The notes beneath the pieces are model-generated. The model was not told the origin of the DNA. It searched no databases and worked only from the letters and a program-made list of their open reading frames with translations. Both the position numbers and the translations under genes were made by a program. From positions 1 through 64,000 of the forward strand of contig JAITNN010000006.1 in assembly GCA_031290395.1 (NCBI GenBank): a DNA stretch of 64,000 nt, given 5' to 3'. Positions 1 through 64,000 of the stretch are shown here, in pieces (position 1 is the stretch's first letter; each line of letters starts with the position of its first letter). This DNA comes from Mycoplasmataceae bacterium. GTDB taxonomy: Bacteria; Bacillota_I; Bacilli_A; Mycoplasmatales; Mycoplasmoidaceae.

Positions 1-1
1 T

Positions 2-373
2 TTTGCCAATACTTCAAGAACATTAAGCGATGTTGCTGCATTTAATTTTTCATGAAATAATTTACCAAAACCCACAAATAAAGATGGCAGTGTGTATGTA
101 GATGATTACAAATTTGAAATTGTAGCTATTTCTAATAATACCCCTACCGTTCAAGATTCTATTGATTACATTCTTCGTGTGACAAGCAATGCTGGTGGCG
201 GTGGCGGTTCTCCTTTATCAAGTGGGGCGATTGCTGGGATTGCGTTGGGTTCAGTTGCGGCAACGGGAATTGGCGTCTTTTTGTTTTTTTGGGTTAAAAA
301 ACATCGTAAAAGTAGTATAATGAAAAACAAATCTAAAATCACAGGATCAAAGGATGATGATTGAGAGGAATAA
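2..373 (+). CDS. C-terminal part of a membrane-anchored surface protein
   Basis: The frame is open from the window edge, so only the last ~123 residues are present. Reading TGA as Trp carries it to a TAA at 371-373. The visible part is a soluble segment, then a run of five Gly with Ser/Pro (GGGGGSPLSS), one ~22-residue hydrophobic helix (IAGIALGSVAATGIGVFLFF), and a basic then acidic tail (KKHRK...KDDDWEE). That is the layout of an exported protein with a flexible linker and a C-terminal membrane anchor. It lies 1 nt upstream of the next membrane gene, so it probably belongs to the element's operon. Function unknown. Confidence 0.7.
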
Positions 374-374
374 A

Positions 375-686
375 ATGAACATTATAAAAGTTGCCCCTAT
401 TACAGACGATTTAGGTAAAACCAAGTATTTAAAGCAAAAATATTGATTAAATATTTTTGCTTGGACAACAACTATTGGTTCACTTTTTTGTTTGCTTATT
501 GGCTTGGCAATGATTTATTTAAGTGTACGCGATGATATGCGTTCATATTTAATTCCCGGAATTATTTGTCTTGTCTTGTTTGTATTGCTAGTACTATGTG
601 CATTTTTTTGCTGAGCTAGATGAAAAAATATTAGAAAAAATATTGAGCAATATTCAAACTCAAAACAAAACAATATAAGGGATTAG
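375..686 (+). CDS. Small two-helix membrane protein of the conjugative element
   Basis: 103 aa from ATG 375 to TAG 684-686, with three in-frame TGA (Trp) codons. A short polar N-terminus is followed by two hydrophobic helices (about residues 28-50 and 58-80) separated by a short charged loop (RDDMRSY), then a basic, Asn-rich tail (KNIRKNIEQYSN). It sits 1 nt after the preceding surface-protein gene and 15 nt before the next small membrane gene. I do not recognise the family. The position is consistent with an accessory subunit of the mating-pore operon. Confidence 0.65.
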
Positions 687-701
687 GTATAAATATAAAT
701 T

Positions 702-1016
702 ATGAGCATGCCAAGTTTTTGACAAGAATTAGTAGATAAATTGGGGTTAGATCAATCCACAATGAATATGATTTATAGTTATTTTCAATATATTCAAATT
801 GGTTTAATAATTGCATCAATATTAGTTGCATCTTGTTATTTTGGTGCATTAGCTATAAAAATATATTTTGCTAACAATGAAGAAGATAAGAAAAAAATAA
901 AACAAGCAACTCATCGACCACTTCACATGTTAGGTTATTGAGTAATTTTATTGGGTGGCATCCAAATATTTTGAAACATTGTACTGCCGTTGTTATGACA
1001 ATGAGCAGGAATGTAG
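702..1016 (+). CDS. Small two-helix membrane protein, possible pilin-like (VirB2-type) conjugation subunit
   Basis: 104 aa from ATG 702 to TAG 1014-1016; four in-frame TGA codons are read as Trp. The N-terminus is amphipathic (SFWQELVDKLGLDQ). Helix one is about residues 32-55, then comes a charged loop rich in Glu/Lys (NNEEDKKKIKQA), and helix two (about 79-100). Mycoplasma ICEs carry a small pilin-like protein just upstream of the TrbL-like gene, and this topology and order would fit, though the assignment rests on layout rather than a motif. It is cut off from the rest of the transfer operon by the oppositely oriented gene at 1448-3595. Confidence 0.6.
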
Positions 1017-1447
1017 TAAAAGCGATTTGGTCATAGATTTGGTTGTACAATTCTTTCACTATTTAGCGTGAGAAACTAATCGATAGACGATAATAATCAG
1101 TAACTATTCACCCTATCATTTAATTTCAACATATCTATTTATGGTGTTCTCTCAAATCGAATGGAAAAATTTAGCAATTTCTTGCTGATTTTCATTCACA
1201 CAACACTAGTCAATATAGTTTGATTCGTTTTAGTATAGCAATTAGGTTTTCGCTTTCAGCCGAATGTTGAACACTACCATCGCAAACCTACAACATATAC
1301 GTTGCTCTTTAGAAATAACCACAAACATAAAATGCGTCAATGGCGGCAAACACATATTAAATTAATCGCATTAGTATGACGGATTGGGTGGACATGGTCC
1401 TTGTTATTTTGCCCGATTTGGACTTAAATTTGAGAGAGTGCCAAAAT
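1017..1447. other. Gene-free stretch between convergent genes
   Basis: About 430 nt with no convincing coding frame on either strand when TGA is read as Trp. It separates the small membrane gene ending at 1016 from the 3' end of the minus-strand repeat protein at 1448. No clear rho-independent terminator or repeat was seen; it may be decayed coding DNA. Confidence 0.4.
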
Positions 1448-3595
1448 TTATGGCTCATCATTGTTTCAATTTCACGAGCCAGGAACAGTATTGCTCACTC
1501 TAGCATCTTGTGATGAAACAGCTATGAGGTCCCACTCTGCTCTCCCTCACCCTAATCCGTTATACTCTGATTTGATTTCCGTTGAGTTTAAATTAGCATT
1601 GTCTATCCAAACACGTGTTGAACAATCCTGAGCATTGGAGTAAGCGACATTGTTCAATGACCACGTTACACCTTGATCAACATTTACACCAACTACCTGG
1701 GCCGATATACCACCAGTGGTTCAACCACCAGAAATTACAATCGACTCTACAGCACCACGATTGTGAATTACAACATTCTTCGTGGCATAAGTGCTTGAGT
1801 TTGCTTTAGAAGTGGCTTTAATAGTAACAGTATAATCTAGACATTCAATCTTCGTATGGTCTCACTGTAATGTTCCCGTTAAATTCTGAGATGCACTTGT
1901 GAAAGAAAAAGCATCTTGGGCGACTGGAGTCACGCTATCTACGGTTCAATCCGTACCAGTTGATGGGTCGACCCCTGCATAAGTGACCGTAAAGTTCGCT
2001 GTACCATCTCTATCGTAGTCAGCTGTCACAGTAGAAGAACCATGAATGGCAGCTGTAGATGTTTTTTGAGCCGTTAAAAGAGTAGATGTATTAATGGTGT
2101 ACCTATCGTCGGCATGCGATGTCGCAATGATTTTTAGCTGAACCGAACAATCTACCGAACCTGTGTAATCTCATGCAAGATCATATTCATCATTGTTTGT
2201 CCCAGAGTTGGTTGCAGTAATTGTTAGACCAGATGGCAATGTTTGATCTCCATTGAGTGTTTCCCAATTCCAATCAACGTCACATGCACTTGAATCAAGC
2301 GTCCCTTGTCCATAAACTTCCGCGATATATGTTGCGCTCCCTGACAAACCTTCTAAATTAGATGGTTGCTGACCGTCCCAATTAATGCCGCTAATAGTTC
2401 CAAAATTTATTTGGGCACTTCCTTGATATTGACCTTGACCAGTTGCCATTACTGATCCGGTGTTTTTATTTGTGAAGTTTAAATCAGCTGTAGTAAACGT
2501 TGTGCCATTTTTATTGTTGATATCTGCAATTAATGTATCATCACCATCATCGGTCACAACTCCAATATTCTTATTAGCAATGATTAAATTGATATCATTA
2601 GAAATTGCAAAGTTAATGACTACGCTACCTTGATATTTATCTTGCCCGGTTATCGTTACTGATGTGGTAGTTTTATTTGTAAAAGTTAGATCACCCGCAA
2701 CAAATGTTGTGCCATTTTTTACATTTATAGAACTAATTAATGTGCTATCTTCATCGTTTGCTATATAGTCAATGTTGGTTGTAGTAATCAGCGTATTGAT
2801 ATCTACAGAGATTTCAAATGTTAGATTCAAAGTACCACGATATTGATTTCGTCCAGTTACTGTCGCTGATGTGGTGTTTACCTCCGTGAAGATTAAATCA
2901 TCTATGGTAAATGTTGTACCATTTCTACGGTTATTGATGTTAATGGTTGCAACCAATGTACTATCATTATTGTTCATTAAATAACCGAGATCCTTTACTG
3001 CAATTAATTTGTCAATGTCGTTAGTTGTTTCAAACGATATATCTATACTGCCTTGGTATTTGCCTTGACCAGTTACCGTTGCCATTGTATCTGTATGGCT
3101 TGTGAAGTCTAAATCATTTGTGACAAATGTTGTACCGTTGTCTATATTTATAACATTGGTTAGTGAACTATCGTCATCGTTTGATATGCAGCCAAGATTA
3201 GTTATTGTAATTAATGTGTTGATGTCAGTAGAAACTGCAAACGTAATGTTTACGTTACCTTTGTATTGATTTTGACCAGCTACTGTCGCTGATGTTGGCG
3301 ATTTATATGTAAAAATTAAATCATCCGTGGTAAATGTTGTACCGTTTTTTAAATTTATTGTATTGATTAATGTATCATCATCATCATTCACTATGTAGCC
3401 CAAATCAATTATAGTAATCATCGTGTTAATGTTAGTTGATGAAGGAATGCGCTGACTAAGACCTACCCCTAAACCAACTACAATGCAACCAGCAGATAGA
3501 GTGCCTAGTAAACTCCACAAAATAATATGTTTCTTTTTATTTTGTGCTTTCTTTGTATTCTCGCTTGGCAATGTATTAATTTCGTTGCATAACAT
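1448..3595 (-). CDS. Repeat-containing cell-surface protein with N-terminal membrane anchor or lipobox
   Basis: 715 aa. A standard-code read would end near 2171; reading TGA as Trp carries it to TAA at 1448-1450. Residues 1-22 are polar and basic (KKAQNKKKH), followed by a hydrophobic segment (IILWSLLGTLSAGCIVVGLG) that could be a signal anchor or a weak lipobox around SAGC. Residues ~56-403 are five imperfect ~69-aa repeats with the pattern INxLIT..LG.I.ND.DDTL..IN..NGTTF...DL.FT....T.ATVTGQ..YQG...I.F. The C-terminal ~310 residues are Thr/Ser-rich with no repeat and no C-terminal anchor. The YxG motif recalls beta-sandwich adhesin modules (inference). It lies backwards inside the transfer operon, so it is probably cargo acquired by the element. 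Confidence 0.75.
2387..3430 (-). repeat. Five tandem ~207-bp coding repeats
   Basis: Five consecutive coding units of 207-216 bp inside the surface protein gene, each beginning near IN(T/L)LIT and ending near (I/L)xF. Units differ at many positions but keep NGTTF, DL.FT and the (T/A)TGQ..Y(Q/K)G core. Such arrays allow size variation by recombination. Confidence 0.7.
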
Positions 3596-3663
3596 ATAAT
3601 TATTATATAATAGGACACTAAAAATAGTTATATGTATAGAAAAGGAATAGGAGGAAAATAATT

Positions 3664-5445
3664 GTGGAAATAGCGATGTTACTTTTTTCTATATTAATGC
3701 TACCGATTATGTATGCGTTCGGTGTATATATGCCTATGATTTTAGCCGACAGTTTTTATACAATTTTTAAAGCGATTGGTGGGGCTAGCTTTGCAGAACA
3801 ATTATTTAATACAAAAAACGGTTTTACTTGGGATTGAACTAATCCAATTTTTATTCTTTTATTTGTAGCGTTAGCAGCGGGTATTCTTATGTTCGCTGTT
3901 TTTGCAGGAGTACGAGCTATAACAGCTTTTTCTGATTTTGGAAAAAAGCATACAATTGGTTTATTTAGGGTTGGATACGGCTGTGCCGGAATTATTTTAG
4001 TGCCGACAGTTTTTGTTGCATTAACCACAATTTCGGCTCTTATTTTTAGGATTTTGAGTCCTAGTGGCAACATTCCGTTCGTTGGCAATGGAGAATTAGC
4101 TGAAATCAAGCAATATTTTAACGATACTTTTATTGTAAATATTAAAAATGATTTAACCGCTTTTGGTATTCAATATGAATGAAATGGTTTAAGCGGTTCA
4201 TTAGATGAATTATTAACTAATTTAAATACTTTAGCCGCTAGCGCCTCATCTGCAGGGGACACAGCGCAATATACACTTATTGAACAAGCCATATCATCTG
4301 TGAGTTCCTTAAAAATATATGCTGATCCGAATTGGTGAAATTCCTTAGAAAATTCTATAGATCAAATTTTGTCTAATGTAACCATTGGACAAAGAATGTC
4401 TTATGATGATTTTGAAAAATTTCAAACCGCATATAATAGTTTGGTATACGCATCTGCCGCATTTAATTCTGCATATAACAATATTTTAAGTTTGTACACA
4501 ACCTATTATCCTGGGGCATCTGGATCGGACGCGTGAAAATTCGTTGATAAGTGAATTACGTTATTCAATTATGGCGAAAACCATAGCGCTATTGCTAGCG
4601 ATTTTTTATCATGAAATGGCAGAACTGATACTCCACTCATTTTAATTTTTATGCAAAATGGTTTTGGAGGTGGCGATGATCGCGGATTATATAGTTTTAC
4701 TAGACTATATAATGAATTGAACCCTTCATACGAATTTGTCTTCCTAAGCGATATTTTCAAATATGTTACAGGTTTGAATGGAGGAAATTACCGTGATCCA
4801 TCGATGATTTTTCTTACTTCATTTGAATTTTGACGAATACCACAGATGATGATTGGTGCAATCGCTACATACATAGTGTCAGGCGCTATGGGTTTATTTG
4901 CATGATTTGTATTAAAGCGTATTTTTGATTTAATAATTTTGTGGCCTTTTTCAATTTACATCGCTTTTACCGACCAACAGGATGGTGCAATATTTAAAAA
5001 AATTATTAAACTAATTTTCTTTAAAATTTTTGCGATAATTGTAGTGCAAATAGTGTTTCAAGCAATGAATATAATTGTTGACACTAATTTCATCGGAGGA
5101 ATGTTGCAAACATCATTCAATTCTAACACTAGTAATGAAAATATTTGATTGCAAGGAGCATTAACTATATCTTTAGCAACAATGTATGGCGCATCATATT
5201 ACACCGGTGATATGATAACAGGTATAATACTTGGTGAGCCAGGAACTATGAGAGGGATTGCCGATCAAATGGGATCAATAAAAAATACAGGACAAACGGT
5301 TAGTGGGGACACGAAAGGCACAACGAATGAATCGCATGGCGTTGGCAAACAATTAATGGGAGATATTCATCAAATCCGTTTGCAAGGTCGAATTGGTGGT
5401 GGAAATCAAGGAGCCGGTCCTGCCCCTGGCGTTGGAGCTGCATAA
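3664..5445 (+). CDS. VirB6/TrbL-like conjugal transfer membrane protein
   Basis: 593 aa. I chose GTG 3664 because an ideal AGGAGG lies at 3649-3654, 9 nt upstream; ATG 3676 is the alternative. The N-terminal half has long hydrophobic helices (residues ~1-30, 58-85, 100-125), the middle ~150-380 is a polar external-looking domain, and a second helix set lies at ~390-520. The C-terminal ~60 residues are a Gly-rich hydrophilic tail (GGGNQGAGPAPGVGAA). Large polytopic proteins encoded directly upstream of the PrgI-like and TraE genes are the mating-channel component of mycoplasma ICEs (Mbov_0396/TrbL-type). Six or more TGA-Trp codons break it into short ORFs under the standard code. The next gene starts 3 nt downstream. 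Confidence 0.75.
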
Positions 5446-5448
5446 TTT

Positions 5449-5769
5449 ATGTTAACAGAAAATTCCAAAGTATTAGTTCCATCCATACCAATGCCTAGAA
5501 AAAATAGGCTAATTATTAAGGGCAGATTGTCAATTATTGATATTTTTGTTTTTTTACCATTTGTAATCATTTGAATAGCATTGTTGCTTTCAAATATATT
5601 CCAACAAATGTGATGGGTTAATTTATTAACATTTGTTGGATTTATTGGTTTAGGTACTTTTTTAGTTTGACCGTTATCAATGTTTGGCAAAGATAAACTT
5701 TATATCTATATTGGTAGAGCAATTAAATTTAAAATTAAAAATCAATTCTATCAATGTGAAAAATCATAA
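5449..5769 (+). CDS. PrgI/VirB3-like conjugation membrane protein
   Basis: 106 aa, ATG 5449 to TAA 5767-5769. Residues 1-27 are polar and contain a pre-helix motif typical of PrgI proteins (VPSIPMPRKNRLIIKGRLS). Two transmembrane helices follow (about 30-48 and 54-76), then a basic cytoplasmic end. The order TrbL-like, PrgI-like, TraE/VirB4 is standard in Gram-positive and mycoplasma conjugative modules, where this protein docks the ATPase at the membrane. It begins 3 nt after the VirB6-like gene and ends 49 nt before the ATPase. Confidence 0.65.
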
Positions 5770-5818
5770 TACCATATGCCATTTTTAAAACACGAATGAA
5801 AAAGATAAAGAGAACACT

Positions 5819-8392
5819 ATGCCACCTTACTTAAAACCAACACTAAACAATGACCTAAACCCTTGAAAGAAAATAGATAATAATTTTGTAGAATGTACAA
5901 ATGGAACTTTTACGAGTTTTTATGTCATTAACCCGTCTGAACTTTCTTCAGATTCTGATAGCGATATCCTTATTAAAATGAATGGACTAGCCTCATTAAT
6001 TATGGCGTTCAATTCGAATGAACTTATTGTGGGTTTTTTTTCTTTTAGCACGCATTTTGAATTCGATGATAAAATAAAATTTTTTACCGAACAAAAAAAC
6101 AATAATGTTTATATGAATAAATTAACTGAATTATACGCAAAAAAATTTAAAGAAATATCAGAATTTAGTTCTCTAAAAAAGCGCAAATATGTTATGTATT
6201 TTCATGGGCAATCAAAGAAAACAATATATCAAATGATAAGAAAAATTGAACCGAGCTTGTTGGAAGCAGGAATGCACATTATCCCAGCGGATCGTAATGA
6301 TATTTTTCTTATTTTTAATAAGTTATTTCATTTGGGTGAAGATAACGCAACTTTTAACATCAAAAATTTGGAAATTGGTTTTAAAAAACTGGGTTTTCAA
6401 ATCAATCGTAAAGATGCTAACGGCAAATTATTAGAAAAAAAATTGTGTAAAATTTTAAATGTTTCTCAAGTTTCTAAATCTCCTCTACCTCCTTTTTGGC
6501 TTGATGCTTTATTTAATTCGGGGGATTGAATTACGTCAATTGAATTTGACTCTTTAAATGAAAAAGAAAGAAATTCATTTATTGAAGGTTTAAGTGCAGA
6601 TTTTGTGAATGTTCGACAATATAAATCTAGAGTTAAAAATTTAGAAGTTGAAAATAATAGAAATATTACAAACACCATAATTAATGACCTTTCTAAGCAA
6701 TCGCAAGATATAAAATTATCTAAGCTATTAATTTATTTATCCGCAAATAATAAGCTTGAGTTGCGTAAAAAACACACGGATATCAAGAATATACTAAATA
6801 GATTGGGTTTTAGCTTCACAAATATAAATTTTAGACAGCAAGAAGCTTTCTTAAACATACAACCATTTGAGTTGTCTAAAGAAATTGACAAAGACATAGA
6901 GATAGTATTGACAACTGATGCAATTGGTTTGTCATATCCTTTTACTCAAACATATTACATGGATATTGATGGCTCATACATCGGTTTAAATTATAACGGT
7001 TCCCCTTTGATTTTGGATATTTGCAATAGACAAAAAAGAGCCTCTGGTAACACTGTCATTTTAGGCACAACAGGAAGCCGAAAGTCTACTTTAATTAAAA
7101 TGCTAATTCTTGGCTTTTTTTACCAAAAAAATGTAAAGCAAACGCTAGTCTTAGATTGACAAAACGAATATACACAATTGGCTCATAATTTTGACCAATT
7201 AGTATTAAATTTTACAAAATCAGCAAGTGATTCATCTCCCCACATCAACTTATTTCAAATACCTAAAATGTATAAATCTCATCAAATTGACGCTACAATT
7301 TCAGAAATTAACCTTTCTAACAAGGAGCGTTACCAAGAGCATATTCAATATTTGATTGGTGCACTTTCGTCATTATTACTACAAGAATCCGAAAGTATTT
7401 CTACTCGTCAATTTACCATTTTAACTGACGAAATTCATAAGTTGTATCAAGATTTTGGCATAAAATCAAATAACGATTTTGATGCTCTTTCTAATGAAAA
7501 ATGGCCAACGATTGATGATCTACGACTTAAATTAATGAAATCTTATAAAAATAATTTTAAAGGAAAAAAACAAGAATTAAATGATTTTAATAGAGATATT
7601 TATAAATTTTTTATCGATGCTTTGAGCACTTGATGTGAAGATGGAGCATATGATGGTATTTTTAACAAACACACAAATATTTTGTTAGATGACAAATATA
7701 AGCTCATTATTTTTAATATGTTTGGTTTAAAAACTGAAGGTGGGCTGGGAAATATTCAAAAAGTAATGACTCTTGCGGTTTTGAAATATTTTGATGGAAC
7801 AATGTACGACCATCGAAGAAATTATCCAAGAGAAAATGATCCAAATGCCACATATAAAAATTTTATTGTTGATGAATTTCATTTAATTGTTGATGAAAAT
7901 GATCCAAATGCTTTGATAAGCTTTGCTTCTAAATATCAAACTGTTCGTAAATTTTATTGCAATATGTGTGTAGCTACACCTTCACTTTCAACGTTCGTTC
8001 ATGCCCAAAATCAAGCCATTGTAAAGGGACTACAAAACATTTTAGATAATTCAGTATTCAAATTTTTTCTTAGCATGAGCGATGACGAATTACAACAAGT
8101 AAATGCAAAAATGTTTACATCTGAAAATAAATTATCACAATCTGAAATAAATTTTTTATCGCATTTCGATAATGAAAATAATGCTGGCAAATTCATATTA
8201 TCAATATCTATGTTTGGCCGCGTTCAAGGTCAGATAGATAGCGGAAAAAATATAAAGCGTGAAGATTTTAATACATCTGTTGATAAAATTACTGAATTTG
8301 CGCAACTTTGAGGCACACCACCAGTGAGATATTCCACAGCTTCCGTTCAAGATATTTCGCATAAAACTAGTGGTGAAAAAAAGGCACATTAA
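5819..8392 (+). CDS. TraE/VirB4-type conjugal transfer ATPase with altered Walker A
   Basis: 857 aa from ATG 5819; only TGA-as-Trp reading joins its parts. The N-terminal ~380 residues form the poorly conserved VirB4 domain, and the ATPase domain follows. The Walker A motif, near residue 416, reads GTTGSRKST: the second conserved Gly of GxxxxGK[ST] is Arg (codon CGA at 7079-7081). Walker B is near residue 683 (NFIVDEFHLIVDE). Length and order match the VirB4-family ATPase that powers DNA export in mycoplasma ICEs (Mbov_0397-type). The Gly-to-Arg change may weaken ATP binding, so the element could be transfer-defective, or the loop may tolerate it. The next gene begins at the very next base. 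Confidence 0.85.
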
Positions 8393-8851
8393 ATGTTTAA
8401 TCGTAAAAATAAAGTTAGATTGTCATGATTTAGATCAACCAATGTGTATTCTTATGTTGAGCTAGTTTGTAACTGAGGCATAATTTTATCTTTATTGATC
8501 TGACTAATTTATTACGGTACGATTCTAGGAATTTATTGAAATGACTTAATGTATTATGTCCAAAAAAAAATTGTTTTTTTCCCCCTACCAAATTGATCTA
8601 TGATTGTTTTGTCTATTTTATTTTTTATCCAATTTGGCTTTATTGTTGTTAAGTTATTTGCTCGCCATAGAAGAAATAAAAATGACTCGAGGTATGTTAC
8701 AATTGATGAATCTAAAAAGAAAAAATATGATGTTCGAACTAGAATAAACACTGCCAAATTTTCAAATTCTACTCAGAAAACGTCATTTTGAGATAAATTA
8801 ATTGATTTTTTCAAGAGTAAACCCTCTAGCACTAGCGGAAGTTTTAATTAA
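8393..8851 (+). CDS. Membrane protein following the TraE-like ATPase
   Basis: 152 aa, ATG 8393 immediately after the ATPase stop codon, so translational coupling is likely. Six TGA-Trp codons. Two hydrophobic helices lie at about residues 23-50 and 68-90; the C-terminal ~60 residues are cytoplasmic, basic and Ser/Thr-rich (SKKKKYDVRTRINTAKF). No motif identifies it. Its place at the end of the plus-strand run suggests an accessory mating-pore subunit. Confidence 0.65.
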
Positions 8852-9052
8852 TTTTACGAATGAATGACATAATAAATTATGTGTGCAATGAAATATGAAG
8901 ACCCACACACATGTTTTAACTATAAAAATCATGCGTATGGGGAAGTTGTTTTAGCGCGATTCTAAAGAAATTTAACTTTAACAAATATTCCTACAACTTA
9001 AAAATAACACTTTTATCACGTAGCTTTAAAAGTGTTGTAGAGTTTCAATATA
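8852..9052. other. Short spacer between convergent genes
   Basis: About 200 nt between the last transfer gene (plus) and the large minus-strand gene. A possible hairpin is formed by ACACTTTTA at 9006-9014 and TAAAAGTGT at 9027-9035, which could serve as a terminator for either side. Confidence 0.35.
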
Positions 9053-10804
9053 CTAAGCCTTAATTTTAATAGATCTAATTTGTCGTGCTATTTGTTTTTG
9101 AAGAGGCTTTGGTTCATCTAACTTATGTTGTCCTAAAATTGCATCAATATTCGTTCGAGAAGATATTTGTTGGCGTAATGATAGCAATAAGTCTCCCGTA
9201 TTAAAAATGTCAACAACTCTACCCAACTGTGCATTTGTCCCGTAACGGCCTTGAGATAATTTAAGTTGCATAACTGCACGCAAAGCCATTTCTTTCCTTT
9301 GATAACGATCTCTTTTTCAATTGTCTTGGATAAATGCATATTTAGTGTGTTCTTTTTTAAGCATATATTTCAATAAACGTGCTTGATCAATTTGTAATGT
9401 ATCGGACATTTCTGCTTTTTTAATCGTTCTTTTTATAGAGCTGCGGTCTCAACCGTCTGTAGAAGTCATGTTTTTTTGTGGCAAAATGCTTGCTTTTGCT
9501 AATTCAGTTTTTGATGAACTATCATTGTTATAGTCGCGATGTATATTTGAACCATTTGCAGTTTTATAAGCCAAATGATCTTCTATGTCTTGCGTCATAT
9601 CTCACGGTTGAATATATCTAAAAGCAATTTCTTCTTCAACCGTTCTATCCACAGCTTGACGATGCATTTCATATGATGATAATCTTTTATTTACTGTATC
9701 AATGATTTCCTGTGTTGGTTTTATTCTTCGACAGTCCATTAAAGTTCTAGCAGATACATCGCTTTCGCCGTGTGACAAGCAATCATGAGCTTTTGCCGCA
9801 CCATATTGTCCTCAACCCAAAGATTCTTGAAGGCACATCGCAATTAACGCTTCTCGCATTTGAGGATCAGCTATTTGCTCATGAATTTTTTGAATATCTT
9901 CTAAAATTTGATTACAAAGATGCACGGCTTCTTGCGACGAACCAGCAATTGATGTAGCCTTAGCCTTTCTCTCTTCATCAGAACCAAAAAACGATTGTAA
10001 TTCCCTAGATTGTGCTTCTATATCAGTAGCATTCAATCGTCTATGAACAGGAGTTTTATGAGATTGAATATCGTCGCTTGTTCTCTTATCCACGGGTGGT
10101 TTAATGCCAGTTCCATCGGTATCAACATCATAACCATCATAAATCAACTCAACGCTTTGGGCTTCACTCGTGAGATGATCCTGTCGATCTGGTTTAATTC
10201 GGGCAATCATTACATGATCAGGCTCCACTCAAAATTCTCTTGGTCTATCTTCCGCAGCAAAGTTCGCAGCATATGAGGAAAATATTGAAGTGTATTGATT
10301 GGGTCTCAACGCCGCTTCAACGAGCTGCTTATGTTGGTGACCTTGCGTGTGAACTTTTCCATCCATTCTGCTTATTCCAATACCTCGCGTGGTTACGACT
10401 CTTTCTCTAATTAAAGAACCTGAATATATGCCATCACGCGTGACCCCAGGTGAGATCCCAGATAATCCGGTCCCCTCAACTCCTCCAGCTTTGCCAACAC
10501 CATTGTAAACGGCAATATGACGGTCGTGTATAGCTTTACTAGATAAATCATCATAGTAAGAAATCATCAGAGACATTTGTCTAGGTGATAGTGCTGTGGT
10601 GCTTTCAAAATATCTAGGATCATCTGAAAATTTTCTTAAAAAAAACTGAGAGTGGTGCGTAATTGTTATTGTAGCAACTTTTTGGGCATGTGTCATTTCC
10701 GCTCAGTCTGCTAAAGAACATTGTCTATATCTAAAAGTTTCCGCCGGATTGGAAAGTCGTCCTTCTCTTTGAGTAACTATTGGTTTTCTAAGTTTGTATG
10801 GCAT
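9053..10804 (-). CDS. Large soluble protein of unknown function in the conjugative element
   Basis: 583 aa, from ATG 10804 (MPYKLRKPIV) to TAG 9053-9055, with five TGA-Trp codons. No signal peptide or membrane helix is visible. The first half is Gly/Arg/Ser-rich, including a Gly-heavy stretch (YNGVGKAGGVEGTGLSG) near residue 95; the second half is alpha-helical and highly charged. It uses more Arg, Gln and Gly than the chromosomal genes. I do not recognise a family; a DNA-processing, structural or exported-effector role are all possible. It is on the strand opposite to the transfer genes, as are the proteins at 13038-15549, so it may share their regulation. Confidence 0.6.
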
Positions 10805-11489
10805 TTTTAATTAAACTCTATTAATTAATTCTATTATCACTTTAATTATCGTGTTATTTTTATAAAACAATTAGTATTTGTATACAAATCGTATTACAAA
10901 ATCGTCTCTTTTTTAGAAAATCAATTTAACACATCACAAAGAGAAAAATATATGTCATTGAGTTGCCCAACGAACCATTTTATATTATAGAAAACTTTGA
11001 AGGCATGCCTAAAATCCAATACGACTAAAACGATCACATCATGCGCTACCAAAACGCTATGGCTAGAATCGTTCATATTGATGATTTGAGACGACTTATG
11101 CATGACGCAACAATGTTTGGCCCATTTCCTTTGGAAAACAACATATCGGCATGAGTAAGTGCCAAGTGTAGCCTAAATGTCTTGCCTAGTTTGAGTGTAT
11201 TGATTATAAATCTCATTAGCTGAATAGAATCCTAGGATCGATCTAAAAAGATTATTAACTCATTCCACAAGTTTATCGATTTTAGATTGCATTATGTTGT
11301 AAAATCTTCCTTTTTAATAAACCTACTTAGTATATAAGTTAAGGTTTTTTATGGCATTTTTTTATCAAGAGCAATATAGATTATAAAAATACAATGTTGT
11401 AAATTAATTTTGAATCTAATAAGCAAGCAGAGATAATTTTAACTAATCACTATATACATTTACTATCAAAACTCGACAACTAAATACAT
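10805..11489. other. Mostly non-coding spacer with a gene remnant
   Basis: About 685 nt with no intact gene. It contains the promoter side of the gene starting at 10804, a broken frame at 10930-11235 (listed separately) and AT-rich DNA downstream of the C39-like gene. No clear terminator was found. Confidence 0.4.
10930..11235 (+). pseudogene. Possible gene remnant with one in-frame stop
   Basis: One frame stays open except for a single TAA after ~32 codons. It encodes plausible protein sequence on both sides: IELPNEPFYIIENFEGMP before the stop and MARIVHIDDLRRLMHDATMF with PFPLENN after it, then a hydrophobic end. Composition is protein-like, but there is no start codon with a ribosome binding site and no recognisable domain. 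It could be a decayed element gene or chance. Confidence 0.3.
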
Positions 11490-11966
11490 TTATTTGAGCT
11501 TGACAATTATACGTGCTCGAGATATTCCTTCATAATAAATATCGTAAATATGTTGGTAACGCATGTATGCCATATGGTTTTTGCTTATTAGTAAATATTT
11601 GCCTTTTTTAAAATATTTACTAATATTGCCAAAACTCATTCTTCCCTCATCGTAAAATCATTCATCTTTTAGATTATCCTTACAGATTAAATCATTTTTA
11701 ACTATTTGTGAATCATTTTTCGCTCATTCAATTGCATCATTTTGCTGTAAATATATTAAAACATTATTTAATTGGTTAAATAATTCCATATTCAAACCTG
11801 TTCTTCATAATTTATCTTCGATTTCGTAAATAGGCTTATGCTCATACAACGCCAAGCTAACTAGAACGCATGGACCGTTAGTGGTGAAAGTACTACCAGT
11901 ATTTTTTAAATATTGTTTAAGCTTTAAAAACTCTCTATTTAACTTTATTTTTTTTAATATCGTCAT
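11490..11966 (-). CDS. Papain-fold (peptidase C39-like) protein
   Basis: 158 aa from ATG 11966 to TAA 11490-11492; three TGA codons are Trp, which is why a standard-code reading misses it. A nucleophile-like motif is NGPCVLVSLALYEHKPIYEIEDKLW cut as NGPC at residue ~32 with a helix behind it, and an Arg shortly after (WRTG). A His-containing strand follows near residue 125 (SKNHMAYMRY), then an Asp (IYDI). The order Cys helix, His strand, Asp strand is that of C39-like papain-fold proteins, also found in phages and secretion systems. No ATP-binding cassette is attached. It lies 78 nt downstream of a ribbon-helix-helix gene. The catalytic reading is inference from motif order. Confidence 0.55.
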
Positions 11967-12044
11967 CGTGAAAAATAATTTTCTTAGTGTTCCTTATGAG
12001 ATTATGTCACAATTAATACATTAAAAAATTGTGAGGTATTCAAA

Positions 12045-12263
12045 TTATTCCTTAGAAAAAAAATAATCAATAATAGTAACTATAACTTTAGAGATTGTTG
12101 TATTATTTCGTGATGCAAAATCTTTTACTTTTTCTATGAGTTTTGTATCAATTCTAAAACTAACTATTTTGTCGCTTGATACTTTGTCATTAGCAAGCAT
12201 GTCGCTTAATAACTTTTTTTTATTTATTTTTTCTTTTTTAACATCAATTATGAAATCACTCAT
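12045..12263 (-). CDS. Small ribbon-helix-helix-like DNA-binding protein
   Basis: 72 aa. The C-terminal half reads IVSFRIDTKLIEKVKDFASR followed by NNTTISKVIVTIIDYFF: a short beta strand with polar face, then two amphipathic helices, the pattern of CopG/Arc/MetJ-type repressors. The N-terminal half is Lys-rich. It is divergent from the gene starting at 12285 (21 nt gap) and upstream of the C39-like gene, so it may control both, as an autoregulator or an antitoxin-like partner. Confidence 0.6.
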   Translation of the reverse strand: MSDFIIDVKKEKINKKKLLSDMLANDKVSSDKIVSFRIDTKLIEKVKDFASRNNTTISKVIVTIIDYFFSKE

Positions 12264-12284
12264 GTATGTATTATAATAAGTAAT

Positions 12285-12584
12285 ATGGATAAATTAATAC
12301 ATAAAAAACTTTTAAAAAATCAGAAGGTCTACCTTCTTCATTCTGCAGCTTTCACTTGCTCTCATAATAACGATTATCTTACTTTTTTTGTTGACGGAGG
12401 AGCAACGCTCGTTTATCGGGATAATCTTCTTGGGTTTGAAGCAAATACCGATAAATTTTATCATTTATCACAAATTAGATTTGTATCTAACAATTTGTGA
12501 GATAAAATAACATTTGATAAGAACTTATCTTTTAGCAAATTTGTATTATCCGAGAAAGCAAGATTTTTATTTAGAACTATTTAA
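12285..12584 (+). CDS. Hypothetical protein of the element, related in pattern to the next gene
   Basis: 99 aa, ATG 12285 to TAA 12582-12584, with one TGA-Trp. No membrane helix or known motif. The central segment TFFVDGGATLVYRDNLLGF resembles TFFVDPMHDLLLDAKNN in the downstream neighbour, and both have an NNLW(D/S)-like stretch afterwards, so the two may be diverged paralogues. The downstream gene's possible GTG start immediately follows this stop. Confidence 0.5.
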
Positions 12585-12602
12585 GTGTGGGAGACTCTAC
12601 AA

Positions 12603-13019
12603 ATGGCGAAAAATAAAAACAATATAAATGATAAGCATAAACAATTGTTGAAGTTATACGATATTCCTGAACAATCAAGTAATCATTGTGTTGTGAATGC
12701 AAAGTTTGATTATTGCATATCTGTACTTTCCCCAGTCACTATAACAATCGAAGATGAAACAAATAATCCTATAACTTTTTTTGTTGATCCGATGCATGAT
12801 TTACTATTGGATGCTAAAAACAATGTTATAAATTTTAACGATCGTAGTAATTTTAATGTCGTATTTTTAAGATTTATCAACGCAAAACACAATTGAGAAT
12901 ATTTTAAATTGGAAAATAATGAACAATTTATTCAATCTATTTTGAATAACTTATGAAGTAACATATTTTCTATTAGTAGCATTCCTAACAAAAAAAATAA
13001 GGTGTCGAAGCATCTTTAA
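12603..13019 (+). CDS. Hypothetical protein of the element
   Basis: 138 aa from ATG 12603; GGGAG at 12588-12592 gives good spacing, although an in-frame GTG at 12585 is possible. Two TGA codons are Trp. Predominantly beta-strand-like in the middle (ISVLSPVTITIEDETN and TFFVD), with a helical charged C-terminus. It shares a local pattern with the preceding protein. It ends 18 nt from the convergent gene at 13038. Function not recognised. Confidence 0.5.
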
Positions 13020-13037
13020 ATAACGATTAGTGTAAAT

Positions 13038-14504
13038 TTATTGTCTTCTTGCTTGCTTTAGTTTATGAAGTTGTTGTTGTTTTGTTGCTTTGGATAATAT
13101 GTCAACTTGAAGCTGCATCAAAGCATTATTACGTCTTCATCCAAACCATGAGTTGTTGGCGATATCAATCGTGCATCCGATTTGACGTTGCAAGTGTGCA
13201 ATGTCACGTCTTGTGTCTACTATTTTCAACATTTCTGGTGTCGTGTTGATTCTGTCAATAGATCCGTCCTTTTTATAATAAATAATTGGGGTTACAGAAG
13301 GAATTCTTAGATTATGCTCATCTAACATCGGCTCATTTCTCACATTATCTTCTAAAAACGAACCAATATATGCTTTAGAATATCCTCCTTCTGGCAAAAA
13401 TTTTATTTCAATTTTTTGATGATGTTTATTCTCGTAAGTAAAACCATCGTCGAGTCCTTTTTCAGAAATAAAAGAACAATGCAAATCCTGAGGACAAATT
13501 TTCCTTAATTTTTCAAACGTTTTAGGGGTCAATTTATGTTTGTAAAAATCCACTAAATTTACGATTGGTTGTTCATAGCAAAATTTTGGTTTATTTTTTC
13601 TTGTATTTGGAAACCTGATATTCCAACTCCTAACGAGAGCTAATTGCGCCAGCATTATCTTAGATACATCAAAACCGTTGGGATTCTCTGCTACTAACCT
13701 ATCAAGGTTGCCTTGTAACCTATTTATCTCATTCAATACGTTATCTCTTGAGCTTATAATTTCTCGTAAATTTTGAGGGCCCATTATTCTTTGGTATGAT
13801 AGTGGTGCAGTCTCCAGCATATCCTCATATGGTAAAGCTCGTCTTTTAATATCACCAGGTACTTGTCTAGAAGGATCAAATTTAACAAATAGTTCAGGGT
13901 ATTCTACGACTAAACTATTCAAAATATTAAGCATCTCTTGTGAATCGTTGGTACTTCGTAGATTTAGTCCTAGTCCATGCTCCTGAAGCGTAGAACGCAT
14001 AACACTATAAACAAAACCTCAACAATTTCGCGACTTTCTTTGATCGCCACGAAATTTTAAAAATTTACCTTGTTCATTATGCCAAGAATAAACATATTCT
14101 CCAGACTTCTCAAAACGCCTTGCCATGTGAAGAATTTCTTTACCAAACTTAAGTGTTTTTGGTGAAATGATAGATATATCGTTAACAACCTCTCCACCCA
14201 TATGACCAATCGGGGCAACGGCTAACTCCTCATGCACTTGTGCATGACTATGGTCCAGTCTTTGCTTCGGAGAATATCTACCAACATGCTCTACAGTTGG
14301 CGATGAAGAATACCTTTGCGTCAATTCGTGATATTTTATGATGACATAATCACGATTCTTACGAACAGAATCAAAAATAAACCAATGTGTGTCCGGGTGG
14401 ACAGCTGTTCCTATTCGAATTATTGAACCTGGCATAACTTTTGCTCAATCAACATTCGGATTAAATGTTTGTGTTTCTTGTTCTCTTATTGATCAACCTG
14501 GCAT
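13038..14504 (-). CDS. Protein with a permuted papain-fold (LRAT/NlpC-P60-like) N-terminal domain
   Basis: 488 aa. ATG 14504 is chosen because the frame is open from there through two TGA-Trp codons and it lies 10 nt after the upstream gene; ATG 14435 is the alternative. Near residue 24 the sequence MPGSIIRIGT then HPDTHWFIFDS gives a strand-His-strand pattern, with VIIKYHEL after it, and near residue 162 RNCWGFVYSVM resembles the NC-containing nucleophile motif of LRAT-like enzymes. In that fold the His precedes the Cys and the enzyme acts as an acyltransferase, amidase or lipase. The remaining ~310 residues are helical, with no recognised domain and a basic Gln-rich end. It may be an effector or a cargo enzyme; the fold is an inference from motifs. 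Confidence 0.5.
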
Positions 14505-14514
14505 AAAAACGGCC

Positions 14515-15549
14515 TTACTTTAATCGTGGTCTTAGAGGAGGCAAATTACAAACGCTCCCATCACTTTGCTTTGTGCTCTTTTGGCGAAGACCATCTATTG
14601 TTGTTGAACTTCCGCATGCTTTGGATAATTCGATTGACACATCCACAGTAAGTCCACGTTGATAATGCAATGATTTTATCCCACTTTCTTTTGATTCAGT
14701 TCAATCAAACTGTGGTACAACACCCTTTATATTTAGTCTTTCAATTTCTAATTGGACTCGCTCATCATAAATTTTATCTATTTTTGCTTGGCGTCTTTCG
14801 TCAGCGGTTTTCCCGGTAAAGAATTTCACAATTTTGCCTAAAAATGTGTCATCAGTGTGAAAATATTCAGTCGTGGCAGCAGCAAGTTCTTGTTGCTCCA
14901 GTTTATTACGTTGTGCTGTTCTGATGCTTTTTTGGTGAACGTTTTTTTCAGCTTCAATCACTCTTTCCGGTCTTTCCTGATCACGTTTTCCAACTTCAAT
15001 CACTCTTTCCTGAGCGCGTTTTTCAGCTTTAATCGCTCTTTCCTGAGCACGTTTTTCAGCTTTATTCGCTCTTTCCTCCTTGGCCCATTGTGATCTCGTT
15101 AAAGCTCCAAGTTTAAAAAATGCTTGATCGACGTGCATTTTTTCGTATCTAGCGTCCAATATTTCTTCACAAAATTTTACATGACCACTCCAAAGTAAAC
15201 GATCAGGCTCCGACTTTGCTAATTGTAAATATAACCTAGCTTGTGCTAATTCTTTAGATAAATCCGTTTCTATTTTCCAACGACCGATTTTAGTTTTATA
15301 ACTAAAATCCATTCCAGCACCATAATCTTCACGAATATGCAAAGCTTCCATATCAACATCTTGAGTTGATATCAATTTTATATGTGACTCTAAATCTACT
15401 AATCCCTCTGGTGTAGCATCAATAGAATGTCTATCTTGCAACTCTACCGTATCCCTTTGTTTTATTTTGTTTGTTGTCTGTTCAACTTGTATTGGAGCAA
15501 CACTCACTTCATCAAATTCACTAATGTCATCAATTTTTGGGTTTGGCAT
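14515..15549 (-). CDS. Coiled-coil protein with short Glu/Arg/Lys repeats
   Basis: 344 aa from ATG 15549, with an AGAGGAA ribosome binding site just upstream, to TAA 14515-14517. The first ~150 residues are acidic and soluble. Residues ~155-215 are a long coiled coil made of short tandem units (ERANKAEKRAQ, ERAIKAEKRAQ, then degenerate copies ERVIEVGKRDQ and ERVIEAEKN). The C-terminal ~110 residues are basic and Ser-rich. No export signal. It is co-directional with, and 10 nt upstream of, the LRAT-like gene, so the two are probably one operon and may work together. Function unknown. Confidence 0.6.
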
Positions 15550-15925
15550 AATATTTTCCTCTTATCATCTTTGTCTTGTTTATTTATATACTCCAAATTC
15601 TTAAAAAAAGGCTTTTTTTCGGAATATTGTATTACATTTTATATTACTATAGAAATTACCCCAAAAAGTGGAGTACTATCGTGCGTTTAAAAAGCACAAC
15701 AGTATGAAAAGAATTAAGAGATTTTGCTTATTAAAAATAATTATTAATAAGTGTTTATCGCACTTATTAGAAGAAAAAGCTTCTCAATGTAAAACACGAG
15801 TGTCACTATCTGTACACCAATGGACACAACCGATAAGAGCCATTGATATCTCAAAATGGTTGGTTACAATATAGTGTTTGATCATTAATTGTTAAGTAAT
15901 TAAAAGTTATTCCACAAACTTATAA
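15550..15925. other. Intergenic region at the element's right side
   Basis: About 375 nt. It contains the promoter region for the minus gene starting at 15549. A 68-codon plus-strand frame (15668-15874) ends in a plausible-looking segment, but it has no ribosome binding site, family motif or conserved context. This is the likely border between the conjugative element and the core chromosome; no att repeat could be identified because the left end is outside the window. Confidence 0.35.
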
Positions 15926-15954
15926 AAAAATGAATGGACTCGCCATTCATTTTT
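15926..15954. terminator. Bidirectional rho-independent terminator
   Basis: A perfect 12-bp stem (15926-15937 with 15943-15954) around the loop ACTCG, flanked by A-rich sequence on the left and T-rich on the right, so it can end transcription in both directions. It closes the minus-strand transcript from the udk side. Confidence 0.8.
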
Positions 15955-16062
15955 ATTGGTTAAGAATGTAACCATTACATTTTAAAGGGTTCCTGACTCT
16001 GCGCCACCCTTCCCTGAGCTATATTGCTAAAGCGTAGGTACTCGAAGTGTTTCTTGAAATGC
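15926..16062 (-). ncRNA. Candidate structured small RNA, family not identified
   Basis: A minus-strand TATAAT (16069-16074) is followed 7 nt later by a ~135-nt stretch with GC-rich islands unusual for this AT-rich intergenic DNA, ending in the strong 12-bp terminator hairpin. Internal pairings include AAGGGT with ACCCTT around a 15-nt loop, and AATGTAA with TTACATT around TGG. There is no reading frame. I compared the core with SRP RNA, tmRNA, 6S and RNase P motifs from memory and found no match. It could also be a structured 3' UTR of the udk operon. Confidence 0.45.
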
Positions 16063-16078
16063 TTAAGTATTATATATG

Positions 16079-16702
16079 TTATTTTTTAATTAATGCCTCA
16101 ATTGCCCCTTTAATAGCGTGGATGGCAGTTTGGTTCATCTTATATCAAGGTACAACAATGTCTGCTTCTGCCTTTAAAGGTGAAATGAACATCCTATGCA
16201 TTTTACGCACCGTATTTCGTCATTGACCAATGATATTTTCATCGGTTCGTCCACGTTCATTCTTGTCCCTTAATAAACGACGAATGAATCTTTCATCATC
16301 TGGAGTATCTACAAAAATCTTGATGTCAGCCAATTCATTAATCTTGGCATCATAAAGTGACAAGATGCCCTCAAAGATGATAACGTCTCTTGATGGAATT
16401 GTTTCCACTTTATCAGTTCTTTCTGATTTAGAAAAATCATAGATCGGAATATCGGTTGGTTTCTTCTCCAACATCTTTTGCAACGATTCTAGCATTAATG
16501 GCCAATCGAAAGCGTTAGGATGATCAAAGTTATGCTTAAAGTAAATATCTTCATCCATATATTCACGTTTCTTATAGAAAGCATCCATAGAAATAATTTG
16601 TGTAGAAATTGTTGGCGGCAAAATTTTTTGAATTTCCTGAGCAACAGTTGTTTTGCCACTACCAGTTCCACCACAAACAATTATTAACATCGCTTTATTC
16701 AT
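16079..16702 (-). CDS. udk: Uridine kinase
   Basis: 207 aa, the usual length. Phosphorylates uridine and cytidine in pyrimidine salvage, which matters in mollicutes without de novo synthesis. P-loop at residue ~11 (GGTGSGKTT), the DAFYK substrate motif, the NFDHPNAFDW motif, and a lid region rich in Arg (RFIRRLLRD). One TGA-Trp (IIGQW) joins the C-terminal segment, which would be lost under standard-code reading. It starts 2 nt after rluD ends, at the end of a compact minus-strand operon running from guaB. Confidence 0.93.
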
Positions 16703-16704
16703 AA

Positions 16705-17628
16705 TTAGATTTTAAAACTTTTATTCTTTAAATAGTTAAGAATCCCAGTATCTGACTTAAAACTGAATACTAATCGATTTGCGATAAGTGATTGGAACTG
16801 TCCAACATTTAGTTTAGAAAATGTTGCGGTCGTATATTTTTTTTCACCAACAAGGGGGTGACCGATGAAAGCCATGTGCGCTCTAATTTGGTGTGTCTTA
16901 CCCGTAATAAGTTTAATTTCTAATGTGCTAATATTATTAACGTGATTCAAGGTTTTATATTCGGTAATAATCTGCTCAGAAATATCACTAATGGGCTTTT
17001 TAGTCACGGTTACTATTTTAGTTTTCGTATTGCGAGTTAAATAGTCATGTAATGTTCCTTGTTTTGGATCAATAATCCCATATACTTGGCAAAGATAATA
17101 CTTGTCTATTTCTCGGTCTTTGATTTTTTGATTTAAAATTTTTAACGACTCCGCATTCTTGGCAGTAATCACTAGTCCACCAGTGTTACGATCTAAACGA
17201 TGCACAAGCGATGGAACAAAACTATTTTCGTTTTGATAATCTCATTCGCCTTTGTTGGATAAATAATGTTGAACGCGATTCGTTAAAGTATCAACATTTT
17301 GTGATTCATCATCGTGCACAACAAGACCAACTGGTTTATTAACAACAAGAATATTTTCGTCTTCAAAAACTACATCTAATTTATCAGGTGCTAATAAAAA
17401 ATCAGTTGTTGCGGTTTTCTTAACTAATAATTCGTCATTAATATAGGATTCAATTTTATCGCCTAAGCTAAGGCGATAATTTAATCCACATTTCTTACCA
17501 TTAACTTTAATCCGTTTAGTTCTAATATAACGATAAAGAAGGCTTAACGAAATCTTTGGATATGTTTTCTTGATAAAACTATCTAAGCGCTGCCCTTGAT
17601 CATTTTTATTAATCACTATTGTTTGCAT
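16705..17628 (-). CDS. rluD: RluD/RluA-type 23S rRNA pseudouridine synthase
   Basis: 307 aa. The N-terminal S4-like RNA-binding domain (QRLDSFIKKTYPKISLSLLY, then VNGKK) is followed by the RluA catalytic domain with motif HRLDRNTGGL, whose Asp is the catalytic residue, and GKTHQIRAHMAFIGHPL. A TGA-Trp lies between the two parts. The start overlaps the end of the upstream methyltransferase gene by 13 nt, indicating coupled translation. Which of the paralogous sites it modifies cannot be told from sequence alone. Confidence 0.88.
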
Positions 17629-18395
17629 ATCTGATAAAGAATAATCCCGACTGCGATAGAAACATTAAGTGAATCAATTTTATTACTAATGGGAATATAA
17701 ATAATCTCATCGCAAAGTTTTAAATCGCTATCCTTAAGTCCATTGCCTTCATTACCAAATAGAACAGCAATTGATGTACTACCAAATGAAATTTGATCTA
17801 ACGGCTTGGCAGTTTTATTTAAAGCTGTACCATATACCTTAATATTTAATTTTTTCAATTGAGCAATGGTGTCAGTTAAATTAGTCACAATTTTAATGGG
17901 AATACTAAAACAAGCACCCATTGTGCTACGAATAATGGTGGGATTAAAAATATCAACACTATCATTAGAAATGATCACACCATCAAAATTCAAGCCAACG
18001 GCTGTACGAATAATTGTGCCGAGGTTCCCAGGGTTTTGAATTTTGTCTAAAACAACATACTTACCATTTGGTGTAAAGTTAAAAATATTTTTTGGTTTAT
18101 TACAAACAGCAATCAACCCGTCTGAATTACTAAGAGTAGTTAATGAATTAAAAATATTGTTTGATAACAATACTACATCAATACCTTGATTTTCATATTC
18201 TTTAGCTCTAGCAAAATATCGTGAATCAACTGAAACTAACAAATTTCTTATAGCTACCTTATTTTTAATTAATGTTTCAATAACTCTAGCCGATTCGGCG
18301 ATAAATAAATTAGTGACATCACGATATTTTTTATCATCTAATAATTTTTTAACCGATTTAATTAGTTTGTTGTCTTTGGATGTAATTTTTAACAT
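17616..18395 (-). CDS. SpoU/TrmH-family RNA 2'-O-methyltransferase
   Basis: 259 aa from ATG 18395 (MLKITSKDNKLIK); the frame is open further upstream, but that would overlap guaA deeply. The N-terminal domain binds RNA substrate. The C-terminal knotted SPOUT domain shows motif 1 (QNPGNLGTIIRTA), motif 2 (LFGNEGNGL) and motif 3 (IPISNKIDSLNVSIA). It methylates ribose in rRNA or tRNA; target unknown. It begins 1 nt after guaA ends. Confidence 0.88.
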   Translation of the reverse strand: MLKITSKDNKLIKSVKKLLDDKKYRDVTNLFIAESARVIETLIKNKVAIRNLLVSVDSRYFARAKEYENQGIDVVLLSNNIFNSLTTLSNSDGLIAVCNKPKNIFNFTPNGKYVVLDKIQNPGNLGTIIRTAVGLNFDGVIISNDSVDIFNPTIIRSTMGACFSIPIKIVTNLTDTIAQLKKLNIKVYGTALNKTAKPLDQISFGSTSIAVLFGNEGNGLKDSDLKLCDEIIYIPISNKIDSLNVSIAVGIILYQICKQ

Positions 18396-18396
18396 A

Positions 18397-19926
18397 TTAT
18401 TCTCATTCAATTGTTCCTGGAGGTTTAGATGTAATATCATAAACCACACGGTTAATGCCATGTACTTCATTGACAATACGAGTAGATACTTTGTCTAAAA
18501 TATCATAAGGTATTTTTGCATAGTCAGCAGTCATACCATCTTGACTAGTTACAGCTCGAATCACAATCACATCTTCATATGAACGTTGGTCACCTTTGAC
18601 ACCAACAGTTTTAATTCCAGGTAATACAGTAAAGTATTGTCAAATTTGTTTATCTAATTTAGCTTTAGCAATTTCTTCTTGAAGAATGGCATCAGTTTCT
18701 TGCACTAATTTAATTTTATTACGGTCCACAGCACCTACAATTCTCACAGCAATACCAGGTCCTGGGAATGGTTGACGATTTACCATATGTTCAGGTAGTC
18801 CTAATTGTCTTCCCAATTCACGAACTTCATCTTTAAACAAAGTGTTGAGCGGTTCAATTAATTTGAACTTCATATCTTTAGGCAATCCACCAACATTATG
18901 ATGAGATTTAATTGTTTGTGCTGTCTTTGTACCCGACTCAATCACATCGGTATATAGAGTTCCTTGTGCTAACCATTTCAAATTAGAAATAGTAGATGCA
19001 TATTTATCAAATGTGGTAATAAATTCTTTACCAATAATTTTTCTTTTTTGTTCAGGATGACTAACACCACTCAATTTTGATAAAAATTGATTAGATGCAT
19101 CTACTCTAATAAAATTAACATTGAAATGTTGCTTAAAAACATTTACAACGTTAGCACTTTCATTTTTTCTTAATAATCCATGGTCTACAAATAGACATGT
19201 TAAGTTTTTGCCAATCGCTTTCGCAATGATTGCTGCAGTGACTGCTGAATCTACACCACCACTCAAAGCACATAAAACCTTATCATTGCCAACGGTGTTT
19301 TTAATTTTCTCAATTTCAGTCTTAATAAAAGCTTTCATTGTTCAATTGGCTTTTGCTTTACAAATATTAAAAACAAAATTACGCAATAGTTTTATTCCAT
19401 TAATTGTGTGCCGTACTTCTGGGTGAAATTGAATCCCATATAAATTTAATTTCTCATTAGCCATAATGGCATTAGTACAAGTTGATGAAGAACCATAGTT
19501 TTTAAATCCAGTTGGTATTTCGGCAACTTGATCACCATGAGACATTCACACTAATTGTTTGCTATCTAATCCATTAGTTAACTTACAACTTTTCATTGTC
19601 ATTTGAGTACTGCCATACTCTTTTTTTCGCGAAGCTTTAACCTTGCCTTGGTTTTGATATGTCATTAATTGCATACCATAACAAATTCCCAAAATTGGTA
19701 TGCCTAATTTATAGATTGCTGGACCAATTGTTGGCGCGCCTTGTTCATAAACCGAGTTTGGTCCACCTGAGAAAATAATCCCCTTAACGTCAGAATCATG
19801 CCTAATTTCATTAATATCAATAGTGTTAGGCACTAATTCGCTAAAGATCCCAAAATCGCGAATACGACGCACTATGAGTTGATTGTATTGACTACCAAAA
19901 TCAATTACTAGGATCTTATTTGCCAT
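18397..19926 (-). CDS. guaA: GMP synthase (glutamine-hydrolysing)
   Basis: 509 aa from ATG 19926. Converts XMP to GMP. The N-terminal glutamine amidotransferase domain has nucleophile Cys in GICYGMQ and the HPEV His/Glu pair. The ATP pyrophosphatase domain has the PP-loop LSGGVDSAV, followed by the dimerisation domain ending in PPGTIEWE. Three TGA codons are Trp. Its start overlaps the end of guaB by 11 nt, so IMP to XMP to GMP is one coupled unit. Confidence 0.96.
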
Positions 19927-21049
19927 GATAGTTTGGTGCTTCTTTAACAAAATCTAAATGATGAACATGCGATTCATTGAAACCAGAAATACTAATCTTC
20001 ACAAATTCTGCTTTCTTTTTCAAAATTGGAATTGTTTTAGAACCACAATAACCCATACCACTTCTTAATCCACCTACTAACTGATAAAGAATGTTATTGA
20101 CACTTCCTTTATAAAGCAATGATGCTTCTACACCTTCAGGAACTAACTTTGAAGCATCCATGTTATTTTGGAAGTAGCGATCACTTGACCCTCGTTTCAT
20201 TGCGGCCATTGATCCCATTCCAACATATGATTTATACTTTTTGCCATTAATCACTGTTATTTTACCTGGAGATTCATCTGTTGCAGCTAACATGCTACCT
20301 AGCATGACACAATCTGCTCCAGCAGCTAAAGCTTTGGTTATATCACCAGAATAACGAATGCCACCATCGGCAATGATGGGAATATCTTTATGACTTGCTA
20401 CTTTGTATACATCAGCAATTGCCGTTAATTGTGGTACACCGACTCCAGAAATAATACGTGTGGTACAAATTGATCCAGGACCAATACCCACTTTTAAAGC
20501 ATCCACGCCAGCTTCAATTAAATGTTTTGCTCCAGATTCTGTAGCAATGTTACCAGCAATTAATTGCACCTTTGGGTATTTCTTCTTTAAAATCTTCACG
20601 GCGTTAATCACATTCATAGAGTCGCCGTGAGCGCTATCAATTGTTAAAACATCCACACCTGCTTCAATTAATAACTTTGCTCTTTCAATGTTGTTATTAG
20701 CAATAGAAATAGCGGCGCCAACTAATAAGTGATTATCGTCATCTACATTGGCATCAGGATATTCTTTGAAACTAACCTTAACGGCTTTGACAATGGCCAC
20801 ATGTGTTGCTTGATCTTTTGGTGATAAATTTTTATGCACAAAACCAATACCACCATTAAGTGCAAGTGCAATCGCCATTTTGCTTTCAGTAACTGTATCC
20901 ATAGCTGCAGACACAATTGGAATGTTTAAATTAATCTTTCTTGTTAATCTAGTTTTAGTGGAAACTTCGCGAGGAATTACATCAGAATACTGTGGGACTA
21001 GCAAGACGTCTCCGAATGTATGTCCTTTTTTAACATTGATTTTTAGCAT
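19916..21049 (-). CDS. guaB: IMP dehydrogenase lacking the CBS (Bateman) domain
   Basis: 377 aa, about 110 shorter than typical IMPDH. The TIM barrel is complete: catalytic loop [18 protein letters not shown] with the active Cys, the [11 protein letters not shown] phosphate site, and the flap [20 protein letters not shown]. After residue ~90 the chain goes directly from [22 protein letters not shown] to LLVGAAI, where two CBS domains normally sit, so allosteric control by adenine/guanine nucleotides is probably absent. The ribosome binding site AAGGAG sits next to a self-complementary AGGAGGCTCCT. Divergent from metG. Confidence 0.94.
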
Positions 21050-21101
21050 TAGGAGGCTCCTTGGTGGTCGTGATAATAATTAAAATAATTATATCTAAAT
21101 A

Positions 21102-21107
21102 TATAAT
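21102..21107 (+). promoter_or_regulatory. -10 box of metG
   Basis: TATAAT 24 nt before the metG start, in the 81-nt region between the divergent guaB and metG genes. No good -35 box is seen. Confidence 0.5.
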
Positions 21108-21109
21108 AA

Positions 21110-22693
<1,584 letters not shown>

Positions 22694-22740
22694 CGAGGTT
22701 TAATCAGCCAAAAATAAATATCACATTTATTTAAATGCCT

Positions 22741-22746
22741 TATAAT
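22741..22746 (+). promoter_or_regulatory. -10 box upstream of the defence operon, leaderless type
   Basis: Perfect TATAAT with ATG at 22753, so transcription would start at or within a base or two of the start codon. This is the only strong promoter element between metG and the operon. No convincing -35. Confidence 0.55.
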
Positions 22747-22752
22747 TTTTTT

Positions 22753-22812
22753 ATGTTTAATACAAAATTAACTAATGCGGTCGGCTTGAGAGAGAGAGAG
22801 AGAGAGAGCTAG
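22753..22812 (+). other. Leader reading frame carrying the (GA)n switch, currently out of frame with the next gene
   Basis: ATG 22753 opens MFNTKLTNAVGL, then an (Arg-Glu)n stretch encoded by the GA tract, and stops at TAG 22810-22812. Removing one GA unit (or adding two) makes the frame continue as LEYVYNPLNGADHI...LLNNWKN and join the ATG at 22890 of the PAPS-reductase gene with no stop, giving a 431-aa protein. The joined part has protein-like composition and includes a TGA-Trp. In the present length the frame is OFF, or translation starts internally at 22890 or TTG 22872. Confidence 0.7.
22788..22808 (+). repeat. (GA)10 simple sequence repeat
   Basis: 21 nt of uninterrupted GA (10.5 units), the longest dinucleotide tract in the window. 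It is placed just after a start codon in front of a restriction-type operon, the classic layout of a slipped-strand phase-variation switch. Confidence 0.95.
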
Positions 22813-22889
22813 AATACGTCTATAATCCTTTAAATGGTGCCGATCATATAAGCGCACGAAAAATTTTTTTATTGAATAATTGAAAAAAT

Positions 22890-24050
22890 ATGACTTTCAT
22901 TGAGAAAGTCAATATGGCTAAAGATAGAATAAAAGAATTCATTCTTGAATCTTTACAGAAATATGATGAACTACCCGTTATTTCTTTTAGTGGTGGAAAA
23001 GATAGTTGTGTTTTAAGACACTTAGTAAGAAGTATACCTGAAGGAAGAAAATGCAAATGTGTAACATCAGCAGAGCTTTTTCATCCACAAACTTTTTCTT
23101 TTATTCAAAAAACAAAAATAGAAGGAGATGTCATTTTCGGTTTTAGAAAACCATTTAACAAAATAATTTCTGAAAATGGTTACCCAATGATTTCTAAAAT
23201 GCTGGCTCAAAAAATTTGGCATGTTAGAAACACAAATAATCCTAGTACTTATGTTAGAGCCGCCTTCGGATTAGATGGTAAAACTTTTGGGAAAATTGGT
23301 CATAAGTATATACATTTTTTAGACAAGGGCTTTGTAAGATATGAAATATCGCATAGGTGTTGTGATTATATTAAGGGTGAGGTAAAGCATTGCAAAAGTC
23401 CTTGTTTTATTGGAACAACAATAAGCGAATCAAGATTGAGAAAAAATTCATGGATAAAAAATGGATGTAATTTTTTTAATAATGAATTCCAAAAAGCCAT
23501 GAGTCGGCCTTTGAGTTTATGAGACGAGCAAGATATTTGAAGATATATTATTGACAATAATGTTGAAGTCTCGCCAATTTATGGTTTAGAGATGAGTGAC
23601 GATTACGAAAACGGATATAAACTGAATGGCTATAAAAGAAGTGGTTGTTCTGTTTGTATGTTTGGTTTGAGTTTAGAAAATGAAATTTCTAAAAGAACAA
23701 AAGGTAAGGTCAAAAACCGTTTTGAATTGTTATTTGACACGAGTAGAAGTGTTTATGAAAGGTATATGCATGAGAGAAAATATGCTTTTTGAAAACCATT
23801 AACAGATATGGGGATACATTTGAATGTAGATGATAATAAATACGAACGTAAATATAAAAATAGATTAAAAGAGCTAAAAGTTTGATATTTTCATGCAAAA
23901 GCAAATATTAACCATATCTTGGATGAGTTAGAACTGCGTTATTCTAAATCGCCTAAAAAGAGTCTAACTAAACAAACACTTTTTTCTAAGTCTGATAGAG
24001 ACCATATTGTGCAAGCATATTCACAAAAGGATGTATATGGGAAGATTTAA
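22890..24050 (+). CDS. PAPS reductase/DndC-like PP-loop enzyme, first gene of the defence operon
   Basis: 386 aa from ATG 22890 to TAA 24048-24050; probably 431 aa when the upstream GA switch is in frame. PP-loop SFSGGKDSCVLRHL near residue 33 binds ATP. Cys-rich segments (RCCDYIKG with HCKSPCFIGTTISESR, and later GCSVCMFG) are typical of the PAPS-reductase/DndC group, which place a 4Fe-4S cluster. Such proteins activate DNA backbone phosphate for sulfur exchange in DNA phosphorothioation, and PAPS reductases also occur in type 4 BREX. Here neither DndA, DndD nor DndE is present. The next gene overlaps by 14-20 nt. Four TGA-Trp codons. No ribosome binding site precedes 22890, supporting the upstream start. 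The chemistry is inferred. Confidence 0.8.
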
Positions 24051-25806
24051 ACTTAACGCAACTTATGGGTGACTAATTAATGCCTATAGAAATAGGGCAT
24101 CGCAACATGTTTATGCCTTATCTGAATTTATTGATAATTCAATGTCCTCCTACAGTAGAGACATCAAAAATATTAAAAAGGAAAAAAAGTTAAATGTAGA
24201 TGGTTTAATAATAAACATTGAAATTGTCCGTAATAATGACGAAATGCAACATATAAAAATTTCTGATAATGCGGGTGGTATGTCAGAAAAAGTATTTGAG
24301 AGAGCGATGCAACCAGGAGATACGAGTGGCAAAACTCATAGTGATTTAAATCAGTTCGGCGTTGGTATGAAATTTGGTATATTTTGGCTTGGTTCATCTG
24401 TCGAAATTCATACAAAAGAAGACATGGGCAGAGAATATTATCTTTCTTTGGAAATTAATAAAACAAACGAAGATAGAGAAGCTATTATTGATGTTGAAAA
24501 ATCTCCTACAAAAACAATTAACACTAATGGTACGTGAATAAAAATCAACAATGTATATCCAAATAGAATGTTTAAAAACAAAATTGATGTGGATCATGTG
24601 CGCGAAGGATTGGGGTGAAGATATGGCGGTCTAATAAAATATAGGGGGATGAAAATTTTTGTCAAATTTATTGATTACGAAAAAAACAAAGAAACAGATG
24701 ATAAAGCCTCGCTAGTAGAGCCATATTTACCTGAAGCGTATAAATTGGATGATGTTGCTAACTCGCTAGCGTCTTCTAGGAAAAGCGATTTTAATAAAAG
24801 AAAATTTATGTCTGATATTCTAAAAGGAATAAAGTCAAAATATGAAAAGAGAAAAGAAGACATTAATTTTATAACGGGCGAAAAAAATTTATATCAAATG
24901 TTTGAGGATAATGATGAATTATATTTTTCATTCAAAGATCACATTGAAGGATGCGAGGTAGAAATAAAATGAGGCATTTTACACAGCAAAAATAAAGGCT
25001 CAAATAAATATGGGTTTCAAGATCTAAATGGCTTTACACTGATACACAAAGACAGGGCTATATATCATGGGCCAAATGGAATGACAAACGATAGCCTTTC
25101 AGTTTCGTCTGTGAGAATTGGCAGTTATCCGTTCAATGTCGGAGGCAAAACATCTTCAAAAATTAGATTATTTGGTGAAATAGATTTAACCGGTATTGAA
25201 GAACCAGAAACGAATAAAATGGATTTTGACTGAGGAAAAATACATGGAGGGAACGGGAAACAAGACATCGATAGTATCGCACTAAAAATTTGAAATCGCA
25301 TTCAAGAAATTCTAGATTTTCTTGTTAAAGAAGAAGCAAACACTTCAAACGAAGTGCCACGTGGTAATAACATAATAAAAACAGAAAAAATAAAAGAAAA
25401 GATGGAGACTAATTTAAAATCAATTTTAAATGTAACAATTAGGACAGACGGGGCTGACGTTGTTGCAGAATTTATTAATGATAAGAAAATTACATTTGAA
25501 ATCTACCATACGCAATTGGGGGAGAATGAAAAACCTTTTACCACTATATATTTCAAAAGCGAAAAGAAAGCAAAAATAGTAATTAATATTAATCACTTTT
25601 TATGGAAAAATTTTCTTTTTGCTGACAATAATGAATCACGGAGCATTAAATCTAATCTTTTATATCCATTAGCTATTTGCTTTGCTATATGCAAAATACA
25701 GTATGATTCAAAAGACCCGGAATGAATAGGTGATGATATTTTAGATGTTAAAACATTTGATGAGTTTTTTTCTGACGTTGTAATGAGGTTGCGAACTAAA
25801 CACTAA
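24031..25806 (+). CDS. MORC/MutL-like GHKL ATPase of the defence operon
   Basis: 591 aa from ATG 24031 (or 24037) to TAA 25804-25806. GHKL ATP-binding motifs are clear: ALSEFIDNSM (motif I, Glu and Asn), KISDNAGGMS (motif II) and NQFGVGMKFG (motif III). A MORC-like transducer region and a helical C-terminal part follow. Iyer, Abhiman and Aravind described bacterial MORC/MutL-like ATPases encoded with Z1 and REase-fold proteins in restriction systems, which is the present context. It overlaps both neighbours, including TAATG with the next gene. Several TGA-Trp codons mean a standard-code call gives only fragments. Confidence 0.85.
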
Positions 25807-27263
25807 TGAAAAATCATAACAATATAGGAAAAATATATAAGAACTGCACAGAAACGGTGAAAAATAAGGTTATAGATATTGATCTAAACATAGAAGACAT
25901 TGTTTTTGAGAATGACACAAAAAAAAATTTTTTATTAGTTGGCGAAGTCCAATCAGGTAAAACAGCTAAAATAATTGAATTAATAAAACACGCGGTTGAT
26001 AGAGGGTATGATTTTTGTATAGTTTTTGGCGGAGTGACTAACTTACTTAATGAACAAACTAAACACCGATTTGAACGAGGGATACCTAATGAAATTTGCG
26101 GTAGAAAAAAAGACTTTATTGACTCTAAAAAAATAACTAAAAACCTAAGATTTAATACAAACAATTTTTTTTATATATTAACCTTTTTAAAAGGAAGTGA
26201 ACAAATTAAAAAACTCAATAATCTTTTCATGGAATTAATAAATTTTAACACTAAAAAGGTTTTGTTAATTGATGACGAGACTGACTATGCAACAGTTATT
26301 TCTAATAAGCATGATACAGCTATTCATAAATTAATTTGCGATATCTGAAAAAGCGTTATATATGGCAAACTAGTTTTAGTAACCGCAACACCATTTGCTA
26401 ATATTTTATCTCCGGAAAATGATCCTCTTTATTTTCAAGACATATTATTAATGGAAAGTAATGATGAATATACGGGCAGTAAATTTTTTCTTCAAAATGC
26501 AAAAAAATGTTATTTTCAACTCGAAGAAACGTCGAAAAAAAATATTAGTTCATGAGAAAACGCAATAAATATTAGTTTAGCAAATTTTTTATTATCAACA
26601 GTTTTATATAAAGAAAAATTTAATGATGAAAAATCAGAATTTTTATTAAACATTGATTCCGAAATACCAAGGCAAGACAAAGCTGTTGAGTTTATCGGAA
26701 AAAGTTTACAAAAATATATGGAATTCCCCGACAACTTTAATGGTTGACTGAAAAAAGCGAAGCAAGACAAATATAAAGATGTATTAATTGACGAACAAAG
26801 GATTATGAAACAAATAATGAATGTAATTAACCAAATAATTAGTGATGACTCAATTATTTGGTTAAAAAGTGGAGAAAGTTATTCTAGTGGTAAATATGAT
26901 TACGCAATAATTGTTGGAGGCATTTTGTTGTCGAGAGGAATAACATTTAAATATTTACTTACTGAGTTAATTTTGAATGCTAGAGATGAAAAAAATTCGG
27001 TAGATACTTTGCTTCAAAGAGCAAGATGGTTTGGATATAGAAAAATTCACGATAGATATCAGTTTATGTCAATTTATATGAACAAGGAAATAAGTAAATC
27101 ATTAAGCGAATCGAATGAAGCAATAAATTTTTTAAACATAAAACATAAAAATTCTAGTTTGAAACAAGAACTCGAGGTTTTTCAGGAAAAAAAATTAAAA
27201 TCTACAAAATTAACAGGAAAACCTAGAATACAAAAAATTTTAACGGAGAACAACAATGAATAA
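25806..27263 (+). CDS. Z1-domain helicase-like ATPase
   Basis: 485 aa, starting in the TAATG overlap with the ATPase gene. P-loop LLVGEVQSGKTAK near residue 50, with FGGVTNLLNEQTKHRF after it. The acidic motif VLLIDDETDYATV follows near residue 155 and LVTATPFANIL near residue 195. The diagnostic Z1 block is in the C-terminal third (VGGILLSRGITF, then DTLLQRARWFGYR). Z1 proteins are superfamily II-like ATPases found with MORC ATPases and nucleases in restriction loci. It probably translocates or remodels DNA for the nuclease next door. The following gene overlaps by 8 nt. Confidence 0.88.
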
Positions 27264-28137
27264 AATAAACATATATGAATTATCAGTCAATGAAGATGAT
27301 GACAAAATAATAATCGGGATCGACAAAACTATAAAATTGGGAGCAGATTTAGATGAATTTATTGATTTTAAAAACATTAAATATTGAGGTACAACTATTA
27401 TTAATGTGCCACAAAGTAATGAAAATTTAGAAGTTCACAGAATTGAATTTCAAAATGTAAACCGAATGATGTTTAGTTTAATAACTCAACATATATTTAA
27501 ATTTATTGCTCAATTAAATGATGACTATACGATATATGAAATTTTTTCTGAATTAAATGACTATTTTTCTTGTATCTCAGAGCATAAAAAACTTGTGAAA
27601 AAATTGCTAGGTGATATGGCCGAAATATTATTTATTTTGCTTCTCCAAGAACACGGCATAGACTACAAATCTTTTTATCAAAAAACAGCCAATTCTTTAT
27701 ATGATTTTTATTTTAAAAATTTTTGTATTGATGTTAAAGCAATTTCATCTTCTAAAAAAACATTTAAAACTTCATTTAAACAAATTATTAATGTTCCTGA
27801 AATATACTTTTACGCTTTTGAAATAAATAAATTACAAAACAAGAAAAATATTCTTTCATTATTGAACGAAATTGCCAATAAAAACGAGTATTTAAAAGGA
27901 TTGGAAAATGAATGACAAATAATTTACGAATTTAACAAGAACATTATTAATTCTTGAACTGTCGACACACAAAATACAAAACATTATTTAATTGATAATA
28001 GCGTCTTGCCTCAAATATCAATACTTAAAGAAAATGGATTAAAAGAAATGTTATTGACCATTGATATTTCAAATAGTAAAAGCGAGAATTTTGATACAAT
28101 GTTAGCGCAAAAAATAAAAAGTTTTTTTAATAACTAA
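27256..28137 (+). CDS. DUF4420-type PD-(D/E)XK nuclease of the defence operon
   Basis: 293 aa from ATG 27256, overlapping the Z1 gene by 8 nt, to TAA 28135-28137. A conserved Gly-Asp helix (LLGDMAEILFILLL) near residue 118 precedes the nuclease core SLYDFYFKNFCIDVKAISSS near residue 150, with the Asp...Asp-x-Lys pattern of PD-(D/E)XK enzymes. This family accompanies Z1 and MORC-like proteins in restriction loci. It is the likely effector that cuts unmodified or foreign DNA. It ends the operon; the next gene is convergent 50 nt away. Confidence 0.75.
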
Positions 28138-28187
28138 GTTAGGTGTAATTCACTAACAACGTCGCGCATTATTTATATAGTCATTTA

Positions 28188-29099
28188 TTACTTATGAGTA
28201 AAAATAGGTCCGTTAGCTATATCAATTAAATTTTGCTTTAATTCTTCAAAATTATTTTTAAAGGTATTATCAAAAATAGTGTCTTTTATGTTTTTGTCGA
28301 AATCATCTTTTAAAATTGGGGATTTTGCTATTTCTAGTAATTTTTTCTTAAAATCGTAATCTGATTTAATGACAAATGAATGAGGTATTTGTTTAGATAG
28401 CTTACGTTGGATGTCTTTAAATTTTGTAGGAGTTATCCCAAAATTTGCATTCTTAGTCAACACATAAACATCTACTAAATGACGAGTTGCACCATCAAAA
28501 CGTTTAAATTCTTGTTTGCCATTTTTGAGAAACCCATCCGTTGATTTTATATAGACATCGCATAATGCGCATATTTTGTCTACGAAAATTCTTTCGGGAC
28601 ATTCTACTTTAGTATTGAACGAGACTAACTCATATTTATTCATCTCATCTACTAGTTCGTTTTCTTGCATAAATAAGCCCACCAGAGAAATGATTGGGAC
28701 TATTTGAACATCGCTAGAATCTGGGTTGTATGTAACACTAATGTTTATTCCTGAATTAAATTTACGCCCATCAAGTGGTTGAAATTTAATCGGATCGCAA
28801 TGAACATGCGCTAGGTTTTTATCAAAGTTCAGTTTCTGCTGATCAAGCGTTTGTAAACTTTTATCTACTGCTGTAAAATCTATATCCTTGCTTTCCCTTA
28901 GCGGTAGTTTCTCGTAAACTTTAGCCATAGCTATACCACCTTTAAGTGCTATATTTGTTGTTTGATCAGTTAACTCTTTTATTTTCTTTGTTATGTAATA
29001 ATCTCTTTCAATGTAAAACCTTGGGATTTTGCGACCAAAATAATTGAAACTATCTTCTATCAAGTTACGAAATTCATCTTTATTTTTGTGTAAAATCAT
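28188..29099 (-). CDS. AbiEii-type nucleotidyltransferase toxin
   Basis: 303 aa. The nucleotidyltransferase core is seen as LKGGIAMAKVYEKL followed by RESKDIDFTA (the hGG...DxD pattern) near residue 53, and the AbiEii signature ERIFVDKICALCDVY near residue 167 precedes a helical C-terminus. Type IV AbiEii toxins transfer nucleotides, in related enzymes to tRNA, and stop growth after phage attack. The start overlaps the antitoxin gene by 20 nt in the order AbiEi then AbiEii, as in known pairs. Adjacent and convergent to the MORC-Z1 operon, making a defence island. Confidence 0.85.
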   Translation of the reverse strand: MILHKNKDEFRNLIEDSFNYFGRKIPRFYIERDYYITKKIKELTDQTTNIALKGGIAMAKVYEKLPLRESKDIDFTAVDKSLQTLDQQKLNFDKNLAHVHCDPIKFQPLDGRKFNSGINISVTYNPDSSDVQIVPIISLVGLFMQENELVDEMNKYELVSFNTKVECPERIFVDKICALCDVYIKSTDGFLKNGKQEFKRFDGATRHLVDVYVLTKNANFGITPTKFKDIQRKLSKQIPHSFVIKSDYDFKKKLLEIAKSPILKDDFDKNIKDTIFDNTFKNNFEELKQNLIDIANGPIFTHK

Positions 29100-29724
29100 A
29101 AATTTTTTTCAGTCTTTCTCGGGTTTTAGATGTAAATTGTTCAGCTCAATATCATATGGTATTTTTGTCTAGGAGTTCCAAAAGAGCGTCAATAGATTCG
29201 CGATTATCTCATGCTCCATCATCATACAATCGATTATTGAAATCGAGAAAATCTTGCTCACTTAACGTATATAACAAAGCCAAATAGTTGGCATTATTAC
29301 TATTTATATTAACTTTACTTTTTCTAATGACAAACGTTTCAGTATCGACCTTATATATTTTCTGTCTACACTTCAGATTATTTGTATATACGATATGTTT
29401 AGTGCTGATTTGTGTATCGATATTGTGAGATGTCAAATAATTTTGCCCTACTTCTATTCCTGAAATATGACCATTTCTATCCAATAAATAATTTTGTTTG
29501 ACAAAATTATAGAAATTGAAAGAGTCGTTATAAAACACCTTATTCCCTATTTTATGGTAACTAGCAAAATAATAACATCCATTCCGATATTTTTTAATGT
29601 CACCTATTTTTGATCAGCGAGAAATTAAGCTTTTCAAAACACTTTTCTTTACAAAATCAATGTCTTGTAAGCGAAAAAGATTGTTGGCACCTACGTTATT
29701 AATAATATTTTGTCTTAAACTCAT
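29080..29724 (-). CDS. AbiEi-like antitoxin/regulator
   Basis: 214 aa from ATG 29724 (MSLRQNIINN), spanning four TGA-Trp codons. The N-terminal ~60 residues resemble the winged helix of AbiEi proteins (NNLFRLQDIDFVKKSVLKSLI then KYRNGCYYF), and the rest is an all-alpha/beta domain of the same family. It should block the toxin and repress its own promoter. It overlaps the toxin gene by 20 nt, and its start is 73 nt downstream of smpB. Confidence 0.72.
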
Positions 29725-29796
29725 GACAATATTATATATAAATTGTATAAAAAAGTAAACTTTTGTATGAATAAAAAGTAAACAATAATCCAACAA

Positions 29797-30231
29797 TTAA
29801 TAATATTTCTTTACTTCTCGTTTAATGTCTCTAGCTTTAATATCTTGTCGTTTATCGCGGGAATTTTTTGATTTACATAAAGCAATTTCAATCTTTATGA
29901 CACCATGATTTAAATAAACTTTAGTCGGTACAACTGCTAGCTTTTCTTTTTTAGCTTTATGCTCAATTTTCAAAATTTCAGTTTTATGTAATAAAAGTTT
30001 TCTTTTTCTCGAAGCATCTACATTATTAATGTTGCCTTGTTCGAATGGAGCAACATACATGTTTATTACAAATGCTTCGTTATTTTTAAAAATAGCAAAA
30101 GCCTCATCGATACTTGCATTCGATTTAATCAATGATTTAACTTCTGTACCCTTTAATGAAATACCACATTCATAAGTTTCTAGAATATGATAATTAATTC
30201 TGATTTTTTTATTAGGAAACAATAGTTTCAT
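29797..30231 (-). CDS. smpB: SsrA-binding protein SmpB
   Basis: 144 aa, usual length. Needed for tmRNA-mediated rescue of stalled ribosomes. It shows the OB-fold core (YECGISLKGTEVKSLI, VYLNHGVIKIEIALCKSK) and the C-terminal basic tail with the DKRQDIKARDIKRE motif that enters the mRNA channel. It lies 9 nt downstream of rnr, a common pairing because RNase R degrades the defective mRNA. Confidence 0.95.
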   Translation of the reverse strand: MKLLFPNKKIRINYHILETYECGISLKGTEVKSLIKSNASIDEAFAIFKNNEAFVINMYVAPFEQGNINNVDASRKRKLLLHKTEILKIEHKAKKEKLAVVPTKVYLNHGVIKIEIALCKSKNSRDKRQDIKARDIKREVKKYY

Positions 30232-30240
30232 AAGATGAAA

Positions 30241-32418
30241 TTACCTATTGCCTAAATGTTTAACTAGTTCAAATTCAATTTTACGTGTTTCTTTATTGGC
30301 AGCAATAACTTTGACTTTTAGTTTAGTACCTAATGAGAAACGTAGTCCAGTTCTTTTACCAGTTAATTCATTGGTCTTATCATTGAAAGAATAAAAATCA
30401 TTTTTAAGATTCACTAATTTAATTAATCCTTCAATGGTATTTGGTAATTGTACAAAAATACCAAATGGTGAAACAGAAGTAACTTGACCATCAAATTCTT
30501 CACCAATGTGTTGCGACATGTATTCAGCAAACTTCATAGCATCTACATCTCTTTCACATTTAATAGAACGTAATTCATTTTTAGAAGACAAACCGGCTTG
30601 AGCATCAAGTTGTGATTGCATTTCTTTACGACTACCTTCGCTAACTTTGTTCTTTTCAAATTCGCACATTCAATAAATACGATGCACCATTAAATCAGGA
30701 TATCGACGAATTGGGGAGGTGAAGTGTGTATAGTCTTTTAAAGCAAGACCAAAGTGACCAATATTTTCAGTCCCATATTCAGCTTTAGCCATCGTTCTTA
30801 ACAACATCATGTTAATAAGATCTAAATTAGGATTCCCTTCATTATCGCTAATTCATTTTGCAACATCTTTTGGTTCTATTTTATCTATATCAGTGTTGAT
30901 TTTGAATCCTAATTTTTTAGCTTCAAGGGAAAATGTCTTTAGCCGATCGACACTAGGTTTATCATGAACTCGATACACAAATGGTCATTTTTGTTTTTCA
31001 GCATATGTTGTTACAGCTTCATTAGCAGCCACCATGAAATCTTCAATCATGTGTTGTGCTGTGCCGCTTTCGTATTTCTTAATTTCAGTGGGAACGCCTT
31101 GATCATTAACCACGATGATTGGCTCTGGTATATCAAAATTAATATAACCACGTTGTCTCTTGGCCTTATCCATAAGTTTGTGAAGTTCTAAAGAGTCTAG
31201 TAACATTTCTTTGACTTCAGAAGTATCTTTAGATAAATCATCGGTTTTATTAAAAAAGGCATTAACTTCATCATAGCTAAAACGACGGTGTGATTTAATG
31301 ATTGATGGATACACTTTAATGTCTTCAATTTCTCCGTTGGTACGAATTCTCATGTCGCATGTTAAAGTCAATCTATCAACATTAGGATTAAGCGAGCAAA
31401 GATCGTCTGATAAATTGTGTGGTAACATCGGGATCACACGGTCTACTAAATAAATTGAGCAACCACGTTTTAGTGCTTCTTCATCTAAGATAGATTTAAA
31501 TTTTACATAGTGACTAACATCAGCAATTGAAACTGATAAAAAGAATTTACCATCTTCTAACTTTTTAGCATAAATGGCATCATCAAAATCTTTCGATGTT
31601 GCTGGGTCAATAGTCACAATTGGTAAATTGGTTAAATCTTTACGAATGCTTCTTTGGTATTCGTTAATTTCTAGTTTCACATTCCTAGCATATTCTAAAA
31701 CTGGGTTTGGAAAATCTGGTTCAACTCCATTGTCGTAAACAATAGAAAGAATGTCTACACCAACATCCCCAACGTGACCAATGATACGACTCACTGACCC
31801 ATAGGCAATCTTCTCTTCATATTTAGCAATTTGGATTAAGATTTTTTGTCCTTCAACCAGACCTTGAATAGAATCTAAACGTACATCCAAATAGAATTTT
31901 TCATCATCAATTTTAATTCTATATGTGCCATCTGGGTTTAGATGAAAGATACCAACATAAAAATCTTTAGCATGTGATATTACCTTAGTAATTACAGCAT
32001 CTTTTAAATCTGCTCTTGGTGGTTTTTGCATTTCAGCGAATTCTACAATGTCGCCATCTAGTGCACCATTTAAATTTGTTTTAAAGACATAATAACTAGC
32101 TTTCTTATTATTGTCCATAGTAATAAACCCTGAGCCACCACTATTGATAGAAATCTTGCCCTGTTGTATTTTATCAAGATTAACTGGAGCATTTATGTAT
32201 CCTAAAATAACACTCTTAGATTTGAGTTGTTTTAATTCACCAGTGCGAATTAACTCTTCGGCTGCGCGATAAATGTTATTTTTAAAATTAGGCTGATCAC
32301 AATATGCATTTTCAAGTTTCTTAACAATAATGCCTAGCGGAATTGGTCTCCCACGTTCATTACTAACCACATCGATCACATCTTGTTTTATCGATTGAAC
32401 AGATTTTTTATCACTCAT
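30241..32418 (-). CDS. rnr: Ribonuclease R
   Basis: 725 aa, a 3'-5' exoribonuclease. Two N-terminal cold-shock/winged domains are followed by the RNB catalytic domain from about residue 240 ([14 protein letters not shown] with the metal-binding Asp residues) through [17 protein letters not shown]-terminal S1 domain follows ([20 protein letters not shown]). In-frame TGA (Trp) codons occur twice, after EKQK and after HRIY. Start overlaps the stop of secG (TAATG). Confidence 0.96.
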
Positions 32419-32657
32419 TAGTAAGCCCCTGTGACGGCGCCAACAATGGCGATTGCAAATATGACGAACATGAGAATAAACATGACCATTTGTAAAATCT
32501 TCACAAATCCACGGTCCTTAGTCTTTTTAAACAACTCTAAATCTTGTCCAGCTAAGGCAGTTAATCCAGTGGTAGAACCTGAACCAGATAATAAAAGACC
32601 AATAATTAGACAAATTACTGCTAGTACTAATAATGTAATGCTTATTCAACCCATCAT
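32418..32657 (-). CDS. secG: Preprotein translocase subunit SecG
   Basis: 79 aa from ATG 32657 (or 32654) with two membrane helices and the SecG loop between them (LLLSGSGSTTGLTALAGQDLELFKK). The order secG-rnr-smpB is typical of Firmicutes and mollicutes. One TGA-Trp. Confidence 0.85.
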
Positions 32658-32718
32658 AATGTTTTGAGTATTAATTATATTAATATTACGATTTTGTGTC
32701 CATATAATTTATTGCGTA

Positions 32719-33024
32719 ATGAGAACAAGAGCATTAGATAGTCCATTAAGAACGAGATTAGACATCAATTTTATTAGTAAAAAAAGATTCAATCATATTT
32801 TAGGCAATGATAATTATCAAATTGTTGAAATTAATTGGGATCACCAGTATCGTAAAAATCACATCTTATTTTCAGCACATTTTACTGCTACCAATTTTAA
32901 ATACCAATATAAAAAGAAATTGGATGCAAATAAAAAAATTATTTTATTTGGTGAATGAAGAAAATTGACTCGTTTTTACCGAATCCTAGATTTTGATAAA
33001 TACAAAGTATTTTTAGTTAAATAA
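32719..33024 (+). CDS. Conserved-looking hypothetical protein
   Basis: 101 aa, ATG 32719 to TAA 33022-33024, one TGA-Trp. Basic, beta-rich protein (QIVEINWDHQYRKNHILFSAHF) with no membrane helix. Its last 12 nt overlap convergently with the end of whiA, unusual unless both are real. Family not recognised. Confidence 0.5.
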
Positions 33025-33936
33025 TTTATAAATATCTTTTATTTTAAGCACGTAATGGTTGATGCCAGTTCGAGTGATGTTGATTTTATATTTATTTTGA
33101 AATATCTTTACCATTTCTGATAATGACGCTTCTGGATATTGCAATCTCAATGTGCAATAAAATTTAAACTTGTCTGGTTGATTTTTAAACTCATTAGATA
33201 GACGAATGGCTTTGATCATTTTTATTTGGATCAAACCAGCAGATGACGTTTTATGCAAATTAGCCATATCCAAATTATTAATTCTTTGAATATTGGTAAA
33301 ATAATCTCTAGCGATTATCTTATCTTCTAACTCTTGCATTGCATTATTGGCACCAATAATTTTTAAGAAATCAGAAACATCAGTTGCCTTTTTAATATAA
33401 AGCACAAAATTATTTTTACGTTTCAATAGAGAAATTGAAATGTTAAACTTATTTAGAATCTTTTGAATTAAACGTAAATATTTAATTTTATTAGAACGAA
33501 TTTCTAGATGATAGATGCTCTTATCGATGGAGTTAATGCTACCACCACTTAAAAACGCACCAGCTAAATATGCTCGTTGGTCAATAATGGTTTTCAAAAC
33601 ATTGTTTAAAACAGTTGAATTCAATTGTAAGTCACTAGTAATTTGTTTGAAATTACCATGAATAATTAAACGGTATGTTCGGCGATTGTTCAATTTATTT
33701 ATCTCCGTAAAGGAAATATTTCTTTTTGTATCATAAAGGTGTTCAAAGAAATGATTTAAAAGTTTCACAGTTGATAATAGTTGTGTTCTCAATTCTCAAA
33801 CTTCACCTTGGTTAGTAAAAGAAATAATTAGATTGTTAGTAGCAAACGAAGAAAGCAATGCCTTCATCGAATTTCCTTCGTATTCGTAATGGCTTAATTC
33901 ATCCTTGACTTTTTCGCTAAATGTTTGTTGTTTCAT
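33013..33936 (-). CDS. whiA: WhiA-type regulator
   Basis: 307 aa from ATG 33936; a TGA-Trp at GEVWEL means a standard-code call would start too late, at 33792. The N-terminal part is followed by degenerate LAGLIDADG homing-endonuclease-like motifs (AYLAGAFLSGGSI) and a C-terminal helix-turn-helix (YPEASLSEMVKIF). In Gram-positive bacteria WhiA influences division and is usually near rapZ or trxB, as here. Confidence 0.88.
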
Positions 33937-34440
33937 TTACGCACCCATTTGTTTGACAATTTGTTTAGTTGCTTTGTGCGCCCTTTTAGCAAAAAATAAA
34001 ATGATGAAGTTAATCACTGTTAGAACGATCAAAACAATTGCTGGCCATGGGTTAGAATCAGGAGTGGCAGCATTTATTATGTTAAGCACAATGCAAGCAA
34101 CGTAACACAGCATAGAGAAGAATAAATAAAAATAAATGGGCTTAGTTTTTCTTGTAATTGTTTGTCCATTCGCATCAACTTTAGTTTTGAAAATTTGTAT
34201 CATTTTCAATTCTTTGGTTTTAAAACCTTTGCTTCATGCCAAATACATTAAAGTGGCATGTGCTATCGTAAATATAACGGCCGCGATTGCAACTATTATA
34301 TCGACAGCATGTGGCAAAACGCCTCTTCAAATGATAGTAGAAACATATCATCCGACAGATAAAACAGAAATGAAACTGTTTATTCAAAAAACAAATGTTA
34401 TAAATCTATTAACTTTTTTAATATTGGTAATTTGTTCCAT
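33937..34440 (-). CDS. Four-helix membrane protein between trxB and whiA
   Basis: 167 aa. ATG 34440 overlaps the trxB stop (TAATG), and four TGA codons are Trp. Four hydrophobic helices (about residues 12-35, 45-68, 101-122, 132-152) are separated by a central cytoplasmic loop rich in Lys and Thr. It abuts whiA directly. No family recognised, but translational coupling on both sides supports it as a real gene. Confidence 0.7.
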
Positions 34441-35399
34441 TATTTATATTGCTCTTTAATATACTTGACGGCACTCAAAGCGGCAATTGCGCCATCACTG
34501 ACAGCTGTAGCAATTTGGCGATAGATATTTCGTGTAATGTCACCGATCGCGAATAATCCTTTGATTTTGGTTTGTTTATATTGATCCGTTTGGATGATAC
34601 CATTTTTATCAACAACATCATTCATGTTGGATAAAAATTCAGCATCTGTATGAGAGCCAATAAAAACAAATACATAACTTGTTTTTATTTCTTCTGTTAC
34701 GTTAGACTTGGTGTTTTGAATTACAACATTCTTAACGCTTTGTCCGTCGCCATTGATATTTTTACAAAGAGAATTAAAAATAACATTAACATTTTTAGAT
34801 TTATTTAATGTTTCAATTGATGTTGGTTCACCGCTCAACGCATTTTCTTTACAAATAACTGAAACTTTATTAGCAATACCAGCTAAATAGATAGCATCTT
34901 TAATTGCTATATCATTACCACCAAAAACAACTACATCTTTTTCTTTAACAAGTGATCCATCACAAATTGCACAATATGAAACGCCTTTATTTTTATATTC
35001 ATTTTCGCCAGGAACATTCAATTTAATTTCAGTTGTACCTGTGGCAATGATTAATGTTTTGGCAAAATAGTTCACACCATTTTCTAAAAAAACAACATGG
35101 TAGTTACTTTTCTGAGTGATACCAGTAACTTTACCATAGAGATAAATTGCACCAGCTTCAGTGGCTTGTGTATACATATTTAATGCTAAATCCGCTCCAC
35201 TAATTGATTTAATGCCAGGGTAATTAGTAATAACAGGAATATTAACAATCTTACCTCCTGGCACTTCATTTTCAATAAAACCGACTTTTAAGTTAGCCCT
35301 GCGTCCATAAATGGCTGCAGTTAAACCAGATGGTCCAGCTCCAATGATTAAAATGTCATATGTGTTAGTATCACTTGCCGTTAATATTTCTAATGCCAT
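34440..35399 (-). CDS. trxB: Thioredoxin reductase
   Basis: 319 aa. FAD-binding IIGAGPSGLTAAIYGRRA at the N-terminus, redox-active CAIC within VSYCAICDGSL near residue 146 (usual form CATC), an NADPH-binding VVFGGNDIAIKDAI segment, and FAIGDITR near the C-terminus. A strong GGAGG ribosome binding site sits inside the end of lgt. Maintains thioredoxin redox state. Confidence 0.95.
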   Translation of the reverse strand: MALEILTASDTNTYDILIIGAGPSGLTAAIYGRRANLKVGFIENEVPGGKIVNIPVITNYPGIKSISGADLALNMYTQATEAGAIYLYGKVTGITQKSNYHVVFLENGVNYFAKTLIIATGTTEIKLNVPGENEYKNKGVSYCAICDGSLVKEKDVVVFGGNDIAIKDAIYLAGIANKVSVICKENALSGEPTSIETLNKSKNVNVIFNSLCKNINGDGQSVKNVVIQNTKSNVTEEIKTSYVFVFIGSHTDAEFLSNMNDVVDKNGIIQTDQYKQTKIKGLFAIGDITRNIYRQIATAVSDGAIAALSAVKYIKEQYK

Positions 35400-35402
35400 A
35401 GG

Positions 35403-36629
35403 TTACCTCCCAAGATAATATAAAGTTTCATCATCAGTTCTCACGAAATTAATTCTTAAATTATTTTTGATTTGATTAAGTTTATCAAGTTTAGTATTGA
35501 TATTTTGAATTTTACCAATTGATTTGTCAAATTGTTCTTTAAGAATCGCTCTTTGTTCAACATTTTGTTCGTGTGTTAATTTAGATGATAATTCTTTAGA
35601 TTTTAAAGTGGTAATTTCTAATGAATTCAGCAATGGACGATATGCAAATGTTATCTTCATCCTGGATAAAATAGTACTAGCAATTTTATATTTACGCATT
35701 TTCACTAAGGCAGTATGATTTAAGATAATGATGGTTATCGCAACCACAACTCAAATGACAGAAACGGTTACTGATACAGCATTAAATGCGAATGACGAAT
35801 CCCTAAATGGGTTCATGATAGCTCTCACTATTCCATAGTAAAGGAAATAGCATAAGCCTAAATCACCGCAACGTTTTTTAGGGATTCATTCAGCCACAAA
35901 GTAAAGTAAAATCAACCCTACAAAATTAGCCATCCCTTCGTATAAGAATAATGGTTGATATACATTTGAACCACTTACCATATATGGCAAAAGATTAGCA
36001 ATAAAATCTCGGTAATGACCAGTAGCAATCACTGCACCATAAACTTCTTGGTTCATATAATTTCCCCAACGGCCTAATATTTGTCCAATGAAAATAGCTG
36101 GTGCAATGGCATCAATGTATGCTCACATAGAAATTTGTCTAACCTTATTTGGTTCAGTTGATAGATCACGAACTTGATATTTAGGACGTCTTAGCATTAG
36201 TGGAAACCAAATAAACGCAGCCACAACCACAAACATCACGCCTCATTCTATGGCTAAACCAGAACCAAAATCTGTAAAAAAGTTTTCCCATTCAGTTTGA
36301 CCAATTGCGCATGAACCAAATCGTGCGCCTAAGATAGCTAAAGGTATGCCAATTAAACAAAACCAATAAAAAGGATCGATAGGGCATTTATATAATTTTC
36401 ATAATTTTAAACAAGCTAATGTAATTGCACATACAAACCCAATAAAAATAAAAATGCCATATCACGCTACTTTTATACTGCCCATTGTAAAAGCAATATT
36501 TGATGTGCCGTCTACTCACAAGCCTTTGCATAGTTGTGTGATACACACAAAAAATAAAAGTGGTATACCTATAACAATAGCTAAGGTAGAACCTAATCAA
36601 ATACCGACACTTTTACGATCTTTAAACAT
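35403..36629 (-). CDS. lgt: Prolipoprotein diacylglyceryl transferase with long C-terminal extension
   Basis: 408 aa from ATG 36629. Lgt signature GRWGNYMNQEVYG near residue 188 and several membrane helices. It transfers diacylglycerol to the lipobox Cys of prolipoproteins, essential for mycoplasma surface lipoproteins. After the last helix (~residue 310) a ~100-residue cytoplasmic coiled-coil tail follows, absent from typical 270-300 aa enzymes. The start overlaps hprK by 8 nt. Confidence 0.93.
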
Positions 36630-37554
36630 TTTTACGATTTACTTTTTTGTAGTTATCCATATAGTCTTTAGCAGAACTATATCCGTGTTGTTTTAATTTT
36701 AAATCAATCACTGCAGTTTCAATTAAATCTGACATCTTACGACCAGGAGTGATTGGTAGTTTGTAGTAAGGCACTTGAACCTTTTCTAAGCCTTTAGTTT
36801 TTAAATGGTCACCAAGACGTTCAAATTGCAACGTTTTCTTATCATCTAACATTAATTCAATTACCACATCAATTATTGATGAATCTTGAGTTTTCTCAAT
36901 TCCCAACATACGTGGGATGTTAAGAATACCTAACCCACGTACTTCAATAAATTTATTCGCAATGGCATTTGGTCTACCATATAAACGATCAGCTAAATTA
37001 GTTACATCAACTGCATCATCAGCGATAAATAAATGTCCTTTACGAACTAATTCCAAAGCGACTTCTGATTTGCCAACCCCAGATTCACCTTGTAAAAGAA
37101 CACCCACACCATAAACGCTAACTAATGTCCCATGGATTGTGGTGTATTCAGCCATCTGCTCATTAATCCATTGAGCCACTGTCACATACAATTGTGCAGA
37201 TGGCATCGCCGAGAAAATAATGGTTGTTGAATATTTTTTAGCCAATCTTAAAAGTTGATCTGTTTGTTTAAAAGCTTTGGTAATAATAATAACTGGTGGT
37301 TTTAATCGCAAGACATTGTCCATTGATTCCAACATTTTCTTTTTAGTTAATTGTGACAAAAATTTACTTTCATTACCACTCCATAGCACTGCTGAAATAA
37401 TGTTTTCAAAAACAATGTGTTTAGAAGCTAGTTCCACACCAGTTCGATTTAAACTAGGAATTAAAATTTTATTACGAGAACTACCTTTGCATAAAACTTC
37501 AAAGTTAAACTTCTTTATTAATGACTTAACTGATATTGATTTTTGCTTACTCAT
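36622..37554 (-). CDS. hprK: HPr kinase/phosphorylase
   Basis: 310 aa. P-loop GESGVGKSEVAL near residue 155, ADDAVDV, and the HprK signature EVRGLGILNI, followed by the C-terminal helix. It phosphorylates Ser-46 of HPr and links sugar transport to metabolism, which fits the PTS permease at 51.8-53.7 kb. First gene of an operon with lgt, trxB and whiA. Confidence 0.95.
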   Translation of the reverse strand: MSKQKSISVKSLIKKFNFEVLCKGSSRNKILIPSLNRTGVELASKHIVFENIISAVLWSGNESKFLSQLTKKKMLESMDNVLRLKPPVIIITKAFKQTDQLLRLAKKYSTTIIFSAMPSAQLYVTVAQWINEQMAEYTTIHGTLVSVYGVGVLLQGESGVGKSEVALELVRKGHLFIADDAVDVTNLADRLYGRPNAIANKFIEVRGLGILNIPRMLGIEKTQDSSIIDVVIELMLDDKKTLQFERLGDHLKTKGLEKVQVPYYKLPITPGRKMSDLIETAVIDLKLKQHGYSSAKDYMDNYKKVNRKNV

Positions 37555-37608
37555 ACATGTAATATTACTATTATAATTGGTTTAATAATAATTAAAGAGA
37601 GATGAATA

Positions 37609-38097
37609 ATGAAAACAAATGTACAAAAGCAATCACAACCAGGCAACAAAAAATTAAGTACTGCTTATAAATTGATAATCGCAGCATTGGTGTTTGTCGT
37701 AATTAGTGCGATTCTTAATTTTTTACCACTTCAACTAGTAGGTTCATCATATGAGATGATTTGGGTGGTTTTATGTGGGCCTATTTTATTCGCTGCGATT
37801 TATTTGATTTTAATTATCATCGCATCAGCTTTTATATTAAAATCCAATCCCGATCATAAAATGAGGCTTATTACAATTCTAATAATCATAGCGGCATGCG
37901 CTGGATTTGGTGCGTCTACCACTGAACTTATTATAATGATGGTCTTAATTAATAATGGTAATATAACACCTAATGTTGTATCAATCGTTCCATATCTATA
38001 TGTATTAGGTGTCTTCGACTTAATTGTTTTAGCACTTCTAGTAACACAATTTATTTTCCTTAATAGAGTTCTTCACAAAGATCACTCACACAAATAG
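37609..38097 (+). CDS. Four-helix membrane protein (paralogue A)
   Basis: 162 aa with a basic N-terminus and four helices (about residues 20-42, 54-76, 88-112, 126-150). It is homologous in pattern to the protein at 41372-41872: both read (A/V)ASAFILK.(K/N)P(N/D)HK after the second helix and end in FIFL/FVFF. A ribosome binding site (AGAGAG) lies upstream and a terminator at 38106. Function unknown. Confidence 0.7.
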   Translation: MKTNVQKQSQPGNKKLSTAYKLIIAALVFVVISAILNFLPLQLVGSSYEMIWVVLCGPILFAAIYLILIIIASAFILKSNPDHKMRLITILIIIAACAGFGASTTELIIMMVLINNGNITPNVVSIVPYLYVLGVFDLIVLALLVTQFIFLNRVLHKDHSHK

Positions 38098-38105
38098 GAA
38101 ATAAG

Positions 38106-38136
38106 AAAACCACACATTCACTTGTGTGGTTTTTGT
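38106..38136 (+). terminator. Rho-independent terminator
   Basis: 11-bp stem (38106-38116 with 38123-38133), loop TTCACT, then a T-rich run. It ends the preceding membrane gene; A-rich bases on the other side allow it to serve glf on the minus strand. Confidence 0.8.
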
Positions 38137-38144
38137 TTTAACTA

Positions 38145-39299
38145 TTATAAGCACGAGTCATGATTTATATCAAATATAGACATTGCATTTGCAATAGCAT
38201 CATCCATGTCAAAATATTTATATTCGGCTATTCTGCCAAGTAGATGAATGTTAGAATATTTTTTAATCTGTTTTTTATATGTGTCATACAAACTTCTATC
38301 TTTCTGATTAGACAAAGAGTAAAAAGGTTCGTTAAACTGTTTTGACATTTCTGAATATTTACCAGGAAATTCTTTACTAATAGTCGTTCAGTTTGACTTT
38401 TGAAAAGTCATCTGTCTGTATTCACAACAGCGAGTCATTTTTGGGTGTGATGGATAATTAATAATTGCCGATTGTTGATATTTGTTTTTACGAAAAGACT
38501 GGAATTTTAGACATAAGCTACGGTAATTTAACCTACCAAATTTGTATTGAAATAATTTATCAATTGAGCCACAATAGAAAATTTTATCATTACATTCAAT
38601 GTTGTCTATATAAACTTTATTATTATTTAACTTCAACGTATCTATGTTACTTTTCAAATGAACAGTAATGTTTTTGTGATTAATAATATTCTTAATAAAT
38701 TTGGTATATCCTTCTTTAGGTAGTCCCTGATATTTATCGTTGGGGAAATATGACTCTTCATAACCTAACGTGATCTGAACTCTATTGATAATATCTCTAG
38801 ATAATGTTTTAATAGGAACACCCCACATTTTTTTAGAATAATTTGCATAAATACGTTTATAGATATATTGAAACATCGTTTGAATTTTTTTATCTTTAAT
38901 ATTTTTTAATTCATCTAATGTAATGGTTTTATTGTTTGGATACAATTTCATTAATTTTTGAATAATATACTTGCTATTCAATGGGAAGATCTGCTCTATA
39001 CTTTTGAAATTTATAGGTAGCGCCACAACTTTATTATCGACCATTGCGTTCACCTTATTGGTGTACTCATTGATCTTACAAAAATGATTAACAAATTTAT
39101 AAACAGCCTCATTACTTGTGTGGAAAATGTGTGGTCCATATTTATGTATTAAAACACCATGACTATCATAGTGGTCATAACAATTTCCACCAATATGATA
39201 TCGTATTTCGTATATATCAACTAGATAATTTTTCTCGGCATACAACCTCGCTAGTGTTGCACCAGAAATTCCACAGCCAAAAATAAAAATTCGTTTCAT
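38145..39299 (-). CDS. glf: UDP-galactopyranose mutase
   Basis: 384 aa. FAD-binding FGCGISGATLARLYAEK at the N-terminus, the mutase motif GGNCYDHY and YGPHIFHT, and Arg-containing GRLNYRSL and GRIAEYKYFDMD near the C-terminus. It converts UDP-Galp to UDP-Galf, the donor for galactofuranose in surface glycans. A TGA-Trp joins the C-terminal part. Last gene of galU-galE-glf, 1 nt after galE. Confidence 0.93.
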
Positions 39300-39300
39300 A

Positions 39301-40257
39301 TTACTTTAAATGATTCTTTAGACGAAATTGATAATCTGTTTTAATCATATCCTTTAATCCGTATTTAGGTCTCCATTTTAGGATAGTGTTCGCTAAGACG
39401 ATAGATGCCAATAATGTAGAAGGGTCGCCAAGACGATTTGGTTTAACATCATATATTAATGCTTTTTTATTAATCTCGCATGCCAATTTAACAACTTCTA
39501 AAACACTATCACCTTTACCAGAACCCAAATTGAATATTCCAGATGAATGTGTTTGCAAATACTTAATGCATAATTTGCAAGCTAACATCAAATCTTCAAC
39601 ATGCACATAATCTCTTACGCATGTGCCATCTTTAGTTTTATATTTGTTTCCAAAAATAATTGGGGGCTTACCATTTATCAATGTTTTATTAACTGCAGTT
39701 ATTAATAATGTTGGATGATCTTTCATCATGCCGTATTTTAATGATTTGCTCGCTCCGGCAGCATTAAAAAAACGCAAAATACAGTATTTAAAATGACTAT
39801 TAATAATTAGTTGTTCTGCTTTTAATTTAGAAGTGCCATATGGATTACATGGCCTTTTGAGAGCGGTTTCTGTAATTGGGATTTGTTTTTGTTTGCCATA
39901 AACAGCGGCAGATGATGCAAAAATAATTTTATTACATCTATATTTATACATACTTTTCAATATATTGTTTGTCCCGTTAACATTTACATTCATATACAAC
40001 TTTGGTTTTAATACAGATTCTGGTACGACCGCCTTAGCAGCAAGGTGTATCACAAGATCAAATTTATATTGTGCAAATAATTTATCTAGTATTTTTTTGT
40101 TAAGAATACTACCTTTAATAAATGTGGCTTTGGGGTTAATTAATTGCTCTTTACCAGTTGATAGGTTATCAAGTACAACAACTTTGTGCGTATCAACAAA
40201 AGACTCGACAATAACTGATCCTATATATCCTGCACCACCAGTGATTAAAATGACCAT
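39301..40257 (-). CDS. galE: UDP-glucose 4-epimerase
   Basis: 318 aa short-chain dehydrogenase-type epimerase. NAD-binding GGAGYIGS at the N-terminus, catalytic Ser/Tyr-x3-Lys region (FASSAAVYG and NPYGTSKLKAE) near residues 115 and 143. It interconverts UDP-Glc and UDP-Gal, feeding glf, and is spaced 1 nt from galU and from glf. Confidence 0.92.
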   Translation of the reverse strand: MVILITGGAGYIGSVIVESFVDTHKVVVLDNLSTGKEQLINPKATFIKGSILNKKILDKLFAQYKFDLVIHLAAKAVVPESVLKPKLYMNVNVNGTNNILKSMYKYRCNKIIFASSAAVYGKQKQIPITETALKRPCNPYGTSKLKAEQLIINSHFKYCILRFFNAAGASKSLKYGMMKDHPTLLITAVNKTLINGKPPIIFGNKYKTKDGTCVRDYVHVEDLMLACKLCIKYLQTHSSGIFNLGSGKGDSVLEVVKLACEINKKALIYDVKPNRLGDPSTLLASIVLANTILKWRPKYGLKDMIKTDYQFRLKNHLK

Positions 40258-40258
40258 A

Positions 40259-41155
40259 TTACCTATTTTCTTTTGCTATTTGCTTAATATAGCTCAAAAT
40301 AGTTCCCTTAATACATTTATCCCTCAAGGCATAATCAATAGTTATTTTCACTAACCCTTCTTTCCGCCCAATATCATAACATTGATTTTTACACTCAAGT
40401 GCATAGACTTTTTGTGATTCCAACAAATCAACAATCGCATCAGTAATTTGCAATTCACCATTGGTGCCTAATTTTGTTCTATTAATACTATGATAAATTT
40501 CTGAAGTGAATATATAACGTCCAACTATTGCTAAATTACTTGGCGCTTTATTAATTGGTGGCTTTTCAACCATAGTGGTTACATTACATAATGTTCGTTT
40601 GGAATCAATAAATTCGCCAGGGGCAATAATGCCATATTTATCAACAATATTTTTATCAACTGTTTCTACCGCAATAGTAGACTGGTGATATTTATCATAT
40701 ACATCCATTAATTGTTTAGTAACAGGCGGATATTTATAACCATATGACATTATATTGTCACCGAGCATTACAACGAACGGATCTCTTCCTGTAAACTTCT
40801 TGCCAAGGCGTATGGCATCACCCAACCCTTTTGGTTCTTTTTGAAATTTAAATCTAATCTTAGCACCCTTACCAATTAACTTTATTCGTTCTAAAAGGTC
40901 TAACCGTTTTTTTTGAACCAAATGCTTTTCTAAATTATGGTTAGTATGGTAATAATCAATTAACGATTGCTTGGTTGAACTAACAATAATGAGAATTTCT
41001 TTGACACCACTATCAATTGCTTCTTGCACTATTAAATCCATACTCGGTACATTCAAAATGGGAATCATCTCTTTGGGAATAGATTTACTCGCAGGTAAAG
41101 ACCTTATTCCCAAACCCGCTGCTGTAATAACGGCTTTTGTGATGCTATTAGTCAT
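40259..41155 (-). CDS. galU: UTP-glucose-1-phosphate uridylyltransferase
   Basis: 298 aa. The nucleotide-binding motif is AAGLGIRSLPASKSIPKEM, where the usual GTR is GIR. Further motifs are KEPKGLGDAI and VVMLGDNIM. It makes UDP-glucose for galE. Its ATG overlaps the stop of the upstream 28-codon leader frame, and it has no good ribosome binding site of its own, so translation is probably coupled. Transcription starts beyond a G10 tract. Confidence 0.92.
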   Translation of the reverse strand: MTNSITKAVITAAGLGIRSLPASKSIPKEMIPILNVPSMDLIVQEAIDSGVKEILIIVSSTKQSLIDYYHTNHNLEKHLVQKKRLDLLERIKLIGKGAKIRFKFQKEPKGLGDAIRLGKKFTGRDPFVVMLGDNIMSYGYKYPPVTKQLMDVYDKYHQSTIAVETVDKNIVDKYGIIAPGEFIDSKRTLCNVTTMVEKPPINKAPSNLAIVGRYIFTSEIYHSINRTKLGTNGELQITDAIVDLLESQKVYALECKNQCYDIGRKEGLVKITIDYALRDKCIKGTILSYIKQIAKENR

Positions 41156-41234
41156 AAAGATTAGCTAAATCTATAGCCCCTATAATGAGCCCAAATGATA
41201 CGATGGGTAGCGGTTTGATGTTGTTACATTTCAT
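41148..41234 (-). CDS. Leader peptide overlapping the start of galU
   Basis: 28 aa: MKCNNIKPLPIVSF then a hydrophobic end. An ideal AAGGAG (41243-41248) lies 8 nt upstream of its ATG, and the TAA (41148-41150) overlaps the galU start region by 8 nt. Start, ribosome binding site and overlap together indicate real translation. It could be a small membrane peptide or a coupling device. Too short for most ORF calls. Confidence 0.6.
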   Translation of the reverse strand: MKCNNIKPLPIVSFGLIIGAIDLANLYD

Positions 41235-41266
41235 GTGTTTCTCTCCTTGAGTTTGTAATAGGTTAA

Positions 41267-41299
41267 ATTATACCCCCCCCCCTCATCATTTCCATGCAA
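41267..41299 (-). promoter_or_regulatory. galU operon promoter with G10 spacer tract
   Basis: On the minus strand TTGCAT (41294-41299) and TATAAT (41267-41272) flank a 21-nt spacer whose last 10 nt are G. The spacer is 4 nt longer than the 17-nt optimum, so tract shortening would be expected to strengthen it. Confidence 0.65.
41273..41282. repeat. Poly-G/C tract of 10
   Basis: Ten consecutive C on the plus strand (G on the coding strand), directly beside the galU -10 box. Confidence 0.95.
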
Positions 41300-41357
41300 T
41301 TTTTACTTTTATGAGTACTGCCATCGAATTCAATTATGTCTAATTTAACTATGTATA

Positions 41358-41363
41358 TATAAT
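41358..41363 (+). promoter_or_regulatory. -10 box of the second four-helix membrane gene
   Basis: TATAAT 8 nt before the ATG at 41372, so the mRNA would be nearly leaderless. Confidence 0.45.
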
Positions 41364-41371
41364 TTAACATA

Positions 41372-41872
41372 ATGAAACAAACAGCGCCTTTAAAAACAGA
41401 AACAATTAACAGTAAACCTTTAAATAAGACAAAAATAATTTATGGTTTACTAATTGCAACTTTAGTCATGGTATGCATTTCAGTAATTTTAAATGCGATA
41501 CCATTGAGTTCTTCAGGTGAAACTTATGCATTTTTTATTGCGCCAATGGCCACATCATTAGTATATTGTGTTTTGGTTATAGTTGCAAGTGCATTCATCT
41601 TAAAGATGAAACCAAACCATAAATTAAAGGTATTAACAATATTGGCTATTGTGTTTTCTTTGATTGGAGCCATTTTATCTAATATGGACTCTATTATTTT
41701 TATCGGTTCAAAGATTGGGGTTTTTAAACCAGATCTTGTTATTGCTTTTGGTCTCGTAATGTTTGGAGTATGTTTGGCTGTTGGTGATTTGATTACACTA
41801 GTGTTTGTAACTATTCAATTCGTATTTTTTAAGAAGAATTACCCAGTAAATAAACCCAAGAAAACTAGCTAG
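41372..41872 (+). CDS. Four-helix membrane protein (paralogue B)
   Basis: 166 aa, similar in length, helix layout and local sequence to the protein at 37609-38097 (VIVASAFILKMKPNHKLK against IIASAFILKSNPDHKMR). The two paralogues bracket the divergent galU-galE-glf operon. A terminator follows. Function unknown. Confidence 0.7.
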   Translation: MKQTAPLKTETINSKPLNKTKIIYGLLIATLVMVCISVILNAIPLSSSGETYAFFIAPMATSLVYCVLVIVASAFILKMKPNHKLKVLTILAIVFSLIGAILSNMDSIIFIGSKIGVFKPDLVIAFGLVMFGVCLAVGDLITLVFVTIQFVFFKKNYPVNKPKKTS

Positions 41873-41873
41873 A

Positions 41874-41903
41874 AAAAACCACACAAACGAATGCGTGGTT
41901 TTT
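41874..41903 (+). terminator. Rho-independent terminator
   Basis: 9-bp stem (41874-41882 with 41895-41903) followed by ATC and T-rich DNA, just after the preceding gene's stop. Confidence 0.7.
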
Positions 41904-41913
41904 ATCTGTTTTA

Positions 41914-42284
41914 GCTATTGCGAGTATAAGCCGTGTTCTGTGTCAATTTCTTGCGAAATTGATATTGACCATTTGTCTACTAGTAATTGCTTACTAATCA
42001 AGTAATTAATTCATTTATTAATTACCCGTTCCCTTACCGAAATTTAGGTTTCTTGCTTCTGGGGTTTACCGCGTTTCACTTAGTGGTTTCCCAACTAATT
42101 CGTCACTGTGGCACTTTATCAATCCACACCATATTCTTGCGAATTTAGGTGATTCATGGCCGTCATCAAGCTAGAGATGCTAGGTTCTATCTATTTAACC
42201 TACAGAAACACTACAGACGTCGCAGTCTGTGCAAGCACGGACTTTCCTCTAGGTTATGCACCCAGCGGTCAATTGCTCGCAGGT
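41914..42284 (-). ncRNA. rnpB: RNase P RNA
   Basis: The universally conserved blocks are present on the minus strand: GAGGAAAGTCCGTGC near the 5' end (plus-strand complement at 42225-42253) and ACAGAACACGGCTTA near the 3' end (41926-41942). The ends pair as a terminal helix P1 (GCGAG with CTCGC). A TATACT -10 box lies at 42288-42293. About 370 nt, within the normal range. The exact ends are estimates. Confidence 0.92.
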
Positions 42285-42386
42285 AGTAGTATAACATAAA
42301 ATGCCTATATGGTAGTTTGGATTTAAAATATGTAATGTTAGCAATTGTGGTGTTAGAATAATGAAATACAAAGGAAACATTCAAAT

Positions 42387-43583
42387 ATGAAACCAAAAAA
42401 TATCAAGACAGACACACAATTAATTCACGCAGGAGTATTTAAAAATAGCTTCAATGCCCAAAATAGTCCAATTTACCGAACTTCTACATTCATCTTTGAG
42501 AATGCTGACCAAGGCGCTCAAAGATTTTTAGGGAAAGAAGATGGATACATTTATTCAAGATTAGGTAACCCTACAAACCGTGAATTAGAAATTAAATTAG
42601 CTTGGTTGGAGAAATCAGAAGATTGTGCTGTTACTTCTAGCGGCATGGGAGCGATTGCTGCTTGCATGTGAACCTTCTTAAAAGCTGGTGATCATTTATT
42701 GGCTGATACCTCTTTATACGGTTGCACTTTTGCTTTATTCACCCATTGTCTAACAAGATTTGGTATTCAAGTTGATCTTGTTGACTTTGCCAACATTGAT
42801 AACGTGAAAAAAGCCATTAAACCAAATACAAAGATTGTATATTTTGAGACACCAACTAACCCAACCTTAAAAGTGAGCGATATCAAAGCAGTTGCTGCTG
42901 TTTCCCATAACGCTAATAAAGATATTAAAGTCATTGTAGACAATACATTTGCAACCCCTTTATTACAAAGACCAATTGAATTGGGTGCAAATCTTTCTGT
43001 ACACTCAATGACAAAATACATTAATGGACATGGCGATATTATTGCTGGTTGTGTTTGTGGTACTGCCAAAGATATTGGTGAAATCAAAATGGTTGGAATT
43101 AAAGATGCCACTGGATCAGTATTAAGTGCTGATGATGCATACATGATTAATCGTGGTTTAAGAACACTATCAATTCGTTTACAAAAACACATATCAAATA
43201 CCAGGAAAATTATTGATTATTTACAAAAATCACCTTACATTAAAACTGTTTATTACCCTGGATTGGATACCACAGCTGGCCACGAAGCAGCATCCAAACA
43301 AATGGACGATTTCGGTGCAGTATTAGCTTTTGAAACGAGTTTGACTTTTGAACAAACTAAAACATTTGTAAATAGTGTAAAAGTAATTACTTTAGCCGTT
43401 AGTCTAGGTAGTACTGAATCATTAATTGAGCATCCTGCTTCCATGACACACTCTACCTATACACCGGAAGATTTAAAAAATGCTGGCATTTCACCAACAT
43501 TAATCCGTTTATCTGTTGGTATTGAAGATCCAGAAGACTTAATAAACGATCTTGACCAAGCGTTAAAGTTTGCAGTTAAGTAA
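42387..43583 (+). CDS. Methionine gamma-lyase (Cys/Met metabolism PLP enzyme)
   Basis: 398 aa, ATG 42387; a TGA-Trp at ACMWTF splits it under the standard code. PLP-dependent fold: active-site loop SRLGNPTNRELE, substrate loop LYGCTFALF with the Cys characteristic of methionine gamma-lyase, NPTLK, and the PLP Lys in SMTKYINGHGD near residue 211. The C-terminal LSVGIEDPEDLINDL is typical. It splits Met to 2-oxobutyrate, ammonia and methanethiol. The Cys and the KYINGH(T/G)D form resemble protist and anaerobe lyases as I remember them. Cystathionine gamma-synthase or -lyase is the alternative. Confidence 0.82.
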
Positions 43584-43683
43584 TTAATTATTTTATAGTA
43601 AATAGTTTAATATAAATATCATAATTGGATTATGCCATTTTAAGCATCCAAAATATTTAGCGGGAGATAAATAATACAAAGTG

Positions 43684-44823
43684 ATGAAATGCAATATATT
43701 ATTTATTGGGAATAATAAATATACAAAACAAGCTGGCCAAGAAAAATACCATCATTTTTTAATAGGAATACTCAAAAATAATTTTGCATGCAATATTCAT
43801 GAATACCATCATAATTTGCATCCACTAACACCAGATGCTTATAAACCGTATAACGATGTAAAAGAATTTAAATCTAATTTTTTTATAATGCACAAGATAC
43901 CAAAAATAATGCCTACACGCTTGGTGACAAAAAATCTAAAATATAGCATGAAATATTTTAAGAACCATATTGATCTAAAAAAATACGACTTAATAATAGA
44001 TTCTACTCAAGGAACATTTAAATATATTGATAAATGAAAAAATAAATACAACTCAAAACGTTTGTGAATTCAACATCAATCTTCGTCTTTTTTTAATTAC
44101 TCATTTTTGCTTGGTAAATTTGGTAAATTAATTTATAAAATTTTTTCTGTATTTGGCATTAAAACTCATGCATTCTATGCGGAAAATGGTGTTTTCTTTA
44201 CCAATGAAGATGCAGATGATTTCTATAAAAAATTTCATTGTAAATGTAAGCGTTTCATTGCAACGCCATCATTTGACATTATAAAATCGTGGAAAAACAA
44301 TATTGCAAGTAGACAAGATATTGTTTATGTGGGTAGAATTGAACAAATACAGAAAAACATTAAATTCCTCATTAAACTATCAAAATATTTAAATTGCAAT
44401 ATCCATGTCTATGGTATTGGACCACAACACCATTTAGTAGAATCTAATCCTTATAAAATAATTTATCATAAAGGGTTGAGTGCTAGTGATGTGAAGACGA
44501 TTTATCAAAAATATAAATACACGATTTTAGTTTCTAAATTTGAAGGATATGCGTTTGTATTATCAGAATCTTTATCTAATGGTGTCCCAATTATTGTTCG
44601 CGATACTTTTGTTTCTGCAAAATATATTGCTGATAATGGAAACAATGGATTTCTTTTATTGAAAAAATATAATGCCAAGAAATGTGCTAAGTTAATAAAT
44701 GAAATTATTGAAAATGATACTAAATATTTAGATAGATGTAAAAACTGTATTTCTTTTCAAAGTAAAATTGATTTTAAAAAATCATGGATAAAAATATTTA
44801 ATCACTTTTTACAAAATCATTAA
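43684..44823 (+). CDS. GT-B glycosyltransferase (family 4 type)
   Basis: 379 aa from ATG 43684, with GTG 43681 immediately before it as an alternative; GGGAG lies ~17 nt upstream. N-terminal FIGNNKYTKQAGQEKYH; C-terminal Rossmann domain VYVGRIEQIQKNIK followed by the E-x7-E motif EGYAFVLSESLSNG. Likely adds a sugar to a lipid or polysaccharide, with UDP-Gal or UDP-Glc as donor (inference from the neighbouring pathway). It converges with the hydrolase gene and overlaps it by 26 nt. Confidence 0.82.
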
Positions 44824-45673
44824 CTATTTTAAAAAGCTCTTCGTTAGCAGGCTCTTCTGAAATTAGAATATGATATCCGGTACTTAAAAATTTATATTTT
44901 GGACAAGAATGATATTTACTATTTAGTAGATCGATAAATTTTTGTTTAGCTAATTTATCTTCTCCAGATTGGATATATATAAACTTATATTCGTCGGAAT
45001 TCATATGCCGTTCCAATCATTTCCATGATGCTTTCATAGATCACCAAGCCGCAATATTGGATAGGTTGTTTCCCACGGCGTTTGCATGGGATATTTTTGA
45101 GAATCTCTTAAAATCAATATTTGAAGATAATTGTTCACTTGTGTCACCAGGGTGCTTATCTCATGTTTGCATTCCAAACAAGATTGTTGGTACCATTTTA
45201 AAACCAATTAAAATTCTATCCTTTCAAGGTTTATATGATACATCTATTACATATTTAGGCATGTTTCAAAAAACTGCACCACTAACATTATTAAATTTTT
45301 TTAAATAAAAAATAACTATGGAAGACCCTCAGGACTCACCTAGTAAATAGATCTTTTTGCTCGGGAACATATTCCGATAATAATTTACTACATCATTTAA
45401 TTCAACCGCATATTTACTTGGCATTCTCTTAGCTTTGTTTTCGTTATTACCATGCCCCATTTTTTCATAAACAACTAAAAAATGATTATTAAAAAATTCA
45501 TAGTTTAATATCTTACCAAAAGTCAAAGTTGCTCCTATACCGTTAACAAAAATAAAAATTTTAGTGTCATCATTGTCTATTTTTGGTAAAAAATGAACAC
45601 AAGGAATGCCTTTTTTAAAGCGTTTAGTGCTGATTCTAAATTCTACTGTTCTTTCTTTATTAAAAAAAATCAT
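44798..45673 (-). CDS. Alpha/beta hydrolase (lysophospholipase-like)
   Basis: 291 aa; two TGA codons split it under the standard code. Nucleophile elbow LLGESWGSS near residue 115 (GxSxG); oxyanion-type IFVNGIGATLTF near residue 40; GHGNNENK resembles the HG-rich loop of monoacylglycerol lipases. A C-terminal His is in TGYHILISEEP. Probably acts on lipids or esters. Follows the PAP2-like gene by 21 nt, in a minus-strand set of lipid and glycan genes. Confidence 0.8.
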
Positions 45674-45694
45674 AGTTCATTATTTTGTTTCACA

Positions 45695-46637
45695 TTAAAT
45701 CATATTACAAATCACTCAAATAATTATGCCACCAATTGTGAATAGCATTAATACACATGAAAATGTAATGTGAATACCTTTATAAGATGTTTTATTTTGT
45801 AAATTCTTAAAAATAGTTGTCGGCTTGATGTACTGACTATTATTATCATACTCAACACCAAGGATAATATTAAAACCAACAAAGAAAGAAATGATAGGAT
45901 TACTTTTTTTCAATTTTATAATTAAAAAACTAATCAAAGTAGAAATAACAATAAACAAATATGATCCAAGTCCGTCAGCAATGTAATGAGCTCTAATTAA
46001 AAATGTGGATATTCAAGTAAGCAAAGATGCAAAGATCATGAAGCTAAGCAATATTCATTTTTTTATGGTTTTTTTATTCAAACCTGCAAAAAATACTCCG
46101 ACTATGGGAACAGTAGAATTTAATACATGGTAAGAAGGAAATTCTGTAGCAATTGGTTCAGACTTCAAACCGCGTGCATAAACAAGCCGAAAGATTCAAT
46201 CATATCATGGATGGTAATTGTTTATTTCATCGGCCGTAGGGTAAATATTATTATAAGTCGGTACCAATACCACAAATATAAATGTAAACGAATAACATAT
46301 AAAAGAAGTTAGCACCATGAAATAGAAGCTTTTCCTACCTCAAACCAAATAAACAACAAACGGTATAACATACCAATAAACAACACTGAGCATGTATGGA
46401 AAAATCATGACTGGTATCCAAATCTTCCCATCAATTGGGAGAGTGGGATCAAAGGCGACTCATAACGCCCCCCCCCTTGAGCATAGCAATATTAATAATA
46501 TTTGCAATTTTATAGGATATTTGAAATATCGCAGCATAAATAAATGTTGCAAACGATGCTGGAAAAATATTTTGTCAGATTCATAATCATGGTGTCTTGA
46601 TAAAAGAACATTTATGTGGAACAATATATTTTGACAT
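45695..46637 (-). CDS. PAP2-type membrane phosphatase, currently frameshifted at a G9 tract
   Basis: ATG 46637 (MSKYIVPHKCSFIKTPWLW) runs as a membrane protein for ~55 codons into a G9 tract (46468-46476). The downstream part, with no stop back to the tract, is in another frame and ends at TAA 45695-45697. With 8 (or 11) G the two halves join into one 313-aa protein; with 9 G, translation ends ~40 codons after the tract. PAP2 features in the second half: ATEFPSYHVLNST (PSxH) near residue 170 and TFLIRAHYIADGLGS near residue 225, with ~6 helices. It may dephosphorylate a lipid carrier. It starts 7 nt after the GT2 gene. Confidence 0.75.
46468..46476. repeat. Poly-G/C tract of 9 inside the PAP2-like gene
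   Basis: Nine C on the plus strand, exactly at the point where the reading frame of the minus-strand gene changes. Confidence 0.95.
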
Positions 46638-46644
46638 AAGTAAA

Positions 46645-47709
46645 TTATATTGCCTGTTGTTTCGCTTTGCTTTTTTTAAAAGTATATTTTAATTGCTTTA
46701 AATATCCAGATGCAGCGATGCGAGGAGCGATTTTATTTATCACATGAATAAGAGGATAACTATTATTTGTCATCATTAATTTATATAATGAGCTTAATTT
46801 CAATCTAATCGCTCAAGGATAATGAATACTTTTAAAATGTGAAATAACCATTTGATACTGCTTCTGCTTTTGTCAGAAATAGAGTTGTTCATCGTTCGAA
46901 ATCACTAGTACGATAAGATATAGCATAGATTTTACAATTCCAACTAATGTTTGCAAACGTTTACCGCGAAAATCATTAATCGAAAATTCTAGTAGATAAT
47001 AAAGAATATGTTTTAATTTTGCAACGCTCTTAAACATATTAGCCCAAGACATTGACTGATCTTTAGTCCCGATCTTATATTCATATAACACTATATTTGA
47101 AGGCATTATTGCAATAGTTTTAGAATGCATTACTGTTTGGAAAATAAGTATATTATCTGTAAACAATATTTTTAATGGAAGTGGTTTAATTTTCTTGTTC
47201 AAAAACGAAGTGTTCCATGTAAAGGCATGTACAGTCAACAATTTAATTCACTTTTTATCATCTAGACTAGAAATAATTAATCTATTCTTATTATTATATT
47301 TTCGCATTATTTTATTATTTGTTGTGCCATTTTTAAAAAAGTAATTTGTAACAACGGCATCTACTTTTTTTGTGGATAATGTAATTAAATTTTTAATATA
47401 TTTACCAAAATCGCTAATGTTAACAGTATCATCACTATCCAAAACTTTAACAAACTTTGTCTTGACATTTTTAATCGCAAAATTTATAACGCCACCTCAA
47501 CCAGTATTACGTTGCCTAACACAAGTAATCACACTTGAATAATTGATTAATCAATTTTTAATGTGTGATTTTAGGCTTGATTTGCTACCATCATCAACTA
47601 TTAAAACATTGAAATAACTTTTGTAGGTATAGTCTAATGATGCAAGTGCATCGTTAATAGTTTTTTCGGAGTTATACGCAGGAATTACGATGGTTAATAA
47701 TTTTGACAT
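46645..47709 (-). CDS. GT2-type glycosyltransferase
   Basis: 354 aa from ATG 47709 to TAA 46645-46647. Family 2 GT-A features: TIVIPAYNSEKTINDAL at the N-terminus, LIVDDGSKSS, NTGWGGVINFAIK and the metal-binding LDSDDTVNI near residue 90. It probably makes a glycolipid or capsule linkage. First gene of a minus-strand set with the PAP2-like and hydrolase genes; a G9 tract lies in its promoter region. Three or more TGA-Trp codons. Confidence 0.83.
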
Positions 47710-47726
47710 ATGTTTTTGAACACTAT

Positions 47727-47758
47727 ATTGTAAGTGATTTAACCCCCCCCCATTACAA
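47727..47758 (-). promoter_or_regulatory. Possible GT2 gene promoter containing a G9 tract
   Basis: On the minus strand TTGTAA (47753-47758) and TACAAT (47727-47732) have a 20-nt spacer that includes nine G (47743-47751). Layout resembles the galU promoter; the boxes are imperfect. Confidence 0.45.
47743..47751. repeat. Poly-G/C tract of 9 upstream of the GT2 gene
   Basis: Nine C on the plus strand between the stop of the flippase gene and the start of the GT2 gene. Confidence 0.95.
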
Positions 47759-47759
47759 A

Positions 47760-48944
47760 TTATTTGATTAGTTTATTTTTCTTGCGCTGTTTTATTTGGA
47801 TGCCCATTAATGTTACAAAGCCAAATAGTCCGATAGCTGCTGGGATGTATTGAGTAAATGTTCTTCAAACCATGACTGAATTATTGATATAGGTGTCAAC
47901 ATGACCTTTACCAACACTAATATCTGCTAGTCCCGACTTGAAAAATACAGTTAATATATATTCCATTGTACCTTCACCTCCTGGCAAAGGGAAAAATCTA
48001 TTAGCAGTACATCCAACATTGACAAGATTAAATAATTTTCAAACATCAAACGTTGTTCCATCTCCGAATTCATTTTTCAAAAACTCAAAAGCAATAATTA
48101 TTGTGAAATATAAGAATACTTCATTCACTAAAACAAGTGCAAGCACCAATATCGTAATTTTTCATTCTCTAAAAAATTCCAAAAAATTGTGTTGTAAAGT
48201 GGCATCCACTATGTATGTTTTATATGTTTGCGCTTTAGTATGGTATTTCATATGCAAAAGTTGTTTTGTGCGATTAAAAATTCTTGACAACAAATAATGT
48301 AATCTTCTCATGAAGCCAAAAATAAACATCACTGCTAATCCAATAAAATCAATAGCGATCCCAATTATCATAAAAATTAAAACTATCAAACCGTCATGTC
48401 CAGATGTTCCAGGAAATGTTAATAGTGAATTTGAATGGATACAAATTCAAATAAATGACGGCATCGTAATAATAATTTGCATCACTTCTCATAAAAGAGC
48501 ATTATTTGCCACTAGTGCAGATGCTTTGGCCGTAGATAACCCACATGTTTTAAGTCAAAATATTGTATATGGATCACTCACGAAATTAGCTGGTGTTACG
48601 GCAATTAAAAATGAACGCGTTAAGGTGTACAAAAACATATTTCAAAATTTTACTTTTATATTGAGTTTCCCCAGCCTAATGGTAAGCGTAAAAACATTGA
48701 TAAAAAAGTTTCATATCACAAAAGTTAAAAATAAAATAAATCATAGTCAACCTAAAGAAGAAATAAATCCAACTGCGATGCTTCGAAATAACAAATCTCA
48801 ATGAATATCTAATATATATATTAAGGTTAGCACAACTAAAACGATTGATGCAACCGTAGTAATACTAATCAGTATATAGTTACGTTTATTTCAAAAAGAC
48901 TTGCCTGAACTTTGGCTATCAATATTTAAGTTATTACTAGACAT
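47760..48944 (-). CDS. Lysylphosphatidylglycerol synthase/flippase-type (UPF0104) membrane protein
   Basis: 394 aa from ATG 48944 to TAA 47760-47762, with several TGA-Trp codons. Eight or more hydrophobic helices. The family hallmark is visible as RSFLIAVTPANFVSDPYTIFWLK near residue 105 and FFPLPGGEGTMEYIL near residue 320. Members translocate or modify lipids; no synthetase domain is present, so a flippase-like role is the cautious reading. It lies directly upstream of the GT2 gene. Confidence 0.8.
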
Positions 48945-48947
48945 TGA

Positions 48948-49079
48948 TTATTGAATATCTCATTCACAAACGGGTTTCGCACCTTCGGCTGCCATCATTT
49001 TTCGGCAAGCGATACATCTTCCTCAATTTGGACAAGACTTTGTAGCACAAGGACAATCTTTTTTTATTTTCTCACTCAT
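48948..49079 (-). CDS. Small Cys-rich zinc-binding protein (DUF6485-like)
   Basis: 43 aa, ATG 49079 to TAA 48948-48950, two TGA-Trp. Cys pattern CPCATKSCPNWGRC then ACRK and PVCEW matches a widespread small family in which CPCx4CPxxGxCxxC precedes a terminal Cys. It probably binds zinc; function unknown. Ends 3 nt before the flippase gene, so co-transcribed with it. Confidence 0.72.
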
Positions 49080-49174
49080 GTAAAAATTATATATGGATAA
49101 AAGATATATCATGGGGGTAAACTTACATTCTTTGATAAATAACATACTGAGTCGTTAGGGTATAATGTTTTACT

Positions 49175-50311
49175 ATGATAATATCCAATGCAAAAATCGT
49201 CCTTGAAGATCAAATTATCAATGGTTACATTGAATTCAACGACAAACAAATAATTACCATTAAAAAAGGTAAAACGTCTCAGCCTTCATTCAATGCAAAA
49301 GGATTATATTTATTGCCAGCATTTATAGACAGTCACACTCATGGTGGCTATGGTTTTGATTTTAATATGTTAATTAATCATAAGCACGACCAACAAATGC
49401 AATCTTATTTAAATAAAATCAACCAAGAAGGTGTTGGTAGCGTTTTGATGACCACTGTAACTTGTAGTGACCAAGATCTTAATATATTGGCTAGTAACTA
49501 CTCTTATTTGAAATCATTTGATCAAACTAATGTTATTAAAGGTTGATACATTGAAGGACCATATATTTCAGAATTACGTAAAGGTGCACATAATCCTAAA
49601 TTAATTCGTCCTATTGATTTAAAAGAATTACAAAGAATTAAAAATGTTTTACCTAAGGTAACGAAAATTTTGGCAGTGGCACCTGAATATAAAAATAATC
49701 TAAGTAAATTTAACAAGATTAACAAAGACTTTTTCTTAGCAGCAGGTCATTCTAATGCTGATTATGAGACCGCTATGAAATCATTCGATTTAAAAGCCAG
49801 ACGAGTGGTACATCTATATAATGCTCTACCTGATTTCGACAAACGTCACCCCACAATTATTAATGCCATTTTTAACCGCACTGACTTGACTTGCGAATTG
49901 ATTTGTGACAAAGCGCATGTCTCCCCAGAAGTAATCTTAAACACTTATAAAATTTTAGGAGCAAACCAAATCGCCATCATTAGTGATAGTTTAATGACTA
50001 AAGGGCTCAAAGATGGCAATTACACGGTGTGGGGAATCCAAGTTGATAAGCGAGGTGCACTTGACTATTTAAAAGGCACTAACTCTATTGCTGGCGGTAA
50101 CTTACCTTTTCATAAACAAGTTGAAAACTTTGGTAAGATTACAAAATGTTCTATGCAAGAGTTATTAAAAGTATCTAGTTTCAACGCCGCAAAATCCATT
50201 AACCAACAAAAACATTTTGGCAATTTAATAAAAGGTGCTGAAAGTAATTTTGTTTTATTGAATGGTAAATATGAATTACAAGCAACTTTTATTAAAGGGA
50301 AGAAAATATAA
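49175..50311 (+). CDS. nagA: N-acetylglucosamine-6-phosphate deacetylase
   Basis: 378 aa, ATG 49175. Amidohydrolase fold with metal motif FIDSHTHGGYGFD near residue 58, AAGHSNADY near residue 190, VVHLYNALPDFDKR and ISDSLMTKGL with the catalytic Asp. It removes acetate from GlcNAc-6-P. nagB begins 1 nt after its stop codon. One TGA-Trp at VIKGWYIEG. Confidence 0.94.
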
Positions 50312-50312
50312 A

Positions 50313-51029
50313 ATGAACATTAAATATTTTCAATGTATTAATAGCGATGAAATTGGTCTTAAGGTCAGTAAGTTGTTTGTTGAACAAGTGAAACGAAACC
50401 CTAACTCGGTTTTTATTCTAGCGACTGGTTCTAGCCCATTATCAACATATAAAGCAATTTGTAACGATTATGAATTAAACAAAACTAATTGATCAAAAGC
50501 GATTACATTTAATTTAGACGAATACTTAGCACTTAAAACTAATTACAACGATCAATCATATAGATACTTTATGAACACCAACTTGTTTGATCATATTAAC
50601 GTTGATAAAAATAATACACATTTTCCTAGTCAAGACTTATTAGGCGATAAATATCAACAATTAATCTACTCACACCACCAAGTGGATATTGCGATTCTTG
50701 GCGTTGGAAATAATGGCCATATCGCTTTCAACGAACCTGGCACGCCGCTTAATTCCATGACCCATGTTGTAGATTTAACAGAATCTAGTCGTCAAGCTAA
50801 TGCACGTTTTTTTGATAATGACATTAACAATGTTCCCACTCAAGCTATCACTATGGGACTAAAAGAAATATTATCAGCAAGAAAAATTATTTTAATTGCC
50901 ACTGGAAAATCAAAAAAAGCAGCGATTGATAAATTGCAGTCTGCCGCTTCTTTTGATTCAAAATGGCCAATTACCGCTTTAACCCAACACAATAATGTAT
51001 TAGTTTATATTGATGGTCTAGATAAATAA
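50313..51029 (+). CDS. nagB: Glucosamine-6-phosphate deaminase (copy 1)
   Basis: 238 aa from ATG 50313. Active-site motifs FNLDEYLAL (catalytic Asp) and GVGNNGHIAFNEPG (His and Glu). It converts GlcN-6-P to Fru-6-P and ammonia. It directly follows nagA and converges with a second nagB whose stop abuts its own. One TGA-Trp. Confidence 0.93.
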
Positions 51030-51773
51030 TTATTTATATCCAGCCACTTTAGCTGTTTTGGCATCCACATAGATTTCAACATCCTTATGAAAGATAACAG
51101 ATGAGCAAGGCCATTGAGGATCGTAATGATTTTTCAAGATGTGTTTAAAGGCTTCAGCTTTGCCAATACCAGTAATGATAACAATGACCTTGCGAGCATC
51201 TAAAATACTCTTAATGCCCATAGAAACCGCTTTACGAGGGACCATCTTTTGATTATTTTCAAAGAATCGAGAATTAGCTTTAATCGTACTTGGTGTTAGA
51301 GTAATAACTCTAGTAATACTATCTAATGAAGAACCAGGTTCATTGTAAGCAATGTGTCCATTATGACCAAGACTAATGATTTGTACATCTAATCCACCGT
51401 TCTTTTTAATTAATGTTTCATAGGTACTTGGTTGCTTGTAGTCAGGAAAGTGTGTATTCTTAAATTGAATATTAATTTTGGAGAATAACCTAAAGTTCAT
51501 ATAAGCACGATAGCCTTCGTGAACATAAATAGGATTTAAATTAATGTATTCATCTAAATTAAATGTCTTGATATTGTGGTAAGAAGTTTTATTTTTAAGA
51601 CAATCATCTACCATTGCTTCGTAAACAGGAATACATGTCCCACCAGTTGCTAATCCCAAACATCCATGAGGTTTGTTTTTAACAACCTTAATCAATGCTT
51701 TAGCGCATGCAATAGCAACAGCCTTTTCATCCTTACATACAAATACTTTATATTGATACATTTTCTTTTCCAT
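51030..51773 (-). CDS. nagB: Glucosamine-6-phosphate deaminase (copy 2)
   Basis: 247 aa from ATG 51773 (MEKKMYQYK); the frame is open further upstream but would run into nagE. Motifs TFNLDEYINL and SLGHNGHIAYNEPG; the residue before NGH is His rather than Asn. It is a diverged paralogue of copy 1, placed 10 nt downstream of nagE and abutting copy 1 convergently. Both retain the catalytic residues, so each may work with a different nag unit. Confidence 0.92.
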   Translation of the reverse strand: MEKKMYQYKVFVCKDEKAVAIACAKALIKVVKNKPHGCLGLATGGTCIPVYEAMVDDCLKNKTSYHNIKTFNLDEYINLNPIYVHEGYRAYMNFRLFSKINIQFKNTHFPDYKQPSTYETLIKKNGGLDVQIISLGHNGHIAYNEPGSSLDSITRVITLTPSTIKANSRFFENNQKMVPRKAVSMGIKSILDARKVIVIITGIGKAEAFKHILKNHYDPQWPCSSVIFHKDVEIYVDAKTAKVAGYK

Positions 51774-51783
51774 AATAATTCCT

Positions 51784-53712
51784 TTAATGTTTAAGCGTTT
51801 GACTTGGTGCATCTGATTTATATTCACCTTTAGTAATTATGTCTTTCATATTATTCTTAATAATATCAGCCTCTGTTCCAAAGACTGCATAGACAGATTG
51901 TGGTGAAGGATGAATAATTCCTAAAGCTCCCAATTCTTTTAGTCTATCTCCATTAACAAGCTTTTTATCTTTTACTTGAATGCGTAATTTTGTTAAGCAT
52001 GCATCAATGTTAAGAATGTTATCAGGACCACCATACGCTTTAATTACACTCATAGATTTATCTCTAATTGATGTTGCTTTAGACTCTGAAGTATTTCCAA
52101 CTCCGCTTTGTTTTTTAACTCAATCGGCTTTATTAAATAATTTGGTTGCACCATTTCGTCCTGGGGTTGGTAAATTTCATTTTTTAATGGCTCATATAAA
52201 GACCACTCAATAAATTGGGAAATAAATAACCGATAGCACCAGCAATACCCAGCAATGGGCACCACCACCTCTTGCATCTGTTAACACTCCATAAATTACA
52301 AAATCAATAATCCCCTGTGAGAATGAAAACGTAACATGCGGACCAACAACTGGTGCATAAAACATTAAGATCGTGGTAATCATGGCTGCTAATCCTGCCA
52401 TGATTGTATGAAATACTCAGAAGAGCATTGGAGCGAGAAAAATAAATGTGAATTCAATTGATTCACTTGCACCAGTTAATGAACTAACGACAGCGCCAGG
52501 AATTACAATTGACCCACAAAGTTTACGAGAGTCACCTTTAGGGCAAGCAAACAACATACCGAGCGCAGCTCCTGACAATCCAAACATACCAAACACGTAA
52601 GCGAAATTAGTATATTGTCCTGGAGCTAATATAGCATGATCAGACATTTGATGCACCGCATCGTATGAATTAATAACATCTTGGATCGTAATTACTTGAC
52701 CGAGATATTGATTTTTCCCAACGATACTTGTTAAAAAAATTTGAATATTAATATCACCTGTGATCTTTAAGGCATCACTATTGCCAGCTAATTGGGCATA
52801 TGTGTAACCTGTGTCGTATAGATTTACGTCATTAATAACAATAGGCGTTGTGCCATTATTAACTGTGGAATAAAAATGTTCAGCTAAATCAAATGTTCCA
52901 CCAACGGATGAAAACCATAAAGTAGTGTTTAAAACGTGGTGTAATCCAAATGGCATCAATACTCGATTAACAACTCCATAGATAAAAGCAGTACCCCCCC
53001 CATAGCGGTTGCCATATGAAAAACCATAACCTAAATAATATAATCCAGTTCCGATAAGTGGCCAAATCATTGCGAACAACATTCCAAGAACACAAGCTGC
53101 ACCGAAAGTAATGATTGGAATAAATCTAACACCACTAAAAAATCCTAACACTTTTGGCAATTGAATATTTTTAAATCTATTGTATAAAAATGCAACTAAA
53201 GCACCAACAATGATGCCCCCAAACACCGACGTTGATAGGGCGCGTATGCCAATAATATCCGTAAATATGGAATCAAACTTTACACTATCAAAGTGATACC
53301 ATAAAAAATCATGATACCCATCAGGCCGGTCTATAACTAAAGCAGTTTGAAATATACAAAACACCGAATAACCAACAACAGCGCTAAGCCCAGCCGTCCC
53401 GGAATCATTAGTAAATGTTATAGCTATTGCTATTGCAAATAATAATGGCAAAATAGCAAAGATAACATTACCTGGCATTTGCAGCATATGGCCAATAATA
53501 TGACCAGCATCTGATGTTGTTTGAGAGGCAATTGTTGTTCCAACACCCAAAGCCAATCCAGCTATCGGCAACATTGCAATTGGTAACATTAAACCACGCG
53601 ATAATTTAGCAATGGCTTCTTTAACTTTGCCATTACCTTTTTTTTCTTTTTTAAGTAGTATCGGAACTTCTCCAAATGCACGTTGTTTATTCATTTGCAT
53701 TTTATTCATCAT
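51784..53712 (-). CDS. nagE: PTS permease EIICB, N-acetylglucosamine/glucose type
   Basis: 642 aa; reading TGA as Trp joins an apparent IIC and an apparent IIB into one protein with no frameshift. The EIIC domain (~residues 30-465) has ~10 helices, KLSRGLMLPIAMLPIAGLALG, and the GHxxxN-type GLHHVLNTTLWF motif. The EIIB domain at the C-terminus has the phospho-accepting Cys in NIDACLTKLRIQV. It imports and phosphorylates the sugar; EIIA is supplied elsewhere. GlcNAc is inferred from the neighbouring nagA and nagB. Start may be ATG 53712, 53709 or 53700. The coding sequence contains a G8 tract. Confidence 0.9.
52994..53001. repeat. Poly-G/C tract of 8 inside the PTS gene
   Basis: Eight C on the plus strand, encoding GGG in RYGGGTAF of the permease. 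The frame is intact at this length. Confidence 0.9.
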
Positions 53713-54244
53713 CCCTGATTAATGTTATTAAGTGCATATCCAAAATTGGGTTTTTGTCCCCCGCAGGCACACCACCTGGCGCTAAAGCAACTGCTTCAAT
53801 AAAAAATACAAATGGGGTTGGTGCTAATTGATTTTCGTCAGTTCATTTCAATCAACCATTTTCATCGTTAGCTTGTGTTTCTATGCTCAATCATTTTGGT
53901 ATCATTCCGTCAGAAATATAAGGTACTAAGCTTCATTCAACTGAATAACCATCTGGCTTGGGGTTATCACCTTGAAATAATCATGAAATACGAAGCGATT
54001 TACCCGAGTTTCCAGCCTGTCCAGCAACATACTCACAATTGAAGTCAGCATCTTTTATTAAAGTTATACTTTTCAAATATCATTCGTGTCGTGTAGTGCT
54101 TATGTATACACCAGCAAACCCAACGCCCATAATAACTCCACATACCGTTCCAGTAATAGTTCGCTTAACTCATTTTTTTGATTTGCTTTTTTTAGCATTG
54201 GGATCAGTTTTGGAGACTATTGGTGTTGGTGTTTGATTGTCCAT
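53702..54244 (-). CDS. Exported protein with N-terminal anchor, upstream of the PTS gene
   Basis: 180 aa from ATG 54244 to TAA 53702-53704; eight TGA codons are Trp, so standard-code reading misses it entirely. The first 30 residues are basic (KKSKSKKWVKR), then one hydrophobic helix (TITGTVCGVIMGVGFAGVYI), and the rest is an external domain rich in Trp. It overlaps the nagE start by up to 11 nt, so it may be co-expressed with the sugar permease. No family recognised. Confidence 0.65.
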
Positions 54245-54296
54245 AATAAATTACGAATATTTTAACATAATTAATTTAATATTTGTGAATATTAAT

Positions 54297-54325
54297 TTGA
54301 CAAACATTCATAAGAATGTTATTAT
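54297..54325 (+). promoter_or_regulatory. rpsL operon promoter
   Basis: TTGACA (54297-54302), 17-nt spacer, TATTAT (54320-54325): one of the best promoters in the window, in front of the ribosomal/elongation factor operon. Confidence 0.8.
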
Positions 54326-54384
54326 TATTGTTCTTTGACGATACACCGATTAAAGTTGTCACAAAGAAAATCATAAGGAGCGAT

Positions 54385-54810
54385 ATGCCAACAATATCAC
54401 AATTAATTCGAAAAGAAAGAAAATCAAAAACAAAGAAGTCTAAATCTCCTGCATTAGGAAAAAACTTCAATTCGCTTAACAATATAGAGCGTCATGATTC
54501 AAACCCACTAAAAAGAGGTGTTTGTACTCGTGTGGGAACAATGACCCCTAAAAAACCAAACTCCGCTTTGCGTAAATACGCTAAAGTAAAATTAACTAAC
54601 AAGCAAGAAGTATTAGCTTATATCCCTGGCGAGGGACATAACTTACAAGAACATAGCATCGTTCTAATCCGTGGTGGTCGTGTAAAAGACTTACCAGGTG
54701 TTCGTTATCACATCGTTCGTGGTGTGTTAGATACACAAGGTGTTACCAAACGTGGGCAACAAAGATCTGCTTACGGTACTAAGAAACCAAAAGCCACACC
54801 AGCAGCATAA
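54385..54810 (+). CDS. rpsL: 30S ribosomal protein S12
   Basis: 141 aa from ATG 54385, with AAGGAG at 54375-54380. Conserved decoding-centre motifs [13 protein letters not shown] and [17 protein letters not shown]. First gene of rpsL-rpsG-fusA. The Lys at the position linked to streptomycin sensitivity is in the TMTPKKPNS segment. Confidence 0.97.
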
Positions 54811-54823
54811 GGAGACATAGAAT

Positions 54824-55291
<468 letters not shown>

Positions 55292-55312
55292 TTGGAAAGG
55301 GTATAGAAAAAT

Positions 55313-57397
55313 ATGGCTAGAGAATATCCGATGCAGAAATACCGAAATTTCGGTATTATTGCACACATTGACGCAGGTAAAACAACCACTTCAGAACGTG
55401 TATTATTTCATACAGGTAAATCACACAAAATTGGTGAAGTTCATGATGGTGCTGCCACTATGGATTGAATGGAACAAGAAAAAGAGCGTGGTATTACCAT
55501 TACATCTGCTGCAACATATGCAATGTGAAAAGATTATGAATTAAACTTAATTGATACTCCCGGACACGTGGACTTTACGGTTGAAGTTAACCGTTCTTTA
55601 AGAGTGCTTGACGGTGCCGTTGTAGTACTTGATGTGCAAAACGGTGTAGAACCTCAAACTGAAACAAACTGACGTTTAGCCGATAACTATAATGTCCCTC
55701 GGATTGTTTATGCTAATAAAATGGACAAAGTCGGTGCTGATTTTGAAATGTCTGTAAAATCATTAAAAGAAAGATTAGGGGCCAATGGTGTTGCCATTCA
55801 ATACCCCATTGGTTCTGAAGTGAACTTTAATGGCATTATTGACCTAGTCACAATGAAAGCCATGATGTATGATGGCGCAAAAGAAGAAAATTATCAAATT
55901 ACGGACATTCCTGCTGATTTAAAAGGTAAAGCCGATGCATTTAGGGCAATCATGTTAGAAGAGATTGTCAACTTTGATGATGCGTGTATGGAAAAGTTTT
56001 TAAATGCGCAAGAATTGACTGTTGAAGAAATTAAAACATGTATCCGTAAAGGTGTTTTAACTGGTACATTCTTTCCTGTAATTTGTGGTTCATCTTTCAA
56101 AAACAAAGGTGTGAAAGCCATGCTTGATTGTGTTGTTGACTATTTACCATCGCCAATTGAAGTGCCATCAACTAAAGGTTATAACGATGCTGGACAGGAA
56201 ATTGAAATTAAACCAAGTGACGATGCTAAATTTTGTGGCCTTGCATTTAAAGTGGCTACTGATCCTTTCATTGGTCGTTTAACATTCATGCGAGTTTACT
56301 CTGGTGTATTAAAAGCTGGTTCATACTTGATGAATACTAATAAAGATGTCAAAGAAAGAATTTCACGTTTAGTAAAGATGCACGCTAATAACCGTACAGA
56401 AATTGATGAAATTCGTGCTGGTGATATTTGTGCTGTTGTTGGTTTAAAATCAACAACGACTGGTAACACATTAGCGGAAGAGGGCTATGATGTAAAGTTA
56501 GAAGCGATGAAATTTGCAGAACCTGTTATTTCATTGGCAGTTGAACCCAAAACCAAAGCTGACCAAGAAAAAATGGGTATTGCTCTAGGCAAACTAGCGG
56601 AAGAAGACCCAACTTTCAAAACACATACAGATGAAGAAACTGGTCAAACCATTATTTCTGGCATGGGTGAATTACACTTAGATATTATTGTTGACCGTAT
56701 GCGTCGTGAATTTAATGTTCAAGTGAATGTTGGTGCACCACAAGTATCATATCGTGAAACTTTTACACTCCCTGGTGATGCTGAAGGACGATATATTAAA
56801 CAATCTGGTGGCCGTGGTCAATATGGACATTGTATGGTTCACTTCGATCCAAACCCTGGAAAAGGTTACGAATTTGTAAACGACATCGTTGGTGGAAAAA
56901 TTCCTCGTGAATACATTAAACCAATTGATCAAGGTTTACAAGAATCAATGAAAACCGGTCCTTTGGCTGGTTATCCAATGATTGACATCAAAGCTAGTGT
57001 TTATGACGGAAGTTACCATGATGTTGACTCATCAGAAATGGCTTATAAAATTGCTGCATCATTGGCGTTAAAAGAAGGCGCCAAAAGATGTGGTCTAGTA
57101 TTACTAGAACCAATTATGGCTGTTGATGTCACTGTACCTGATCAATATTTTGGTGATACAATGGGAGATATCTCAAGTCGTCGTGGTAGCATTGAAGGAA
57201 CTGAACAACGTGCGAATGCCCAAATTATTAAGGCAAAAGTTCCTTTAAAAAACATGTTTGGTTATGCCACTGATTTAAGATCATTCACACAAGGTCGTGG
57301 TAACTATGTAATGCAATTCAGTCATTATGCTCAAGCCCCAAAATCTGTGGTAGAAGAAATCGTTACCGCTAAACAACGTGCTAATGCAAGTAAGTAG
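55313..57397 (+). CDS. fusA: Elongation factor G
   Basis: 694 aa from ATG 55313 to TAG 57395-57397. GTPase motifs [15 protein letters not shown] (G1), RGITI (G2), [10 protein letters not shown] (G3) and [10 protein letters not shown] (G4). Domains II-V follow, with [13 protein letters not shown] and the C-terminal [13 protein letters not shown]. Catalyses ribosomal translocation. Three TGA-Trp codons in the first 120 residues. Confidence 0.97.
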
Positions 57398-57406
57398 GAA
57401 TTAGAA

Positions 57407-57517
57407 ATGAGAACATCAATGATTAATATCAACAAACCTATATATATATATATATGACAAAGTAATAACTTAGTTAGTTCATCAATGGGAGGAATCAACT
57501 CTGCCTTTTTAGGTTAG
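57407..57517 (+). other. Short reading frame with a (TA)8 tract, ending inside a terminator hairpin
   Basis: 36 codons (MRTSMININKPIYIYIWQ..., TGA = Trp) starting 9 nt after fusA with AGGAA upstream. Its stop codon (57515-57517) lies in the hairpin below, and the TA tract covers 57439-57455. This could be a leader with attenuation of the methyltransferase operon, or just spacer. Confidence 0.3.
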
Positions 57518-57529
57518 GGTTGATTTTTT
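57493..57529 (+). terminator. Terminator-like hairpin before the methyltransferase gene
   Basis: AATCAAC (57493-57499) pairs with GTTGATT (57519-57525), with an inner CCT/AGG, followed by a T run (57524-57529). It sits between fusA and the methyltransferase start at 57534. Confidence 0.6.
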
Positions 57530-57533
57530 ATTC

Positions 57534-58469
57534 ATGGATGCATTGAGTCCTAACAAAAGTATTGATAATTTACTACAAAAATTAAAAGGAAATAAAATTG
57601 ATTACAAAAGATATTTAGGTGCCCCCATTCGTTATGGTGGTGGTAAATCACTTGCTGTTGGGTACATAATAGAAAGAATTCCACGAAACATTAAAAAAAT
57701 AGTGAGTCCATTCGTCGGTGGTGGTTCTGTAGAGTTTGCTTTAAATGAATGTGGAATTAATGTAATTTGTTATGACATTTTTGATAAATTAATAAACTTT
57801 TTCAATGTTCTAAAGAATGAAAAAGTCAAACTAATTAAGACATTGAAAACCTTTAATGCATCAAAACAAACATTCAACAATATACGAAAAGAATTGTGAG
57901 ATGATTACAAGCAAACAAAATTCATTAAAAATAATATTGAATTGGCCTCAAAATATTTTTACAATCATAATTTAAGTTATGGACCATCTTATTTAGGATG
58001 ACCATCATCAAACTATTTAAATAATAATAAAAAATATCAAAAGATGATTGATAAGCTTAGTAAATATGACTTAGAACGCATGATTTTTAAGTGTGAACCA
58101 TTTGAAAATGTTTTACCAAAACATGTTAAAGATTTTATGTACTTAGACCCGCCTTATTTTTTAGGAGGTACAAGTAAAATGTTCGCTGGAATTTACCCAA
58201 TGAGAAATTCTCCTCATCATCATAAAGATTTTGATCATAAACTGCTATCAAATCTATTGAGACAACATGCTGGGGGGTTTTTACTATCTTACAACGATTG
58301 TAAAGAGATTCGTGACCTATATAAAGGTTTTGAAATTGTTGAATTGCATTGACAATACACTATGGGGCAAGGAGAAACTAGAATAGGGAAAAACCGCGCA
58401 AAGAGAAATTACGATAACACGAACACGAAACAATCGCATGAAATATTAATAATAGGTGGCAAAAGATAA
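57534..58469 (+). CDS. Dam-class (D12) DNA N6-adenine methyltransferase
   Basis: 311 aa, ATG 57534, to TAA 58467-58469, with four TGA-Trp codons. Motif X GAPIRYGGGKSLA, motif I IVSPFVGGGSVEFAL and motif IV YLDPPYFLGG identify the D12/alpha class that methylates adenine N6. The target sequence cannot be read from the protein. The next gene starts in its TAATG stop, as in restriction-modification pairs. Confidence 0.88.
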
Positions 58470-59119
58470 TGAAGATTAATCGTGTAAAAACATGTTTTAA
58501 AATTGCCGATGTTGTAATAGAAAGAAGTGATATCTTAAAATTTAACTATCTAAAAGATTTAAAGGATGAAAATGGAATATCTCTAAATCAAAATATTTTA
58601 AAGGAAAATGTAGGTCGTGTTTACTTAATTTGTGTAAATAGTGAAATTAAAAAAATTGGTGGGTCAGAAGATGCTGGTGGGATGAAAGGAACATTAAATA
58701 TTTACAGAGATGGTGGGCTAAACGGTCAACCATCCCCAAGATCTATCGGTACATGATGACATCTATTCCATGAATTATCAAAAAACAATCATGTGGAAAT
58801 TTATATGATTTATCAGAATTCATTTTTCGGTAAAGTTAAAGGTTTATTTGGTTCAACCCCGCGGCAAGTTTCTATTTCATACAAGCACATAGAAAATGCG
58901 TGTTTAGCAGATTATTTTTCCGTAGAAAAAAAGAACCCTGATTGAAATTATCAGGAAAATTCCAATGTTTGGACTCAAGAAATTGAAGAACTTCATAAAA
59001 TTACTTTATTCAACAAGGGGAAAAAGGGGCAAGAAAAAAATCTTGATTTTGCTAAGACATTAAAAAATAATGGAATAAAAACAATTATTAAACGTTGTAG
59101 GAAAGATTATGATAGGTAA
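58469..59119 (+). CDS. Putative type II restriction endonuclease, GIY-YIG-like
   Basis: 216 aa from ATG 58469, overlapping the methyltransferase stop, to TAA 59117-59119. Residues ~50-70 read GRVYLICVNSEIKKIGGSED, a pattern like the two strands of a GIY-YIG nuclease, followed by conserved Arg/Tyr/Ser positions (TLNIYRDGGLNGQPSPRS). Basic C-terminus. Its place just after a methyltransferase makes restriction likely; the fold is tentative. Confidence 0.55.
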
Positions 59120-59194
59120 TGCTCTTACTGAAATAATAACTATACCATAATTAAGAAAGGGCAGAATTTTGGCCACGATAACCAAATTTCAACT

Positions 59195-60451
59195 TTATAT
59201 CCAGTGTATCGGTAATACTAATTTATCTTCTCCTAGGGAAGAAGCACTAGGAGCTGTGCATATTAATGTCATTGGCCCGACTTTATTTTTAATGTTTTTT
59301 AATATTTTAGTGTTATTAAAATATTCAAATCTTGGTGTTGAATTGGTTTTTACTTCAATTGGGTATAAAATTCCGCCTTCACCTTCAACGATCAAATCTA
59401 TTTCCTTTTCTTTAGATTTTTCTAAATCATTCATGTGTCTTCTTACGTAATAAAGGGCGTTGTTCTTTGCGCCATTAATAAAACCCTTACTAATTTCGCT
59501 AATCGCATAGCATTCAAATATGTGCCCTGCATATTCACTATTGATCAATGTTTTAGAACTTTGATAGTTTGCTAAATGACACGCTAAACCCGTGTCATAA
59601 AAATATAATTTAGGATTCCTTGTTGTTTTAGTTAAAACACTTGGCGAGTATGGGTGTAAGAAAAAAATGATACCCATAGCCAATAAGCCATTCAATCATG
59701 TTTCTGAAGTTTTTTGGTCAATTTCAGCTAGTTTTGCTAAAGAATTTGAATTAACAATTTGCCCGATTTGTCCAGCCAAAACTTTTAAAAATTTCATAAA
59801 CTTACTCGAATCTTTAATGTCCACTCAGTCTTCTTTTATGTCTTTTATTATTAAACTCTTAATATACGTCTCGTAAAAATTGTATGGATTTAATCCTTTA
59901 TTCTTAATTAGATCTGGCATTGAACCTCTAATAATTCTATTAAAAATATCTTCATCGCTAATCTCTGGACATTTTCTTTTTAAAAATTCATCAAAGTTTG
60001 GGACAAATTCAAAATTTGGCATACGATTTATTTCTGAGTTCGATAAGGATTGCATCGTAACGACTACGGCCCGTGTCGACAAGTGATCACTCACGCCTTT
60101 CATTAATTCAAAAGCCTCACTCCCAGTTACAACAAATTGACCACGTTTTTCGCTACTATCAATAATAGTTTTCATATATGAAAATAGTCTTGGTGCTTTT
60201 TGAATTTCGTCAATAAATAATGGTGTTTGATTATCTTTAAGAAATTTTAATGGATCTTTCTTAGCAAAATCAATAACATTGTCATTATCCAACTTAACAT
60301 GATTAAATTTTTTATTTTTTGGTAAAACACCTTCCTCCAATAATGTTGATTTACCAACTTGTCTTGGGCCAGTAAGAATCAAGCATTTATATTGCTTAAT
60401 TAAATTTCTTAGAGTATTTTCAAGATGTCTTTTAATTGTATATTTCTTCAT
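59195..60451 (-). CDS. AAA ATPase, DUF4143 type (copy 1)
   Basis: 418 aa from ATG 60451 (MKKYTIK; an in-frame ATG at 60472 lies next to the repeats). Walker A ILTGPRQVGKSTLLEE near residue 27, Walker B PLFIDEIQKAP, sensor VVTGSEAFELM. The C-terminal DUF4143-like domain has KLYFYDTGLACHL and a nuclease-like acidic/Lys pattern (KEIDLIVEGEGG, YPIEVKT). These ATPases are multicopy in many host-associated bacteria, with unclear function. It is a distant paralogue of the gene at 60584-61849. Three 23-bp repeats lie just upstream. Confidence 0.85.
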
Positions 60452-60472
60452 AACAATGGTGATTATATACAA

Positions 60473-60538
60473 AAGTGGATAAAATCGGAAAACAAAAGTG
60501 GAAATTTTCGGAATTCATAAGTGGATAAAATCGGAAAA
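60473..60538. repeat. Three 23-bp tandem repeats upstream of ATPase copy 1
   Basis: Units begin at 60473, 60496 and 60519, each exactly 23 nt apart. The first and third share AAGTGGATAAAATCGGAAAA; the middle one is diverged (AAGTGGAAATTTTCGG). Confidence 0.85.
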
Positions 60539-60583
60539 TGAAAAATATCCATCATAAATTGTTGATTCTCAATATCAGAAAAA

Positions 60584-61849
60584 CTAATCTACAAACAAAT
60601 GATTCAAAGAAATAATGTTAATGCCATCAGTATCGGTATAACTATACTCCGATGCAGTGATAATGTTAAATGAAACTGGCTTATTAAATTTAAAATCTTT
60701 CACCTTATCTTTGAACCTTTGAAAATTATTTTTTGCTAGTTTAATCCCTTCTTCATCTCCCATTTTAATTTCAAATGCCGATCATTCTCCATCTTTTGAT
60801 TCAATAATTGCATCAATTTCTAATCCAGTTGTATCTCTATAGAAATAGACTTTTCCACCTATAGTATCTGCATAAACACGTAATTCTTTAATTACTAATG
60901 ATTCAAAATAAAAACCAAAGGCATTATGATCATCCATTAACTTTTGCGACGTTATTTTTAAGCAGGCAGCCGCAATTGATGGATCTATATAATATCACTT
61001 AGGAGTTTGTTTAATTCTCACGCTAGAGCGGATGTGTGTGCTTCAAGGTTTCAATTCTTCAATGATATAAATTCTAGACAATTGATCTAAATATTTTGTA
61101 GTAGTGTGTAAACTTTTTAATCGTGATTCACTAGCAATTAGTTTAATTTCAGCTTGTGTTCCAATGTTTCTTGCCACCGACATCATTAGATCTCTCATTC
61201 TTTCTGGATTCGGTGGCGAATCTAATGTTTGCAAATCTACTTGACATATGTTTTCAATATAATCAAGCATTTTATCTCTTGCTAATTTCTCTTCTAAATT
61301 AAAAACATTAGGTCAGCCACCTTTAATGCATAACTCTGCATATTCTTTTAATTTCATACCACTGGTTCCTTGAATTTTAATTCTATTGTTTGGATTAAAC
61401 AAATTTTTAAAATTTACTTGATTGGTGGAAAATCCCATTTCTAATAAAGTTAGTGGTCTTAGTAGAACAGAAGCAATTCTACCCGCTCCACTATGCAAAG
61501 ATTTTCTTGATCTTTCATTTGGTGTAGATGAACCAGTAAGAATATAGAGTCCAAATTTCCCAAGGTCATCAATTTTAGTTTTAATTGCATTTCAAATCCA
61601 TGGATATTCTTGCCACTCGTCTATTAGTCTAGGGTATATACCATTTAAAGCGATGTCATTATTGACTTCTACTTGCTTCAATATAGTTGAATTTCTTTTT
61701 AAGTAAATTTGAGATTTACTAAAATTTTCACCCATCCATGTTTTACCTACACTTTTTGGACCCAATATCGAAACACCACCATTGATTTGTAATTTATTGG
61801 TAATTAATTTATCTAATAACCGAGATTTATATTTTTTATTCATAGGCAT
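60584..61849 (-). CDS. AAA ATPase, DUF4143-like (copy 2)
   Basis: 421 aa from ATG 61849 (or 61843). Walker A ILGPKSVGKTWMGEN near residue 32, RLIDEWQEYPWIW as Walker B-like, LTGSSTPNERSRKSLHSGAGR (sensor), and a C-terminal acidic/Lys nuclease-like pattern (GLEIDAIIESKDGEW, AFEIKMG). Length and order match copy 1, but sequence is distant. Three 23-bp repeats lie upstream, of different sequence from those of copy 1. Family and function are otherwise as for copy 1. It is placed between copy 1 and tuf. Confidence 0.85.
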
Positions 61850-61864
61850 TAATTATATATGACA

Positions 61865-61925
61865 ATGACAATATTTCAATATATTCAATGACAATATTTC
61901 AACAAACCAAATGACAATATTTCAA
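61865..61925. repeat. Three 23-bp tandem repeats upstream of ATPase copy 2
   Basis: ATGACAATATTTCAA occurs at 61865-61879, 61888-61902 and 61911-61925, spaced exactly 23 nt, with 8 variable nt between the identical 15-mers. Confidence 0.92.
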
Positions 61926-62094
61926 TATCAACTCTAGAACCTAAATTAGACATTCGTGATTTGTAATCTTTTTCTCAAAATTTAAAAGCGGATAAAATTG
62001 GAAAATGGAATAATAAACAACTGATATTTTTCATTAAAAATCTGAAAAATATCCATCAAAAATTAGAACTTTTCATCAAAATTAATAATATCTA

Positions 62095-62100
62095 TATAAT
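62095..62100 (+). promoter_or_regulatory. -10 box of tuf
   Basis: TATAAT 39 nt before the tuf start, with GAAAGGA at 62122-62128 as ribosome binding site. The DNA between ATPase copy 2 and this box holds the repeats and no gene. Confidence 0.55.
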
Positions 62101-62139
62101 ATATATCCAAAACTTTTGACTGAAAGGAAATTTAAAAAT

Positions 62140-63324
62140 ATGGCAAAGGCAAAATTCGACCGAAGTAAACCACATGTTAACATTGGAACTATCGGACACA
62201 TCGACCACGGTAAAACAACTTTAACGGCGGCGATTTGTACATACTTAGCTAAGAAAGGCTTAGCACAAGCAAGAGATTACGGGTCAATTGATAGCGCACC
62301 AGAGGAAAAAGCTCGTGGTATTACTATTAACACTGCACACGTTGAATATGAAACAGTAAAGAGACACTATGCTCACGTTGACTGTCCAGGACATGCTGAC
62401 TATGTAAAAAATATGATTACAGGTGCTGCACAAATGGATGGCGCAATCTTAGTTGTGGCTGCAGGAGATGGAGCGATGCCCCAAACTCGTGAGCACATTC
62501 TATTAGCTCGTCAAGTAGGCGTACCTCGTATCGTTGTTTTCATTAACAAATGTGATGTTGTTAACGATGCAGAGATTCAAGAATTAGTAGAAATGGAAAT
62601 CCGTGACCTATTAACTTCTTACCAATTTGATGGCAATAGCACTCCTGTAATTCGTGGTTCTGCTCTATTAGGTTTACAAGGTAAACCAGAATGAGAAGCT
62701 AAATTACAAGAATTACTTGACGCTGTTGACTCATACATCCCAACTCCAACTCGTGAAGTAGACAAACCTTTCTTATTACCAATTGAAGACATCTTCACCA
62801 TTACAGGACGTGGTACAGTTGTAACTGGCCGTGTTGAACGTGGTAAGGCTGTATTAAATGAAACAGTAGAAATCGTTGGTATTACTCCAACTAGACAATC
62901 AGTTATTACTGGCATTGAAATGTTCCGTAAACAACTTGATGAAGCCATTGCTGGCGATAATGCTGGTGTCTTATTAAGAGGTATTGAAAAAGCTGACGTT
63001 CAAAGAGGACAAGTCCTTGCAAAACCTGGTTCAATCAAGCCGTTTAAGAAATTCAAATGTCAAGTTTATGCATTGAAAAAAGAAGAAGGTGGTCGTCACA
63101 CTCCATTTATTAATGGATATCGTCCTCAGTTCTACTTTAGAACAACTGATGTTACTGGATCAATAACATTGAAAGATGGCGTTGAAATGGTAATGCCTGG
63201 TGACAACGCAGAATTAGTAGTTGAACTAATTGCTCCAGTCGCAATTGAAAAAGGTTCTAAGTTCTCTATCCGTGAAGGTGGCAGAACCGTTGGTGCTGGA
63301 AACGTAATCGAAATTATTGGTTAA
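62140..63324 (+). CDS. tuf: Elongation factor Tu
   Basis: 394 aa from ATG 62140 ([12 protein letters not shown]). GTPase motifs [13 protein letters not shown] (G1), [26 protein letters not shown] (G3), and NKCDVV (G4), then domains II and III ending at [14 protein letters not shown]. One TGA-Trp. Delivers aminoacyl-tRNA. It stands apart from fusA, separated by the methyltransferase and ATPase genes. Confidence 0.98.
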
Positions 63325-63341
63325 TTCCAAATCATAAAAAT

Positions 63342-63374
63342 AAAATCCGAGATATCCTCTCGGATTTTTCTTTA
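63342..63374 (+). terminator. tuf terminator
   Basis: 11-bp stem (63342-63352 with 63358-63368) and T-rich tail, 18 nt after the tuf stop. Confidence 0.85.
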
Positions 63375-63430
63375 TTGTTCATAGCTTTTATACTTTATAA
63401 TCAACGACACATTAAAAGTAGGAGTACCGA

Positions 63431-63811
63431 ATGAAAGTAGTAAATACAGAAAAAGCGCCAAAAGCAGTTGGCCCATATGTACAAGGAGTAATCGCTGGAG
63501 ATTTCTTATTTGTTTCAGGACAAATTCCTTTCGATCCAATTACTATGCAAAAAGTGAGTGAAAATATTAAAGATCAAACACGTCGTTCACTAGAGAATAT
63601 TAAGGCCATCGTTGAAGATGCTGGTGCATCATTAAAAGACGTTGTGCGTTGTGGTGTTTTCTTAAAGAATATGGATGATTTTGCAGCAATGAATGAAGTG
63701 TATAGTGAATATTTTAACGAGTGAAAACCTACTCGAGCAGCAGTAGAGGTTGCAAGATTACCAAAAGGTGTATTAATTGAAATCGAAGCAACAGTTTATT
63801 TAAGGAAGTAA
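63431..63811 (+). CDS. ridA: RidA family enamine/imine deaminase
   Basis: 126 aa, the usual length. [26 protein letters not shown] at the N-terminus, and NWxPTRA(A/T)V-type segment ([11 protein letters not shown], with TGA-Trp) containing the active Arg, and a C-terminal IEIEATVYL. It hydrolyses reactive enamines from PLP enzymes, which suits the methionine gamma-lyase also in this genome. GGAG ribosome binding site just upstream. Confidence 0.93.
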
Positions 63812-63814
63812 CAA

Positions 63815-64000
63815 ATGGATAATACAAATCAAATTAAAAAAAAAGTTAATAGTGTAACTGATTTACCCAAGAAAAAACAATTAGGATTCATGTCCTGTCT
63901 TGTTGTTGTTGTCGGTGCATGCATTGGTGCGGGCATTTTCTTTAAAAATGGTTCCATTTTAGCCAACACACAAAATAGCTTTTGACTAGCAATTGTTTGT
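63815..64000 (+). CDS. Amino-acid permease (APC family), N-terminal part
   Basis: ATG 63815, 3 nt after ridA. Only ~62 residues are inside the window. After a Lys-rich N-terminus comes the first helix with GACIGAGIFFKNGSI, the GxGIF substrate-binding motif of the APC superfamily. The substrate cannot be told from this part. Confidence 0.8.

Follow-up and report, generated by a model that had tools for sequence, protein, structure and literature searches.

The window analyzed here, bases 1-64,000 of contig 16 in a 1.01 Mb draft genome of 21 contigs (G000), contains a compact operon on the minus strand. Its first gene (47760-48944) encodes a membrane protein with the flippase-like transmembrane region of lysylphosphatidylglycerol synthases (Pfam PF03706, E = 8.8e-14). 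It is followed by a GT2 glycosyltransferase gene (46645-47709; PF00535, E = 2.8e-20), a PAP2-like gene and, in last position, a gene for an alpha/beta hydrolase (Hydrolase_4; 44798-45673; PF12146, E = 1.4e-10). An earlier, sequence-only reading of this DNA had placed the PAP2-like gene between a GT2 glycosyltransferase and an alpha/beta hydrolase, and the Pfam matches identify both neighbors as such. Since the genes in the window are open only when TGA is read as tryptophan, the organism is a mollicute using genetic code 4. Together with the small genome and the undetected MutS (see below), this code suggests a member of the Mycoplasmatales. Under table 11, the PAP2 region is shredded into fragments; the sequence-only reading must therefore have used code 4 as well, and the whole neighborhood agrees with this choice.

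The PAP2-like gene is divided by a run of nine G on the minus strand (46468-46476; C9 on the plus strand), at which an upstream and a downstream frame meet. The upstream frame (46477-46637, minus strand) starts at ATG 46637, 7 nt past the stop of the GT2 gene, a tight spacing that is expected in an operon of this kind, and encodes an N-terminal membrane segment. With TGA as tryptophan, the frame from this ATG passes the G9 and continues into unrelated sequence, reaching a length of 100 codons, and the downstream frame (45695-46467, minus strand) shows no break until its stop at 45695. That the two frames join exactly at nine G, as had been proposed, is thus borne out under code 4. The accompanying arithmetic is also correct: a tract length that brings both halves into the same frame yields one protein of 313 codons. 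Codon usage agrees with the chosen frames on both sides, with scores of +2.2 (against -10 and -20 for the other two frames) in the upstream part and -10 (against -87 and -110) in the downstream part.

We found that only the downstream frame matches the PAP2_3 family (PF14378), at 28.5 bits compared to a curated Pfam cut-off of 27, which confirms the suggested PAP2-like nature of the product. A profile of relatives gives a match to this frame that begins just past the tract (position 71 of 330), with the rest of the frame unmatched. A sequence search of the PDB with the PAP2 domain returned no usable match, that is, no close solved structure by sequence. In an alignment of 13 sequences, P112, S113, H115, H162 and D166 are invariant, and the motifs C2 (PSxH, here PSYH) and C3 (HxxxD, in the form HYxxD, here HYIAD) are kept. 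All residues invariant in relatives are retained in the downstream frame, and the tract is therefore the sole visible lesion; the gene is otherwise intact, as previously stated, and its frames are open on either side of the tract. A profile search restricted to the 56 upstream residues gave no significant match, their conservation being too poor to score. They form a single hydrophobic segment of ~30 residues and were assigned to the PAP2 gene because of their position, codon usage and hydrophobicity. At the position of the tract, relatives carry a loop rich in glycine that follows their first membrane helix, as in FKDGGGFFVWNLPID of L022, and so the tract probably grew out of glycine codons. 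The substrate of the enzyme is predicted to be a lipid or glycolipid. The OFF form of the gene is known from one assembly.

A further G9 tract of uncertain role (47743-47751, minus strand) is located 5' of the GT2 gene. An ATG that lies 7 nt past the preceding stop abuts this tract, and at the present tract length its frame reaches a stop within 5 codons. An alternative ATG at 47709, 33 nt beyond the first, could still serve as the start. As the tract-abutting ATG opens a dead frame, the GT2 gene may likewise be switched or attenuated by its own G9. Neither this tract nor the G10 tract of the galU-galE-glf promoter described below had been listed in the sequence-only reading.

The window also holds two dinucleotide repeats. 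A PAPS-reductase-like gene carries a (GA)10 repeat (22788-22807) at its 5' end; HATPase and Z1-helicase genes come next (to 28137), and the arrangement is defense-like. The ATG-led frame of the PAPS-reductase-like gene stops just past the repeat, and its long frame is devoid of an upstream start; the repeat probably represents a contingency locus of a second type. An AbiEi/AbiEii-like pair (28188-29724) adjoins this cassette. Additionally, (TA)8 (57439-57454) is found ~80 nt upstream of a gene for a D12-class DNA adenine methyltransferase (57534-58469), of which it is a possible promoter-type switch.

Long G runs are far more abundant in this genome than the shorter ones predict. Genome-wide, 9, 26, 11 and 3 runs have an exact length of 7, 8, 9 and 10 G, respectively, compared to ~3, ~0.4, ~0.06 and ~0.008 expected from the decay of shorter runs. 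The number of G8-G10 tracts thus amounts to 40, where homopolymer decay predicts less than one. Beyond the window, sequence of G000 was read in stretches surrounding these tracts. Within the window, each additional base up to length 6 lowers the number of G/C runs about seven-fold, after which runs of 8, 9, 9 and 10 appear. These four tracts comprise 8 overlapping G8 windows, whereas dinucleotide-shuffled sequence of 64 kb is expected to contain 0.09. The G8 among them (52994-53001, minus strand) lies inside a PTS enzyme II gene, where it is read in frame (YGGGTA) and served as an in-frame control.

The position of many tracts relates them to transcription. Directly 5' of a -10 box, mostly in front of surface-protein genes, we found 15 of the 40 tracts, whereas a reversed-pattern control gave 0. 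Fourteen are located at most 4 nt 5' of TATAAT (15 when TATACT is included), compared to 0.11 expected. All 15 come to within one base of their -10 box. The related genome G019 has 8 such tract-plus-TATAAT promoters and none in the control. A -35 box can be read for two promoter types; for galU and a small number of other tracts it is unclear. Promoters with a TTGACY -35 show a spacing of 18 in five of six cases and of 20 in one, despite varying tract and flank lengths; in the second, duplicated type with a TTCAAA -35, the spacing is 17-19 in five promoters with tracts of G8, G9 or G10. In both types the repeat sits between -35 and -10, hence tract length sets the spacing, by which these promoters would be turned ON or OFF. 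The genes behind the tract promoters encode surface proteins with a common leader and BspA-type leucine-rich repeats; others show weaker carbohydrate-binding and Ig-like matches. One surface-protein gene combines a promoter-region G9 with a G8 read in frame within the signal region (L019:3171-3178 and 3283-3291), an arrangement that is also present in G019 (L083, L084). Four further genomes of the same genus (G002, G009, G024, G028) contain many G9 tracts, some more than G000, of which few or none lie 5' of TATAAT. Poly-G usage thus seems to vary by species.

One promoter tract of the window precedes genes for sugar-nucleotide supply. The G10 at 41273-41282 (minus strand) is located immediately 5' of a TATAAT (41267-41272) and is putatively the phase-variable element of a galU-galE-glf operon (38145-41155, minus strand), which encodes a nucleotidyl transferase (PF00483), an epimerase (PF01370) and a UDP-galactopyranose mutase (PF03275). 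Between promoter and galU lies a leader ORF of 28 codons (41151-41234, minus strand) with a strong Shine-Dalgarno sequence, which resembles a signal-peptide remnant and whose end overlaps the galU start. Homology links this leader to the promoter cassette of a surface protein at C16:134252 (score of 71, compared to 38 for the best of 500 shuffles). By this homology, promoter and leader (41151-41282) look like they were captured from a surface-protein poly-G cassette.

Among the coding tracts, 13 are in frame and 4 are out of frame. The latter affect the PAP2 gene of the window, a second PAP2 gene with a G8 at the same protein loop (C5:25232), a gene at C16:156932 and an exported protein (C16:197589). 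The product of the C16:156932 gene resembles PI-PLC-like enzymes by eye, neither piece being significant in Pfam. A G9 (L015:3433-3441) divides a gene resembling PI-PLC-like enzymes into two open frames. In-frame tracts occur in a PAP2-superfamily gene (C5:65646), a GDPD, two PI-PLC-X-like proteins and a GH16, so that lipid and surface enzymes recur as carriers. We rejected the notion that every coding G8 is a switch, as 13 coding tracts are in frame and some of these lie at glycine-rich motifs where constraint suffices as an explanation; most coding G8 tracts may reflect coding constraint rather than switching.

PAP2 genes appear to be targeted repeatedly. G000 has six PAP2_3 matches, including a tract-free paralogue on C21. 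Across the 17 genomes that have PAP2 genes and for which tract lists are complete, an internal tract of G8 or longer was found in 5 of 41 PAP2_3-matching genes compared to 0.68 expected (p = 0.0007; p = 0.005 without the window gene), a modest enrichment calculated from approximate gene lengths and rounded genome sizes. In G024, a C9 just past the start throws the ATG of a conserved PAP2 orthologue out of frame. The sister species G026 and G027 carry an orthologous PAP2 gene with a G7 and a G9, respectively, near the C-terminus (L136:1730-1736, L137:859-867). Both lengths are out of frame, the flanks are conserved and the frames are open on either side; the orthologue in G035 is intact and has no tract. 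As the tract length differs at one site with the frames kept, such tracts change length while the gene persists. Length differences between copies are hence seen at sites other than the window tract, namely at this orthologous PAP2 tract (G7/G9) and in the duplicated promoters (G10/G9/G8).

These findings point to the G9 of the window as a simple-sequence contingency locus subject to slipped-strand phase variation, with the PAP2 gene OFF in the assembly, a reading to which we assign a probability of roughly 80%. DNA polymerase would slip on the G run and change the tract by one base per event. A MutS domain was not found in G000 and 20 relatives by a search that was positive in 11 of 14 control genomes, which is why slippage should stay uncorrected; in the proposed mechanism, the slipped bases would persist because MutS-type mismatch repair would be absent from the cell. 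The present length puts start and body of the PAP2_3 membrane phosphatase/phosphotransferase in different frames (OFF), and other lengths would restore the full-length protein. We infer that the tract switches length within a population. The ~40 poly-G tracts, ~15 in -35/-10 spacers of surface-protein genes and galU-galE-glf and others in coding sequence for envelope-lipid and surface functions, would together randomize surface composition among sister cells. Most likely, the PAP2 tract belongs to this on/off set varying the cell surface at random.

Phase variation is strongly favored over gene decay or an assembly error. This preference is based on the excess of runs of 8-10 G, their placement 5' of -10 boxes, the break of a second PAP2 gene in this loop, the length difference of orthologous tracts between sister species and the undetected MutS. 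Homopolymers are the commonest site of indel errors and the genome is a fragmented draft of 21 contigs, so that a miscounted tract in a PAP2 gene that is constantly ON has to be considered. We regard this as unlikely, since base-caller error cannot yield a 60-fold excess of 8-10 G runs 5' of -10 boxes. Moreover, the G8 tracts in constrained genes (PTS enzyme II, a threonine-deaminase-like protein) read in frame, and a tract-broken PAP2 gene recurs in the independently assembled G024, G026 and G027.

The same recurrence bears on a pseudogene, in which a redundant PAP2 copy would have been lost through a fixed frameshift. Among six PAP2_3 matches, the tract-free C21 paralogue could indeed take over the function. 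However, the gene has no second lesion, both frames being open and every invariant residue retained, and the break falls exactly on a hypermutable tract, as it does in the second paralogue and three relatives; we therefore consider decay very unlikely. A different possibility is that some full-length PAP2 protein is made by programmed frameshifting on the G run, either ribosomal or transcriptional. Long homopolymers promote slippage of polymerases and ribosomes, and the frames are conserved on both sides of the tract. Nevertheless, frameshifting leaves the promoter tracts unexplained, as well as the G7/G9 difference between the sister species, where neither length is in frame. As a full account it is improbable, but it may add a low basal level of PAP2 protein to slipped-strand phase variation.

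Taken further, and only tentatively, one mollicute lineage would possess a mobile promoter cassette composed of a poly-G tract, a -10, a leader and a signal-peptide start. Copies of it would have come to precede many surface genes, and galU-galE-glf would have captured it, while PAP2_3 lipid enzymes acquired poly-G repeatedly and at differing positions. The same slippage would then randomize the surface proteins as well as the makeup of glycan precursors and membrane lipids. Slipped-strand phase variation at these loci would extend poly-G contingency control in a wall-less bacterium from surface proteins to membrane-lipid enzymes and, via the promoter cassette, to glycan precursor supply. PAP2 lipid enzymes might provide a marker class for surface variation, and existing metagenomic reads offer a direct test of such variation in uncultured host-associated mollicutes. 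A literature search, with many journals outside its reach, found no mollicute poly-G promoter-spacer system and no phase-variable PAP2 enzyme; as far as it reached, neither the promoter cassette nor the recurrence of PAP2 genes as targets has been described.

Related switches are known from other mycoplasmas. In the Vlp promoters of Mycoplasma hyorhinis, a poly-A homopolymer adjoins the -10 box of surface lipoprotein genes; here, in contrast, the repeat is poly-G and occurs in ~15 dispersed promoters, one of which serves the supply of UDP-galactose and galactofuranose. Neisseria and Campylobacter likewise have poly-G contingency loci, located in the promoters or within the coding sequence of genes for surface and glycan functions (e.g. 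PMC5084427, PMC8437040). These bacteria are unrelated to the present lineage. To our knowledge, no PAP2_3 lipid enzyme is a repeated target among their loci. Homopolymer frameshift switching in mycoplasmas is already established by vaa of M. hominis and p78 of M. fermentans (cited in PMC2831843). In these surface genes, as in the PAP2 gene, the homopolymer occupies the 5' part, and a change by one base switches the frame. They differ in that poly-A acts on a surface lipoprotein or adhesin, compared to poly-G in a membrane lipid enzyme here. A further parallel is another mollicute genome assembled from a metagenome with simple-repeat switching, that of Candidatus Mycoplasma girerdii, in which length variants of such repeats switch BspA-like surface proteins ON/OFF in vivo and a mod gene, OFF in the reference, is under the control of a G(8) tract (PMC5476646). 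There, mostly dinucleotide repeats in coding sequence are involved, with proof at the read level (PMC5476646), whereas the system described here, known from the assembly alone, uses poly-G, often in promoter spacers, and additionally includes lipid-enzyme genes.
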